From: Sclerodactyla briareus
Taxonomy: Eukaryota > Echinodermata > Holothuroidea > Dendrochirotida > Sclerodactylidae
DNA length: 64,000 bases
NCBI GenBank assembly: GCA_026419785.1
Contig: JAODTK010003998.1
Location: forward strand, 62,001-126,000
Direction of reading: 5' to 3'
Shown here: positions 1 to 64,000 of the stretch, piece by piece
How positions within the stretch are numbered: position 1 is the stretch's first letter
Layout of the letters: each line of letters starts with the position of its first letter
Made by a program: the position numbers and the translations under genes
Notes under the pieces: model-generated
Seen by the model: the letters and a program-made list of their open reading frames with translations, nothing else
Database searches by the model: none
What the model was told of the DNA's origin: nothing

Positions 1-355
1 AATCCGGCACTGCTCTACTGTCACACTGACAGTGTTTAAAGCACAAGCTCAATCCCGTCTTTGTTAGGCAATAAACTCTTTCTTCCTTGTAGTAATTTTG
101 GTCACTAATGTGTCAACAAGTGTGTTGGTTTTATTACCATTGGGGACTTAACCAATAGTGGGCTGGTTTTGAATACCTGGACATATACATAGTCCTCTGA
201 TAAGATTAAACCCCCACTATCAACACAGTCAGATACCCGTACTTACCCAGACAATAATTGCCAGTAAGCTTTAGCTTTTGGGTGGACTGTGAAGGATTTC
301 ACTTATTTTTTTACGTGGGTTCCCAATAAGTACATGGACCCTAGTTGTTGTGGGT
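1..355. other. Unassigned DNA
   Basis: No open frame, repeat or RNA signal that I can support. It is ordinary AT-leaning sequence leading into the GATA array. Confidence 0.4.
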
Positions 356-480
356 TTAGATAGATAGATAGTTAAAAAGATAGAAAGATAGATAGATAGA
401 TAGGATAGATAGATAGATAGCTAGATAGATAGATAGTGATAGATAGTGATAGATAGTGATAGATAGTGATAGATAGATAG
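356..480 (+). repeat. GATA/TAGA microsatellite
   Basis: An imperfect run of tagatagatag with a few interruptions (gttaaaaagatagaaag near 371-386). The second half has a higher-order form: a 10-bp agatagtgat unit repeated about four times between roughly 434 and 474. Reading frames across it are meaningless. Confidence 0.95.
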
Positions 481-2800
481 ACGGTTATGACGGTAATGTC
501 GCAATCACAGGAAAACAACGTGGTCTTGCTCCGCTACAAAGAGATACCATGAGTAAGTAGTTTTGGCCAAGCGTGGCATCCATGTCGGGACCTAAACAAT
601 CATGCCGTTTACTGAGATTGGCATCGCTCTCAGTCCAAGCCTTCGGTTTACTCTATGCGTTTATTGAGGACAAGATCCACGTTTTCGCCCAATTCGCACT
701 GCGAGTAGTCGTTGATGTATGCACGCAAATCGGTAACATCCAGTTACAGTGCCCTTTGGCCAACGCAGCGGCTGGCTATCTCATGTCCTAGGAGTCCACG
801 CCGAGGCAACCACCTTTGGTGGAGTCGTCTTGATCGTGTAGTCTCACGAGGAAAGGACACAGGGGTGTTCTGTGAGGAGACCCCCAAGGGCTCTTCGGTA
901 GCAGACTGGACATTGAGTCTGAGAAGAGAAAACAAGAACTGGTGATTATGAGAGGCCTCGATGAGATTCGACAGCAAACCAAATGCAACGAGCTCAGCAG
1001 CGAAAATCAGAGAGCATCAGGAGTTCAGCACACGCGGAACGGTTCCCAATCTGTAGTGGCTGCCGCTGCAACTTGGGCAATAGGTTCAATCCTCTGCTCG
1101 GGCAAGTGTTCAGAGGTATTGTAGAACAACTAGTATATACTGAGGTACTGCGAGCAGTAAGTAAAATGTAGGTTTTAGACGTACAAAATTATTTGTAGCG
1201 ATTGATTTTGCAGATTTCCAGGTCGGCTTCATTTCCTCAACGCCAGCGACTCCGACACAATTTAGAAAACACTTATGCGAACAATCTACTCCGTAATCGC
1301 TTTTATTGGGCCTAAACACAGCCAATGACATCCATGTATGGAGCACGATCTTTAAAAAAATCCTCTGTAGCTGATGTCTATATATGATAAGATCGCTAAG
1401 TATGGACCTCGCGATATCCAGGATTGGGGTTTCACGGGCCAGCCATCCGAAGTGAATCAGCTTCGAGGCGCCCAGGGGTTCTCAAGGACTATTTCTACTG
1501 CCAAACCTACATCATGCCCCGTTTTAATTGCTTTGTTTTCAATGTTCTCCCTAAGAAATGCCACCTAGAAAGGATATTAAGCGGCTAGAAAAGTGAGGAT
1601 CTGGCCTCCTAACTGAGTAGCAATGAATCTTCTAGAAATGTCTGAAGAAGGCTTGTCGGTCGTTACGAAGAAATTTCTTATGAGAGCCCCAATGGCTTCA
1701 ATGAACTTGTATTCCACTGAAATACGCAATTGATATCATCCAATGTCAATCCGTGATGATTTCGGTTCACCATGACAGGAAGGCGAATGCTGATGAGTTT
1801 CATCATTTGGTTCACTCCAGAAGGAGGCGCCTACGAGAGAGGATGTACTTATTTGTGTTATCGGAGTGGATTTGGCAGGATTTATATAGGGACAAAATTG
1901 TAGTAGCACCAAGAACACAGTCCATATTTTTGTGTCTTTTTATTATTTTGGTCGTTCGTTGAAGTAATGCTGTAACAAAATGGTGGGCGGCTCCGTTACA
2001 AATGGACAGGCTACAGTAAAGCATGATATGTCGTTGGTGTGTGCTCTCTCCTTCACGCTTGTCTTCGACTTACATACCGCTGTCCTCATTCCCTACTACT
2101 TTCACAATGCACGTTTTCCCAAAAGACAGTGAGAGATAATACACTAGTCACTAATGCGAAAAACGAGGAAAAATTTACGTAATCCGCTTATCCTACAACG
2201 AACCGTTTGAAGTTCATATGATTCAGATCGCTAATGTTGTCATCTTAGTACGGAAGGAGGGCGCTCAGTGACTCACCTGACCCATTTTCTCATTTCATAT
2301 CACACCTGGTCAATTACTTGACGTGCTCAGCCTTATTGCTCTTGTCATTCAGAGGGCATACTTCGTTCGCAGAACAACCAGTTTAGTAAGGGTTTTTTTC
2401 CAAGCTTTGACGTGGGTGCGCAGCTGTAAAGTAGAATAGAAATCGGACTATGGCATTCGATTGAAAGCAAACTATATTCATGAATGCTGTAGGGACGCCT
2501 GAATGTGCAAACTAATGGGCCGGCTATGTATGTTAATTAGTTGTTATTCGTTCGAATCTCATATTGAGACTCGGTATATCACATCGAGCCACACGGACGA
2601 GTGACCATAAACGTCCCTTCTTTAGAGACTTCCCGTACGTGACCATTGTAGTGTTTGTACATTGAGGTTAGTTAAGAAATCGGTCAAAGTCATTTTCCGA
2701 TCTTGCGGATATTACCATTACCTACCTCTAATTACTTCAGACTTGATCGCTGAATCGCATGTTACATAATCGATAGCCGTTATAGTAAACCAAAGATTAA
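481..2800. other. Unassigned DNA with short overlapping open frames
   Basis: Between about 560 and 1,170 several 60-78 codon frames overlap on both strands and the base composition is more GC-rich than the flanks, but no frame shows a domain, codon preference or splice structure that I recognise. From 1,170 to 2,800 I see no repeat, RNA gene or coding signal. A decayed unknown element at 560-1,170 is possible but cannot be shown by eye. Confidence 0.3.
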
Positions 2801-2814
2801 GAGGTTAGTGATTC

Positions 2815-3265
2815 CTAGACTGATCCGGACTTGATCAAGATAAGCATTGTCGACTTAACATGATTTACAACCGATTTTGATAACTGGACTTTTGACCTGG
2901 GTTGAATTCGATGACCTTGGCCTGATCCAGAAACAAAGTATAATGTATTCATTATGTGGAACCCACTATCAAATACGAGCTCAATCCTCCAGGTGGGGTC
3001 GAGCTTTGCTCTTCCTATGCTAAAGTTGGCCAATATATCGACTTTTCACAATGTCCCCATGTTTCCCAAAAAAGACCTCTGGTTTGCACAAAACAAATGG
3101 GTTCTTGTACTCCCCATAATGGAGTTACTCACCAAATTCAGCTTGTGATTGGGCTTATCCTTTCACAATATTTTCAGACCTTGACCTCCATGACCTCAGA
3201 TGACCTTTGACCTGACCCAGAACAAATAGGGATCGTGTACTTCAAGTATATCTCCATCCATCCAA
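2815..3265 (-). repeat. Two degenerate units of a half-site-bearing satellite family, inverted relative to the 36-kb array
   Basis: The better unit (about 2,980-3,260) reads caggtggggtcgag at one end and carries four TGACCT half-sites at 3,182-3,187, 3,191-3,196, 3,201-3,206 and 3,208-3,213, followed by gaccc and a ccatccaagtgg tail. On the minus strand this matches the array at 36.2-37.5 kb (ccccacctggatgga, gggtcaggtcagaggtcatc, ctccccat/atggggag). A second, worse unit lies at about 2,815-2,980, with ttgacctgggttgaattcga and gatgaccttggcctgatcc. Order and spacing of landmarks agree, so common origin is clear although divergence is high. The open frames at 2,954-3,210 are by-products of the repeat. 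Confidence 0.75.
3182..3213 (-). promoter_or_regulatory. Four AGGTCA half-sites: DR1, DR4 and DR3
   Basis: On the plus strand TGACCT occurs at 3,182, 3,191, 3,201 and 3,208; spacers are cca, caga and t. Read on the minus strand this is AGGTCA-a-AGGTCA-tctg-AGGTCA-tgg-AGGTCA, which contains the same DR1+DR4 core as the 36-kb satellite plus one extra half-site at 3-base spacing. Confidence 0.6.
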
Positions 3266-3302
3266 GTGGAGTTTTTAGTTTTCAACAAGTCAGGTTGTTC
3301 AA

Positions 3303-3396
3303 ATACATACATACATACATACAACCATACATACATACATACATACATACATACATTACATACATTACATACATAACATACATACATACATAACAT
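3303..3396 (+). repeat. CATA microsatellite
   Basis: Tetranucleotide acat runs with small phase changes (attacat, ataacat). It lies immediately beside the half-site repeat unit, as is common where satellites decay. Confidence 0.95.
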
Positions 3397-5330
3397 AGAT
3401 TCCTGACTCAGGCAATGGTCAATAATAATGAATATGTTGACCGTTTACCATAGAAAGCGTATGAAGAATTCTCGTGAAGACGGACCAGCTCCACTTGTAG
3501 ACCTACCTATCAAATTAAAAATTCTCAATCTTGTTTTCAAGCGGCGAAAGGATCATTTTCATGCTACCCATTTGTCTTTGTATATGTATATTTCGAGGCT
3601 ATTTATACAAGTCAGTTTCCGCAGGGGTAATCTTATCGAATCAAATAAAAACCTAGAGGACGATAGGTTTGCACATTTGGAATTATTTTATTCTATAAAA
3701 ATATTACCAAGACTTCGAACGGATATGACATGTGTTAGGCGTATTCAATTGTTCCCCGAACATATGGCAATCTGTGTAAACTTTCCTTTTCACAGCTAGA
3801 TTATGCTGCGACTCGAAGATGTTCTGCAGCATAACCTACTATCCTGAATGAGCCGCCTTCCAAATAATTCACCACTACTTAACGTTACACCATCCACCTT
3901 TGATCCTGTACGATTCCACAATAGGTTCCATATCCAACGGCAGCATCATTGTAATTGTATTTATCGTATATGGCGATGCAAGCATCGCTATGATACACAG
4001 TAAGTATCTCCGTCTTAGTCAGAGATGAGCCTCAGCACAGTGTGCTTACAAGAGTATTTTCCAAGAATATGCTTTTAGCCCGATGATAAGAAAGTGCTCG
4101 CACAGAGCTGAAACTAATATAAGAATAAATTATATGACTAGCATGTAAAAATGAGGCGAAACCTTGGCTGGTAGATGTATACACACTAAACAATTGACAG
4201 TTATCAAAACAGAACATTTTTTTATAGCTCATCACCACTGACAAGACAAAGAATATTTATTTTTTTGATCACGTATATTCTACGAACTCACCTTGCCAAA
4301 GAAGCGTTACAACAGTGCCTGATCAGGATTCATTAAATCACGCCATTGAAGCACTTGGAGGGATTTCCGGCCTATCAACTTCTTCCGCGTTATCAGTTAT
4401 AAAATGAAATGAAATATGACAACTGACATCCTACAGCAGCATTTTCACCCGATTGACAGAAACGAGTATGAGATTTCCCTTGAGTTGTATTGATTTTGTT
4501 AGGTTTGTCACATTTCAGGAGAAGATAGTAAATAATGCAACGAACCTCAGTATATTTTTATTGCATCTAAATCAGCCTGCTTTACTATGCCAGCGTCGTG
4601 ACCACAGACATATATACGTCGAGGTGGGTGGTAACATCGCCATATGTTACTGTGCCAACAATGCCAGCCAACTGAACGCGCGGGGCATACTGGGAAATTG
4701 CACCCAAAAAAAACGGTTCGCGCAAATGGTACATGCAGTAAACCACCGAGTTTTCGGTGGTGCGAGCAATGATACGCCAATTTTGCAGCTAGAAGAATTA
4801 TCATTCTGAGATTTTGTGAATAGTTTCCCGCAATGGTGATGGTAAGTTTTTGGCAGGATGTAGACATCTTGTGTCTACCCCCCACATGATAATGGAAAAC
4901 CGAGTCGTACTAGAGCACATCTATGCTTAGGGTCAGGCCTACCTACTACGAGCTCGCGATTGTCTGGCCCGATGCGAAAAAATAAATAGGATGCATTACT
5001 CTTCAAATTTAGGTGAATGATATGACTTGACCAAACTCCTTTTGCAACGAGGGTAGCCCAAGTCGCCACAGATTCAAGTCAGTGGAATTACTAGCTAGGC
5101 CTTGTGAAGATTTATTGCACACAATGGAGATGAGGACCAATAGTTCATAGCAGAGCAAAATTGACATAGACCATTTGGATGAATGCAGATTAATACCAGC
5201 CAAGAAGGTAGTAGTGCGGTGGCCACCAAAAGATGATCACCAGCTATTGCCTGGGTTATCCCACGGGTGCGCCAAAAAGGCGAGGGCCTTAACAAAAACT
5301 ACAACACGAAACTACAAACTTCGAGGGTAG
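3397..5330. other. Unassigned DNA
   Basis: Open frames of 112-123 codons occur at 3,428-3,799 (+), 4,453-4,809 (+) and 4,547-4,885 (-). They overlap one another on opposite strands and show no domain, no low-complexity protein bias and no splice-site context that I can defend. I treat them as chance frames. Confidence 0.35.
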
Positions 5331-5399
5331 CAGCGGCACCTACGGGTGCTGGCTGTGGAGTGCCGAGGAAAAGGAGGTCGCTGACAGAGACTGCGACAC

Positions 5400-7150
5400 T
5401 GCGTGTCACTTAGATCTACTCTCATTCCCAGCACATTACCTCCCCGCCCCCATTCATGAATTGACCATGAGTGCATTTTAAAAACCACAGCAGAAATGAA
5501 GTGCGAGTGGGACAGGGGGAATTAACAGGCCCAAATGCTGTTGATGGTCATGCAGGGTACAGTGCCATCATGTGAGGTATAGTGTCAGGACATCAGGCGG
5601 GCCTGCAGGAACTCTAACCCTCCATCGAACATTATCCATGGTCGCCGCCGCTGCTGTGAGGCTTCTGTCTTCATACTACCTTTAGAGGGTTTATGTTTGG
5701 AGGTTTTCAGGGTTATTCAGTCTTTGGTCTTCCTGCTGGAGGTCTAAGTTCTGTAGGCACACCCATACATGAACACCGCTGCCAGGCATGCCTGATTTTT
5801 TGTTTTCACAAGGTATACATGCGAGCAGAGGATCAATACTATGCAAGGGCCCAGCAAGGGTTGCAGACCTGAGAAGCTAAATCATTCGAATGTAAATTGG
5901 GGAAGATTTAGCAATTGATTGTAATCCAGTAAGTTTATTGGCTGCAACAACAAAATTGTGAGGAATAAATCGGGTTAAAACCATACATTCTATAATGTAC
6001 AGGCAAGGGTCAGGTATGATGATGCTATATGTTTTTAATTCCATTCTTGGTCAGCAGTTATTTTTAAGGATTAAATAGATGGCGTGGGCATTATCTCAGT
6101 GGGACAGCCATGTACAACATCCTAGGTTGCCCTGGACTTCGAGTCAAGATAAAACAATGCACTTGATTTCATGATGCACTTGTCTGCCTAATAGTGACAT
6201 AACCAGTCTGAATGAATGCTGGAACACGCTTACTGCGGAGGAGTATAGCTATAACATGTCAAAAACCCCAACTTGATCTATCAAAAACTGGAACAGAGTG
6301 GGGTGGTTAAGGCATGTTGCTGTAAAGGCTGTGACTGCTTTCAAGAACTTAGATATTCTTGCCTTTGCCTTCTCCTACTCCTTTGATCAGTCAGTAAAAT
6401 GTTAATTTACCTCTTCCCAACTTGTCTGAACTATGGAAGCATCTCGCTGCCATTTTAAGGAAGTTTGTGATCAGTGCTGGTGAGTCAAAAAGTCCTCTAG
6501 AAAACACTAAAAACAGGGGAATGCTTTTTCGGCATGTGAGTGATCCTTTTTATATTAGGTTGATTGCTAGATTCAGATAAAACTTTCTTTGATAATAAAT
6601 ACAGAAAATGCCAAATAAAATTATACACTGTTGTGGTGATTTCTAGTAAAGTGTATTTGAACATCTTTCTCAGAGATGAGATATAAATAAAATATACAGA
6701 TACAGCATGTTTATACATATTGAGAGAGATAGCACCAGAAAATATGGTTTAGACATAGTGAGTAGTTATAGTGACATATTAACTACATACAGACCAATGT
6801 GGGGACATTTCACTCCATGAATTACAGTGGGGAGGGAAATACTAGGAGAAACTAGAGGTTGAAGTCTGGTCTTGATCCAAACAGAAATATGGTAAAAGTC
6901 AACAGCACAGTCGAACATGTGTTCATAAAGGTCATCAAAGACCTTTTCTGAGTCTTTTCAAGTAAATTCACAAGTGAAATATGGCTGATGCAAGTGCCTG
7001 GAGAATGAGGAGGCTGCCTGGTGTGGAGGCGAGCATAATCTCCGAACAAATTTCTGTTGGTAATATACATACTGACACAACATCATTTGAAGTTTGATCA
7101 GTCCACCTTAATCCTTAAATTAGCCTAATTAGGCTGATACCTAGGCTATT
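5400..7150. other. CpG-depleted block
   Basis: Counting by eye gives about 22 CpG in 1,800 bases, against roughly 29 in the next 600 bases (7,201-7,800). The block is also richer in TG/CA and mixed purine-pyrimidine words than its neighbours. In invertebrates with mosaic methylation such blocks usually correspond to methylated transcribed regions or old methylated repeats. No coding frame over 75 codons is present, so if it is transcribed it is intron or untranslated region. It contains the tRNA-like segment at 6,078-6,150. Confidence 0.5.
6078..6150 (+). repeat. Possible tRNA-derived SINE head
   Basis: The sequence tatctcagtggg resembles an A box and, about 40 bases later, gacttcgagtc resembles a B box (GGTTCGANTCC, TTCGAGTC retained). 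The spacing suits an RNA polymerase III type 2 promoter. No clean cloverleaf can be drawn and no poly-A or matching second copy is visible, so this is a tentative call. Confidence 0.3.
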
Positions 7151-8310
7151 GTATTATTTCTAAACAGCCTTCATCATTGTCACCGATAGGCTTAGCTTTG
7201 TCATTAACTTACCGGCGAAAACTCACCCCGCATTTTCTGTAAACCTAGGGTTTGTTCTGTAGTTTGGCCTGAGCGGCTGGCAACCTCACGGTTTCGAGTA
7301 ATGCAAAAGTTTCTCCCTGTCACCAGGCCTTATCTGTTTACCACTGGCGTGCGTCGTATGCGTTGCACAGTCAGGCAGTTGCACATTACGCCTGTGCTTG
7401 AGCCTACTTACGACTCTTTGCCACTGGTATGCATGTGACCATCTCGCCACAAACTGGTTTTTGTCATTGTAAAATAACTTTCTCTGCTTTTTTGCCCTCC
7501 AAAAGCTTACTATCGATTCGTCGGTATTTTCTATATTTATCAAGCAGAATGTATTTCCTATTTACTACGATTTTCCCTAAAACGATTATAAATTGACCCG
7601 TTCGTTGCCTAACGTACACAGCCAATGGTAATTGCTACATACGCTTCGATCTTTTGGGTGCACTTCCCACCATGCACCGCGAGTTCAATTGGCTGCAAAA
7701 TACAGAGCTGATCTTCAGTCTATCATATGTCGATGTCGTAGCCGGCCAGGGATGTTGTCTACTCCACGGTTGACCAGGCTTCATTGGCTTCTATTCATTT
7801 ACATTTTCGACACTGAAAAATGAAAAACTAAATGTCCTTGCATTCATAGCAGTTAGATTGCGCCATGATCAAACGTGTTTTTTAAAACATGTCTCGAGAG
7901 ACTCTCGCCCTAGCTCGTGAACCGTCAAACCGATGCCAGCAGACACGTATAGGTCAGATCCAAATGGATCGATAATTAAGCCGAATTGATTGACCATAAA
8001 TTCCACGGTCAATTTGATCGCGAGGAGCAGCCTCGTTTTGAGTTGTTTTTGTTTTCTTCAACGAAGACAATTTTCACTTATTTCCAGATCGTGACCTATC
8101 ATCCCGGGATTGAGGTTGCCTAAATTACTGGCTGCGTGTTGTGTGAGTATAAACTCGGATCAAGATGAGATAACACGTTATATTTTTACACTACTCAGTT
8201 TTTTTCTAGATAGTCTTGATGTTTAATTGCGACTGTCTTGACTACACACAACCTTATCGCGCTTGGTAATTTTTTGTTGTTTTTTTGTTCGCAAAGATTG
8301 GAATTCCGTA
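7151..8310. other. Unassigned CpG-rich DNA
   Basis: CpG frequency rises sharply here compared with the block to the left. An 85-codon minus frame (7,286-7,543) is followed downstream on that strand by cgccggtaagt (about 7,210-7,220), a good splice-donor match, but with no acceptor or recognisable protein this may be chance. Confidence 0.3.
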
Positions 8311-8314
8311 TGAT

Positions 8315-8533
8315 GTAATCAATCGCGCAGGCGGCATGGACTGTCCTCAAAAGGCAGCTGCCGGAATGTGTTACTTATATGATTACTGCCCCTTGTTCCT
8401 CACATAATGAATCTGTATTTACAGATGCGCCCACAGGTAAAAATAAATAGCGGTGTACAATACGATTCGCTGAAGTAGCCTTTGAATGAATGCCATGACA
8501 ATGACTTATATTATTTCCTAATTCGCAATGAAG
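8315..8533 (+). repeat. Unnamed dispersed repeat, copy A, segment 1
   Basis: Aligns with 15,115-15,330 in the same orientation. An almost unbroken shared stretch runs through aatgtgttacttatatgatt, then ttcctcaca and gcccacaggtaaa, with diverged sequence between. Homology stops near 8,533 and resumes about 4 kb later at 12,555, whereas in copy B the two segments are only about 115 bases apart. Confidence 0.75.
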
Positions 8534-8539
8534 AGTTAT

Positions 8540-9298
8540 CGAATACGGCAATGCTGTGTCGCAGCTTTGCCAAATGCAATCGCTACTAACTTATCCAGTA
8601 ATCTGGGGTTGCTGTTATATGTAGCTCGGCAACACGGGTAACTATGTCTACAACTATGGGACAGAAAGAGGCAAACTTAAAACGCTCCCAAAATGAATGA
8701 AAATAATAAAGCGGGTCTGATGGGTTCAACGATAATCCTCGACCCGTCGGCTCACGACACTATATCAATCAATGCCCCACGCATTTGGGTCAGTACCGGC
8801 CAGCAATCGTATTACTCCAGGTTAACGACAGGAACGTAAAACTACCCCACACTTCAAAGGACAACTGCAGCTCGAAATACCACTCAGAGAATATATTGTA
8901 GAATCGAAATCCACATATCTATAGTGTCTATAAACCCCATATCAATATTTGTTGGTTCATTATACACATAAGAATCCTTATTGCCGCAAGACGAATCGAA
9001 TGAATCAATGAACAACACAAATATTAGTTTATGTAGTCTATTGTTTGAGTGTGTTGAATAACTCAACTTCCAAACATTCCAGACTTCCATTGTCTTCCTC
9101 CCATTACAGTAGCTTATCAACACCTAACTCACTACAGCATCTTCTCTCAGAGAGGGACTATTCTTCAAGTGAAAAAAGTGTACTTAAAATAGAAAACAAA
9201 GAATATTCGCAAGAATGATATTCATTATATTCATTCAGAATCGGGAGGTTGAGCAAAAAACATGCACGAACTCGAGGCCCTGACCCGTTGAAGGAATG
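8540..9298. other. Unassigned DNA inside the interval absent from copy B
   Basis: No element, RNA gene or coding sequence recognised. It is part of the approximately 4-kb interval that separates the two segments of repeat copy A. Confidence 0.35.
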
Positions 9299-9363
9299 TA
9301 ATAATAATAATAATAATAATAAAAAAATGTTAAACAAAAAAAAAAAAAATTAATAATTAATAA

Positions 9364-9403
<40 letters not shown>
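9299..9403 (+). repeat. AAT/TAA microsatellite at a retroelement 3' end
   Basis: Two taa/aat runs (9,299-9,320 and about 9,349-9,403) separated by an A-rich spacer. On the minus strand it lies directly downstream of the reverse transcriptase relic at 9,450-10,217. CR1/L2-type elements typically end in short tandem repeats, so this is probably the expanded 3' terminus. Confidence 0.85.
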
Positions 9404-9404
<1 letters not shown>

Positions 9405-9449
9405 ATTAGGAAGTGTGTGATGATTAGTACATTTCTTTATGCAAAAGCT

Positions 9450-10217
9450 CAACGCAATCACAAAAAAAAAAGGGAAAATCAGAAAGTGAGTTACAGAGGT
9501 GTCCTTTAGTTCTCTAGAAGGAGGTACGTGAATTGCAGCTCCCGGCAAGGGCGTCAGGTGAGGCATTCCACAGAGAAAGACCTATCCAAGAAAACGCTCT
9601 ATCACCGTAGGTGCTGGTGATTTGGTTTTAACAAGTGTTATTAATTGATTCTAGTGCAGCGGATGGTGTACGAGAAGGACAGTGGGGTGTGGTGAGGTCA
9701 GAACGACCGGTGAGCATACTATTAAATCAGTTTTTTTTTTTTATGAAGATGGGGTATAAGAGAATTCTGAAGGAGATGTCGAGCAGGACAGGAAACCAAT
9801 GAAGTTCAGACAGAACCAGGCTGTGATAGTGATTATCCTGGCAGCTGCATTTGGATGTTTTGTAACTTAGCAGTTCGTGGCGAAGGCCAGAAGGTAAACT
9901 ATGGCAGAAAGTCTAGTCGAGAAGAAACGAAGGCACGGGCTAATTTCTCAGCTGTGGCTTGATTTCCTAGTTCTCCCGATTGGCGGATGCCATACCACCC
10001 ACTTACGAACATGTGCGTTAAGGTTGAGCTTACTGTCTAAGACAGCTCCAAGATGCCTCGCATGGTTAACAGCTGTGACTGGGGTTCTACCAATGCAAAT
10101 AGATGTTAGAGAATCACAAGTTCGAAATTTTGATGTGGTGTGTACAACTTGAGTTTTCGCCTTATTCATTTTAGGCGTTAGGTTGCCCGAACGTCGCGTT
10201 TGGTTGGAAATTAACAA
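9450..10217 (-). pseudogene. 5'-truncated L2/CR1-type reverse transcriptase relic
   Basis: This is the C-terminal half of the ORF2 protein of a non-LTR retrotransposon, whose RT copies element RNA at the nick (target-primed). Minus-strand blocks in order: NKAKTQVVHT and RHLGAVLDSKLNLNAHVRK (about 10,010-10,160), EKLARAFVSSRLDF (about 9,904-9,950), LHWFPVLLDISFRIL (about 9,761-9,805) and RAFSWIGLSLWNASP (about 9,555-9,600). These follow the family order NxxKTE, LGxxxD, AFVxSRLDY, LHWLPV, LWNSLP. At least one stop (after SRLDFLP) and several frameshifts break the frame. The copy starts just after where the catalytic YADD motif should be, so it is dead. The family is clear; the clade (L2 or CR1) is an inference from these motifs. 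Confidence 0.88.
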
Positions 10218-10219
10218 CT

Positions 10220-12540
10220 TTGTTTTTCTCAGCTATTATATAGGCTTCTGAAGTTGACCTCCGAGTTTTTTTACAGATATAGGTTTAGTATTAGTAATTG
10301 GTATTCCGATTCTCTAAAAATTGTATTAGAAAGTATAAAACATCATCCTCTTCATCTTCAATAGTGTGCACTTAGATTGTAGGTCTGTTCTTTAACATTA
10401 GAAACCGGTAGATTACAAACACGTAAAACAAACAAAAGAACAACAAAAGAGTTTCTGGAATGAATTAGGTGTGAGCCCTAATACGACAAACAGTAGACCC
10501 ACTTTCCTGTCTTTGTATGATGGATTATACTCCGCAAGCAAATCATCCAGCCACCTGCTCTCCATAAGGTCCTCGATATGAGTATTGGGGATGGAGACAT
10601 CTAGATATAATCCTCCCATTGGGGCATCCTTCCATTATCATGGAAGACTGAGTTTTAATAAATCATAGTGTCAAGGTGCTCATTTACCTTTCACCAGAGC
10701 TTCTGGATGTTTCACCAATGTACTTAAAATTCCCCATCACATTGTTTACAATGAGACAATGACTACTCGCTTTTCGTACAGATCCCTTACCTGATGTGGC
10801 ATAATTTACAGGCAGAATCGTAAACGACCAGCAAAGGGTTGTATGTGTGTGTGTGTGGTTACCAGCCCTGTCAAAAAAACATTAATGTGATAATTCTACA
10901 CTTTTTTTGATAGTCACTGTTAGGGTGGCTTCAAAAAAGAAAAACAGCACCAGCTTAGTACTTCACTTTTTATGAAATTTACCCTTGTATCGAAGCGTTC
11001 TGTGCACGCCGTGACCTCATAACCGTTAAACACGTTTTGCATTCCTCATTACCCTAACTGGGCCATGGTTACTAATGCTCCACCATCCTAGGGGCACTAT
11101 CTCGTGGATGACCTGCTCGCTGCTCATGAGTTACCAGTAGTGAGTATGCCTGAATGACAGAAAGGGGTTGTTCAATGTCCATTCATTTTCCAGCTGAACT
11201 TTTAAATCTAACACAGGCATTCTCCACAAGTTAAGACCAGGGGCAATAATAGGTGACCTGTATATTATAGTTGATTGTGCTTCCTCATTATTCAACCAAG
11301 TATATTTAACCTACCGTGTCTTCTACGTCATTGCATGTCATTCTACGCCCGGGCGACTAAATCATGTGGGTGATTGTGTTCTATGTCGATTCTAGTTCAC
11401 TGTGTGCACTCCAGCAGGCGTGGTGGCAACAATCTCACCCCCCTAGTCTGTGATAAACGGTTGGATTGAATCTATGTACAACAGATGATTGTCGAATTGC
11501 TGACAGGATTGGGCTTAAAGGGGGTAGTTGCCGAGCAGAGAATCGGACGTTGTACAAGGCCCTGCAAGTGGGCACCCCGGGAGACCCACTTGTCGGGAAA
11601 AGAATCCTCCACCAGGTACACGATAAGTTACGCCCATGTCTCTTTGGCGGTGCTAAATGTGGACTCATTCGCACGTCTAAGACTCAGACGGGAAAAGGGA
11701 GGCAACAGGTACCATTTGTTGAAATGGTATTGTCCGAATGGGATCTACCGCGGGAGATCACCACGACGCCCTGACTGTTCTTACCACTTACCACGCGTTG
11801 CAAATGGAATAACCTCCGGCCTCTAATGAGTGATATCAAATGTGTTAGTTCCGAGGCGTCAGCGGTGGCGTGGAAACATGATGCATGATTTGTTGTTTTA
11901 TCATGTCCAGTTGTCATTGTTCCACATCACCACTATATAACGTTTTTTAAAATATTGTTGTGTATTATACCGAAATTAGACGTTTGGGAATTCACCACAC
12001 ATGATCCAGGGCAGCTCAATCCTAATTCTGGGTTTTTTGACTGACATAAAGAGATCATCAGTGTTGCAGAAACATCTATAAGAATAAGGATAACCGATTC
12101 CTGTTTACAAAAAGGCGAACGTTCTAAAGAAATATTCTAGGATTAGGATATAGATCGGCAATAACAAACATTGCTGGATTGGGGACGAGGTGTGAGTTGC
12201 GTGGGCGGTTCATTTGCAAAACAAACTTGACAGTTCTTCGGTCAGCGAAGGGACACTCAAGCGAGAAAAATGAAAATGTTAGGCTTCTTGCAAGAAATTC
12301 ATAGACGAAAAATGTCGAACATGGTTGCGGGGTGCGCCATTGCCATCTCATCTGACCCATATTAGGGACTATTGACCTGAACATTGACCAAAGAATCACC
12401 GTCACCGGTGTGGTTGAATGAACTCGTGTGAACATTGTCGAATCTCGAAGTGTAAAGGTACATTCATTGGTTACGGAAATTATTACAGTGAGGATATTGA
12501 TACAGTGTTTTTGTTCATGGTGGACAAGTTACATTCCATT
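10220..12540. other. Unassigned DNA
   Basis: A GC-richer patch at about 11,400-11,860 holds overlapping frames of 79-113 codons on both strands. The 102-codon plus frame (11,466-11,774) opens at TTG and reads KRILHQVHDKLRPCLFGGAK in the middle; I do not recognise it. The rest, including the 103-codon minus frame at 12,124-12,435, has no support beyond being open. This interval together with the L2 relic separates the halves of repeat copy A. Confidence 0.3.
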
Positions 12541-13120
12541 GAAAAGGCCGCAAGGTCCTCAAATGTGGCTCATTTCAGGAATGACGCGGAAAAAATAGAT
12601 AACTCTATTTGCATAGTGTATGATACAGGTTTGTGCGCCTACTACGGAAAAGCTCCAGCTCCATTGCGATCATTCGGTTCTCAAGTTAAAGGGGGCAACA
12701 GTGGTGTGATGCTTGCAGCAATAAGGCGTCCAGGACATGCCTTGTAATAGCTGACGCTTTTCAGGGAGGGGCCATCATCGTGGGGCTCATTTCTCAGAGA
12801 GCCCATGTCATGGGAAAGTCATTGATGGCTACATTAGAGCAAGGACAAATGTGATATTGAATGTTTTTTTTTCACAACAGCAGGTTTTTTCATAAGAAAC
12901 CGCCATGTAATCGAGCTATTCAATGTAACTCTTGTAGAAGAAAGAAATATGGATGATTTAATTTCTGAACAACGTAAGAGGGGAAAATGTTGGAGTGGAA
13001 ATGGAATCACTCGAAGTTACCTATCGGATGTTCCATTGATGAACGGGAGGTCCAAAGGTGGGATCCATTGTTTCGTTATTGGGGGAATTGAATTCGATGA
13101 CTCGACCAATTTCGCCTGAT
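12540..13120 (+). repeat. Unnamed dispersed repeat, copy A, segment 2, with a 109-codon open frame
   Basis: Aligns with 15,425-15,850. Shared landmarks are gctcatttcagg, aaaaaatagataac, gatacaggtttgtg, gcctacta, gagagcc..catgtcat, tttttcacaacag and ggatcactcga-type sequence. An ATG frame from 12,418 to 12,747 crosses the start of the repeat and contains IDNSICIVYDTGLCAYY; copy B translates in the corresponding frame as IDNVIYICDTGLCAYY before a stop. Conservation of a reading frame between two diverged copies hints that the family once encoded protein, but I recognise no domain. Confidence 0.7.
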
Positions 13121-15114
13121 GGCATGTTTTGACATTAAGAGGTTTGAATTAGTGTTGGGCTTTTAGGAACAGAAACTTGCTTTCATCATTCGCCTCTTAG
13201 AGCAGGATAACTGAAACCTATGTAAACATTGTAAACGTGCATATGAAAAACGTATTCAAGAAGTCACTTCAAAAATGGAGAGAAGGCAGTTAAATTTCGC
13301 CTAGTGGTCATCCAAATTTTATGGAGGCTCGACACACGCGGATAATATAGTATAATACACGCTTAATAATAAAGGAGGTCGTCGAGATGGCAACAGCTTA
13401 TTTCCTGTGTTGTTGAGGTTTCGTTGGTTCGCGTTTATACCATATGTATATCAAATATATCCCAGTGAAACGGTTCCTTTTCGGTTGTTATTATATATGT
13501 AACTTGAGTAAAACATCACGGAAACACCGATACGAAAGAAGTTGATGAAGTAATACATGCAATAAATTTACGTTCCATAAAAAGAAATCGGAACACGCTT
13601 GTGGATGTATGATTAAAAAAAAGTAATTCTATTAGCCTGTAATGTGACGTATGCCGGGCTGTGCGCTACCAAGGTCATGAGTCGAACGAAATGTTCGTAG
13701 TTGCAAAAAAGATCACTATTATAATGTCACTGGACCATAGCAGTAAGATACATAAATAATGCAACCTTGAAGTAGTAAGAGAGCATAGAAGGACAGTGCC
13801 TGAATGAAAAACATATTTTCAATTCTTACCGGATGGAGAGGAGGAGAGCAGGAATGCAATATTTTCGATGATGATTGAACATAGGATATGAGATCACTTC
13901 ATGAAATTACAATGCCACTGTAAGTACAATTTTCAAACGGACATGCCAGAGGCAAAGTGCCAAACACGTCTGTTGATTTAGCAACTAAGTTTTTTTTATA
14001 TCCAGACTGCTACATATAGTCTGGGAACGTTGAGAGCCACCTGTAAATAGATCCTGATTCATGATCTATCTGTTTATGAATAAGGAATGTGGTCTTTCGC
14101 ACTTGTTGGTGACTATGACATATGCCGACCAATGCCGACGTGCGTATCGAATTAGATCCGTTGGAGACCAGCAGACATGAATTGTTACTGCCGAGATGTC
14201 GTAAAACATAAGCAGTTCACTTTATTATTGGCTATTTCCCATAAATTGACCTCACGCTTGGACACCAGCAGAAAATCAGCAGCATCGATACACACTTAAC
14301 TTCACATAAATATGCACTCTACAATGTGTGAAAATTGGATAGGTAACTTGACTAACTGTTTGATGGACCCCTTAGCAGCTCCGGGGGTACAAGGAATATT
14401 CTTTCATGTCCGTTCCAAGTGAACACAGTTTTAAACAAGGGAAAAATGTTAAAGTATTGTTGTTGGCCCGTTTAGTATTGCGCAGTTCGTGTGTTCCGCC
14501 GGATCTGGTTCCGACAAAATTTTTGTCAGTTTGTGCACAACCTACGACGCTGCCCAAGGCTTTTTTACACTGAAACGACATGAGCAGATAAGGATGCCCT
14601 AGTAAATATGAAGGGTACTTCAATGACGGTGCCGAGTTAGGACTCATCTAATCACGCCACCAGAAGTTTCGGATGAGAGCCTTCCCTCTTCATAGGGCAT
14701 AATGGAATTTTACCACCCCCCCCCCCCCCCCCCACTACATTCGCGTTTTTGCGCATATGAACATTAAGAACTGCACCGTACATCTGCATTTTCAAACCCA
14801 TCGATAGAAAACACAATATTGGATAATTTATTCTTAGTTGTATGGTTTCATCAGGTTATCATGATTTGTCACATTTCATTGTTTCGAGCAACAGAGGCTT
14901 GCAACACTCGGTACTCGGACTACTCGAGGGCGTGGTGTATAGAGATAAGATTTAACCCCGACCAATATTTAGTGAAAAAGTTTGATTGTGTCTTGTTTTC
15001 GCTAGAAAAATCGTGATATTTAAATAAAACGGTATCGACTACAATGCAACCTTTTCGGCAAATCTGCGCCAGGTTCTTTTTTTTTCCTTTGCCAAGAGCG
15101 AACACTTTGTGAAG
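13121..15114. other. Unassigned DNA with an 18-base poly-C run
   Basis: No gene or element recognised. A homopolymer of 18 C lies at 14,716-14,733. The 91-codon minus frame at 14,372-14,647 has no recognisable motif. Confidence 0.35.
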
Positions 15115-15850
15115 TGTAATCCAGTCTCCGCAGGTAACATTGAGCTGTCTCGAAAAACAGCTGTCAAAATGTGTTACTTATATGATTACTGCTCCTGTTC
15201 CTCACAATAATTCAATTTGGATTCACAAATTCGCCCACAGGTAAATATAAAGAAATAATAAGTAGCCTGGCAGTAGCCTTGGAAGGAATGCCGAGCAATA
15301 AACCATTTATTTTCTCTAATTCGTAAGCCCAACCGTACAAATATAATTTATTCTTATATTCCCTATTTCGCCTGATGAAAACTCTGATGAAAAGAAATCA
15401 ATTGTACATACATATCTCCTTTGGATGAGGTACGAATCGACAGTCCTAAAATGTGCTCATTTCAGGAATTCATGGAGCAAAAAATAGATAACGTTATTTA
15501 CATATGCGATACAGGTTTGTGTGCCTACTACAAAGAGCTCCCGTTTTGATCGAGAGCCATGTCATTGAAAAGTCATATGAAGGCCACAAGAGCAAGACAA
15601 AATGTTTTTTCATGTTTTTCACAACAGTTTCCAAATCATGGAGATGATCATTAAATGATGATCATCAAACGTCGTGCAAACGGATCACTCGAGGTCACCT
15701 TTGGTTGTTTTATTGATGTCTCGGGATGTAAGGTCCCAGAGAGATGGCATTTGTGTGGCATGTTCTACTCAGTTGCAGTCGGAAACAGAGGCCTTGCTAG
15801 AATTCGATCGCCACTTTGAACAGTCGATAACTCGAACAAATGTAGATGTG
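15115..15850 (+). repeat. Unnamed dispersed repeat, copy B (uninterrupted)
   Basis: Segment 1 (15,115-15,330) matches 8,315-8,533 and segment 2 (15,425-15,850) matches 12,540-13,120, in the same order and orientation and only about 115 bases apart. This is the more compact form of the family. The partial frame IDNVIYICDTGLCAYY at about 15,485-15,532 ends shortly after at a stop. No terminal repeats or duplicated target site could be delimited by eye. Confidence 0.75.
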
Positions 15851-18800
15851 CTTTAAAAACCGGCTCCTATGAACTTGTTCCAATTTGGACTGGAGGAGAG
15901 TGGATAGTCTGGATGGTGAAACCTCGAGATAATTTCGGCACAAATGTTTCCAGCAGGAAGAACGAGTTGTGACGGCGTTGACCTCTTCAATGGATTTTGT
16001 AATCATACTGCTTGGTAACCCTAACACGGTCAATTAATATTCCGACGTTAAGGGCATAACCATAGGTATGTTTTTGCTAATCGGTCTATGGATAACCGAT
16101 GAAAGGCGACATGCGATCATCAACCCCCCATATAATAATCTGTCACACGCCAGTGAATTAGTATTACATACGCACTCAAGTAAGCCAGATAACATAAAGG
16201 GAAATATCAGATTCTGTCGCGCCTGATATATGAATATTATGGCTTCAAAAGAAAGAGGGTTAGTTACCCCCTTTCACATTTGAAGTACGTCAACGGAGTT
16301 TTCCCCTTCAACAGAATAAATCCTCATTAGGCCTTATTGCGAGGGTTCATTCTGTTTGCGGGAAGCGGTGCGCCACATCTAAGACTGAAGCTGTTCTCTA
16401 GTGCTAACTAACACCATCTTGGATTCCACCACTTCATGATTCTGAACGAGTCCAAACACCATCGGCAGGGATCGTTATCAGCTGTAGGTTACTGCATGAA
16501 CAATAGAGACAGGCTGTACATAATTACGAGAGGAGTAGTCCTACAAATGATGGCGGAGGTATTTCTTCGTTATGTCCACACCAACTCTTGTTAGGCTGTT
16601 TCTGTCGTGTGCTGTCCCATGTGACAGAGATATCCACTAGTTTGTGTTTGCATAGTGCAAGACATGACACGGATTGGGGATACATAACTAACAGATGACT
16701 GTGAAACGGGTTTACTGGTGGTCGTAAGTTGCCTAATAGAGGGTGTATTTGGGAAATTGGACTACTTCATCCGAGTGGCATCATTGCATTGCTATTAAAA
16801 AAATGTACGTGCATTACTACGTTTAGGCGGTCCACCGCGAACCTCCTAAATATGACTTCTCATCGCTCGCCCGTTATGGGTAGGGTTACTAGAGTTTTGT
16901 CACGATCACACAGTTGTATTTTCTGCGTGATGGATAAACAGAGAACCTCAAGCAACCGTTTTTATGCGGTTGTCATTGAATATTTCCCTGTATCGGCGCA
17001 GGTGTATTCCAACGTTGAATGATCACTATGTGGGGCGAGCGTAGACATAAATACCGAAACAAACCCCCTCATTCACCCTAGTCGTATTTTATACATTCTC
17101 GTATTACAGTCGTATGTGTTTCTAATATAGCTCTGCTCATATACGGTATTATGATTTCGTGTTAATCCAGACTCATCTGACACTTTCCACACATTACAGC
17201 CAGTACACCTGCCACGCCTAATTAAATTTCACGGACAATTAAATTGATGGCGAGTTTATCCACCATCGATGTCAAAAACGCTGTCGCCAAGGCCATTGTC
17301 ATGACATGAGCAGTTTGACCATTTTCAATTAGATTACGGTCACTCGTGCGAACGAGCGGAAAGCCGGGCATGTCAGAAATCCCAAGCAGTTTTCATTATG
17401 TGTACTAGAAGACCTTACGTATAACCTTTACGTAAACAGGCATTAGACTTTGCCAAGTTGTACAAATGTACTCGAAAAGTTACATTAACAACATTTTCCA
17501 TACACCCTCGCCGAGTTTGGGCAGTGTTTCGGTTCGGACCCAATGGGTAAGGTGTGTGTCAACACCTGACCCAAGTGTATCGACGCCGAGCTAATATGAA
17601 TTGAATTCACACCACCACTATCATAGGTATCATGTTTATAACTGCCAAATCGTTCAAATATTACTCGGGTCGAGGTAAAGGAACAGTAGTATATACGATG
17701 GGAGGTTCGTCTCACAATATTCACTAGAAATGAATCCTCGTCATCCTCGGTCATTTCCTGTTCACGTGTTATCCAACCCAGTATTGATATCTTCGGTACC
17801 GAATAGGTGGATCGTCACTGTAATAAGTCAATGCAAAATTCGTCTGATATAGCCTAGAAGGACACCTACCTTCAGAACTTACTATCCCTCAGTTAACTGT
17901 CCATGTTCCGTTGTGAAAAGGGTCCTATTGAGGTCTCCTCAATAACGCTGGAATGATATCTGAAACGTCTGTCAAGGAAAGTATTGATGTTTATCAGAAT
18001 TTTCTGTTCGGGGCAGAGATGACACAACAAATACACGTTCATTAAACCGTAAGACACTGTACATTCTCCATGCGGAGTCTATAGGGTACAGTGTGTCTCT
18101 AGGTTCCTACCCAATGAGTAGACTATTTCCTTCGTTATAATGTTTAACCTCACTTTATCTTCGATTTTTTGATATTTTCAAATTAAAATGCTAAAAAGGG
18201 TTTTCATTGAAGCAATCTTCTTCACAACCCGCATTCGCTTACACATTATTATTTGGGGGTTCACTTTACCAGAGGATGGTTTCAGTCAGGTTAAATGGCT
18301 ACCTGTGAGTTAAAAAAAAAAAATCATAGGCAGAACATATTCAAAAAATGCGCACCGAATTTTCATGCAGCTCAGTTGAACCACCCATGCTACTTGTTCG
18401 ATTGTGGGGGAAATCCTAGTCCCCAACCTAACAAAGATATAATAGCATCGGAAATAACCTTCCGAGACAGTGCGCATCAGCTGGATTGTTGACTTGCTTG
18501 ACTATAATCACAGTTATTCTTATTGTTATATCGGTCATAGGGTATACGTTTCGTATCAGTGGTCGCACAAGGGTTTACAGGCGTGCCTTGAGGCATATGT
18601 TGTCAATGTGGAAGAACATTCTTTCAGTGTTATTATAATTTATCATTATTATCCTTGTTTATAGATACCAGTTATGGGTTACAGAGGAATAATTATTGTA
18701 GCAGATGTGCGGAGTGGACACCAATGTCCGTCACTAGACCACAAAAGGGGGACTTTTTCATATCTCTGTTAGTTTGTGAGAGGTCAGTTATTCCAAAGCA

Positions 18801-19650
18801 AAGTCGCCGATGGGTAGCGCTGACACCGCCATCCACGTATTTCTGGGTCATTGGGGCATAGTGTAGGGGGGATTCTCACGCAGTGCATCATCCGAGGATT
18901 CTGAGGACTCGTCAAGGTCAAACATTGGCAAGTATAAAGGACGCCTTCATAAAAGGCCTGTCATGATTTCAAATGACCACGCCGCGTCAAAATGACAAAT
19001 TGAGTTTCCTGCGTGGTCAGACGCCGGTGATAGAAGAATCCATCCAATCCAATCTCCAGTTGGAATATCTATTAGGTGGCAGCATCAATAATGAGGAGAA
19101 CATATACACAATGAAGTTAAAACCCCAAATAGTTAAACCTCGAATCCGCTAATGTGCTGAAACGTCGACCAAGCACTAATCAAAGTGCAAATATTCCATT
19201 CAAGATTAGGTGTCGGCATCATGACGTATATCTGACGTGGTTCTCTCCGGTGGATAATTAACTAACGCACCAGTCTTTTAATTATTCAACATCACAGAGT
19301 AGCTGTCACGGTGGACCATGGATTCGCAGTTGTTGAGCGATCCTCTATTGTGCAATACATCTAATATATATAATGACAGAACTCGAGTTAAGCTATGTAT
19401 GTGTTACCACGACAGCTTACCACGAAAATGTATCTTGTGGTGTCACGAATTTCAGACAATAATCTAGCCTCGAAAATCTAGCCGCTATCCGACATCTTCT
19501 AAACACTTGCTCGCCTGACAAACTGAAAACTTATTAGTAACAGGTGAATTTCATATCCGACAATATATGCATGTGTAATCGTGTTACTATTTTCTGAGGA
19601 AATACGGCACATTTTGGTGCTTTCCATTATTTCGGGACGTAGTGTGGAAA
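15851..19650. other. Unassigned DNA
   Basis: About 3.8 kb with only short frames (the largest are 97 codons at 16,729-17,022 on the plus strand and 89 codons at 17,485-17,754 on the minus strand), neither recognised. I see no repeats, RNA genes or element ends. Confidence 0.35.
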
Positions 19651-19652
19651 TG

Positions 19653-19855
19653 TATAATAATAATAATAATAAGAATAATAATAATAATAATAATAATCAT
19701 AATAATAAGAATAATAATAATAATAATAATAATAAGAATAATAATAATAATAATAATAATAAGAATAATAATAATAATAATAATAATAACGATAATACTA
19801 CTACTACTAACTACTACTACTACTACTACTACTACTAATAATAATAATAATAATA

Positions 19856-19905
<50 letters not shown>
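19653..19905 (+). repeat. Long AAT microsatellite with an internal ACT block
   Basis: About 250 bases of aat with regular aag interruptions in the left half, an act run at about 19,797-19,836, then aat again. Every long open frame here (poly-Asn, poly-Ile, poly-Val, poly-Tyr) is a translation of the repeat. It abuts the 3' end of the L2-type relic on the minus strand. Confidence 0.97.
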
Positions 19906-19906
<1 letters not shown>

Positions 19907-20660
19907 CCACTTATCACGCGCTTACATAAATGCAATTACCACAAAGTAACAACTAGTTGAAATTCTCATTGAAAGAATGTTTTTGAGGTGAGACTGAAAT
20001 GACTTATACTGTTCAAGCTTACGGAGGGACTGGGGCAAGGAGTTCCACAGTCGTGAACAGCAATTGAAAATGCCCTGTCCCCAAATAGGCCTTATACTGA
20101 TCGGTTGATACAAAGAATTATGAATTTCAGATGAAAGGGACTGCCCCGTGGTACGAATAGTCAAATTCACAGAGGTGAGGTGAGGGGGAGCCTGTACATG
20201 TCCAGTTGTTGCAGGCCCTACCTGTCCTCTCTACCCCTCCATCTGACCGTCTAGGGGCAGCCTCTGTAGTCACCCCTTTTTTTTTTGAGGTGCCCGAAGA
20301 ATTGCATCTTCCTCTCCATCACCAAGGGTTAATCACCAAGATAACCATGTGTCAAAGCGGCCTTTTAAAATCTATCAAAATCACAAAACCTCATCATGAC
20401 ATCGTGGTTAACACTTAAGAAGTGCCGTTTCAGTGCTACGGCCCTCTTGACGAGCCACCTGACGATTGACATTGACATTGAAGCCCGTGGTATGCATGAG
20501 GTATGCATTCAGTTGTCTGAAAACGGATTTCTCAATCATTTTGGACAGGAATTGAAGGTTAGATATGGGCGATAATTTTTTTTATTATTGTCTAGATCAC
20601 ACTTTTTCAAGGGGACGGACAATAGGCCCGTTTACAATGCTCAGGAATTATGCCCGACGG
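19906..20660 (-). pseudogene. Internally deleted L2/CR1-type reverse transcriptase relic
   Basis: Minus-strand blocks run in the correct order for a non-LTR RT: PSGIIPEHCKRA (20,615-20,650; family SGxxPxxxKxAxV), then RPISNLQFLSKMIEK (about 20,515-20,570; motif preceding RT fingers), STETALLK (about 20,413-20,440), and after a gap RLWNSLPQSLRKLEQ and KSFQSHLKN (about 19,985-20,065; C-terminal signature). The palm core with FDT, GxPQGSxxxP and YADD is missing between STETALL and the C terminus, and frameshifts and stops are present. Next to the AAT array, on the minus strand, gtaagcgcgtgataagtgg resembles the gcgct-type 3' tail of L2 elements. This is a dead copy. Confidence 0.9.
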
Positions 20661-22435
20661 GAAGACGAAAAGAATTATTATCTCAGTGGATTGATGGGCA
20701 CAACTTCAGGCACCTCGTGAGGAGAGCAACTGGGACGGGATCGCGAACACCTTATTATCAACAATCGTCGAAATTAATACACATTCAAATTTTGAAAAAA
20801 AAAGTTCGCACCATTTTTTCACGAGTAGTAGACCACAGGGAATCACCCCTGATATTCTCATTTTGTTATGGAAGAATTAAACAAAAATGCTGGAAAGCTC
20901 TTTCCGCCTGTTCAGGTAAGATCGCGGTTTGTAATTTCTTTGAGCCACTAAACTGTCAATGATTAACAGAGTCTCTTGACTGGCATTTAGGAAATTCGCC
21001 CACGTTGGAATCTTTCCTGTGCTTCATGCATGAGCCTGTGGTAGGCACTCGGCTTCTTTAAAAAATCTGCCAATAACTTCGAGACCCGTTAGGAGCCATT
21101 CCCTGTCCAGTTTGCGAAGACCCCGACGAGCCCAAGCATTTGGTTGGCAACCCATGCTGCCAGCGCGGTTTATCCACACACCGTCTTGTGATAACCGGGG
21201 CTAAGTCATCAATAATTGACTCAAATTCACTGTAATTTTTCTGTTAATGTATTCGTTGTTGTGCATTCTGGGGCATTGTAGAATGATGACTGCCCTCTTT
21301 CCTGAAGACACTGAGGACATTGTCCTCCAATTTCGGAGACGATCGATAGGTTATAGGTGCTGTTGGACAAATAAGGGTTAGTTTGTGAACGCAAAGCAAG
21401 TTGGGGTCAGATAGTTAATCCCCAATCGGATTCAATTCCGTCTCCCTGGTGATGATGAGATCGAGGGTGTGGCCCTTTAACTGTGAGTGGTGGGTAATTT
21501 GACATGTTGTCTCAGCTTCCACAAGTGAGCCGATTATATCAAGAATTTGAATATGAACATGTTTGAATCACATCAAACTTGAATATCAAAGTCCTCCGGG
21601 TTATTATCAGCTGTCCTTTCGAATGGATCACAGACTCCGAACTAATAGGAAGAAACTCATTGCAGAAATTTTGAAAGGTCTCACAGTGGGCCTATATACA
21701 ACAACGTATAACCCCTGAATTTACAATGAATGTTACCATCAATAGCTCTCAAAAGTGCTACGTTGATAGGTCTTGGTAGCAAATTTAGATTTGATCTCAC
21801 AATGACTGCTTTACACACAATACACACCGCCCCCCTCTAACCATGTCTTCTTATAAATATGGTGGCACATCGGATCCACCAAAAACAGATTGTACACGTT
21901 ACCTCATTGTTGTATCAGATGCATTAATCCATGCTTCTGTCAGTTACTAAACGTCAGTTTTAATATTTCCCTAGTATAGAACGAGCAATACTGCATTCGA
22001 AACAAGTAATGTCACTCTTAATCAAAATTTAAATCATGACTATCACGCTAGAAAGAGGTTTTTTTTACCTCTTTCAGTCGACATTTTCGGGTGAAGAAAA
22101 CCCTGCTGTGGTAAAAAAGAAATAGATTTTTTTTGCATCATAACCTATCGTCCCCGGTGAACTGCACAGGAACAAGCCCGCCTCGGACTGTAAAACAAAC
22201 TGTAAACGATATCTTACGGTACCTGTCTGTGGGTGCCTAAGCCTCATCTATGTATCGCAAAATCCAAATAATCCAAAATAGTTGAATAAAAACCCATAAT
22301 GTGCTTTACTCGGGCAATATCGAACCTACAGCTTCAGTTGCTTGTACGATGCCAACGCGCAGTGTAGTTAATGACCGTCAACGTAATACTGGGCTTACTT
22401 ATTGTCATGTCATGTCTTGTATGTCCATGTCTTTT
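20661..22435. other. Unassigned DNA, possibly more of the L2-type element at its left edge
   Basis: The minus strand up to about 20,800 could be further upstream RT/endonuclease-linker sequence, but I cannot identify blocks. The 124-codon plus frame (20,588-20,962) is antisense to the RT relic at its start and is not credible. From 20,970 to 22,435 nothing is recognised. Confidence 0.3.
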
Positions 22436-22580
22436 ATGTGTGGTGTGTGTTGTGTGTGGGTGTGTGTGTGTGTGTGTATGTGTGTGGGTGTTGTGTGTGG
22501 TGTTGTGTGTGTGTGCGTGTGACATATGCGTTGTGGCCGTGCGTGCGTGTGTGTTGTGTGTGTGGGTTGTGTGTGCAGAT
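22436..22580 (+). repeat. GT/TG microsatellite
   Basis: An imperfect TG repeat with ttg, ggg and gcg interruptions. It creates 73-124 codon Cys/Val-rich plus frames and His/Thr-rich minus frames that are artefacts. Confidence 0.95.
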
Positions 22581-24000
22581 CGTGAAACTTTGTGCAGAGG
22601 ATATCTATAGGAACAAAAGTAGCACTGAAGATAAATTTGCATTGACTGCCTGGAACAACACCAACACCTTTTATCACCGACTCTCATTTACAAGGGCCGT
22701 ACCACCTCGTTTTCCTATGTCAGTAATATGTGTACCCGTACCCATTTACCCAACGTCAAACAGCTCATTCGATTAGTTTGAATACTAACGGTACAAGGTT
22801 CACATACATCGATCCCCCAGGGTTTGACCAGTTGAATAGTCAGCAGTAAAGAGAGACAGACATGGCCACTTCTCATCTGGGTGAATGTAGGCCACGGCTA
22901 TGAAACTGTCCCTTGGCAATTTTCAGCCTAGTAAATTCTGTCGCAACAATGGCTCGTGGCTTCCGGCTCGGTGGTGGAAATTACTACTCACCGAAGTTGG
23001 GGATCTTGTCATCTGTTAACGGTTATGTAGAAAAATGAAGTAGGGGGTAGTTCCCTGAAGGAGGGGCCGCATATAAAATTGTAGTGTGCTGGGCAATGCC
23101 TGGAGGGGAATGGTGACGTAACCTCACACGCAGATGTACGGAATCGAGTTTGTTCATTTAAAAGAAAAATTAGAAGAGGGTTAAATTTCAAATGTTACAC
23201 CAATATACTATGCATGGCTTGGTGCTACTCACGGTTTCAAGTGATCATCGGATCGAAATCGGATCGAGCCAATCTTTTTGCACTATCTGCAAGACATCGA
23301 TCGGGCGCAATGGCCTACAGAGTAATTGACATTTCACTCAGAAATCAGCTCCCGGTGTATAGCAATGAGGCACGTCTGCATGGCCACTTAGGTTTTCGTG
23401 AAAAAGCTATCTTGTCTGCGCGACAGTCTTGTACTTTCCTTTCGCGATACATATAATACCCCTACTCCCCCATTTGGTACTGTGATTACATACATACAAT
23501 CCTCGATAACCGGTGTCTATTCACTCTCCGATACGCTGCACACGAATGGGCAGCGCCTCTGGCTAAACCACATGGGTCCTAAATATGGGGGTAAAACTCG
23601 ATCTAAAGCTAAATCTAAATCTACACTAACGTTGATAATTTTATAGGTCTCTGCCCTGTATATCGGAGGGCTGCCTGTTTCCGAAGGCCCTAGTTAACCG
23701 CACGATAGAACAGCCCTCGTGCCCAAATTACATGCACTCAAGCTGAACTGAACCACACTGGCGCGGCCGATCAGCTCTCTCAAGGAATTCTGACTACACG
23801 TGCGCAGTGCTCAATATCAACTGAATGAATGAACTCTAGTTGAATAAACTTGACAGCAGTAAGCCAAGTGGCAAAAACAAGCATTTTTTCTGTCCGGGGA
23901 GGGGGAAATTTCCCAACCCTCCCGGTCTCACGACACCCTGACTAAGAACGCGTTAACAACTGCCATGGGACGAAGAGTTAATGCATGAATGAATGAATAA
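22581..24000. other. Unassigned DNA
   Basis: Short frames only (80-82 codons at 23,214-23,646), none recognised. No repeat or RNA signal. Confidence 0.35.
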
Positions 24001-24002
24001 CA

Positions 24003-24012
24003 CCAATAATAA

Positions 24013-24077
<65 letters not shown>

Positions 24078-24118
24078 TAATAATAATAATATTATACTTA
24101 TTATTATAATTATTATAA
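24003..24118 (+). repeat. AAT microsatellite
   Basis: A run of aat with one tactaat interruption, decaying on the right into tattatacttattattataattattataatg. By analogy with the other AAT arrays in this window it may mark the 3' end of a minus-strand element to its right, but no RT block is seen there. Confidence 0.95.
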
Positions 24119-26395
24119 TGAGAAATGCCGGCTCTATTCCCATTCCATCCGCCGAGATCGGGAAATAGGAGTAGGCCGAGGTAACCTTCCATCTCAGCCT
24201 TTTCAGATCGTAAACAAGTTGTGAGAACGACAGTCCCATTCTTCTACAGCACATTAATCTCTTCCTCTAACATGACCACCAATTTCTGGGGACGTTTCCT
24301 GTCCTCCCCTCCTCTGAACCTATTGAGCCAGATCCCCGCTTCGTAGGAGTTAGTGTTACTGCTCTGTGAAGCAAAGTTTGGATCGAGATAACTGTAAAGC
24401 TCACTACCGTGCCCGAGAGATATCATCCACCCCCCAATCCTCCAGAATGGATTTCAAAAGTAAATTAGATTGAAAACGTCCAAACGTGGACTACTGATGA
24501 GGCAAAGAGTGGCAACGTTGACTTTGCTACCATCACCACTCTCTCACTCTCCCCTCCCCCTCTCTCACTCAATGTGACAGTTTGGCCAATGACAAAGAAA
24601 TATCCTGACCGGTTGGTTCCATTTGGGACGTTGGCTAGAATTCCAGAAAAGACAAGATTTCGCATCCATCATCACTGGCAAAGGCATTTATAACAGTATG
24701 AATTTCTGTCTGCCACTCCTCACAGATCAGAGTTGGCCTATTGTAGAACACCTCGTCGACACATAATAACAAGGCACTGTATCCCATTCTCGAAAACCTT
24801 CACACTCACACCCCCCACCCAGTCGTCAAACTCCCATGCCCCAACTGTACGAACTTGAAGTCCTCCATTAGACGCTAGGCGTTGTACCAGTTATTCAGAT
24901 GTAGCACGGCAAGGATTCACTGAGCCCTTGGGCTCTTGTTATTATCGAAGCAGAGTGGTTTGAATAGAAACATGTATGAGAGATTAATTGACATATTGAA
25001 TGTCCCATCAATAACGTTCATAAAGTATAGTCATATTCACACAATTGGGCTTTAAATAAAAACGGATTTCGTTCAACATGCCCTGCAAGGTTATGTCGTG
25101 TACGTTTTATAATGAAAATCCTTCACCACGCTGGATGTCCTGCGTGTCCAATTGCACAGATTTCTTCTGCATCGTTAATCAGTTCACCCACAAAAAGGGC
25201 ATCTATCATCCTACGCCTAATATCATTGCACATGTGTCTTCTTCCTTTATATGGAATCTGCGTACAGAGCTACTTGAACAGACACAGGGCCACATCACAA
25301 CGATTACAATTTCATCTTCATCACCGTAGACAACGAAAAATTGGTGTTCTAGATGAACTATTATATTCACCTTGGTGAATGATATACATTAATGTGTGGT
25401 GTGTGTGTCTGCGAGTTATCACTGTAAATATCATTTTGTCGTGAACGAGCTGTCACTTTTCCGTTTCCTATCCAAATGACGACCATTTGGTTTCGAGTGA
25501 TTATGGAGAGAGTTACGATATTACGAAATCTGTGGGCTTTTCTGTGGGGAAGGTTGGGGGAAAGCGGGTGGGTTACTTTTTCATTGATCTTAGTCTCTAC
25601 CGTCCAGGGTTGAGTGAAAATGTTTGAAGAGTCTGTTCTTATCCCCTCGCAGTGGCACCAGTTACTCCGTGTCGTGCTAGCCCGAGGTCGTTGGACGTTA
25701 GAGCTGGTGGGGGTTAATGGTATCTGGGCAGAGGGACGTAACTCCGAATGTTCATCCTCATTGTGCCTAGTACTATAGTCCACTGCGGGAATTATAAAGA
25801 ATAGTTACCTTTTTCGTGTATGATACAGAATACCCTTCTCGTCGGATGATTACATCGGTTCACCGCCGTCCGTCATGTAGAGTGAGAGTGGTGGGGGAAG
25901 GGGGGAGGGGGGTAGGTGGATCTTCGCCATTTTGAGGTCAACTAATATTTTTTTAAGTTCATTGTAAGGATTTTCGACATTTTTAATGACGATCTAATAA
26001 TCTCATTGAATCAGATACCTTTCCCCCTTTCAGAAATCAAAGACGTAGACCTGTTATTCATCCACAGATTCCAACCGTATAACTCATGAAATACATAACG
26101 CATTAACTACTGTTAGCGGTTCTAGCACTGTCATCAATTGTTCTCGTTCTAGCAACCCCCACTTGTCACATGTTTCGTGCCCATGATCTGCCATCCACTT
26201 GTTACCATTACCCCTCTTCGTTATTTTTATGTATTACGACAATATTATCTTCCTAGAATAATGTGAAGGAAACGTAAACGCATACGTGATATCTTAATGA
26301 CCACTATCGCCAACGCTTCCGTCTATCTCGGTATAGTGAATGCCTAACTGTTCTTCAGTTTAGAAATAATACACTGATACCAGATTAGGCAGACG
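24119..26395. other. Unassigned DNA
   Basis: The longest frame is 138 codons on the minus strand (25,367-25,783), beginning MDYSTRHNEDEHSE, with no motif that I recognise and with overlapping short frames. No element structure is visible. Confidence 0.3.
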
Positions 26396-28530
26396 TGCGG
26401 AGCGACTGGCAACGTAATGGCTATAGCAATAGCGTCTGCTCATTTGGTTGTTCTTCCTGTACTTCCGTATTCGCTTGCCATCAATATGTATGCCAATGGT
26501 GATTACCGACGGTTCCATTGAGTACCCGCCTCAAGCGTTCGGGAGAATCGTAACTAAGATGATAGGCCTGCCGGTGGAAGTAGCTGCTTCGCCGTCTGGG
26601 GTGACAAGAACAATAGGACAAAGTATGCTGGAGTAGATTGTGTCAGGTGACAGAATTGCAGCGAGAAATTAGGTTTGTGTGTCAGCTAACCATCTCCCTT
26701 CCCGACGCTAAAACGGCGAAGTGCAGCAACATGACCCATTGACCGAGTCGTGTCCAATGTTTGATGTATACCGTACGGAGGAGCTTGGTATCTGCGGGTA
26801 CTTAGCCCAAGTCTTTTCGTTTGTTCATCCGGATTTAGCATTGCATAAAGGCTCAATTGATACATCAAAGGAAGGAGTATCGATAAATAGCGGAGGTCAT
26901 TAGGTAGAACAATTGTATTATTCTAGGCATAACATGTAAATTGGTCATAGCGTCATAGCATGTTTGTAGTGAACGGGTGATTCTAGGCGATCATCACATA
27001 TCCACCGATTGGAGAAACGTTGAAGAAAAGGGTGATTTTAAACACACCACATCCATCATAGCGCTATTACACTGATTGTCGCTGTGATACAAGGAGGGTG
27101 ATGGCTTTCCCACCGAGGCGAAGGCGAATGAATCCAACGTGCACGTTGGTACCGTTGGGCTTTGTACCGTGAGGAATTTTGCAAGACCCTCACGTATGGT
27201 GATCTAAATGGTTGGTATTGCATTTCTGGTGGCTGAATGCCTGTGTGTTTGTGGAGCAAACCCCGGTGAAAAGGTTCCTAGATTCCGTAACATACAACCA
27301 AAGATGATCTGGGCTCCTACCAGGTAGTCTTTGAGTTTCTGCATGGACGACTGGTAAAAGAAAGCTTTTATTGTTCCAATCTGAAAAGGGAAGAGTGATT
27401 GCTAGCTGCTATTACGTAAAAGGACACACGTGTACGGCCACACGCCTTCCCCTGAATTGGGTCTCTCCTGCAAAGTCTCTTCTGCTAGGGTCGTATTGAA
27501 TAGGAGTTTGGTAGAGCATTCCTTGTAGCTTTCTCATCGTTTCCTTCCGCAATGCTTCAGTGGGGCTCTCCTGTGTGCAGCAGTTTGTGGTACCAGGCAT
27601 GCTTGTTCCACTTACTATCTTCGTCGAACACCAGAACTGAATCTATTGTAAAGTGGTGTGGCGGGTATTGCCAGAGACTGCGTCTTTTTTGTTTCAGGGT
27701 GAGGCAGGAGGTGCACACTAGCTTCACGACTTTCCAGCACTTGTATGGATTGGATTATGGGGAAGGTTACGATTAGCACGGATTGTGGTGTTTTGTTTAG
27801 TAAAGTTAAATTCTCTAACCCGGATTTTGCAGGTGATGCGACAGTAAAACTTTTTCGGCTGTGATTCTAACGTTGGGAGCCATTGAAACACTTAGTCGAC
27901 GGGTTAATACGCTGGGACTCTCGGTCATGTGACAGTGACGGAGGCCAAATTGGGATCCAGCTCTTTCGTGGTACTTTGGACATTGTTGTTAAATCGTAGA
28001 GGTCACTGACATTGACACTGTATCGTTCGAGTTATCTAGACGTCAAATGCTTGTGAATGGTGTACCTGTCAACTAGCCTGTAGCGCCCAATCTTTGTATC
28101 GCTAGCAGCATTGTGATTCCAATCCGGTCGTTTTCTCGTGGGCTGTGGGGACTCGTTCCCAGTTTGACTGCTACAATTCGTGCATCATTGGCCTCCGGCG
28201 ACCTCTACATTTTGCTCTTCGAAATCTTTGCGGATGTGGTGCTTCTAGTAGACAGGGCTGTGGCAGGTTTGTATTGCCTAATTTAGGGTTCGGCCAACTG
28301 CATCTTCTCTGGCACAGATGGCACGACTCCGGGCGGGCGATCCCGATCAATGTGTTCTGTCGTTACGGACCCCGGCGGGTTGAGGCCGCCGGGGCGTCCT
28401 CGTAGTTTCCATGTTTAGCGCCGCTTTGTGGGGTTCGAGAGTTGGGTTCTTACTGGGCCTGGTCGCATGCGCGGATGAGGCCGGGGGTTGGAAGCGACAG
28501 GTGGATACGTCGAGGTACCATTCATTCATG
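26396..28530. other. CpG- and GC-richer block with many short frames
   Basis: Composition rises here, peaking at 28,140-28,510 (gccgccggggcg, ggcgggcgatcccg). Frames of 60-86 codons crowd both strands, as expected from GC content or from a decayed gene. The minus strand reads plausible protein in pieces (for example NVHVGFIRLRLGGKAITLLV at about 27,095-27,155), but I cannot match these to a family. It may be an unidentified decayed element; no terminal repeats were found. Confidence 0.3.
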
Positions 28531-30320
28531 TGCTCGCATGTATGAGTGAGTGAGATAATTTCCCATAATTAAAACAAAATAGTGGATGATATTGATAACA
28601 CAGTCGCGGTCATGCACTGTTTAGTTCAAAGTTCCAGTTCTATGTAACGAGGTATTCATGTTTGATTTGAAGATATTAAAGCATTTTCCAGCTGAGTTTC
28701 CACGTAAATGAAGTTCAGAAATGCAAGTGGTGGATGGAGAAAACTAACTGCAACAGTGTTTCGAAACAAATCCATTGTCAATATCTCTTCTCAAATTACC
28801 AGACGTGATATGTCTACCATTTTTGCTCGACATCAATCCGTTTATTACAAAACCATGAGTTGTCATCACGTTGAAGGTGCTCTGCCATCGCTTTGTTTAA
28901 ATAGCCCGAATGTTTTTTTTTTAGTGTTTACTCATATTAACGTTGGATACACAAAGTACACCAAGCACAAACGGCGAGATAACATTGCCTTCTGACAAGT
29001 ACTATAGAGATAGTTTGATAATGGCATCAGTCAACTCAAGCCGTAGGAATGTAAGCCAGCAGGACCGGGGGAGAAGCGGGTAGTGTGACATCTACAGATC
29101 GCTGTCCCAAGAAGGGGTCACCATTCCGATAGTCGTCGGATAGTTTATTACCCTCAACTGCAACCTGGTGCAAAATTCATCATCATGTTGAGGTCGAGAA
29201 GTGTCAGTTGACATGAATAGTTCAAGCGACTCGACACGATCGCACGCAAATATCACTAATGGGCGAATCGACGTCAGAAGTACATACGTACAATTGTTGA
29301 AATAATCAATTGCCTTCCGCAAGACATGAATAATGAGTGGCAGCCATAGTTAGGGCAGACAAAATAACACCCTCTCTCAGTACGCGTTTGTGTGACGGTC
29401 TATCCACACCCACAGGGAGTCACGTCGTGTATGTTCCCTCTAACACAATTCAGATCAGTCCTAGGAATGTGAATAGTGGTCGAGAAGCCCAATTTGAGAA
29501 GTGAGAGCACTTGTCGTCTAATGAGCATACATAGTATACGGAAACTACATCTCTGGACCTAGCCTCCAGGGGAGTAAAATAACACGCTTCTTCCGGAAGT
29601 GGAATATGGTCGTGAAAAACGGTGATGGAACTTAAAACAACGTAGGTTAACACTTGAGAGGAGATTCAGCTAAGGCAAGGCAAGAGAAAACCCTTAAAGA
29701 CGCTTCTCTTTTTGCGTAATCGGTCCAAGCATAGTTATACTATGGCCGACTCAGGTGTTGTAAGTTAGCAGGCCTCACAGCCTGCTTTACACTCTACCGA
29801 AGAAATAATGCTTCAATGAAGAACATATCAGAGGAGATCATGAATATCTGTGGGGATTTTACAAACGTATCGAGACGGAGTTCAATCGCCCTGTAGAAAT
29901 GTGTAGGCAACAAAGTGGAGATTGGAGTACAATGAGGAAGTGCGCTCGCAGAAAATTAAGCATTTGGAGCGTAGATGTGATCAGTTAGAAGAAACAATTT
30001 GAGATCAAGCAGCCCGTTCAATAATACTCAGGACAGGTTCTTAATAAGAACGATATCATAATCTGATAATGGTTGTCTCCCAGAGAAGGTTAGAACTGTC
30101 TTGAAATTGCTAATATGGACTTCCGCAAATTTGGAGATCCTGTTGTCAAAATCGGACAAGCCCATGGAGACGGTAAGCCCAATTTTGCTCGTCCTCGGCA
30201 TATTCTGGTTATGCTTGGATCCACACGACAACTGGGAGTTCTGAAGTACAGGCGTCAAACGTTGAGTAACGAATCATGTTTTTATGATGGACGACCTTCC
30301 AGAGATCACCTTCGGGAGAA
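28531..30320. other. Unassigned DNA
   Basis: A 95-codon plus frame with ATG (28,708-28,995) and several 60-84 codon frames, none recognised. Confidence 0.35.
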
Positions 30321-30322
30321 GA

Positions 30323-30534
30323 GGAAGTATGGTCGTCAGGTTTCCAATCTTTACACACTGCAGGGGTGATTGAAGTTTCATTGCTGGCGAAATGCTGCGG
30401 GTAATCCGTACATCTTTGACCCCACCTGGAGGAAGTATGGTCGTCAGGTTTCCAATCTTTACACACTGCAGGGGGAAGTTTCTTGTCTGGCGAAAATGCT
30501 GGCGTGTAATCCCGTAACATCTTTGACCCCACCT
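30323..30534 (+). repeat. 108-bp tandem duplication
   Basis: ggaagtatggtcgtcaggtt begins at 30,323 and again at 30,431, and both units end in catctttgaccccacct. Unit 1 is 108 bases and unit 2 about 104; they differ by a few indels in the middle. The duplicated CKDWKPDDHTSS in the 140-codon minus frame (30,209-30,631) comes from this repeat. Confidence 0.9.
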
Positions 30535-33090
30535 CGACAGCATAACTGTATTTTGTAACTCTTTTGTCTTGATTATTGCACTTCTTAAGGGTGTTCGTCA
30601 AGGTTGTCCATCGTACTTCTGACATATTCATTTAATAATCTTAACTCAATAACCTATGCGTTTTCGAGTCGAACGAGACGTTAAAATGTCCCATATGCAA
30701 AGAGATAACGGTCATCAAAACTGATGGTTCCTTTGAATCCCTTTCTGAAATAATTCTATGCTGCAAACTTTTCATTCAGCTTCTGGTGTTCGGGTGAATT
30801 TACATAAATATTGTTTTTTTCCTTATTATGTCCAGTTGTAACTAAGTATCCAAACTACTTCAATAATTTTGCTTCCGAAGAAGATGTTTCCCTTCCCGCC
30901 TAATTTACGCCCCAAACTCCACGCATAAAAAAAAACTCACAGTTCAAGTCTGTTTCCTTTTCCTCGCGAGAAACTGTTTTTTATTAAAACATATGCAATA
31001 TCACAGTTTGGTATGAATATGACAGTTTTTATCTCTCTACTCCTCCGCCATCCTTTTTCTCCCAATTGAATAAACGATTCTATAGTTTATTCGCAATAAC
31101 TAGCGGGAAAAATCAAGCGTACGTTTCTAATAAACGTAAGGAAAACGGTTGTTGAGATGATCGATAGTTCTACTCTTTGCTCAACAAAACAAAATTTGGA
31201 ACGACTTGGATGTAAGGTGTTTTTACTGACAATTGCCATCGACGCTTTAAATTGTTGTTCTGTGTTGCTCTTAAAATATATGATGGCGCAATTTTTTTTT
31301 TCCACGTATTTTGCGAAAGGAGATTTTATTACAACCAATTACTTTATGAATCGATTCGTGATGCTTGGTCGGATGTCCACTACTTCCTACCGGGTTCGAT
31401 ACCTCGATCGGTAGTTGTAGCCTAATAACTACTGCCACTGTCTAATATACAAATCAAATGATCTATGCAATGGGTTGAAACGCACAATGCGGATCGAATA
31501 TCACATATTTTGTTAGGGTCTAGGACCGAACAACTCGTATGAAAATTTCATAACACGTCATGGTTTATTGAGGTATTCCCCATTTCTTATTATAACCGGT
31601 ATAGTTTTTCCGCAATTCATGACATTGGTTAAAGAAATGTACTAACTGTGAATCCTCAATGAAAATGAACGAAATTTATCAAAATTCTCTTCTGTTCATT
31701 GATTGAATATTCAAATACCTCACATATATTACTAAAGAGAGAGTCTCTACCCCGTGCGGTTGTCAGGTGGCAACATTTGTAATCTGGAAAAGGCAGGCGT
31801 TCAGCTGGCAGGAAATTTTACTTCATTAACGTCGTTCGTGACAGAAAACAATTTTTTCAGTTTTCGTTTTTTATTTATAGAATTCTGGGGTCAATGAATT
31901 CTTTTCCGAAATAAGTTGATTGATTCTCCTTCTTGTGTTAACGGAAATGAGTCATTAGATCAGTTATTACCTTCAAATTTTTGGGCTGGTGAATGAACCT
32001 TACTCCATTACTGAATTTAGCCCGATTGGTTTCATAGAAAATTCAAAGCATCCTACTTATGCCATCGTTATATAATTTCCGGAATTTGTTCTGTTATAAT
32101 TTGTATTTTACCCTATTATTAGGAAGACATACGTGATTCATTATACATAGTAATAATAAAATGAGATGGGAACAATATCGAACATAATGTGGTGTTTGTG
32201 TGAGTAATTGCAAGATGTTAGTAGTATTGGCAGTAATTGTGTTTTATCAAGTTCTAATGGCCGTACGATCGGGTATAATTATTATTTGAATGCGGGCGGG
32301 GGAGATTCTTGTTGATTGATGGCGACATGGGTTACCCTCCCTAAAATTGTGTGATTTCATTGGAACCGATCAGTGTACGTCATATAGGTCTACGAAATTA
32401 TTATTGCTGCTGCAATGGTCAGGTTCAGTCATGAGGCGAGGGGGGGGGGTGGAATGTGGCTGATTCCCCCCCGTTCGTATTGCTAACACCTCGATCACAT
32501 TTGGTTAAATTTGATCATAACTGGTAGAAATTTGAAGAAAAAAATCACTTGCTCTCTCCTGATTATTGTCTCTGAGTTTGTTCTTGGCTTTCTGTAATGA
32601 ATTTTTGTGCTCGTCCACCTGGATGTGTCTCCTCCCGGCAGTCATTGAACTAGGACAGGGCCCCCCCCTTCCTGCATGCCAACACATTATCCTTATTTTC
32701 CTATATGTGTTCGCTATATGTTAACTAGCTCTATTGCAACAGTGCCATTTCTGCGAAGAAAAATACGTGATTGGTCTGTAAACTTACAGTGTGCGAACCA
32801 CTCCTCGAATGATGAAGGTCACGGTGTAATTACCGTATTCGGACCGCGCTGCTGGCTACATATGGTGATAATCGTCTATTCACTACAGATCTCACCATGA
32901 AAGCAATTACCTGATTACGTCTTGACAGGGTCTCCACTAGGTATGACGCCTGTCCACTTCCAGAAGATACAATATTTGAATGTTCTCCACTTACTACACA
33001 AATCATGCACCAGTCATCGCCATCCAACACCAGTGCGATCATCAAAGTAAAGATGGCGTCATCGTGGCAAGCGTAGAAAACTGTTAAATC
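30535..33090. other. Unassigned AT-rich DNA
   Basis: No frame above about 85 codons until 32,830-33,207 (125 codons, minus), which is mostly antisense to the start of the L2-type relic. A short poly-G run (about 10) lies near 32,440. Nothing else is visible. Confidence 0.35.
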
Positions 33091-33093
33091 ACC

Positions 33094-34390
33094 ATGGTGT
33101 TTATGATTTTCGCCCTCGTCAATCAAACCCACATGACACTGAATTCGTATCAACAAATGCAATCGGAATTCTATATGTCGACGGGAAAGTGGGTCCGCAG
33201 TGACCATCGTGATGCTACGACGTCAGGGACATCTGCTCTACCAGGTTTGTGCGTTCATCAAGTCCCACGAAGGAATATAACTGGTGGCGGGTGTTCATAC
33301 TGCTGCGTAACACCTACACTGTCAAGGAGGGACCACAGAAGTTGTAGCCTTATTTGAGCTCATGAACAACATAATTATTGGACAATCGGTTACCCCATTG
33401 AAACCAGTTGTTGTATATCGACCGCAGCTGGTCAAGAAAAAACGATCCACCATACTGCCTTCCTACGTGACTCTCCTGACCCCATGGTAACCCTGTGCAC
33501 ATATCGTGATATTGTTCTCATCGCTGGAGATGTCAATTCCCATCAACGACATTATATACTCATCCAGTCTAAAACAACATGTTTAGGCTCCGACCCACCG
33601 CTACGGGAACACCTTGGATCTGACCATCACGGATAGCGGGGAGGAAGGTCTAGGAGTGCGACTTGACTACTCAGCAGCGTTCGACACGATCAATCATAAT
33701 AATTATAAATACCCTTTCATCGTCTGGAACATAGATTTGGTATCTGTGACATTGCCCTACAACTGGTTCCGGTCTTAACAATGACGGACAACTCGTGGTT
33801 CGTTACATGCAAGGTTCTTCTCCCCATGTCCGTTCTCCCCCATGTCCTCATTGGTGGACCAGGAGGCTCTGTGATTAGCCCTACGATCATCTATGTCATG
33901 TACATGAGGTTGGTCGGATACGAACCATCTTGACAAACAAACTACAGAGAAACTTGTACATGCATTCATGACTGTAGTGGTATGCTGTCAGGTTCCCCCG
34001 AATATCAGCCATTGAGCTTCAACGTATCCAGCAGTCGTCGAAACTGGTTGTTCATCGCATTCTGTTAAACAACGCAGCAAAGCACCTACAAACTAATTCT
34101 TCCATCCAACTGGCCCTTGTTACCCTGATGAGGAACTTACTCTAAGGTACTATCCGGTCAGAAATCTCAGTTCAAGTTTCAACCAATGCTTGTTACCGCT
34201 TCTGTTTCTAACAAGAAGAAGGTCCTTCAAATACTACTCCCTTTTCCAACAGCCTGCCTGAACCGCCTGCCTGATCACTAGATGCACAGACTATCGAGAA
34301 CATCCTCTTACTAGTTTCTCTGCTTTGTTTTATGTTTTCTGTTTTGTCATATTTATGAGAGTTCATTGTGTATCGCGCTCCTTAAAACCG
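33094..34390 (+). pseudogene. Deleted, frameshifted L2-type non-LTR retrotransposon (endonuclease plus RT)
   Basis: A relic of an ORF2 protein whose APE-type endonuclease nicks target DNA and whose RT copies the element. In order: VPRRNITGGGC (about 33,262-33,294), VVALFELMNN and VVVYRP (33,341-33,420), VLIAGDVNSH (33,511-33,543; family GDFN), HRYGNTLDLTITD (33,596-33,634; endonuclease C-terminal block), LDYSAAFDTINH (33,662-33,697; RT catalytic Asp block), RLEHRFGI (33,721-33,744), NDGQLVV (33,780-33,800), GGPGGSVISP (33,853-33,882; family GVPQGSVLGP), EKLVHAFMT (33,947-33,973), LQRIQQSSKLVVH (about 34,017-34,055) and NSLPEPPA (about 34,238-34,262). Blocks alternate between the three frames. 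The linker after the endonuclease and the YADD region are deleted. About 1.3 kb remains of an expected ~3 kb. Confidence 0.92.
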
Positions 34391-36205
34391 TACCTATATC
34401 AAGTTAGAATGCCTGATCATGCTATCTAATTCAGCCTGTCCTTGTGATAAGTCTGCATACGCTAGTAATGATTCATCAGTTCTTCAAACGTCCACTCCTC
34501 CTGTAGAGGGATCGTGTAGGCATCTAAGCTTTCATGTAACTTTTTGTATCCCAAAATATAGGCCAACGGACTATAGCTCACGTAGTTCCTTCCTGTTAGT
34601 AATGAATTATTCAACGTTTTTTCTACGACCTCTGAGTGAGTTAAATTTAAACCTCTACTCCAGGCTAAGGTTTCCCCGATGATAAAAAGCTTTGGTGCGT
34701 CCCGTTATTAACTTACGACTTGTTGATGTGTATGTGTGTACTGGAACTAGTTGCGGCGATAGAATTTAACAAATAAACTACATTTTTACGATACGTCGGT
34801 GAACGTCCTCAAGAGGCAACTATACCACGGTGAAGGCTGCCCAAAGCGCCTCGCATATATTACGCTTGGTCATCAGTCATGGTCAACCTGAACTATACAA
34901 CCGCCTTACTTGAGTACGTCACCTCATCGTGGTACCTTTATGTCGTACGGGCGCCGCTCTGCAATCTGTAACCCCATTAGTCCCCAATTTTTATACAGGC
35001 GCGTAAAAAATACATATTCGTCCTGTTATAAAACCACTCATATCACTCAAGTTGTAGAGCCCCAAATGTACATAACAAGCTCTCTTTACTATTGTAGATT
35101 AGATGAAAAAAACCTTGCTTTACAACATAAGAACACCTAAGCAGCTTCAAAACCCGGTCTCTAATTATTTGGCCTCTCAATATATTGAAACCCGCAATCA
35201 ATTGTTTTCGCAGTCCGAAGCCCTACCGAATGAGCTATTCCGCTTCCCTGATAAATGAAATTTCATATCGGATAACATAGTACAACCACGACCACGGTAC
35301 AGACGTCTACGCTCGCTGGCAAGGATTATACCGTATAACAGGACAATGGCATGGTCAGCTCCAACTCGCGGATCGATGTGCCATGTCTCGAAAGATATCT
35401 TGGTTGGATACACTAATTCCTGCATCCCTTTATCCTAACTCCGCAACTCTAAAAAGGAAATATTAACCACAATGGAATACCACACCGACCGAAATGCCTC
35501 CGAGTAGCTGCAATCGCCAGAATGTAGACCGGCGGGAATCTAAATTCTGACGGTGGGACGTGTGGGACGTATATATATGAAAGACACTTGTTAATACAAC
35601 CAAATTTTCTTAAACAGAAATTTTCTTTTCGATATCGAGACGTGCAGTGTTGTGTTAGTTAAGTCTCAAATGAAATCCGTCATCGCGGTATAATTTCCCG
35701 CCAATGTAGGCAGTCCCATCGCGATGAGGCATCGATCTCCTCACGCCCAACTCCATGATGCGTCCATGTTCTTCATAAGAATGTACATAGGGACTCCGAA
35801 GAACCACAGAGCTCGTCAGCGAGGATTTTTTTCTTTCTTCGTCTCAAAGAATGCAGGCGGCGGTAAGTTGACTACTGCCGAAACCAACAATGTATATGAA
35901 TCCTGCTTCTCAATGGAAATGGGGTTTGGGGTTTTGATACTAAATTTGATGTTTGAAGGAATCCCATCATTGGCCCGGTGACGCCGTACCTCTGTCGTGT
36001 TTATTGCAGGAAACAACCTCTGTCATGTTACGTAAATATAGAGGATGTTGCATTCTAACGAAGATTATCTGCTCTGGTCGTAAACACATGAGCATAACAA
36101 TGAGTCAAATGAAAACACTATTCGTTTTTTTATTCCTTGACGAAGTCATAGGAATCTATGCAGTCATGCCAGTGTGTGTTTATGTGCGTATGATGTGTGT
36201 GACGC
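34391..36205. other. Unassigned CpG-rich DNA
   Basis: Several 64-87 codon frames, none recognised. CpG is frequent (about 35,200-35,560 has more than one CpG per 20 bases), in contrast to the satellite that follows. Confidence 0.35.
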
Positions 36206-36310
36206 CTGGCTTGTGAACACAATACTCGACCCCACCTGGATGGATGAAGCTCATACTTGGTACGATGGTGTGTTCCCCTGATGAGTACATGAACTATATG
36301 TTTTGGGGTC

Positions 36311-36333
36311 AGGTCAGAGGTCATCTGAGGTCA
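36311..36333 (+). promoter_or_regulatory. AGGTCA direct repeats, DR1 plus DR4 (dimer 1)
   Basis: AGGTCA at 36,311, 36,318 and 36,328, with spacers of 1 (g) and 4 (tctg) bases. This matches the consensus for nuclear-receptor heterodimer or homodimer sites (DR1: HNF4/RXR/PPAR class; DR4: TR/LXR class). Sequence match is direct; binding is only inferred. Identical modules lie at 36,619-36,641 and 37,202-37,224. Confidence 0.6.
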
Positions 36334-36618
36334 CCAGAGGATAAAGTCTGAAAATCTTGTGAACACGATAAGTCCAGAATATTCGGTCTGATCTGGTGGA
36401 AATTTGATGTGTAGCTTTCTTATGGGGAGTACAGGAACCCAATTGTTTTTTGGTATAAGTCGGAGGTGAATTTTAGTCAAAAGAGAAAAGTGGTGAGAAG
36501 ACAATGTTTAGCCATTTTAGCTTGTGAACACGATAACTCGACCCCACCTGGATGGATGAAGCTCATACTCGCTGTGTTTTTCCATGATGAGGACATGAAC
36601 CCTATTGTTTTTGGGGTC

Positions 36619-36641
36619 AGGTCAGAGGTCATCTGAGGTCA
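36619..36641 (+). promoter_or_regulatory. AGGTCA direct repeats, DR1 plus DR4 (dimer 2)
   Basis: AGGTCA at 36,619, 36,626 and 36,636 with spacers g and tctg, the same arrangement as in dimer 1. In dimer 3 the first half-site has become AGGTCC (36,894-36,899), leaving only the DR4 at 36,902-36,917. Confidence 0.6.
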
Positions 36642-37201
36642 CCAGAGGATAAAGTCTGAAAATCTTGTGAACACGATAAGTCCAAAATGGTTGGTCTGAT
36701 TCTGGTGAATTTGATGTGTAGCTTTCTTATGGGGAGTACAGGGACCCTATTGTTTTTGGTATAAGGCAGAGGGGTGAATTTTGGTCTCAAATAGAAAATT
36801 TGTGATGATAACTTGACCCCACCTGAATTGGATGAAGCTCATACTTGGTATGTGTGTTCCCCATGATGAGTACCTTACTAGATTTTTTGGGTCAGGTCCA
36901 GAGGTCATCTGAGGTCACCAGAGGATAAAGTCTGAAAATCTTGTGAACACGATAAGTCCAAAATGGTTGGTCTGATCTGTGGAAATTTGATGTGTAGCTT
37001 TCTTATGGGGAGTACAGGAACCCAATTGTTTTTTGGTATAAGTCGGAGGTGAATTTTAGTCAAAAGAGAAAAGTGGTGAGAAGACAATGTTTAGCCATTT
37101 TAGCTTGTGAACACGATAACTCGACCCCACCTGGATGGAGGAATCTCGACTTCGTATGTGTTTTTCCATGATGAGGACTGAACCCTATTGTTTTTGGGGT
37201 C

Positions 37202-37224
37202 AGGTCAGAGGTCATCTGAGGTCA
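37202..37224 (+). promoter_or_regulatory. AGGTCA direct repeats, DR1 plus DR4 (dimer 4)
   Basis: AGGTCA at 37,202, 37,209 and 37,219. The final partial dimer instead has AGGTCA at 37,472 and 37,483, a 5-base spacing (DR5, retinoic-acid-receptor class) produced by sequence change downstream. Confidence 0.6.
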
Positions 37225-37500
37225 CCAGAGGATAAAGTCTGAAAATCTTGTGAACACGATAAGTCCAAAATGGTTGGTCTGATCTGTGGAAATTTGATGT
37301 GTAGCTTTCTTATGGGGAGTACAGGGACCCTATTGTTTTTGTATAGGCAGGTAGGGGTGAATTTTGGTCGAAATAGAAAATTTGTGATGATAACTTGACC
37401 CCACCTGAATTGGATGAAGCTCATACTTGGTATGTGTGTTCCCGATAATGTTCCTGAACCCTATTGTTTTGAGGTCACCTAAAGGTCAAAGTCTGAACTT

Positions 37501-40500
37501 CCTAAAATTAGTGTGTAGCGTCCTTAATCAAGATTATAGAAACCCTGGTGGTTGGTTGGAAAAAATGGGAAACTTTGTCAGACGTTATGTTCCCCACAAT
37601 GAGTGGTACAATCTCCCATTTGTCCTTAAGTCTGGCTCTGGTGTCATAAATAGTTCAAGGAATTCACTAAGCCTTTCGGCTTCTGATTTAGGTGTACAGC
37701 TATGCCTGGTTGTGTGGTCAAAGAGATATGTTTGCCACAAATAGCGACGATCAAGCTGATAACACGATTCATTTGTCTGTTTATTCTGTTTGTTGTTCGT
37801 TTGTTCGTTTGAAATATATAATTGATTCGAGGCCAATAATAATTTTTGCCTCACAGTGTGGGCATCGTAAGGATGGCGATAGATTAGCTGGTGTGGTGAG
37901 CCACTGCAACATGTCATGCCCCAAAACTAAGTGTAGTTGAGTCATTGCTCTGTGTGTTTTTAATAATTCAAGATGAGCAAAAAGCAAGTGATTTAATCAT
38001 GGAATTTGCTTAACACTGTGCAAATGAAACAGTTTCAATCTGTGTCAATGGGTGGCAATTCTAGTGGAGAGTTATTTTTACCCCAAAACTAATGTATACT
38101 CCGGTTTAATGATTGCAAAACAATACGGTTGTCCTCTCGTCGAGTTATCAGTTTCAATTATCTGTTGATGTAGACGGCGCAGAAATAGATACATGGCTGA
38201 CATACATCTGCGAAAACATTTCAGTTGTCACGTATCGTTTTGTTGAGTTTCTATTTCAGTGAGTAGTCTTGGCATTCCTACTATTAGTTTCTGCTGGAAG
38301 GGCCACTGCTATATCGATAAACGTACAAGTAATCTGATATCACATGGTGCATGCTGATGGGAATGAGAACGGGGTGTAGCAGTTTGTAATGTGGGTTGGA
38401 GTGTAATCTGCTATTTTGCAGACACATCTGTGATAGCCAAAAACAAATTGAGGAAAGGGTCTAAGGGGATGAATGGGGGGGGGTAGAACGATATTGGTAT
38501 TGCTATATCTCAAGTAAAATGTGGGTGAACATTATTTTTCCCTAATTTTTGATGATCCAATCCGTCTTTGCCGAGAAACAGGAGAGAACCGTGATCGTTT
38601 ATACGAGTACGGTCTTCCGGTAGGCAATGTTCACGAATTAGTTAATTTTCCTACAGTGAAGTAGAATCCTGCCATCTGATTTTGTCTGTGCTGACAGTGG
38701 CTCACATAAAACACATTTTTGGGAAGCACCCCCGATTACCTTGCTCCCCGAGTGGCCGAATGGCTTTGCTCTGCCGCTTGTCAGGATTCGTTTCAAACTT
38801 CAGAGCCACTGCATCCCACCGTGTTTAGCCTAGAACAACCTCATCAAATAGTGTGATGTTGTAGTGGAATACAGTCTGGAAAACGGTAACTCTACACATC
38901 GATTCCATTCAACTGACACTAGGGAGAAGAAAAAATGCCCACAAAACCCCTTACCAAGCATTTGGCGATTTGGCAAATTTTACGCGACTCTATTCTGACC
39001 GCGACGTCACGAAGAACGGCAATGAAATGAGTCACAGAGACGGACAGAGTGAAGGCCTAAAATGTTGGCATATCGGTAGCATAGTACGTAGTCATATTGT
39101 GAGAAAAAAATGTCTACGGTGTTGTTTCTTCAGAATTAAAATGTCATAGTTCGTTCGCTGACACATGAATTTTACCAGTGCATGGTAGGCATTAATTGAC
39201 TTAGTATTACATCAGTTGTGATATTGCATTATTTGCATGGTTGTTACAACATCGAACCTTGATTTCGTCCTTAAAATCAAACATGATTAAGTTTAGAACC
39301 TTCGGTCCTGTCGGACCTAAAAACATTTGTAAAGATCTTACTCGAAATAGTTCTTCTTCTATTCAGACGGTCCTTAAACTGATCCAGACAATTATTCCTC
39401 TGGACAGGCGATCATCATTTCAAGTAAAAGCCAATTTAGATTGACATCCTTCAGGCACTACTATTGTTCATTGAATTGGTGCGTATGTTGATTAGGTTTT
39501 CTCGCAGATTGTCACGTACCATCATACGACCAAGACTGCGCCGGCTTGTTATTTGGTCTGCAGATCAAATTACTTAAGCTCGTACTCCATGCGCATATGC
39601 CGAACTTTAAAGGAAGCCTGTGCACCTTGTGTAACAGCTCTCGGGGTGTAAACTTACCTTTGTTCTTGGCGATGCTACGTACTAGCCCAATGCATCACTC
39701 GACGAGATTTCCATATTCTAACTCCCGTCCATTAATTTTCCAGGATCCAACTGTCGTCCGCGCCGCGTTAAGGGTTATAAATAGATTGTATCTCTCGCAA
39801 CAACCACAGACACTCTGAATGTTTATCCAGAGGAACTAAATATTGATACTGCAAGTAGGTATAGCGCAAAATGGTTCTGTTTTGATGTATGCCATCTCTG
39901 TCTCCATTAATGGATGTTGATTTTAGGAGGCTCTTCTGGAAAGAATCACTAGAAGTTAATACTATTGCAACAAGTAAATATAATCATCATTACAGTATGC
40001 TCTCAGAGCCCTCTCTATATCATCTCATCTCATCTCTGGAAACAGGACATCGATCCGCACCAGTACTCTCAGATTACATGTCAGGGGCTGGATGATGAAT
40101 TGGAGCACCTGAACGTGTTCCCATCTTAAACTCCCTATCATGCGAGCATGGCATGTTTGATAACTAACTCACTTCCAAGGTTGTTGGGGAATGTGTCAAT
40201 GACGCCAACCTAATGTACGTTAGAAAGCAGCTTCGTAAAATCCGGATGGAACTGCAAACTAACGAACTTCCGAGATGCTAAGTGGAGATGACATAAATAC
40301 TGAGTTTTACTGTCAAAATGCTCTGCTTATCAGCATACCTTAATACATGATATGTCCTGATGACACCTGTTACAACAGTTCTGATCTGTTAATTTTCGGA
40401 TCAAAGCGAGTCAGCGGACTATTTCGGTTCGTTTGATATTTAGTACCGTTTTAATTAAGTAGTACCGTTTTAAAGTCGAAATGTTTGAGGCTGCCAAGAC

Positions 40501-43500
40501 CTGATCACTAGATATCTCGAATTGTTTCATTAGGGGATGACTGTATAATGGAAGCCCGTGTAATGAGATGACCCTTCGTCTCCAAACCAGAGCATCAATA
40601 CTCCATAGAGTGATCAAAGAAAGAATCGTATCCAACACTTTACATCGCAGCCACATCTAAATAATCGAGCCACACAGGTCCTGCCCCACGAATAATTCCG
40701 TGGAAATTAGGTCACATTTAACGTCGCATTTGCGGATCCACTTATTATGGATCTCCAATGGACTATTCCCGTTAGAGTCCCTTGGGCCCCTTTCAACTAA
40801 TGCCAAGCGTAATCCAAACTGTTGAACGTGACGCATGCAGTTCATTCGGGAGGGGTCGCCGGTACGCTCGATTCGTTCAGGACGAACACAACACAATTGA
40901 TAACAGTTCCTAGGCAAAGCCCTGAAACTTCTGAGAATACAAATATATATATTGTGTGTAAAACGTTACGATATTCAGAGGTGTTGCGATCGATTAAAAC
41001 GGTTTGCGCATAGTAAACCGCAAGACGATAGCCCCTCTTTAACTTTAATAGGGTAGGGTAATTATGCATACCTAAGTAGGGAATTGGGCTGGAAATATGA
41101 GGAATTTTTATGCAAGTTCCGAGTTCTTCTAGATTTGAATTTTGTTCTCCTTTTAACGTGATGGAAGAGAAAAGATAATAGTATTCTGAGAAAATTCATG
41201 ACCTCTGACAAATTTAGGGTGTTTGCGCAGAATCGCGTCCAACAACCTCCGACGGGTTGTTGATAGATTACCAATAAGACATATCGACATATTGTTACCG
41301 AACTTGGCTTTTGTTGTAGAATCTAGCCGATTGAGTATCTTTAAAAAAACAAATCAGAAGGTTCAAACAGACAATACGGTTGATAAGTGTGTATTGCCCA
41401 AAAAAAGGTTTGACGCAAGGGTGTTAAAGGAAACCCCCTTTATTTTATTACCAAAGCTCCTGGCAGCAGTCTAAGAATGTGTAAACTATTGTCTCGATGT
41501 AGGTCGTATTCTTGGGGTTGTGAGTAAATGTCGACCGTAGAAATTTTTTGCGAGACGTTCACCCGCATAGTATGCAAGAGTGATGATTCCCTTTGGTATG
41601 TCTCATAGTAGTGTGTTCGATCTGCTTCGATGTAATGGATACCGCATACCTGTCATGTAGCCCCCAATAAATGCAATTCATTTCAATTGCAAATTCGCAT
41701 CAATACGCTTTGAACGAAGAAATATGGTTCGCATACTCGACTGATGCAGAACTCGAGCTGGGTACATTTTAAACAAGTTTCCGTGGAAAATAGGTCTCGT
41801 TGAATTACAATTCATTTGATCCGGGGAGGCTATATTCAGAGAAAGAGAAAAGACGTTTTGTTATGCGTGCGCCCACAGACTTCCCCTGGGCACCTTTCAA
41901 TTAATCTTGTCGAGCAAAGCACAAACGGGTAAACGCGATGTCAACTATACGTTGTTCCCAGTGGGAAACTGATATCGGTCTCGACACAATGCAGAGAAAA
42001 CGATAAAACCAGGTATATCAGGTAGCGATTAGGTAAATCAATTAATAATTAATCGGAGTATATGTCACAATTCATAGAGCTTCGAATATTTACTTACATT
42101 AGAACGATAACAAGACGATACTGTGGTGTATAATCCATAATGCGTGATTAGTATGAGTTACTACCTTACCATGCTTTCGCACTCAGGCTGTAGCCTGAAA
42201 TCCACCAGCAGTGTGATATAACACGTTATGCACTTCAACACCCCTCTTCATTCACATGCACTCATGTCCGTATAGACAAGTAGAAGTGGGGGGGGGGGGG
42301 GCATGAAATGACATTCCTGTTAGCAGGGCTATTCCACACCTCCCTCGGTTCAACTCCCTTATACGAGAAGATGGGCAATACTTTCGCCGCTGTCCCCATC
42401 AGAAGCTTGGACGGAACGAGAATGTGTGGACGGAACTCATTGCGTTCGTTTCGTCGAAGTTTCATATCCCGGACACTTTACGAAATAAGTGGACAGTCGT
42501 TTGCGGCTGTCACGAATGAGTAACACAAAGATGCATTCACGTGGGTGCTTTGTGCTTTACATGTATCTGATACCCAAACGTTACCAACTAGTGAATAGAT
42601 ACGGGGTTCGGAGATCTTCCATTGCATTTTCGACAGAAGACGAGATATTTTGCCTCTTCGATTGCGTCTTCAGAGGTCGTAAATGAAATTAAGAACAGTT
42701 TTTCTAGCCTCTTCTCCATTAATTACATTCGCAGCGTATTACAAAGGAACGCGCGAAGTACGCGTTTTACCCGCCAAATTTCATGTTCAAACTAATTAAC
42801 CCCCCCCCCCCTCATGGGTCAGTGACATCATGATGAGACATCCTCAATTTGACCATCCGATTTTGGCACTATTTACACCAACCTATTCTATATATCAACT
42901 ATCCAGAACGATCAGCCAGTATATTCTGAATTTAACTTTGTAATTTGGGACTGATTGGTTATTATGACACTCACTATCAGAAACAAAATCAATTTAACTC
43001 AATCCTCTCTCAGCATAAAGATGCGGCACCCCCACCCTTTTTGGTGCCGGAATGCAGTGTTGCCCCTGAATCTATCGCCTACTCGTTGCTAATTCGGACT
43101 CAATGAAAACACATAAACCATCTAGTTTCCACTCGATGAACCTGGCATAGGAGCGTCTTCACTTAGTGAGGACTCTTATCTCCGTTTGTAATTGTAAAAT
43201 GAAGATTTTCCGTTTCCTCTCGCAGTCATGAGGGGCAGTGTTTATGACTCATCTCTAGGAAATCGGGTGACTGACACGGCTGATACACGTTAGTTAAAGC
43301 TGCTAGGATTCAGGTAACCAGATTGAAGCAGAGGAAGGAATCCATTCATTATATACTGGGAATTTCATATATCTCATATTGTATTCTGTTTTCTTTATCA
43401 ACGTGAAAATGAAACTTCGTTCTTGCAGAACATCCGATGCGGAACAAACAATTGCCCAATGTCCCTAAATGCCTCATTTTAATCAACCAATTATTGTAGT

Positions 43501-43900
43501 CGTGTATCCTCTCCAAAAGTTTGGAAACTACATTCACTGATGAAGATAGCCATCCATGTCCTGCGCGCATATTGTCGAAAACACTTTAGAATTAGGTGGG
43601 CGTTTCATCTCAATTGCAATGGTTCATTGAAGCCTGATAATTCCCCACAGAGTGACGTTCCACGTGGCCCTTAGGCTCTACACAATCAGTTTATAACGAA
43701 TGCTGGTCAATAGAATTGCATTACTCGCACGTATCAGAATACTATTGTTTGCGCTAAACTAGGACACCATAAATGTTCGAGGGCCCTACCATCATTGTAG
43801 CACTATAGGTAAGCAAAAGGTCGTTAGGTAGGTAGATAGGCTGCAGGCACATAAGTATGTTGGTAGGCCCAGTCAATTAAACTAACCCCTCTCTTCAAGT
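37501..43900. other. Unassigned DNA
   Basis: 6.4 kb without a gene I can support. The largest frames (105-110 codons at 37,427-37,917) begin in or next to the satellite edge and overlap on both strands. A 13-base direct repeat tagtaccgtttta occurs at 40,441 and about 40,460. Poly-G (14, at 42,288-42,301) and poly-C (12, at 42,800-42,811) runs lie about 500 bases apart. No element or RNA gene is recognised. Confidence 0.35.
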
Positions 43901-43904
43901 TGTT

Positions 43905-44047
43905 GGGTTCTGTAAGCGCTTTGAGGTCTACTTGTTTTTAGGGTAAGGCGCATATAGTGTATATTATTATTACTTTCTTATTATTATTATTATTCTTATT
44001 ATTATATTATATTATTGAATTATTATTTTATTATTTATTATTTACAT

Positions 44048-44086
<39 letters not shown>

Positions 44087-44112
44087 GTAGTAGTATAGTA
44101 GTAGTGCTAGTG
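43905..44112 (+). repeat. L2/SINE-type 3' tail followed by an ATT microsatellite
   Basis: tgtaagcgctttgaggtcta (43,911-43,930) and, 15 bases on, aaggcgcatatagtgtat form the gcgct...ggcgcTATA tail seen at the 3' ends of L2-like LINEs and the SINEs that use them. An imperfect ATT array follows at 43,961-44,085, then a short AGT run (44,086-44,106). No protein block is visible upstream, so this is either a very short 5'-truncated LINE or a SINE. Confidence 0.75.
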
Positions 44113-45600
44113 TATTATAACTAGTAGTCTATGGCAATACAGGAAGGCAAGACAGTGTAGATGCTGGCGACCTCACCTGAAACACTGCACTGTTAATGTT
44201 CAGTTCGCGTGTAATGTTACAGGGTTAAACGTGTATCCACTGAAATGCTCCTAAGTAGGTTTGTCCTACATTTCTCATGGGAGCCTCCTGGATCTATTCC
44301 ACTGTGCTATTAACACAAATAACGTTGCCTAAAGTACTGGTTCCCCCTGCTCGGAATATGCAGCTCGTTGGGATCCATGCGAAGCCTGTATTATTAAGAT
44401 CTGGAAATGGTTCGCGCAATCGTTCCATTTGTTTTGCAAAAAGTCCCGCCGTCCACTAGCGGCACAAGGCTTCTGTAATATTTGTTCGCCTACTTTACAA
44501 GAAGAATGCATGACTCTAGCTCCCCTCCATAATTCCATTCACAATATGTGCTTGCCGTTTTCTGATTTCGGAGTTACAGAATAACTCGCACACGAACATC
44601 ATGCATGAAATGTATTAATTATCGAAAGTCTGTTTTTATACCGGTTTGTTAGGTGGTACTTCTGGCCAAGAACAAGTCCAGGATGGAACTGCTTCTTGTT
44701 CACTCGGCAGGGTCGCGTGGCATCTTCTGGCGATGGTGCAATGTTTCCAAATTATGCCAACTCCTTTGTTTAGCTTTAACTGTTTGTGTGATGTCCTTCA
44801 TGTGCATATCTACTAGTTGTGTTTGCATATACCAGACAAGACAAGAGATGTTTGTTGAAATGATATTTTTACCGGTAACGGCATTGATTGACGGTATATT
44901 TCTGGCTTGTAGATTTACCCAAACGTTCATTCTCTCTTAGTCTTAGCTTTGTTTCGAACCTGGCTTTTTTCAGTCTACCTTATTCGACATTAATTTTTAA
45001 GTGATCGCACACAGAAAGACCTCGCTGTGGTACATTAATCCCCGGGAAGATACACTAATATTACCAGATGTCACTGCAACCGATCGTCAATAACTTAAGC
45101 AAAATAAACACGTTATTAGTGACTGGGATCCCATCTCAACACATAGGAAGCCTTTTATCGAGAGTTTAACCAAGGCGACATACGGTTGCCCTGCCCTATT
45201 TTACAGTTACAATATAGGCAGGCTATTATGTACGTGGCCAAAAAAAATTCGATAATGCATACAAACAGAGCTCTAAATAAACTCCAAGTAGAGTTGCGTG
45301 ACGTAATGTATGCTGAGAAGAAAGAGACGATCTTATTCGCTGGGGTGCATGGCTCTCCCGGCCATACAACTCCGATAATTCGAGCCGAAGATCGTTTTTT
45401 TTGCAATGAGAACACAGAGTGTACACCGGGGCACGTAGATAATATCGAAGTGGAAATCCAATTCGACCTTAGTTATGTAGTCGTGAAGTCACTTTTTCTG
45501 CACCAAGTAATGTGGATTATTATTTGAGTTTATTGGGTGGTACGAATTAATAAGTTTGGTATATTTGAAAGAAAAATGAAATAGTGCAGTTGGGTTCTTT
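44113..45600. other. Unassigned DNA
   Basis: Frames of 95 codons (44,653-44,940, with a hydrophobic segment near residues 34-59) and 113 codons (45,186-45,527) are open but not recognised. Antisense frames of similar length overlap them, so chance is the simpler reading. Confidence 0.3.
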
Positions 45601-46204
45601 TATAGTGGGGCGGTTTAGCCCAAAAAATTCAAGAGGATGGCATTTTGGATACAAGCACCAAATTTGGCAACACATGTATATTGACATGTTGCGAACATAT
45701 TAGATATGGGCCACGCGGAATTCTCTCTTTTATGTACGCCATATTGGATTTCAAAATGGCCGCCATCTGAAATCTATATTTGCGATTATCTCTGAGTCAA
45801 ATGTGTTATTGACTTCTTTTTGGTGTCTAAAAATGTTTCTGGGGGCAAGGAAGCCAATGGTAACATCTGAATTGCGGATTTGCACCGATGGGCCGCCATA
45901 TTGAATTTCAAAATGGCCCCCATTTGAAAATCTAGCCTACATTCGCGAAGTATCCTGGGTCCAAAATGCTATATTTACTTCATTTTGGTTGTCTAGATGT
46001 ATGTTTTGTGGGGGGCAAGGAATTAATGGCTAACAATTCTGCCATTGCGTCTTTTAACCAAAGGGCCGACCATATTGGATTGCAGAATGGTGCAATATGA
46101 AATGACCATTGCGATTATCTCTGGTCAAATGCTGTTTTGACTGTCTAAATATATGTTTTTGGGGCAAGGAATCCAATGGTAAATTTAACAATCAAATGCC
46201 AAAT
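45601..46204 (+). repeat. Left inverted terminal array, three units
   Basis: After the outer 110 bases (agcaccaaatttggca at 45,653), units are marked by gccatattggatttcaaaat at 45,738, 45,895 (gccatattgaatttc) and 46,069 (ccatattggattgcag), then gcgattatctctg, a tgtctaaa segment, and ggggcaaggaa..ccaatggtaa. Period is about 155-175 bases. Units carry CCGCCAT/ATGGC motifs such as aaaatggccgccatct at 45,753-45,768. Confidence 0.88.
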
Positions 46205-46299
46205 CCGTGCACAATTCTGAGGTCCGAGGGGGCTGCAGCCTAGTAAGATGAGGTGAGGTATTATCAGTACGGAAGTAGGGTACATAAACCGTGTCAGTT

Positions 46300-49050
46300 A
46301 ACCATGTCAGCCACTGCACAAGTATATGCATGTGGACTCATCGTATGTGCAGTTCCCTTCCCCACACAAGAGGGCTGGGGACTGAAGGGCCGCCTACCTT
46401 GGGTTCTGCATGCTCCACACACCCTTCTTGGCAATTGCAAAGTAACCAGGCTCAAATGCCAGCTATCAGCTGCTTAGGTAGCCTGGTCCGGTATGGGATG
46501 TAGTGTCCTCCAGTCAGGACTACCCCAGTCGAGTGGTGGAGGGAGCTCTGGGCTGTAGCAGTTTCTGACTCCCACCATGTCACCTTGATCACTGGCCATA
46601 CGACATGTTCCTCTGAAGCTGCTTCGTTGGAGTGATCAGCTGCACATCGTTCTTCTCGCGAAGAGTTTCCTCCTGGCCGTCTGAATGTACGTGCATTTGC
46701 TGGTTAGTTCATATAACAGGATCACGAACCTCTTGATGATGCGCATTGCGTCGGTTGTATGTCACGTGGTGCGGAGATCAGCGGCAAGCAGCCAGCAGTT
46801 GGTTCTTGCAATACCGTCCGAATGTCCACGTGTCTTCTTGCCATGCTGGCAAACTGGACACAGTGTCGCATCCTGTGAGAGCCAGAAACATTGGCAGGCA
46901 CGAACCTTCTCTGTACCAGTGAGCTGCTATACGTGTGCTGTTAGGTAGTGGATCTTAGCTGTTCCGAATGCCAGCCATAGTTTGTTTTCTGGTTGCAACT
47001 CCTGTACCACGGACAATCCATGCACCACAACATCGGTGTTTACAGTCTCGATGGCTTTCTGGTTTTCATGGCGTGTGGCGTGGCAAACTCGTTGGTTACA
47101 TTGGGCGAGTGAGGGTGGGGGCAGATCTGGTATGCGGACTTGCATGAGCACCGCCTCTCCTCATTTGCTTGCCATCCTGGTCCAATCATTCCAGATATCT
47201 GCGCTGATAGGAACCTGAACAAATCGGTTCTTGTTGCTGTCCACTCGTATGAAGTTCTGCCAGTTTTCTTGGTATGGCTGTGGTGGCCACCACACGTCCC
47301 CGCAAGGTAGTATCCCAGACCCAGATCATTCGTGACACTGTTTGCAGCTTGGTTAGGTATATGGGCTTAAGATCTGATGTGCTACTCTTTGCACAAGTCC
47401 TCCATACAGCCGCTTAGCATCTTGACGATGCTGCTCCATCAAGCACTATACAGTAGTGATACATCTCTGTCTTGGCGTTGGAGACTTCTTCCAAGCATGT
47501 GATGAGATAATTCTCGGTACCAGTGACGGGTTCCCACCAGCAGACTGCAGGATGCATTCCTGTTTTTCATGACGACGAACTATTTAAGGTTTCCATCCTC
47601 GTCTGGGCACTATCGGTCATTTCCTTGTACGAGGCGTGGAACACCTTTCAGCTTGTTACGAGGAATGGGGTCGTCCAATACTTTGTTCTTCAACGACACT
47701 CTCTGGTGGAAGCCTCAACTGCTCTGGGCCAATCCCTCGTTCGCATTCTCACGTCTCCCCGGCCCACCTGTACCTGCGGATTCCTCCGTGTTCCCGAGTG
47801 ACTAATTGCCCAGCTCTCTCATGACACCGACAGAAGGCGAACATCTTTCACAGATGAGGCCGTACCCTTGGCTCTGATCATGATGACATGTGTCTGCTGT
47901 TTGCCGTCACCAGTATTGGTTCCCGTCATGGAATTCTTCGCTCACCCTGACACTTCTGTTCCCGTAACTATCCAGCGACAAGGGCATTAAGGTTGTCAGT
48001 GAGCTCAACTGCGCAACCGTCTCCTTTGATGCAGGATTATTCTGCTCATATGCCTGGTCAATCGGGATTGAAGAGAACACCCTCTGGGTCTTCTTACCTG
48101 TGAAATGGCCTCTACTGCAATTTCTTGGCTATTATGATGTTTTGGTATTGAGTTCGGCCATTCCTTCAGGTGCACTGTTATCAACATAGCACGTGGGTAT
48201 GATCCATGTCAAAGCATCGAGGTACATCATCCCGATCCCTTGCCTGAGGAACGCACAGACACCAGAACCAACAGTTCTAGTTCCAGCCTTTGTTTGCCAA
48301 AAGCGAACTGGTGAAGGAGAGGATGATTGTTCGCGTCTTCCGCGACATCAGTCTCCACGGCAGGAAGTCCCCTGCTTCCCTGATTTTCCCCAGCCAGTAA
48401 TGGTTGTAGGCATGGTCTTGCAAGATGCACAGTGCTGCTGCGTCCACTTTGATGTGCCCCTTCTTGTGCACAAGGCATGAGATGCTCGCAGAAGGATTCT
48501 GCTGTCGCCTGCTGTGCAAATCTCGGCCTGCACAAGTTGCGTGCACCCAGCCGTCCCTTGCAGGCCAGCCCCCCATGCAGTGTTTTCAGTGCCGCCATCT
48601 CTGTGTGGAGACCCTCAAACATCGCCACTATGTGGTCTTCACCATAACTCTCTGGCCACTTCCACTATCTGTTGGCCAAAGCAACATTGGCTTGATCCAG
48701 GTGACCACTGGTGTCTTCCGGATTTAGGTTTTCTACAGCTTTCCTCACCAACGTCTATTGAATGCCGGATCATGACCACAGTGTGGGTAGCTTTCCGGAA
48801 GATTAGAAGAAGCGACGTAGGCAGATGACTCTAGCATCTAGTGGCTGGGGGGTTGGCTGGCATGAAAATAAATGCAGCCCAAGAATCATGTTTTTCATTG
48901 CCCATGTAACAGTGTTTGTCTTCCAGGACTTGGTTTTGCATTGCTTAGCCATTGATATTCTTCTCAGTATGCTGTTTGCAGTTAATAGTGCGAGAGAGGG
49001 GCGCCAGCCTTGACCTGTGTACCCCAGATTCTCCAGCAACGACGATGCTC
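46300..49050 (-). pseudogene. Decayed gene of an uncharacterised invertebrate multi-copy protein family (DTDVVV / ALTGCDTVS)
   Basis: Collinear minus-strand blocks, N to C: RLELELLVLV (about 48,260-48,290), VHLKEWPNS (about 48,150-48,180), FSSIPIDQAYEQNN (48,035-48,080), IKGDGCAVELTDNLNAL and RWIVTGTEVSG (47,953-48,033), VLDGAAS (about 47,425-47,447), LQTVSRMIWVWD (about 47,310-47,345), NFIRVDSNKNRF (about 47,220-47,260), VNTDVVVHG (about 47,015-47,042), LWLAFGTAKIHYLTAH (46,945-46,993), LPMFLALTGCDTVSS (about 46,850-46,905), RFVILLYELTSKC (about 46,695-46,735) and LPPPLDWGSPDW (about 46,515-46,550). Order and spacing agree with full-length members that I know only as 'uncharacterised protein' in cnidarians, molluscs and echinoderms. 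Frames shift between nearly every block and stops are present, so no product is made. The gene fills the element interior in one direction, arguing that it is the element's own cargo. No catalytic assignment is established. Confidence 0.8.
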
Positions 49051-49116
49051 CGATTTATTCCTTCACCAGTGTAAGAAGGATGAGGGGGATCGCGGTACCA
49101 GAATGCCATATTTTTT

Positions 49117-49801
49117 TTATGCGTTAACAGGTAAGGGAGATTGACAAGCGGCCCTGTAATGTAAAGCAATACTCCCATATGGCGGCTCATTTGTAAAAAT
49201 ATGCTGCAGATTGTCACTATTGGATTCCTTGCCACCCAAAACATACCATTTTAGACACCAACATAAAGTAAATAGCAGCATTGCCCCAGAGAAAATCGTC
49301 AGTGTAGATTTCGAATGGCGACCATTTTGAAATCCCATCTGGCGGCCCACTGGTAAAAATATGCAATACAGATTGGTACCATTGGATTCCTTCCCCCCCC
49401 CCCCAAAAAAAAACTACATTTAGACACCAGATGAATAATAGCAGAATTTGACACAGAGATAATCGCAAATGTGGATTTCAAAAGGCGGCCATTTTGAAAT
49501 CCCATTGGCGGCACCTGGGAAAAATATGCGTGCAGATTATTAACCATTGGATGCCTTGCCCCCCAACATACATTTAGACCTCAAATGGAGTGACAGTAGC
49601 AGTAGTCGGCCCAGAGATGATCGCAAATGTAGATTTCAAATGGTGCGGGCCATTTTGAAATCCAATATGGCGGACACAAAGATAGAATGGTCCGAGTGGG
49701 GCCAATATCTGAATATGTCACAACATGTCAATATACAGTGTGCCAAATTTGGTGCTGTTATCACAAAATGCCCAATAGGTTTGCTATGCTGCCCCACTAT
49801 A
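49117..49801 (-). repeat. Right inverted terminal array, four units
   Basis: Reverse complement of the left array. Unit marks ccattttgaaatcc lie at about 49,319, 49,489 and 49,649, with a degenerate fourth at about 49,148-49,195 (catatggcggctcatttg). ccattggattccttgcc, gtctaaa-complement and gagataatcgcaaat landmarks repeat with a period of about 168. The outer end contains tgccaaatttggtgct and caacatgtcaatata, matching the left end inverted. Confidence 0.88.
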
Positions 49802-52800
49802 TAGTAACCAAACAAAGTAAATCACGCAAATTGGCAATGTTTTTAGGCATTGAAGGGTTGATTACTCGGAGTAATTCGCGCTCACATACTCTGAAGATGT
49901 ATTCCGAATGATTTCCTCACAGTTGCTAGGCTGGTCGACTGCGCTGTAATCACAGAGCATCCCTGCACCATTATCACCTGTAGACGAGAGACGATGTTCT
50001 CTCTTTTTTTTTTTGTTCGGTTGGGTCTGTCGTTCCTATACCGGCGATACTGCCTCGGGAAAGGTCTAACGACCCCTGAGATTCCATAGTCTAGGCTTTC
50101 CAATACACCGTCCTTATCTTCTGCATTGATTACCTCATTTAGTCCCTTACCCGTGATCCCTAGCCTTCAGAGCCAAGACATGCTATCGACCGGAAGGCAG
50201 TGCTATTAAGACGCATCCGTCCCCCTAAGCATGTGATGCATCCCCCGTCATTTTGATCGTACAATTACCTGCCATTTCGACACCTACTTGCTGGGCACGG
50301 TTCCTTTTACGTGTTAAACAGTGTTTACCGGCACAACAAAAATAGTTCATGTTATCACATCATCCCTACATTTATTTTGCCGTTGGATAAGGTTAGTATT
50401 CAAATATATGGAATTGTCGATTTAGTTTAAGGCATACAGACAGCTACCCTGCCATCCTTGCGAAGGCATAGGTTTCGTTTTTCTTTTTCATTTATTTTCC
50501 GTGAACATAAAGGGGGCAATGCTAATTCAAATACATCAATGTCGGTCTGTGTTTGGTTAACAAATAACTTTTGGTATTTTTTTTTTTTTTTTCGGCGAGG
50601 TCTCCTATTTTCTCGGCAAGGGATCCTTACCGATACCCCTTAATTTAGAATATTCGGGTCCAAATTTAAGATCCCTTCTTCAACTTTAGACCTTCGATTT
50701 GAATCACACTTACTAAAGAGGAGCCAGTTTGAAGTCTTTTCTGGGAAGAAATTCAGACCAGAGGCATAGTTACAGTGCTGTTTCATCCTCGGATTTTATT
50801 TGACAGTGTGTGGTGCCCACGCTAACCTCTGTCTCCTAGATATGATTGATTCACGCAGTTGCATGAAGCAATGACAAAGATAATTGTTCATAACTGCGAT
50901 AAACCGGTTTGAATATTTACTTAAATTGGTCTGCACATCACCCGGAGAGCCAGCACCATATGGTCCCGATGGGTATTCGCATTGTCGTTGTAATGAGTGT
51001 TGTACTGCGTATGATAGTCTTAGGAATGTGTGACATTGTTTACCCGGTTGATGTTCATCCGCTCTTGTCCAGTCCGAGTTACAGGAATTCCAATCGATTT
51101 GTCATGTTAGCTTCCAGTAGCACAGCTAGTGGGCATATTTAACCTCGTGAAACATGCCAACGGAAAGCTTCTTTCGACAAACCTATCCAACGTCTTCATT
51201 AGGACTGCATCACACGCTATACTTTATGCACTGTTGAAGTCACAATTGAATGTTATCACTTGGATTTGTTGCATTACTTCTATGTCCGTGACAGCTTTGG
51301 GGAGGTCCATAATCTTACCAATAAAATAGCGACACGGCGAGAGCTGTAAGCCTATGTTATAACAAACAGAAAGTATACAGCGTGATTGTGTTGCCACTCG
51401 GTTTTTCAACTAATGTCTCTGAGTGATCTCGGTGGGTAGTATTCATATTACTCCATGCATACAGCGGGCTGGCAAGTGCAATTAAACCGTTCCTCCGTCA
51501 ACCACTCCAGATCCTCATTAGCACAGGCTGCATTTCCATATCACGTTACATGTCTGTTTAATACTCTACATGACAACCGTAGTTAAAACACTAATTCATG
51601 TGGTACATATCTATACTTTTCGCTAAACCAGTGAACCTTGATATCCTGGTTTTCTACTGAAACTCTCTCAAACAAGAGGTGTCTCACAGCGCAGCAGCGA
51701 ATTTAGCTTCTGTTAATACTGTAATAATGGTCATAGGTGCATGTTTAGCTGTAAGTCATGCCCTTGTCCGGTATAAATATAGTATCGTTGGTTATGGCAT
51801 TCGAAGAAATGTGCAAGCAGAAACGTGTTAATTCGATTGAACTGTATATTTCTCCTTGAATAATGTAATAATGATCCATTGGAATGGTACTATTATAAAT
51901 TAGTTATTTATAAGCGGCCAAGCAAAGTTTTGATTATGAATTCAAATCATCAAGTGTGATATCTCTAAACAGAATTGATAGCGGTACCACAGACTGTTCC
52001 CTAAATTGATCTGCCAGATAAGTCATATGATATTCCTACACCTTTTTATAATTCCCATATTCCGAAAATGTTTTAAACTGTGTGTGAAATTTGATGAATA
52101 AAGGAAATCATGCAATATACACTGCTGGAATAGATTCCACTACTGTACGTTCCTGGATATGTCTATGTATACATGGATCATTGATAACATATAGAATGTG
52201 AATCAGACACCAACTGTCGGAGGAAATACTCATTCAGTAACCAAACTCAGGAGTTAATATAATACTCTCACGAAATGGAAAATGGGGGAAGATAGCTTTC
52301 ATCAAGAACTAGCATAGTAAGGGTTCTATTGAAAAGACATGTATAGCAAGCCGCATTCCAACAGGTCGACTTCATGTTCAATCAGAGTGGGTCATGCAAA
52401 GAGGTAGGCTACGTAAATGATCAAGATTATCTATTAATAGTGTCATTGCATCAACCCTAATAAAAGGCTCTGCATGCATCACATGTTAATCAACCCAATA
52501 AGGTTCATAGCAGGAATTGACTACTACTCTCAGTCGAAACTCACATGGCGTCCCGACCATAACAGTACTATTCTTCGTGGTTGTAACATGACAATTGCGA
52601 TAACCAGTTCCAATCTAACGGCCTACGGACAGACTAGACCACAACCTGTCAAATATGGGGTGCAATAATAATAGTGATATAGCATGACACATCTTGGTAT
52701 CAATAGTTGCCCTAAATGGCTGAAATTCACATCAACTAGCCATTACCAAGTTTAAGGCTGTATATGATTTGATACTCACAAAGTGTGCAGGATGCATTCT

Positions 52801-54700
52801 TTACGCACATCTAAAATATGGCACTTGTACATGTCCCCTGTCAAATTTATGTTTTGAAACATTTACATGCGTGAAAAAAATTACCCTAAACTTTTTCTAT
52901 CGCCATTTTGTTTGGATTTGGGTTTTCGTCGGCGTAGTATGAAATAATGATACTATAATCATCAGGTTGGTAAACCCTCCAGCCATCATGTCCGAAATGA
53001 CAAAATATTGAAAACATTCCTAATGTTCCCCTGTACATGTTCAAAAGAGGGAACCTATAATTATGCTCATGAAATTGATATGAGGCATGTGGCCGCCAAA
53101 AAAATTATGGACGGTTTAAGCTGAGATTGTCCTACTTTTAGATAAAAAGAGCAACAACAAAAAAGTTGTGTGAATGAAAATATGCAAAATGTGGGACTAT
53201 GTAATGTTTCCATTGTTCATGTCTCCTTTACGGGGCGGACCATCTTCTCATGGAATGGAATTTGTGTTGTATATAGATGTAGAGAATTCATATCTATAAC
53301 AATGACTCCCAGAATACTATTCGATTGTAGTTATTCGATAGAGAAAACTGGTAATATTCCTACACTACTAATAAGTTATCTGAATGTCCTTAGAATGGTA
53401 ATGTCAATAGTGGCCCTTGATTTGTAGAAACTCCATAGACAAGTAGTGGCTTTCTTTTCATACAAATATGATCACAGTTCATAAAAAATGACGATAACTA
53501 CAGTTCGTATATATGCCAATTCGCACTATTTCTAGCATTTGATAGCAGAAGTGATACTCAATATGATGAAACGATTAGTTGTCATGATCCGTTTCATGAC
53601 TGCCGTATGCGAGCGTTCGCGTTTTTATGCACAAAGAGTATCGTGCTACAAAGCTAGTACGACTTGGATAAAAAGTAGACATAGCAACTGAATATGTGGA
53701 TGAAAACACACTAATCTAATACGAGGTATGCTCATAATTTATTCTGCGAACCTCATAGCATCGCCTCAGTAGAGTGGAATGTAGAAAGGTTTTTCTTAGT
53801 GAATTGTACATACGAGGTTGTTAAATCATTCCGATAAATGTATAAACTTGGTCATTCCCATAGGCGGGGGTCAGCTAGATAACTCAAATACTCGTCAGAG
53901 CCATTTCTTATAACGAATTGTAAAATTACTTCCACGCCGGTGGAGGACAGAGCTCAGCTGTGACGTCACCACGCCCATTTTGCTTCAGGATAACTCTAAT
54001 CGGAGAGGCGGCAGGCGTGTGCACATTCGTCCGCAGAGTGCTTCGAGAGTAACCTTGACAGCGGTCGCCTGTGGGGGGGGGGTGGTATTATACCACACGG
54101 TAAAAACCAGAGCAACCTATGAGCCGTTCCGCAGAACTGCATTCATGTAGCAGTAGATCAGGGGGTTGTAAATGCCAATTACTCATACCGATAAGATGCA
54201 CTGAGATATATCAATTTGATGTACTCGTTCTCCATGATCCGGTCGCCTGTGATCTTGAACGACCGAGAAATACTACAATGGGTATTATCGCAGATTGCAA
54301 CTAGAGCTACTTTGTAGCGAACATCTTCACCAACGGTAAGAAGGAAGAGAGAACGAAAAGGACCTACATGTTTTAGATGTCACAATGATTCAGCTGTATA
54401 TTTATTTATTCATATTTAATTCAGGAGAGTAACCAATTTCTTTCGAACTACTACTATGGCTTTATGGAATGAATTGAAGTATTCATCATACAATTAATTC
54501 ATATTGACAACGAATGTTCAAGTATCGCCTCGTTGTGTACCATGGAACTTAATATTTCAATTAGATGCAGCTATATAAAGGAGACATATTCTCAAGTATT
54601 ACTACTCTAACTGATCGTTTCGAACGCCACAGATCAAATATTTATTTTGATAGTTGCTTTTAGCCATGACCTAGTGTTCACGTCGTGCTTCCCAGTTGAT
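49802..54700. other. Unassigned AT-rich DNA
   Basis: 4.9 kb with frames of at most 85 codons (53,170-53,427), none recognised. Poly-T of about 12-14 at 50,578-50,592. No repeats, element ends or RNA signals. Confidence 0.4.
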
Positions 54701-54703
54701 AGT

Positions 54704-54747
54704 GGAATGGGCATATTTTGAGCCCGGAATGGGCATATTTTGAGCCC
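54704..54747 (+). repeat. Perfect 22-bp tandem duplication
   Basis: ggaatgggcatattttgagccc occupies 54,704-54,725 and again 54,726-54,747 without a mismatch, indicating a recent slippage or repair event. The flanks are not duplicated. Confidence 0.95.
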
Positions 54748-54871
54748 GAAGACCCTAATACCAGGACTGACACATCAATGAGCCATCTGACTGTGTGCGT
54801 GTTTTTAATATGAGTTAATTTCCTGAAATTGTCAAACCAGCGGCAAGTGATCTCATGATTTTCCTTAATTC

Positions 54872-55468
54872 TTGCCCGCCGAAAAGGTTGTTCCTGGGTA
54901 TCACCAATGTTTTTGGCTACCAGCCATAGTTAATGGCAGTATAGGGTGCCACTTTCCTTCTACGACTGTTAATTTAGTTGCGCTGAGCCGTATTCTGTTG
55001 TATACTTACACTAGGCGTAATGCGACCAGCCGATTACCACCAATCTTGGAGCTTTGGCCCGCAGTTGATACGACACGAGGAAGCGACTGTGCCCGAAGCG
55101 TGCGCAAAAAAAAACCACCTAAAAAACAGGCTAGTGGTGGTCAAATCCAGGTATTTGGGCACAAATGGGCGATTCAAGTCCTTTTATTTCCTCACTCAAC
55201 TTGTCCATTCTTGGTTAATATTTTGCCTCATTTCCCCCGCACCGATACCTTCTGTTTGCCCTCCGCCTGCTTACGCAACTACCCAATTCCTTTTCTTAAT
55301 ATTCTTAATGACCATGGAAGTGGCGGTAACCACATTAATTCGAATCACTCCCCCAACAAACCCCAACGCCACTGCACTCAGTACACGCACTGTATTCTGC
55401 AAACCTATCAACTACTGTACAAAGTTGGAATCTGTGCGTCTTGGATTATATTAACATACGAAATTTGA
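54872..55468 (+). other. Longest open frame in the window (198 codons, no ATG), overlapped by a 144-codon ATG frame
   Basis: The frame opens at TTG and contains no ATG at all, so it is not a conventional eukaryotic ORF. A second frame with a true ATG (55,020-55,454) overlaps it almost completely and encodes two hydrophobic stretches (around residues 56-73 and 87-104) with a proline-rich section between. Neither has a domain that I recognise. Both may be open by chance because the region is poor in stop trinucleotides (pyrimidine-rich, ttcctcact, cccccgcacc). An exon is possible but unsupported. Confidence 0.2.
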
Positions 55469-58400
55469 GACAAGTTCCATCTTTCACCGTTATTACTTTA
55501 CAGACACCGCAGGACAAGAACAAGACGGCTTATTTCTCGCGCGTAATGCTCGAATTTTTCGGAATACTGATGATTATATGTCAAATTCCCTTTGTGAGCT
55601 ATGGGCGCATGTTTCTGAATGAGTGGGCGCAGATCCACTGTCGAAATCGTTGGAGGGGGTGGGGGAAATTGTCCTAGTTGCCACTCCCCCACCTGTATCC
55701 CGTCTCACGCTTACCAGAGAACGCGAGCATTTGAGAAATCAAGGTGCCACGCATGTGGAAGAGGAGAACCCCAAATGTTGAGAAGCTTATTAGTTGATAG
55801 TAAGAGACTACAAACATTTATTGAGTTTTCAATCAATATACTCAAGTTTTAACTATATACTATGAAGTGGGCAGATCCCACTCCTTAAGACAAGACCGAA
55901 GAGGTGAAATTCCAGAAAGACAGACGTACAGATATGAAGAGGAAGGACCCCAATATGTTTCGAGCGGATCATCCGTTTAAGGTCACGAAAGGTGAATTAT
56001 ATGAACATTTTTTTGATGGTATCTGTTCAAGGTGATACAAGAGGTTTAATAATGTTTACAAATATAGCGCGTGAACTACTTTCTCTAATGACAATTATCC
56101 AACGCCTCTTGATAGGTGGAGTTAGGGCCTACCAGAAGTGTCAATTGTTGCCTAAAACCAACAGACATCCGACGATGCACTTCTTACGTCAAACAGTTGT
56201 ATACCGCAGGCAATGTATTGATTAGTACGGCATGAAAATCAGGTCAAGCATTCATGGTTTTATTTAAACCGAGTACAGTGCTCGAGGATGCCACTTGGGC
56301 GTCGAATGCGCTTTGATAAGAAAACAGATGCGATTGCAGACTCCCTTAGCTATTTGAAACATCACTACGCGCTCTTTATATCTGACTATCGTGTGTGAAC
56401 ATCCTAAGTCGGAGGCAAAAGAAATCTATGCATCCATCTTTCTTTTGGTCAGTCAACTAGCTTTTCGTGTTGTGTCCTTGTGTGTATGTGACTCTCCTAT
56501 CCTGGTGGGTACGGAATCTGGGAAAAGCAAACGTCAATCAGGTGCAGAACAGGCATGTATATTATACAAATATGGGAATTACCCTGATTTTGGTACTAGT
56601 TCTTGGTCAGGAAGCCAGAAACGAAAGTGCGGTGAGCTCAATATCAGTGATATTGCAAGCAGCCTTAGATTATGAATGTCGGCTGCAAGTATAACGAGGT
56701 AGCCCCATATTGTTTTTTCGTAACAGTCTCGACATTTCAAGGGACGGAGAGCCCAAAAAACAAAAAGTGTTTGTGTAAGATATCAGGAGATGGAACCGAC
56801 TTCCATCTAAGCGTATATGTCGCGATTATAGAGCTGTAGAGAGGAGAGAACCTATTGAAATGAAAAAGGGAATGAAACCATTATTCAACGAACGAAATAA
56901 ATGTGTTAATTGCAAAATATGGGAAGAAGGAGCCCAATCGTTTCTTCCAGCTCTATCGGTCAACTCCGATGGAGCTAAGACGAATCCGAGGTAATTTGTT
57001 TCAGGTTTTAAATTGTTCATGGATTAGAGGGTCTTTCCTTTCATTATTTCTTGAGTTTTCCAATGTTACTACCAATAGGGGTCATTACCCTCAGCTCGTG
57101 ACAAACGCTGCAAGTAGACATTCGTCATATTTCGTCTCGCAGAGAGTTTATATGGTGAATTCCTTCCTAAAGATGTTGTTCTGTCAAAATTGTAGCGATT
57201 CTTCGGAATCTGGGTTATTCTGTGATGTTGTGGCTTCAGGGTCTTCCATGAGGATTTTGTTCTTCCTGACCCTTTTCCACTAAACAAACTTTAGGCGGTT
57301 CAATGGTTCTGAGTTTGATTCTTCACATATATATCCAGGATTCCTTACAAATCTTCATGTTTTTGTATTACTCGGACGCGTCTCCTAATTTGGTGTGTTA
57401 CTACGCGTAACTCAGAATTTATTCCCCTGGCGAAGATTTTCTCTGCGCATTATTAGAATAGCAGGGGTATTCTATTCCATTATCATCTGTACAGTAATAA
57501 ACCGAACAAAAAATTATGTTTAGAGAATGCTGAAGCACTAGCTTTGATCTATATGACGCCGTATGCGGCCTTGATCTATATGACGAGAAATGATGGCCAA
57601 TCAGCTAGTTCGGAGGACAACAACCAAATACTCAATTAAAAGAATATTCAAAAAGTATAATGCTAATTAAATTGATTTATGTAATGAATGCAGTCATAGG
57701 TTCCATACACAAAATACAATCTGAACAGTTGTCCACACAACAACCAAACAAATCAGACAATCGGTGCCAAACGTTCCGATAACGAAGTGGCACTCAAGTT
57801 TAAAAGACAGTCGCTCATATAACAGTGGATTAGATTAGTTGCGTCGAGGCGAGAAGCCCAAACGTTCTCTTAGTTAGATATCATACAAGTCCTTGTGTAT
57901 GCGCGGATGCCTAAACGATGCGATTGCAATCGCCTCGAACGGTTTGTTTACCCGTAGGGCTAGGGCACCCATATTCCGTGCTATCCACTCCATATTTCTC
58001 TTCATGCATCAACTGACCTGGGTAGGAAGTACCATTTGGCTAATTGACAGTAAAACCTCTTCGGCGAGTTTGGCCTTTCCGCTCGATGTCTTCGTCATTT
58101 TGACAACTATGGTCCCCAGGCTATGACCATTGCTGTTGGACTGTTGGAGGAGTAGTAATGCGGGCGTATTGACGTGGGAACGGTGCTCGAACTCTTGGTG
58201 TGTTAGCGAATAAAATTAATGGAAATAGGGACAGAGAACATGTGATCCGTGTATCCATCAATGTCAATGACATTTGATTTCGAACGTTAGATCAGATGTT
58301 AAACGTACTCTGAAGAGAAAATTATCATGAATTATGTCCAAATTGTGAAACTGCTGTTGTAATGTTAGCACGAAGGCGTGTTGCCACGAATTAAGAGATA

Positions 58401-58841
58401 TTCAGCATTTCAATGGATCACGCGAGAGCTGACACCAAGGCTACCTCAGCCCAAATTGACGGTTTATTAATATATAAATTATGGCACTAACTATCAATAT
58501 GTGAAACGTGAATAGCAAGAAAATGTTAAAACGAGGTTCTACAAAGGCACACGAAGTCAATGGAACAATTTCCAAAAAAGAAGAGATAGACCTCATTCCT
58601 CACTGATACAATCTCTAAGTGGAACCAACGAGGTAGCAAACAACGAGTGAGCTTCAACATGCACGGAATATCCCCAGTAGTCCAATGAAAATTGATCTGG
58701 GTGAAAATATTTTGAAGATTATAGAGCAGATATACCATTACGTATTGAAGGGGCCATATTGAACGCAAGTGAACAATGTATTGTATTCGAGATGCAGATG
58801 CGTAAGTATCTTCATGCATTCCGGACCAAGCCAGCACCGCT
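55469..58841. other. Unassigned DNA
   Basis: The longest frame is 126 codons on the plus strand (56,903-57,283), not recognised and overlapped by an antisense frame. A 15-base direct repeat ttgatctatatgacg occurs at 57,544 and 57,571 (27-base period). No element identified. Confidence 0.35.
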
Positions 58842-59530
58842 TTGGCAATAGAAAAAATAAGAAAATGATTTGCAGTGAGATATGGATATTATTCATGTCA
58901 TAGTGGAGTCACGGAGGGGGACTATGGTAATACCTGTGGGGGAAAACTTCATTGCACTCAAAAAAGTTAGCAAACCAAGATACTGTCGAATTTCCCTAAC
59001 GTATATGTCCTTTGAATTGTTCATGTGATATCGGGGGACATTTTCACACTAATGCACACTGCTTAGGAAGGTATTGTCTGATTGACTAGTGGCATTGTAT
59101 TGTAACTATATACTATATTTTGTTGTGGTTGGGGATCAGGATTAAAGATTTGAGTTAGTGTAGACAACATCAGAGGTTCTTGGCAATAGAAAACATAGAT
59201 TTGCAGTAAGACTATGGATATTATACATGCATAGTTGAATTCACGGAAGGACCCATGGTATATCTGTGGGGAAAAGAAAATCAATTTGGATCTTAAACTC
59301 AAAACAAGTTTAGCCATACCAAGGATCTGTCGAATTTCCTTAACTTGTATGTCCTGTGGATTGTTCATGTGGATCGGGGGACCCATTTTCACACTAATGC
59401 ACACTGCTTCGGAAGGGTTCAATTTCTGATTGACTAGTGGCATTCATTGTAACTACTATATATTTTGTTATGGTTGGGGATTCCGGATTAGGGATTTGGG
59501 TGTTAGGTGTAGACAACAACGGAAGTTCTT
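58842..59530. repeat. 338-bp tandem duplication
   Basis: ttggcaatagaaaa starts at 58,842 and again at 59,180. Shared landmarks in order: gatttgcagt, tatggatatt, gaatttcc, tatgtcct, ttgttcatgtg, ttttcacactaatgcacact, gattgactagtggcatt, tggttgggga and tgtagacaac. Unit 2 ends near 59,530. The copies differ by many small indels, so the duplication is not recent. The 126-codon minus frame (59,063-59,443), in which MPLVNQ appears twice, is a by-product. Confidence 0.92.
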
Positions 59531-60685
59531 CCGTGAATGTGCACATCGACCCCACTTCATGGTTACCATGAGGACATTTTTGGTAACATCCCCAGCCCTG
59601 GCAACAGTATTAAGTGCATTGTGCGCCCGTTGCTCGTTATCCTATTCAATTAAAAGAACATAACATGGTAACTACAATCTCAACAACAATTCTCAGAATT
59701 TGCTATCTGAATGTTGAAGACGTGTATATCCACACGTGTAGTGTCCAGTGTGTATATCTATGCGTGTCCACTGAAAGTGATTATTTGTATCAGCTGTGTT
59801 ATTTTTTGGCTAAACAATTTTCAATCCCCACCACACCATCTCTCTGTTGATGTGTTATGACAGCTTACAGATCTGTTGACGTCACACGTCACACGTGTGA
59901 TGCGGATGATCGGGAAATCAATACTCCAGGAACTACTCAATTTCATTAGTAGGGATCTACTGAGGTAAGGACAGAAGGCAATCAGTGTGACATGATATCA
60001 GTATGGGGCTGCTACACAGCGTAGATTGATCGAGTATTGTTAGGTTCCAGCCCTATACACTGACTCATGATGTGCAGATTTCTGGAGGACTATTGCAAAT
60101 ATTTACATTCGTTGCCTCGAAGAGTTGCAAAACTAGACTAAACGAGTTGGAAGCAAGGCCATTGAACGAAATAGCCTAGTCGCAGGCGAAGAGAAACTCC
60201 CGAAGAAGAATGAATATTCGAAGACTGCCACACACGAATTGAACAGAATAGCGTTTAGCCTATTGAGGTCTTCAGTGCAATCAAAATAGCAGCACTAAAA
60301 AACATCCAGAATACTACTGAATAGATAGGAAGTCCACCAAGTTCGGTTTAAATCGGGTATACGCTTGTTTGGACTTGTGATATAAAGAGCTTCGATTTCG
60401 ATTTTCAGTATGTTACCACTGGATATGAAAAAATGTCTGTAGTTGCAATTGCTGCAGTCTGCACACTTACTAATGTGATTATGAATAGCACTGACAGGTG
60501 TTCACTGACCCTGATAGCCAAGCGTCTTTTAATCTTACATTGAAGTGTAGTTCCCACCAAAACCACCATCAAAGGAATAGACAATCTTAGCTCTCAGGGA
60601 CTGGATCTGGTTTTTTTCCATGATGACTCACACCCACAGACCTACTCGAGGGGAACTCCAAGAAAGTTGTTGAATGAAAAAATGC
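59531..60685. other. Unassigned DNA
   Basis: Frames up to 78 codons, none recognised. A short palindromic cacacgtcacacgtgtga occurs near 59,882-59,899. No element identified. Confidence 0.35.
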
Positions 60686-60689
60686 AAAG

Positions 60690-60790
60690 TGTGATGTCTT
60701 CTGACCCGACCGGGATTCGGACCCCGATCTATACCGGGTAGAGGCCGACCACTCTTAGTGCCAACCACTCGGTGAAGTTTATTTCTGTTC
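60690..60790 (-). repeat. tRNA-derived SINE head
   Basis: On the minus strand tcaccgagtggttggcac resembles an A box (TRGCNNAGTGG, first part TCACCGAGTGG), and 40-50 bases later ggggtccgaatccc resembles a B box (GGTTCGANTCC with one change) able to fold as a T arm (CGGG/CCCG). The order and spacing fit an RNA polymerase III promoter. The rest does not form a clean cloverleaf and sequence continues without a CCA-end boundary, so it is a SINE 5' part or tRNA pseudogene rather than a functional tRNA. The SINE body would run toward about 60,600. Confidence 0.55.
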
Positions 60791-63700
60791 GGTGATGGAA
60801 TAGCGTACCCGTTCGGTCGATCCGTCAAAAGAGGCATTACTTGAACCACCTCAAATACGCACTTCATATTCGAGAATCGAACGAAAGTCATACAAACTAA
60901 ATGTAGCAGATCGCCGTCCTGTGAAATCGAAACCCGACGACTCGGTTTACTCAGCAATCTTCCAGTTTCGAGTCTTCCAACACGGGAGCACGTACGAGGG
61001 GGAGGAATTATCGAGTGGAGCAGATCGATTATATCAGCATTTTAGGGTTAGGAACTTGCATGTTGCTCATTGAGGACATCCATCGAGCACCCCAAAATGC
61101 ATACGGGAGTAAGCCCGACCACCTCATTAGCACTACGGCATGTTTTTTTTTTTATCAAGGACAAGGTAGTCACGAATTTTCGGATTTCTGAATCTTTACC
61201 GGCCCTATCTATAGACAAGACATCCAGACCTCGGAGGGGCTGCATATCTTGCATATCGAGCTAGTAGATTTCAACCATTCTCCAAAAATGATCCGTCAGT
61301 GCGATGGGGATAAGATGGGCAGCACGTCGTAGCAGAATACCTATGTGTTAACAGTACGAGACATTTATTATGCGAGAAGAGCAGGAAAGCGTATTATACA
61401 CTAACGAATTACTCATCTCTCCCTCAGTGGGTATTGGTCCCCCCTGGTACCATTTCACGATAGGAGTAGCTACATGAAAATACGACATAGTGATGCGAAT
61501 GTATTTGTGGTCGATCCTAAATACATGCCTGATTATTCTAACCATGGTGAAGGCAATGTAAGTGCCCCCCACGTCGGTTATCACACAATAACACAAATTA
61601 CGCGCAACATTCAGTACAATTGCTGATGTGCTTTAGGAAATATCTATACGGCACTATTGACAGGCAGCATACCCTAGTTTCTACGCCCACCTACTGCAAG
61701 TCGTTTGTTGGATATCGTTTGTGAAAAAGTTTAACACGTTATACTTCCCAATTGCTAACTCGGTCACAGTACTCGGGGTACTTGGGACAATGTTCGGAGG
61801 TTAACATTAAGTACTTGTAAATGCCATAGCCATTCTCGAAGAGAAAAAAGGGCCACATGGAGCACATAGAATAAACGACCCACATGAGTGTTTTTCCGTT
61901 ATGTTGAAGTTCATGCTGTGAACCGCTGTGTTAAAACGGTAGGAGGGTCTTGCACGCAGCTGGGGAAGCTGATCAACCTTGGTGGATAGACCAGAGGTGA
62001 TGGCGCCGTCGTAACCTCACTCCTTACATGGGTTTATAGTTATAATAAACTAGGATGCGAGGTAAGCATAAAACAGGGCTATCCTGCATGCATGACGCTA
62101 CCAACAGCAAACCAACAGATTTGTGTTATAACATGACAATGTTACATCTATTGAATTATGACAGCCTCAGACGATATGTCTGTCAGATATTAGAGGCACC
62201 AGGGCGAACGTGGGCACCGTAATGAGCTGTGGGGCAACATCCTGTGTACTGCGTTTCAAGACGAAATGGCAAGAACATATATAGGTAGCGTTGTCATTGT
62301 ATATAAATTAGTGTATTATTTCTCGAAGCATACCCACAAGTTCTTAAGGGTCACGGACGAGTGAGTCACTCGTTAATTTCGACGCGAATTTGTTTCTGTC
62401 ACGGTATGACAGCCATTTGGCCTTCGTGGAAAAGTTGAAGGTGCTGGCGTTGTAACACCCCACTAGGTAATTGTACTTACATCAAGCTTACGCTGCTGCT
62501 ATTCACTGAAAACGTGAAATGAATATATACATTTTAGGTTCCATTAAATCACGAAGATTACCGTAAATTCATGGGGTTTTATATATTCAAATAGTTCGCT
62601 TGTCCTTAACTCATTGTTCTACGAGGTTGTTGCACTGTACGAAGGACATTTACATGTTTTTCGTTGCTCTCCAAGATTAGTAATGAGCGTTGATAATGCC
62701 TGATATATTAAGCTGGCTGTACCAATCGTTAAATGTAACATGCCTGTTGTAAATTACTTGGTCTATTGTAAAATGAATAATTGACTACTGCTCGAACTCC
62801 CACGCTGAATGTATAGTTGTATTAGCAGTGTCATCATTTTCAATTTCCCATCTAAAATGCCACGGCAAGCTGATGGAATAGTTGACGTCATTGCTATGGG
62901 AAATGAAGGAGGAGTATTACCGTAAAAATCAGAAAAACAGGTTGTTATTTGATTGAAAATTGTACCTCTAATCTTCACCCATGCAGTTGCAATAGTTACA
63001 TTCTGGATGCTGCACTGGCGGACGCCAGTCCGATTGGTTTGTGCCTCCAAAAGACTATTTCAGATTGAAGATAGGATTGATAGGTAGCTCCGAGAATCTA
63101 ACTTTGATGGCCTATTTGGAATATTAGTACCTCGGACCTGTTTCTAATTTGGAATAGCGACCTTCTGGATACTGATCACAATAACTCCAGTTTTGTTGAT
63201 AAGGGTACCCGTCAGTTTGAAGCCCATCGGAAGAATCACATCTACCTACTTACATAGTGCATACCACATGATTGCCTACCCTCACCGCATTGTCCTACTT
63301 TTGTCTGAAGTTTTTTTCTTTTCTCCGAACATTATATAGCCTGGGAACACACAAATCATCCAAAGTAGAGAAACGTTATAACTGTGCTATTTACTATTAT
63401 CAAACACACACCATTTGATTCTGTATATACATCAAACTGAAAACACTGTTTCACCGGTTGCATTCAATCCAGCCATTCGAAGTAGCCCTCCGATGTAAAA
63501 ACTTTACCCCTACATCTCATGTACCTTGTAAGTTATGTCTCGGCGGGTTGCTTGTATCACGGTGTTCCATAGTGGAACCACAGTCACTAACACACTGATG
63601 ATCGTTTTTCGCCCATTCCTCATGTGAGTGGTGGAACAGAAAATGTGAAGCTACTCGTCAGATGCTTGGACATTATATCTGGAGGCGCACGTCAATAACC

Positions 63701-64000
63701 TATTGCAGCAGTATCAGTCTGTACTTTAATATATACGGCACATTGCTACGATACCAAAAGGAGGCAATTGTTTAATTGGACCTGAATGACTTAGAATACA
63801 CCGGGTTATACTCGGTGATTGCTTGACTCGGATTCGACCAGAAGCTGATCGCTCAGATAGATATAAGCTCGATATCTTCTTTATACGAATTCCATCATTT
63901 CATTCGTTTTTTTTTTTTTTCCACTTCATATCGGATTTGAAACAAATCGATCGTAAAAATGATATGACGAGGAGTTGCCGGGTTGACTTCCGTCGGGTCA
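60791..64000. other. Unassigned DNA to the end of the window
   Basis: Frames up to 95 codons (62,763-63,050, minus) without recognisable motif. Poly-T runs at 61,143-61,153 and 63,907-63,920. Nothing else supported. Confidence 0.35.

Follow-up and report, generated by a model that had tools for sequence, protein, structure and literature searches.

At positions 45,601 to 49,801 of the window (the whole stretch of Sclerodactyla briareus DNA analysed here, 64,000 nucleotides), a decayed gene lies alone between matching inverted ends, and the question is whether the two belong together as a transposon and its transposase. An earlier note on this DNA had proposed that at least part of the protein family carrying the ALTGCDTVS, DTDVVV and DQAxEQNN blocks is encoded by a DNA transposon, and that the protein may be its recombinase. 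The feature is likely, in our view, to be an ancient and now dead copy of a eukaryotic terminal-inverted-repeat DNA transposon, whose gene would encode its own transposase with an XPG/FEN1-like half.

Inverted arms and the gene between them

Read directly, the sequence opens at 45,601 with tatagtggggc, and the matching gccccactata finishes at 49,801, just as the earlier note had reported; comparison with other copies refined the boundary to AGT...ACT, so that the element spans 45,604 to 49,798. The arms open with AGTGGGGC and are built from units of about 160 bp (about 155-170 bp, three per side) that are 73% identical. The multi-unit inverted arrays described before are likewise present: 45,639-46,180 matches 49,216-49,772 in inverted orientation over 580 columns (73.3% identity, E 1e-68, 254 bits), against a top minus-strand self-match of 35.6 bits in 20 shuffles of the region in two-base blocks and a top inverted pair of 47.3 bits when 12 further 8-kb tiles were taken from the window. 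An Rfam scan of the window gave nothing at gathering scores. The features are as follows.

45,604-46,184, plus strand: left inverted arm, lying 3' of the gene and made of three units of about 160 bp, starting AGTGGGGCGGTTTAGC
45,749-45,764, minus strand: arm motif GGCGGCCATTTTGAAA, exact
45,906-45,921, minus strand: arm motif, 1 mismatch
46,205-49,160, minus strand: one decayed gene whose frame changes along its length; across 46,150-49,160 the three minus-strand frames contain 22, 32 and 42 stops
46,330-46,470, minus strand: C-terminal cysteine cluster, decayed, reading as CXC type in relatives
46,856-46,882, minus strand: block ALTGCDTVS, a candidate for the helix-hairpin-helix and the final acidic residue in an XPG-like nuclease
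47,023-47,040, minus strand: block NTDVVV, a candidate for the D.D metal site in an XPG-like nuclease
48,036-48,080, minus strand: block VFSSIPIDQAYEQNN
48,578-48,664, minus strand: block WKWPESYGEDHIVAMFEGLHTEMAALKTL
49,173-49,798, minus strand: right inverted arm, lying 5' of the gene and made of three units of about 160 bp, inward start AGTGGGGCAGCATAGCAAAC
49,317-49,332, plus strand: arm motif, 1 mismatch
49,484-49,499, plus strand: arm motif, exact
49,645-49,660, plus strand: arm motif, 2 mismatches

Between the arms, the motif pieces are collinear on the minus strand with the frame shifting from piece to piece, which agrees with the one decayed minus-strand gene previously claimed, and the three motifs named there were found in it (ALTGCDTVS, NTDVVV and, near 48,040, DQAYEQNN). 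Reading frames were broken in all copies translated, which therefore give no sign of activity. No second gene was recognised between the arms, decay limiting the power to recognise one. The cysteine cluster, presumably deserving the name CXC, reads RCGCKTGCRGRC...ALCQCGGQCSE in the relative L034 and is without a Pfam match. Pfam scans of all gene pieces brought no family to its cut-off, the only listings below it being PF07773 (E 0.18) and PF13225 (E 0.04), and for the N-terminal read-through pieces, scanned with E up to 10, no DDD/E domain and indeed nothing at all was listed. Searches of the PDB with the element yielded no accepted match, the weak chains standing at E 0.36 or worse.

Copies in the host genome and a second lineage

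The genome from which the window comes (319 Mb) was searched in two ways. With the arms, 21 matches were obtained at 12 places: gene sequence, whole or in part, adjoins the arms at 9 of these 12, a 3' piece is present at one (L016), and arms stand without gene sequence at two (L022, L024). With the protein, and without use of the arms, gene copies were sought and found at a minimum of 19 places. Among the 19 listed, arms flank the gene on both sides at nine, one arm is in view at three, a weak case (L036) has an inverted pair of 40 bp and an end reading AGTGGGG, and six show no arms in the DNA read, which extended only 1.5 kb per side for five of them and covered 7.5 kb for the sixth, L059. 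Five of the 19 had already appeared in the arm search; the other 14 divide into five with both arms, two with one, one weak and six with none. Eleven of these gene places were read as a further set, four fully and seven as 3-kb loci checked for known arms and for inverted pairs of their own. The check suggested in the earlier note, whether inverted ends consistently bound the gene, was made within this one genome; nine of the 19 gene places are bounded on both sides, and six show no arms in the DNA read.

Inverted-pair scores ranged from 111 to 434 bits in ten copies (the window, L014, L015, L017, L018, L019, L034, L035, L057 and L058) and reached 347 bits in C2287 and 360 bits in the gene-poor L016; the score was 37.4 in L036, 47.3 in the cut L056, and 0 at L020, L021, L023 and L059. 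The flanks of seven arm-bounded copies are unrelated from copy to copy (the left flank of L014 lying partly within its own enlarged left arm). Relative to the two unlike ends, the gene has the same direction in seven copies (the window, L014, L015, L017, L019, L020 and L021), with L018, both of whose ends are of the 5' type, as the exception. Gene-bearing copies with two ends are between 3.5 and 5.8 kb long. Inverted repeats at both ends, copies at unrelated sites and a protein-conserved gene inside the ends are what a class II terminal-inverted-repeat element displays, and the proposal that the family is partly encoded by a DNA transposon is supported by the two-sided arms at nine gene places and by the unrelated flanks. 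Outside the host genome, no relatives were confirmed in viral contigs, the phage set or prokaryote genome contigs, and five pattern matches (L001-L005) look unrelated once translated, as judged by eye.

A second lineage has the same gene, enclosed by inverted arms of its own, in DNA that essentially fails to align with that of the window element: a search at E 0.01 gave no match in L034, L035, L036, L057 or L058, 45 bp in L059, and in C2287 a stretch of 20 bp located at the arm motif. Two clearly distinct element lineages of the same genome, and probably a third, thus have this one protein flanked by matching inverted ends. Between lineages, identity at codon positions 1, 2 and 3 is 0.596, 0.696 and 0.344 (1,949 codons), the matches having been chosen by protein similarity, a bias toward positions 1 and 2; all 57 of 57 matches of the sense-frame queries fell on the sense strand. 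Within the lineage, the window and L014 give 0.644, 0.632 and 0.594 (679 codons), an even profile of the kind expected from neutral decay. Because the codon positions match at 60/70/34% between lineages, the pattern points to protein-level selection on the gene, followed by decay of the copies.

The arms of both lineages also have a 16-base motif in common. All 40 of its 40 matches lay within arms, in 12 of the 13 copies scanned, with 0 elsewhere in the scanned stretches; the window holds five against 0.06 expected. The motif was picked after the arms had been seen, so its confinement in the first lineage is partly by choice, and its presence in the second is the more independent part.

As for target-site duplications, lengths from 2 to 10 bp were tried. 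In 12 copies, some of whose ends (in L015, L019, L034, L035, L036 and L058) had to be set by judgement, duplications of 5 bp (p 0.001) and 6 bp (p 0.004) were in excess, and those of 2, 3 or 4 bp were not. In the six clean-end copies the values were p 0.033 for 5 bp and p 0.128 for 6 bp among the nine lengths tried. At 3 or 4 bp and at 9 or 10 bp neither set showed an excess, and the window copy agrees at one of five positions of a 5-bp duplication. L016, L020-L024 and L059 were left out of these counts, as one or both ends are missing or AT repeats lie at the ends.

The putative nuclease and transposase

The C-terminal half of the gene product can be read, with moderate support, as an XPG/FEN1-like nuclease. 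Like the FEN1/XPG (Rad2) nucleases, it has the acidic pattern E.D ... D.D ... G(C/S)D ... GKK/GPK with the order kept, and its profile, made from read-through pieces in frames chosen by the analyst, matches theirs in the hairpin register: hhalign scored 26.4 with GCDTVS set against GSDY (P 0.0063), a value reached by none of 300 column shuffles (largest 24.9), the reversed profile giving 14.5. On the other side, the alignment is limited to 37 columns, with an hhalign probability of 6%, or 2.6% when human FEN1 is taken by itself; the nuclease profile could not be aligned with FEN1 when a global alignment was forced, and profile searches of the PDB with E up to 10 returned no nuclease of the XPG/FEN1 kind. 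The Pfam XPG_I model, run against the host genome with E up to 10, matched a single place, on a different contig (C44), and 0 element copies, which lowers the odds slightly.

Since the protein occurs between matching inverted ends in two, probably three, lineages, it most probably served as the transposase by which the element moved. The recombinase role suggested earlier is likely, on the indirect grounds that this is the sole gene seen, that it shows protein-level constraint and that it has the moderately supported XPG/FEN1-like pattern; against that pattern stand the PDB, Pfam and XPG_I searches. The predicted transposase would bind the repeated arm motif, pair the two ends and cut them. 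The C-terminal metal nuclease, with candidate acidic residues in FDGAA, VWD, HEEAD, DTD and GCD and a hairpin turn at GRGKK, may help to open or trim the ends, and the cysteine cluster of CXC type may assist in DNA binding. The window copy itself would represent an ancient insertion that later decayed without selection.

Placement and alternative readings

By description, the nearest known kind is Academ/AcademX. The AcademX nuclease is of the XPG type. We give an even chance to the reading, compatible with the transposon explanation and naming the known kind behind it, that the element is a plain AcademX (Academ superfamily; transposase plus XPG nuclease) and the pattern proteins are unannotated Academ transposases. 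It is favoured by the XPG-like pattern in the gene of a eukaryotic DNA transposon, since the lineage is said in PMC10045372 to encode a nuclease, and by the size of the copies, near the 5,565 bp averaged by curated Academ elements in a mollusc library (PMC10294476, which also describes Academ as expanded in bivalves). PMC10045372 also separates AcademX from AcademH by nuclease versus helicase and by duplications of 3-4 versus 9-10 bp; here a weak 5-bp signal stands instead of an excess at 3 or 4 bp, although the copies are old. Academ is listed with the DDD/E-transposase superfamilies in PMC9587614, whereas Pfam recognised no DDD/E domain and XPG_I no element copy.

AcademH, of the same superfamily as AcademX, differs: unlike what PMC10045372 gives for it, no helicase appeared in the Pfam scans, nor were duplications of 9 or 10 bp in excess. 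Decay weakens both of these results. Kolobok duplications are TTAA, and none of the 12 copies whose flanks were listed has that sequence beside an end. Kolobok lineages such as KolobokE and KolobokP combine a transposase with an added nuclease and have 5'-RR...YY-3' ends, according to PMC9587614, and the AG...CT ends seen here fit RR/YY; their nucleases are of other types.

A distinct superfamily, defined by AGT ends, 5-bp duplications, subterminal units of about 160 bp, the 16-base motif and an XPG/FEN1-like plus CXC protein, with the unnamed ALTGCDTVS proteins of animal genomes as its transposases, appears unlikely to us. Still more improbable is capture of the gene from the host, or its carriage as a passenger, with the arms forming a non-autonomous element that some other transposase mobilised: arms without the gene at two arm places and the 3' piece alone at another would suit such an origin, but the same gene lies between arms in two nearly unalignable lineages, capture twice is not expected, and no other gene was recognised there, though decay limits this last point. 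That arms and gene are unrelated neighbours, joined by chance or segmental duplication, is scarcely credible in spite of the six armless gene places, given the nine bounded on both sides, the seven copies with unrelated flanks and the absence of such pairs from the 12 control tiles.

The 16-base motif common to two diverged lineages provides a concrete hypothesis for a binding site. Were the transposase to include an XPG-like nuclease, it would be a test case for how cut-and-paste movement employs a structure-specific flap nuclease. If the transposon reading is true, proteins of the pattern that annotation leaves uncharacterised would have to be masked as mobile-element proteins and not counted as gene-family expansions.

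Inverted arms, ends and candidate flanking duplications

The element in the window is classed as a TIR DNA transposon, for which the following features were recorded:
within 45,604-49,798: a pair of inverted arms, each approximately 580-630 bp long and composed of three ~160-bp units
within 45,604-49,798, minus strand: a single decayed gene between both arms
49484-49499: an example of the arm motif GGCGGCCATTTTGAAA

The arms matched each other in inverted orientation at 73.3% identity (580 columns, E 1e-68, 254 bits), the top score being 35.6 bits among 20 two-base-block shuffles of the region and inverted pairs elsewhere in the window (12 tiles of 8 kb) reaching at most 47.3 bits. The earlier note had placed the element at 45,601-49,801, which proved correct to within three bases. 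Judged from other copies, the element starts with AGT; comparison of copies gave AGTG(A/G)(A/G)GCAGCATAGCAAAC for the end on the gene's 5' side and AGTGGGGCGGTTTAGC for the opposite end, on the gene's other side, with the exception of L018, a copy elsewhere in the host genome, in which both ends are of the 5' type. The outer flanks of L018 (G000:C2876, about 1907-2301 and 7239-7618) are mutually inverted, at 79% over about 400 bp, and reach the element ends, which means that either a palindrome is centred on this copy or its ends extend further out. For the copy L014 (G000:C2768, 713-2920), the left end lies about 1.5 kb beyond the left arm units, which points to an insertion or an enlarged arm there.

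A perfect 5-bp flanking pair, AGAAC, was found at the copy L017, and agreement at 5 bp was 4/5 at L018 and L034 and 1/5 at the window copy. Summed over 12 copies, several of whose ends were placed by judgement, agreement was 28/60 at 5 bp (permuted mean 16.2, p 0.001) and 27/72 at 6 bp (p 0.004); the six clean-ended copies gave p 0.033 at 5 bp and p 0.128 at 6 bp, with no signal at other duplication lengths.

Allowing up to two substitutions, the motif GGCGGCCATTTTGAAA occurs five times in the window, always within the arms (0.06 expected). The 13 stretches scanned yielded 40 matches, overlapping ones included; all of them lie within arms, belonging to 12 copies that represent both main lineages, and L036, probably of a third lineage, has none. 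We read the motif as a putative transposase binding site. Its core also resembles the sequence bound by YY1, a host factor, which makes a host protein another possible binder.

Other repeats were also observed in the window. A unit at 36209-37477 and 2910-3241 recurs in direct copies (up to 93.6% identity across 652 columns), and an inverted relative lies some 33 kb off; a ~340-bp stretch forms two adjoining direct copies at 58842-59530 (78.6% identity); and two adjoining direct copies of ~110 bp at 30321-30537 (87.7% identity) lie within a 140-aa open frame on the minus strand, for which Pfam returned two weak listings, both below cut-offs.

The encoded protein and its relation to known transposons

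Stops and frameshifts disrupt every translated copy, and the order of protein blocks was assembled from read-through pieces of several copies: TPLPIY with AAVDNIDHNPSSTSAHDSFHGTGISLFQHP; PVLTCDQSLYTLAKPIQWSWPTSYGEDRFIVLFGGLHIEM; ALDHTHYSRW; AFSAVAIDQAHEQNNA.VKGDGGAVGLTE; VEVTIFDGAA.INMLRP; LDIVWDLYM; HEEADTR; TVDTDVVVLA; FHALTGCDTVS.F..RGKKTAW; and, last, RCGCKTGCRGRC...ALCQCGGQCSE. From FDGAA to RGKK, the acidic residues follow the order of an XPG/FEN1 nuclease. When the profile A3, built from eight read-through pieces, was compared by hhalign with one of human FEN1 and 14 relatives, the top alignment placed TGCDTVS...RGKKTAW over the FEN1 hairpin GSDY...GIGPKRA (P 0.0063); its score of 26.4 was matched by none of 300 column shuffles, and the reversed profile gave 14.5. 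Other results weigh against a nuclease: the alignment extends over 37 columns at an hhalign probability of 6%, a PDB profile search at E <= 10 returned no nuclease match for the protein, a Pfam search returned no match, and a scan of the host genome with the XPG_I model at E <= 10 hit a single other contig but none of the element copies. An XPG/FEN1-like nuclease is a moderately supported reading of the predicted protein.

As a side observation, the contig L061 (JAGYIR010000010.1), titled Crocinitomicaceae bacterium, encodes a flap endonuclease that shares 59% identity with the human FEN1 piece; the enzyme looks eukaryotic, through contamination or transfer.

Within the Academ superfamily of DNA transposons, the nuclease of the AcademX lineage is of the XPG type. 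AcademX is the likeliest home of the element, though we do not claim membership. AcademX and AcademH differ in carrying a nuclease and a helicase, respectively, and in the length of their duplications, 3-4 against 9-10 bp (PMC10045372); curated Academ elements average 5,565 bp, with an expansion reported in bivalves (PMC10294476), and Academ is counted among superfamilies with a DDD/E transposase (PMC9587614). Among the titles and abstract openings searched, all from openly accessible papers, none tied a transposon to the protein pattern, a result that says nothing against publication elsewhere; in that same set of papers, Academ and XPG never co-occurred as whole words.

Gene and inverted ends across the host genome

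The host assembly (319,486,128 bases, 3,171 contigs) gave, with the left arm as query, at least 21 matches in at least 12 places, 11 of which, other than the window, were examined as stretches of 7.5-9.9 kb. Nine of the 12 combine arms with whole or partial gene sequence (window, L014, L015, L017, L018, L019, L020, L021, L023), one has arms with a 3' gene piece (L016), and two have arms without any gene sequence (L022, L024). The outer flanks (1.9 kb) of seven copies showed no relationship between copies, the sole resemblance being the inverted one within L018.

With gene fragments as protein queries, a first search found at least 8 places and a second at least 11 further, at least 19 in total. 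Arms stand on both sides in 9/19 (window, L014, L015, L018, L034, L035, C2287, which comprises L056 plus L075, L057, L058), on a single side in three (L020, L045, L048), and as a weak 40-bp inverted pair in one (L036); six are without arms, but for five of these the stretch examined reached only 1.5 kb out in either direction, while for the sixth (L059) it measured 7.5 kb. The arm search had already turned up five of the 19, and the remaining 14 comprise five with both arms, two with one arm, one weak and six with none.

L034, L035, C2287, L057 and L058 form a second lineage, which, like L036, can barely be aligned to the window element at the DNA level (the sole match at E 0.01 being 20 bp of C2287, located at the arm motif) but matches it in protein pieces. 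The second lineage has arms of its own, with ends AGTACGGCAGATAGGTGAAA; the ends of L036 are AGTGGGGTCTTTTAGTGAC, in an inverted pair of 37.4 bits, no stronger than the window background.

Between lineages, identity at codon positions 1, 2 and 3 was 59.6, 69.6 and 34.4% (1,949 aligned codons, from matches chosen by protein similarity and hence biased toward positions 1 and 2), and the very low third-position agreement is typical of coding constraint. The sense strand was matched in 57/57, with sense-frame queries only. Between the window copy and L014 the values were 64.4, 63.2 and 59.4% (679 codons), the near-flat pattern expected from two copies decaying without constraint.

The gene thus accompanies inverted ends in two lineages that are clearly distinct, and a third, represented by L036, is probable.
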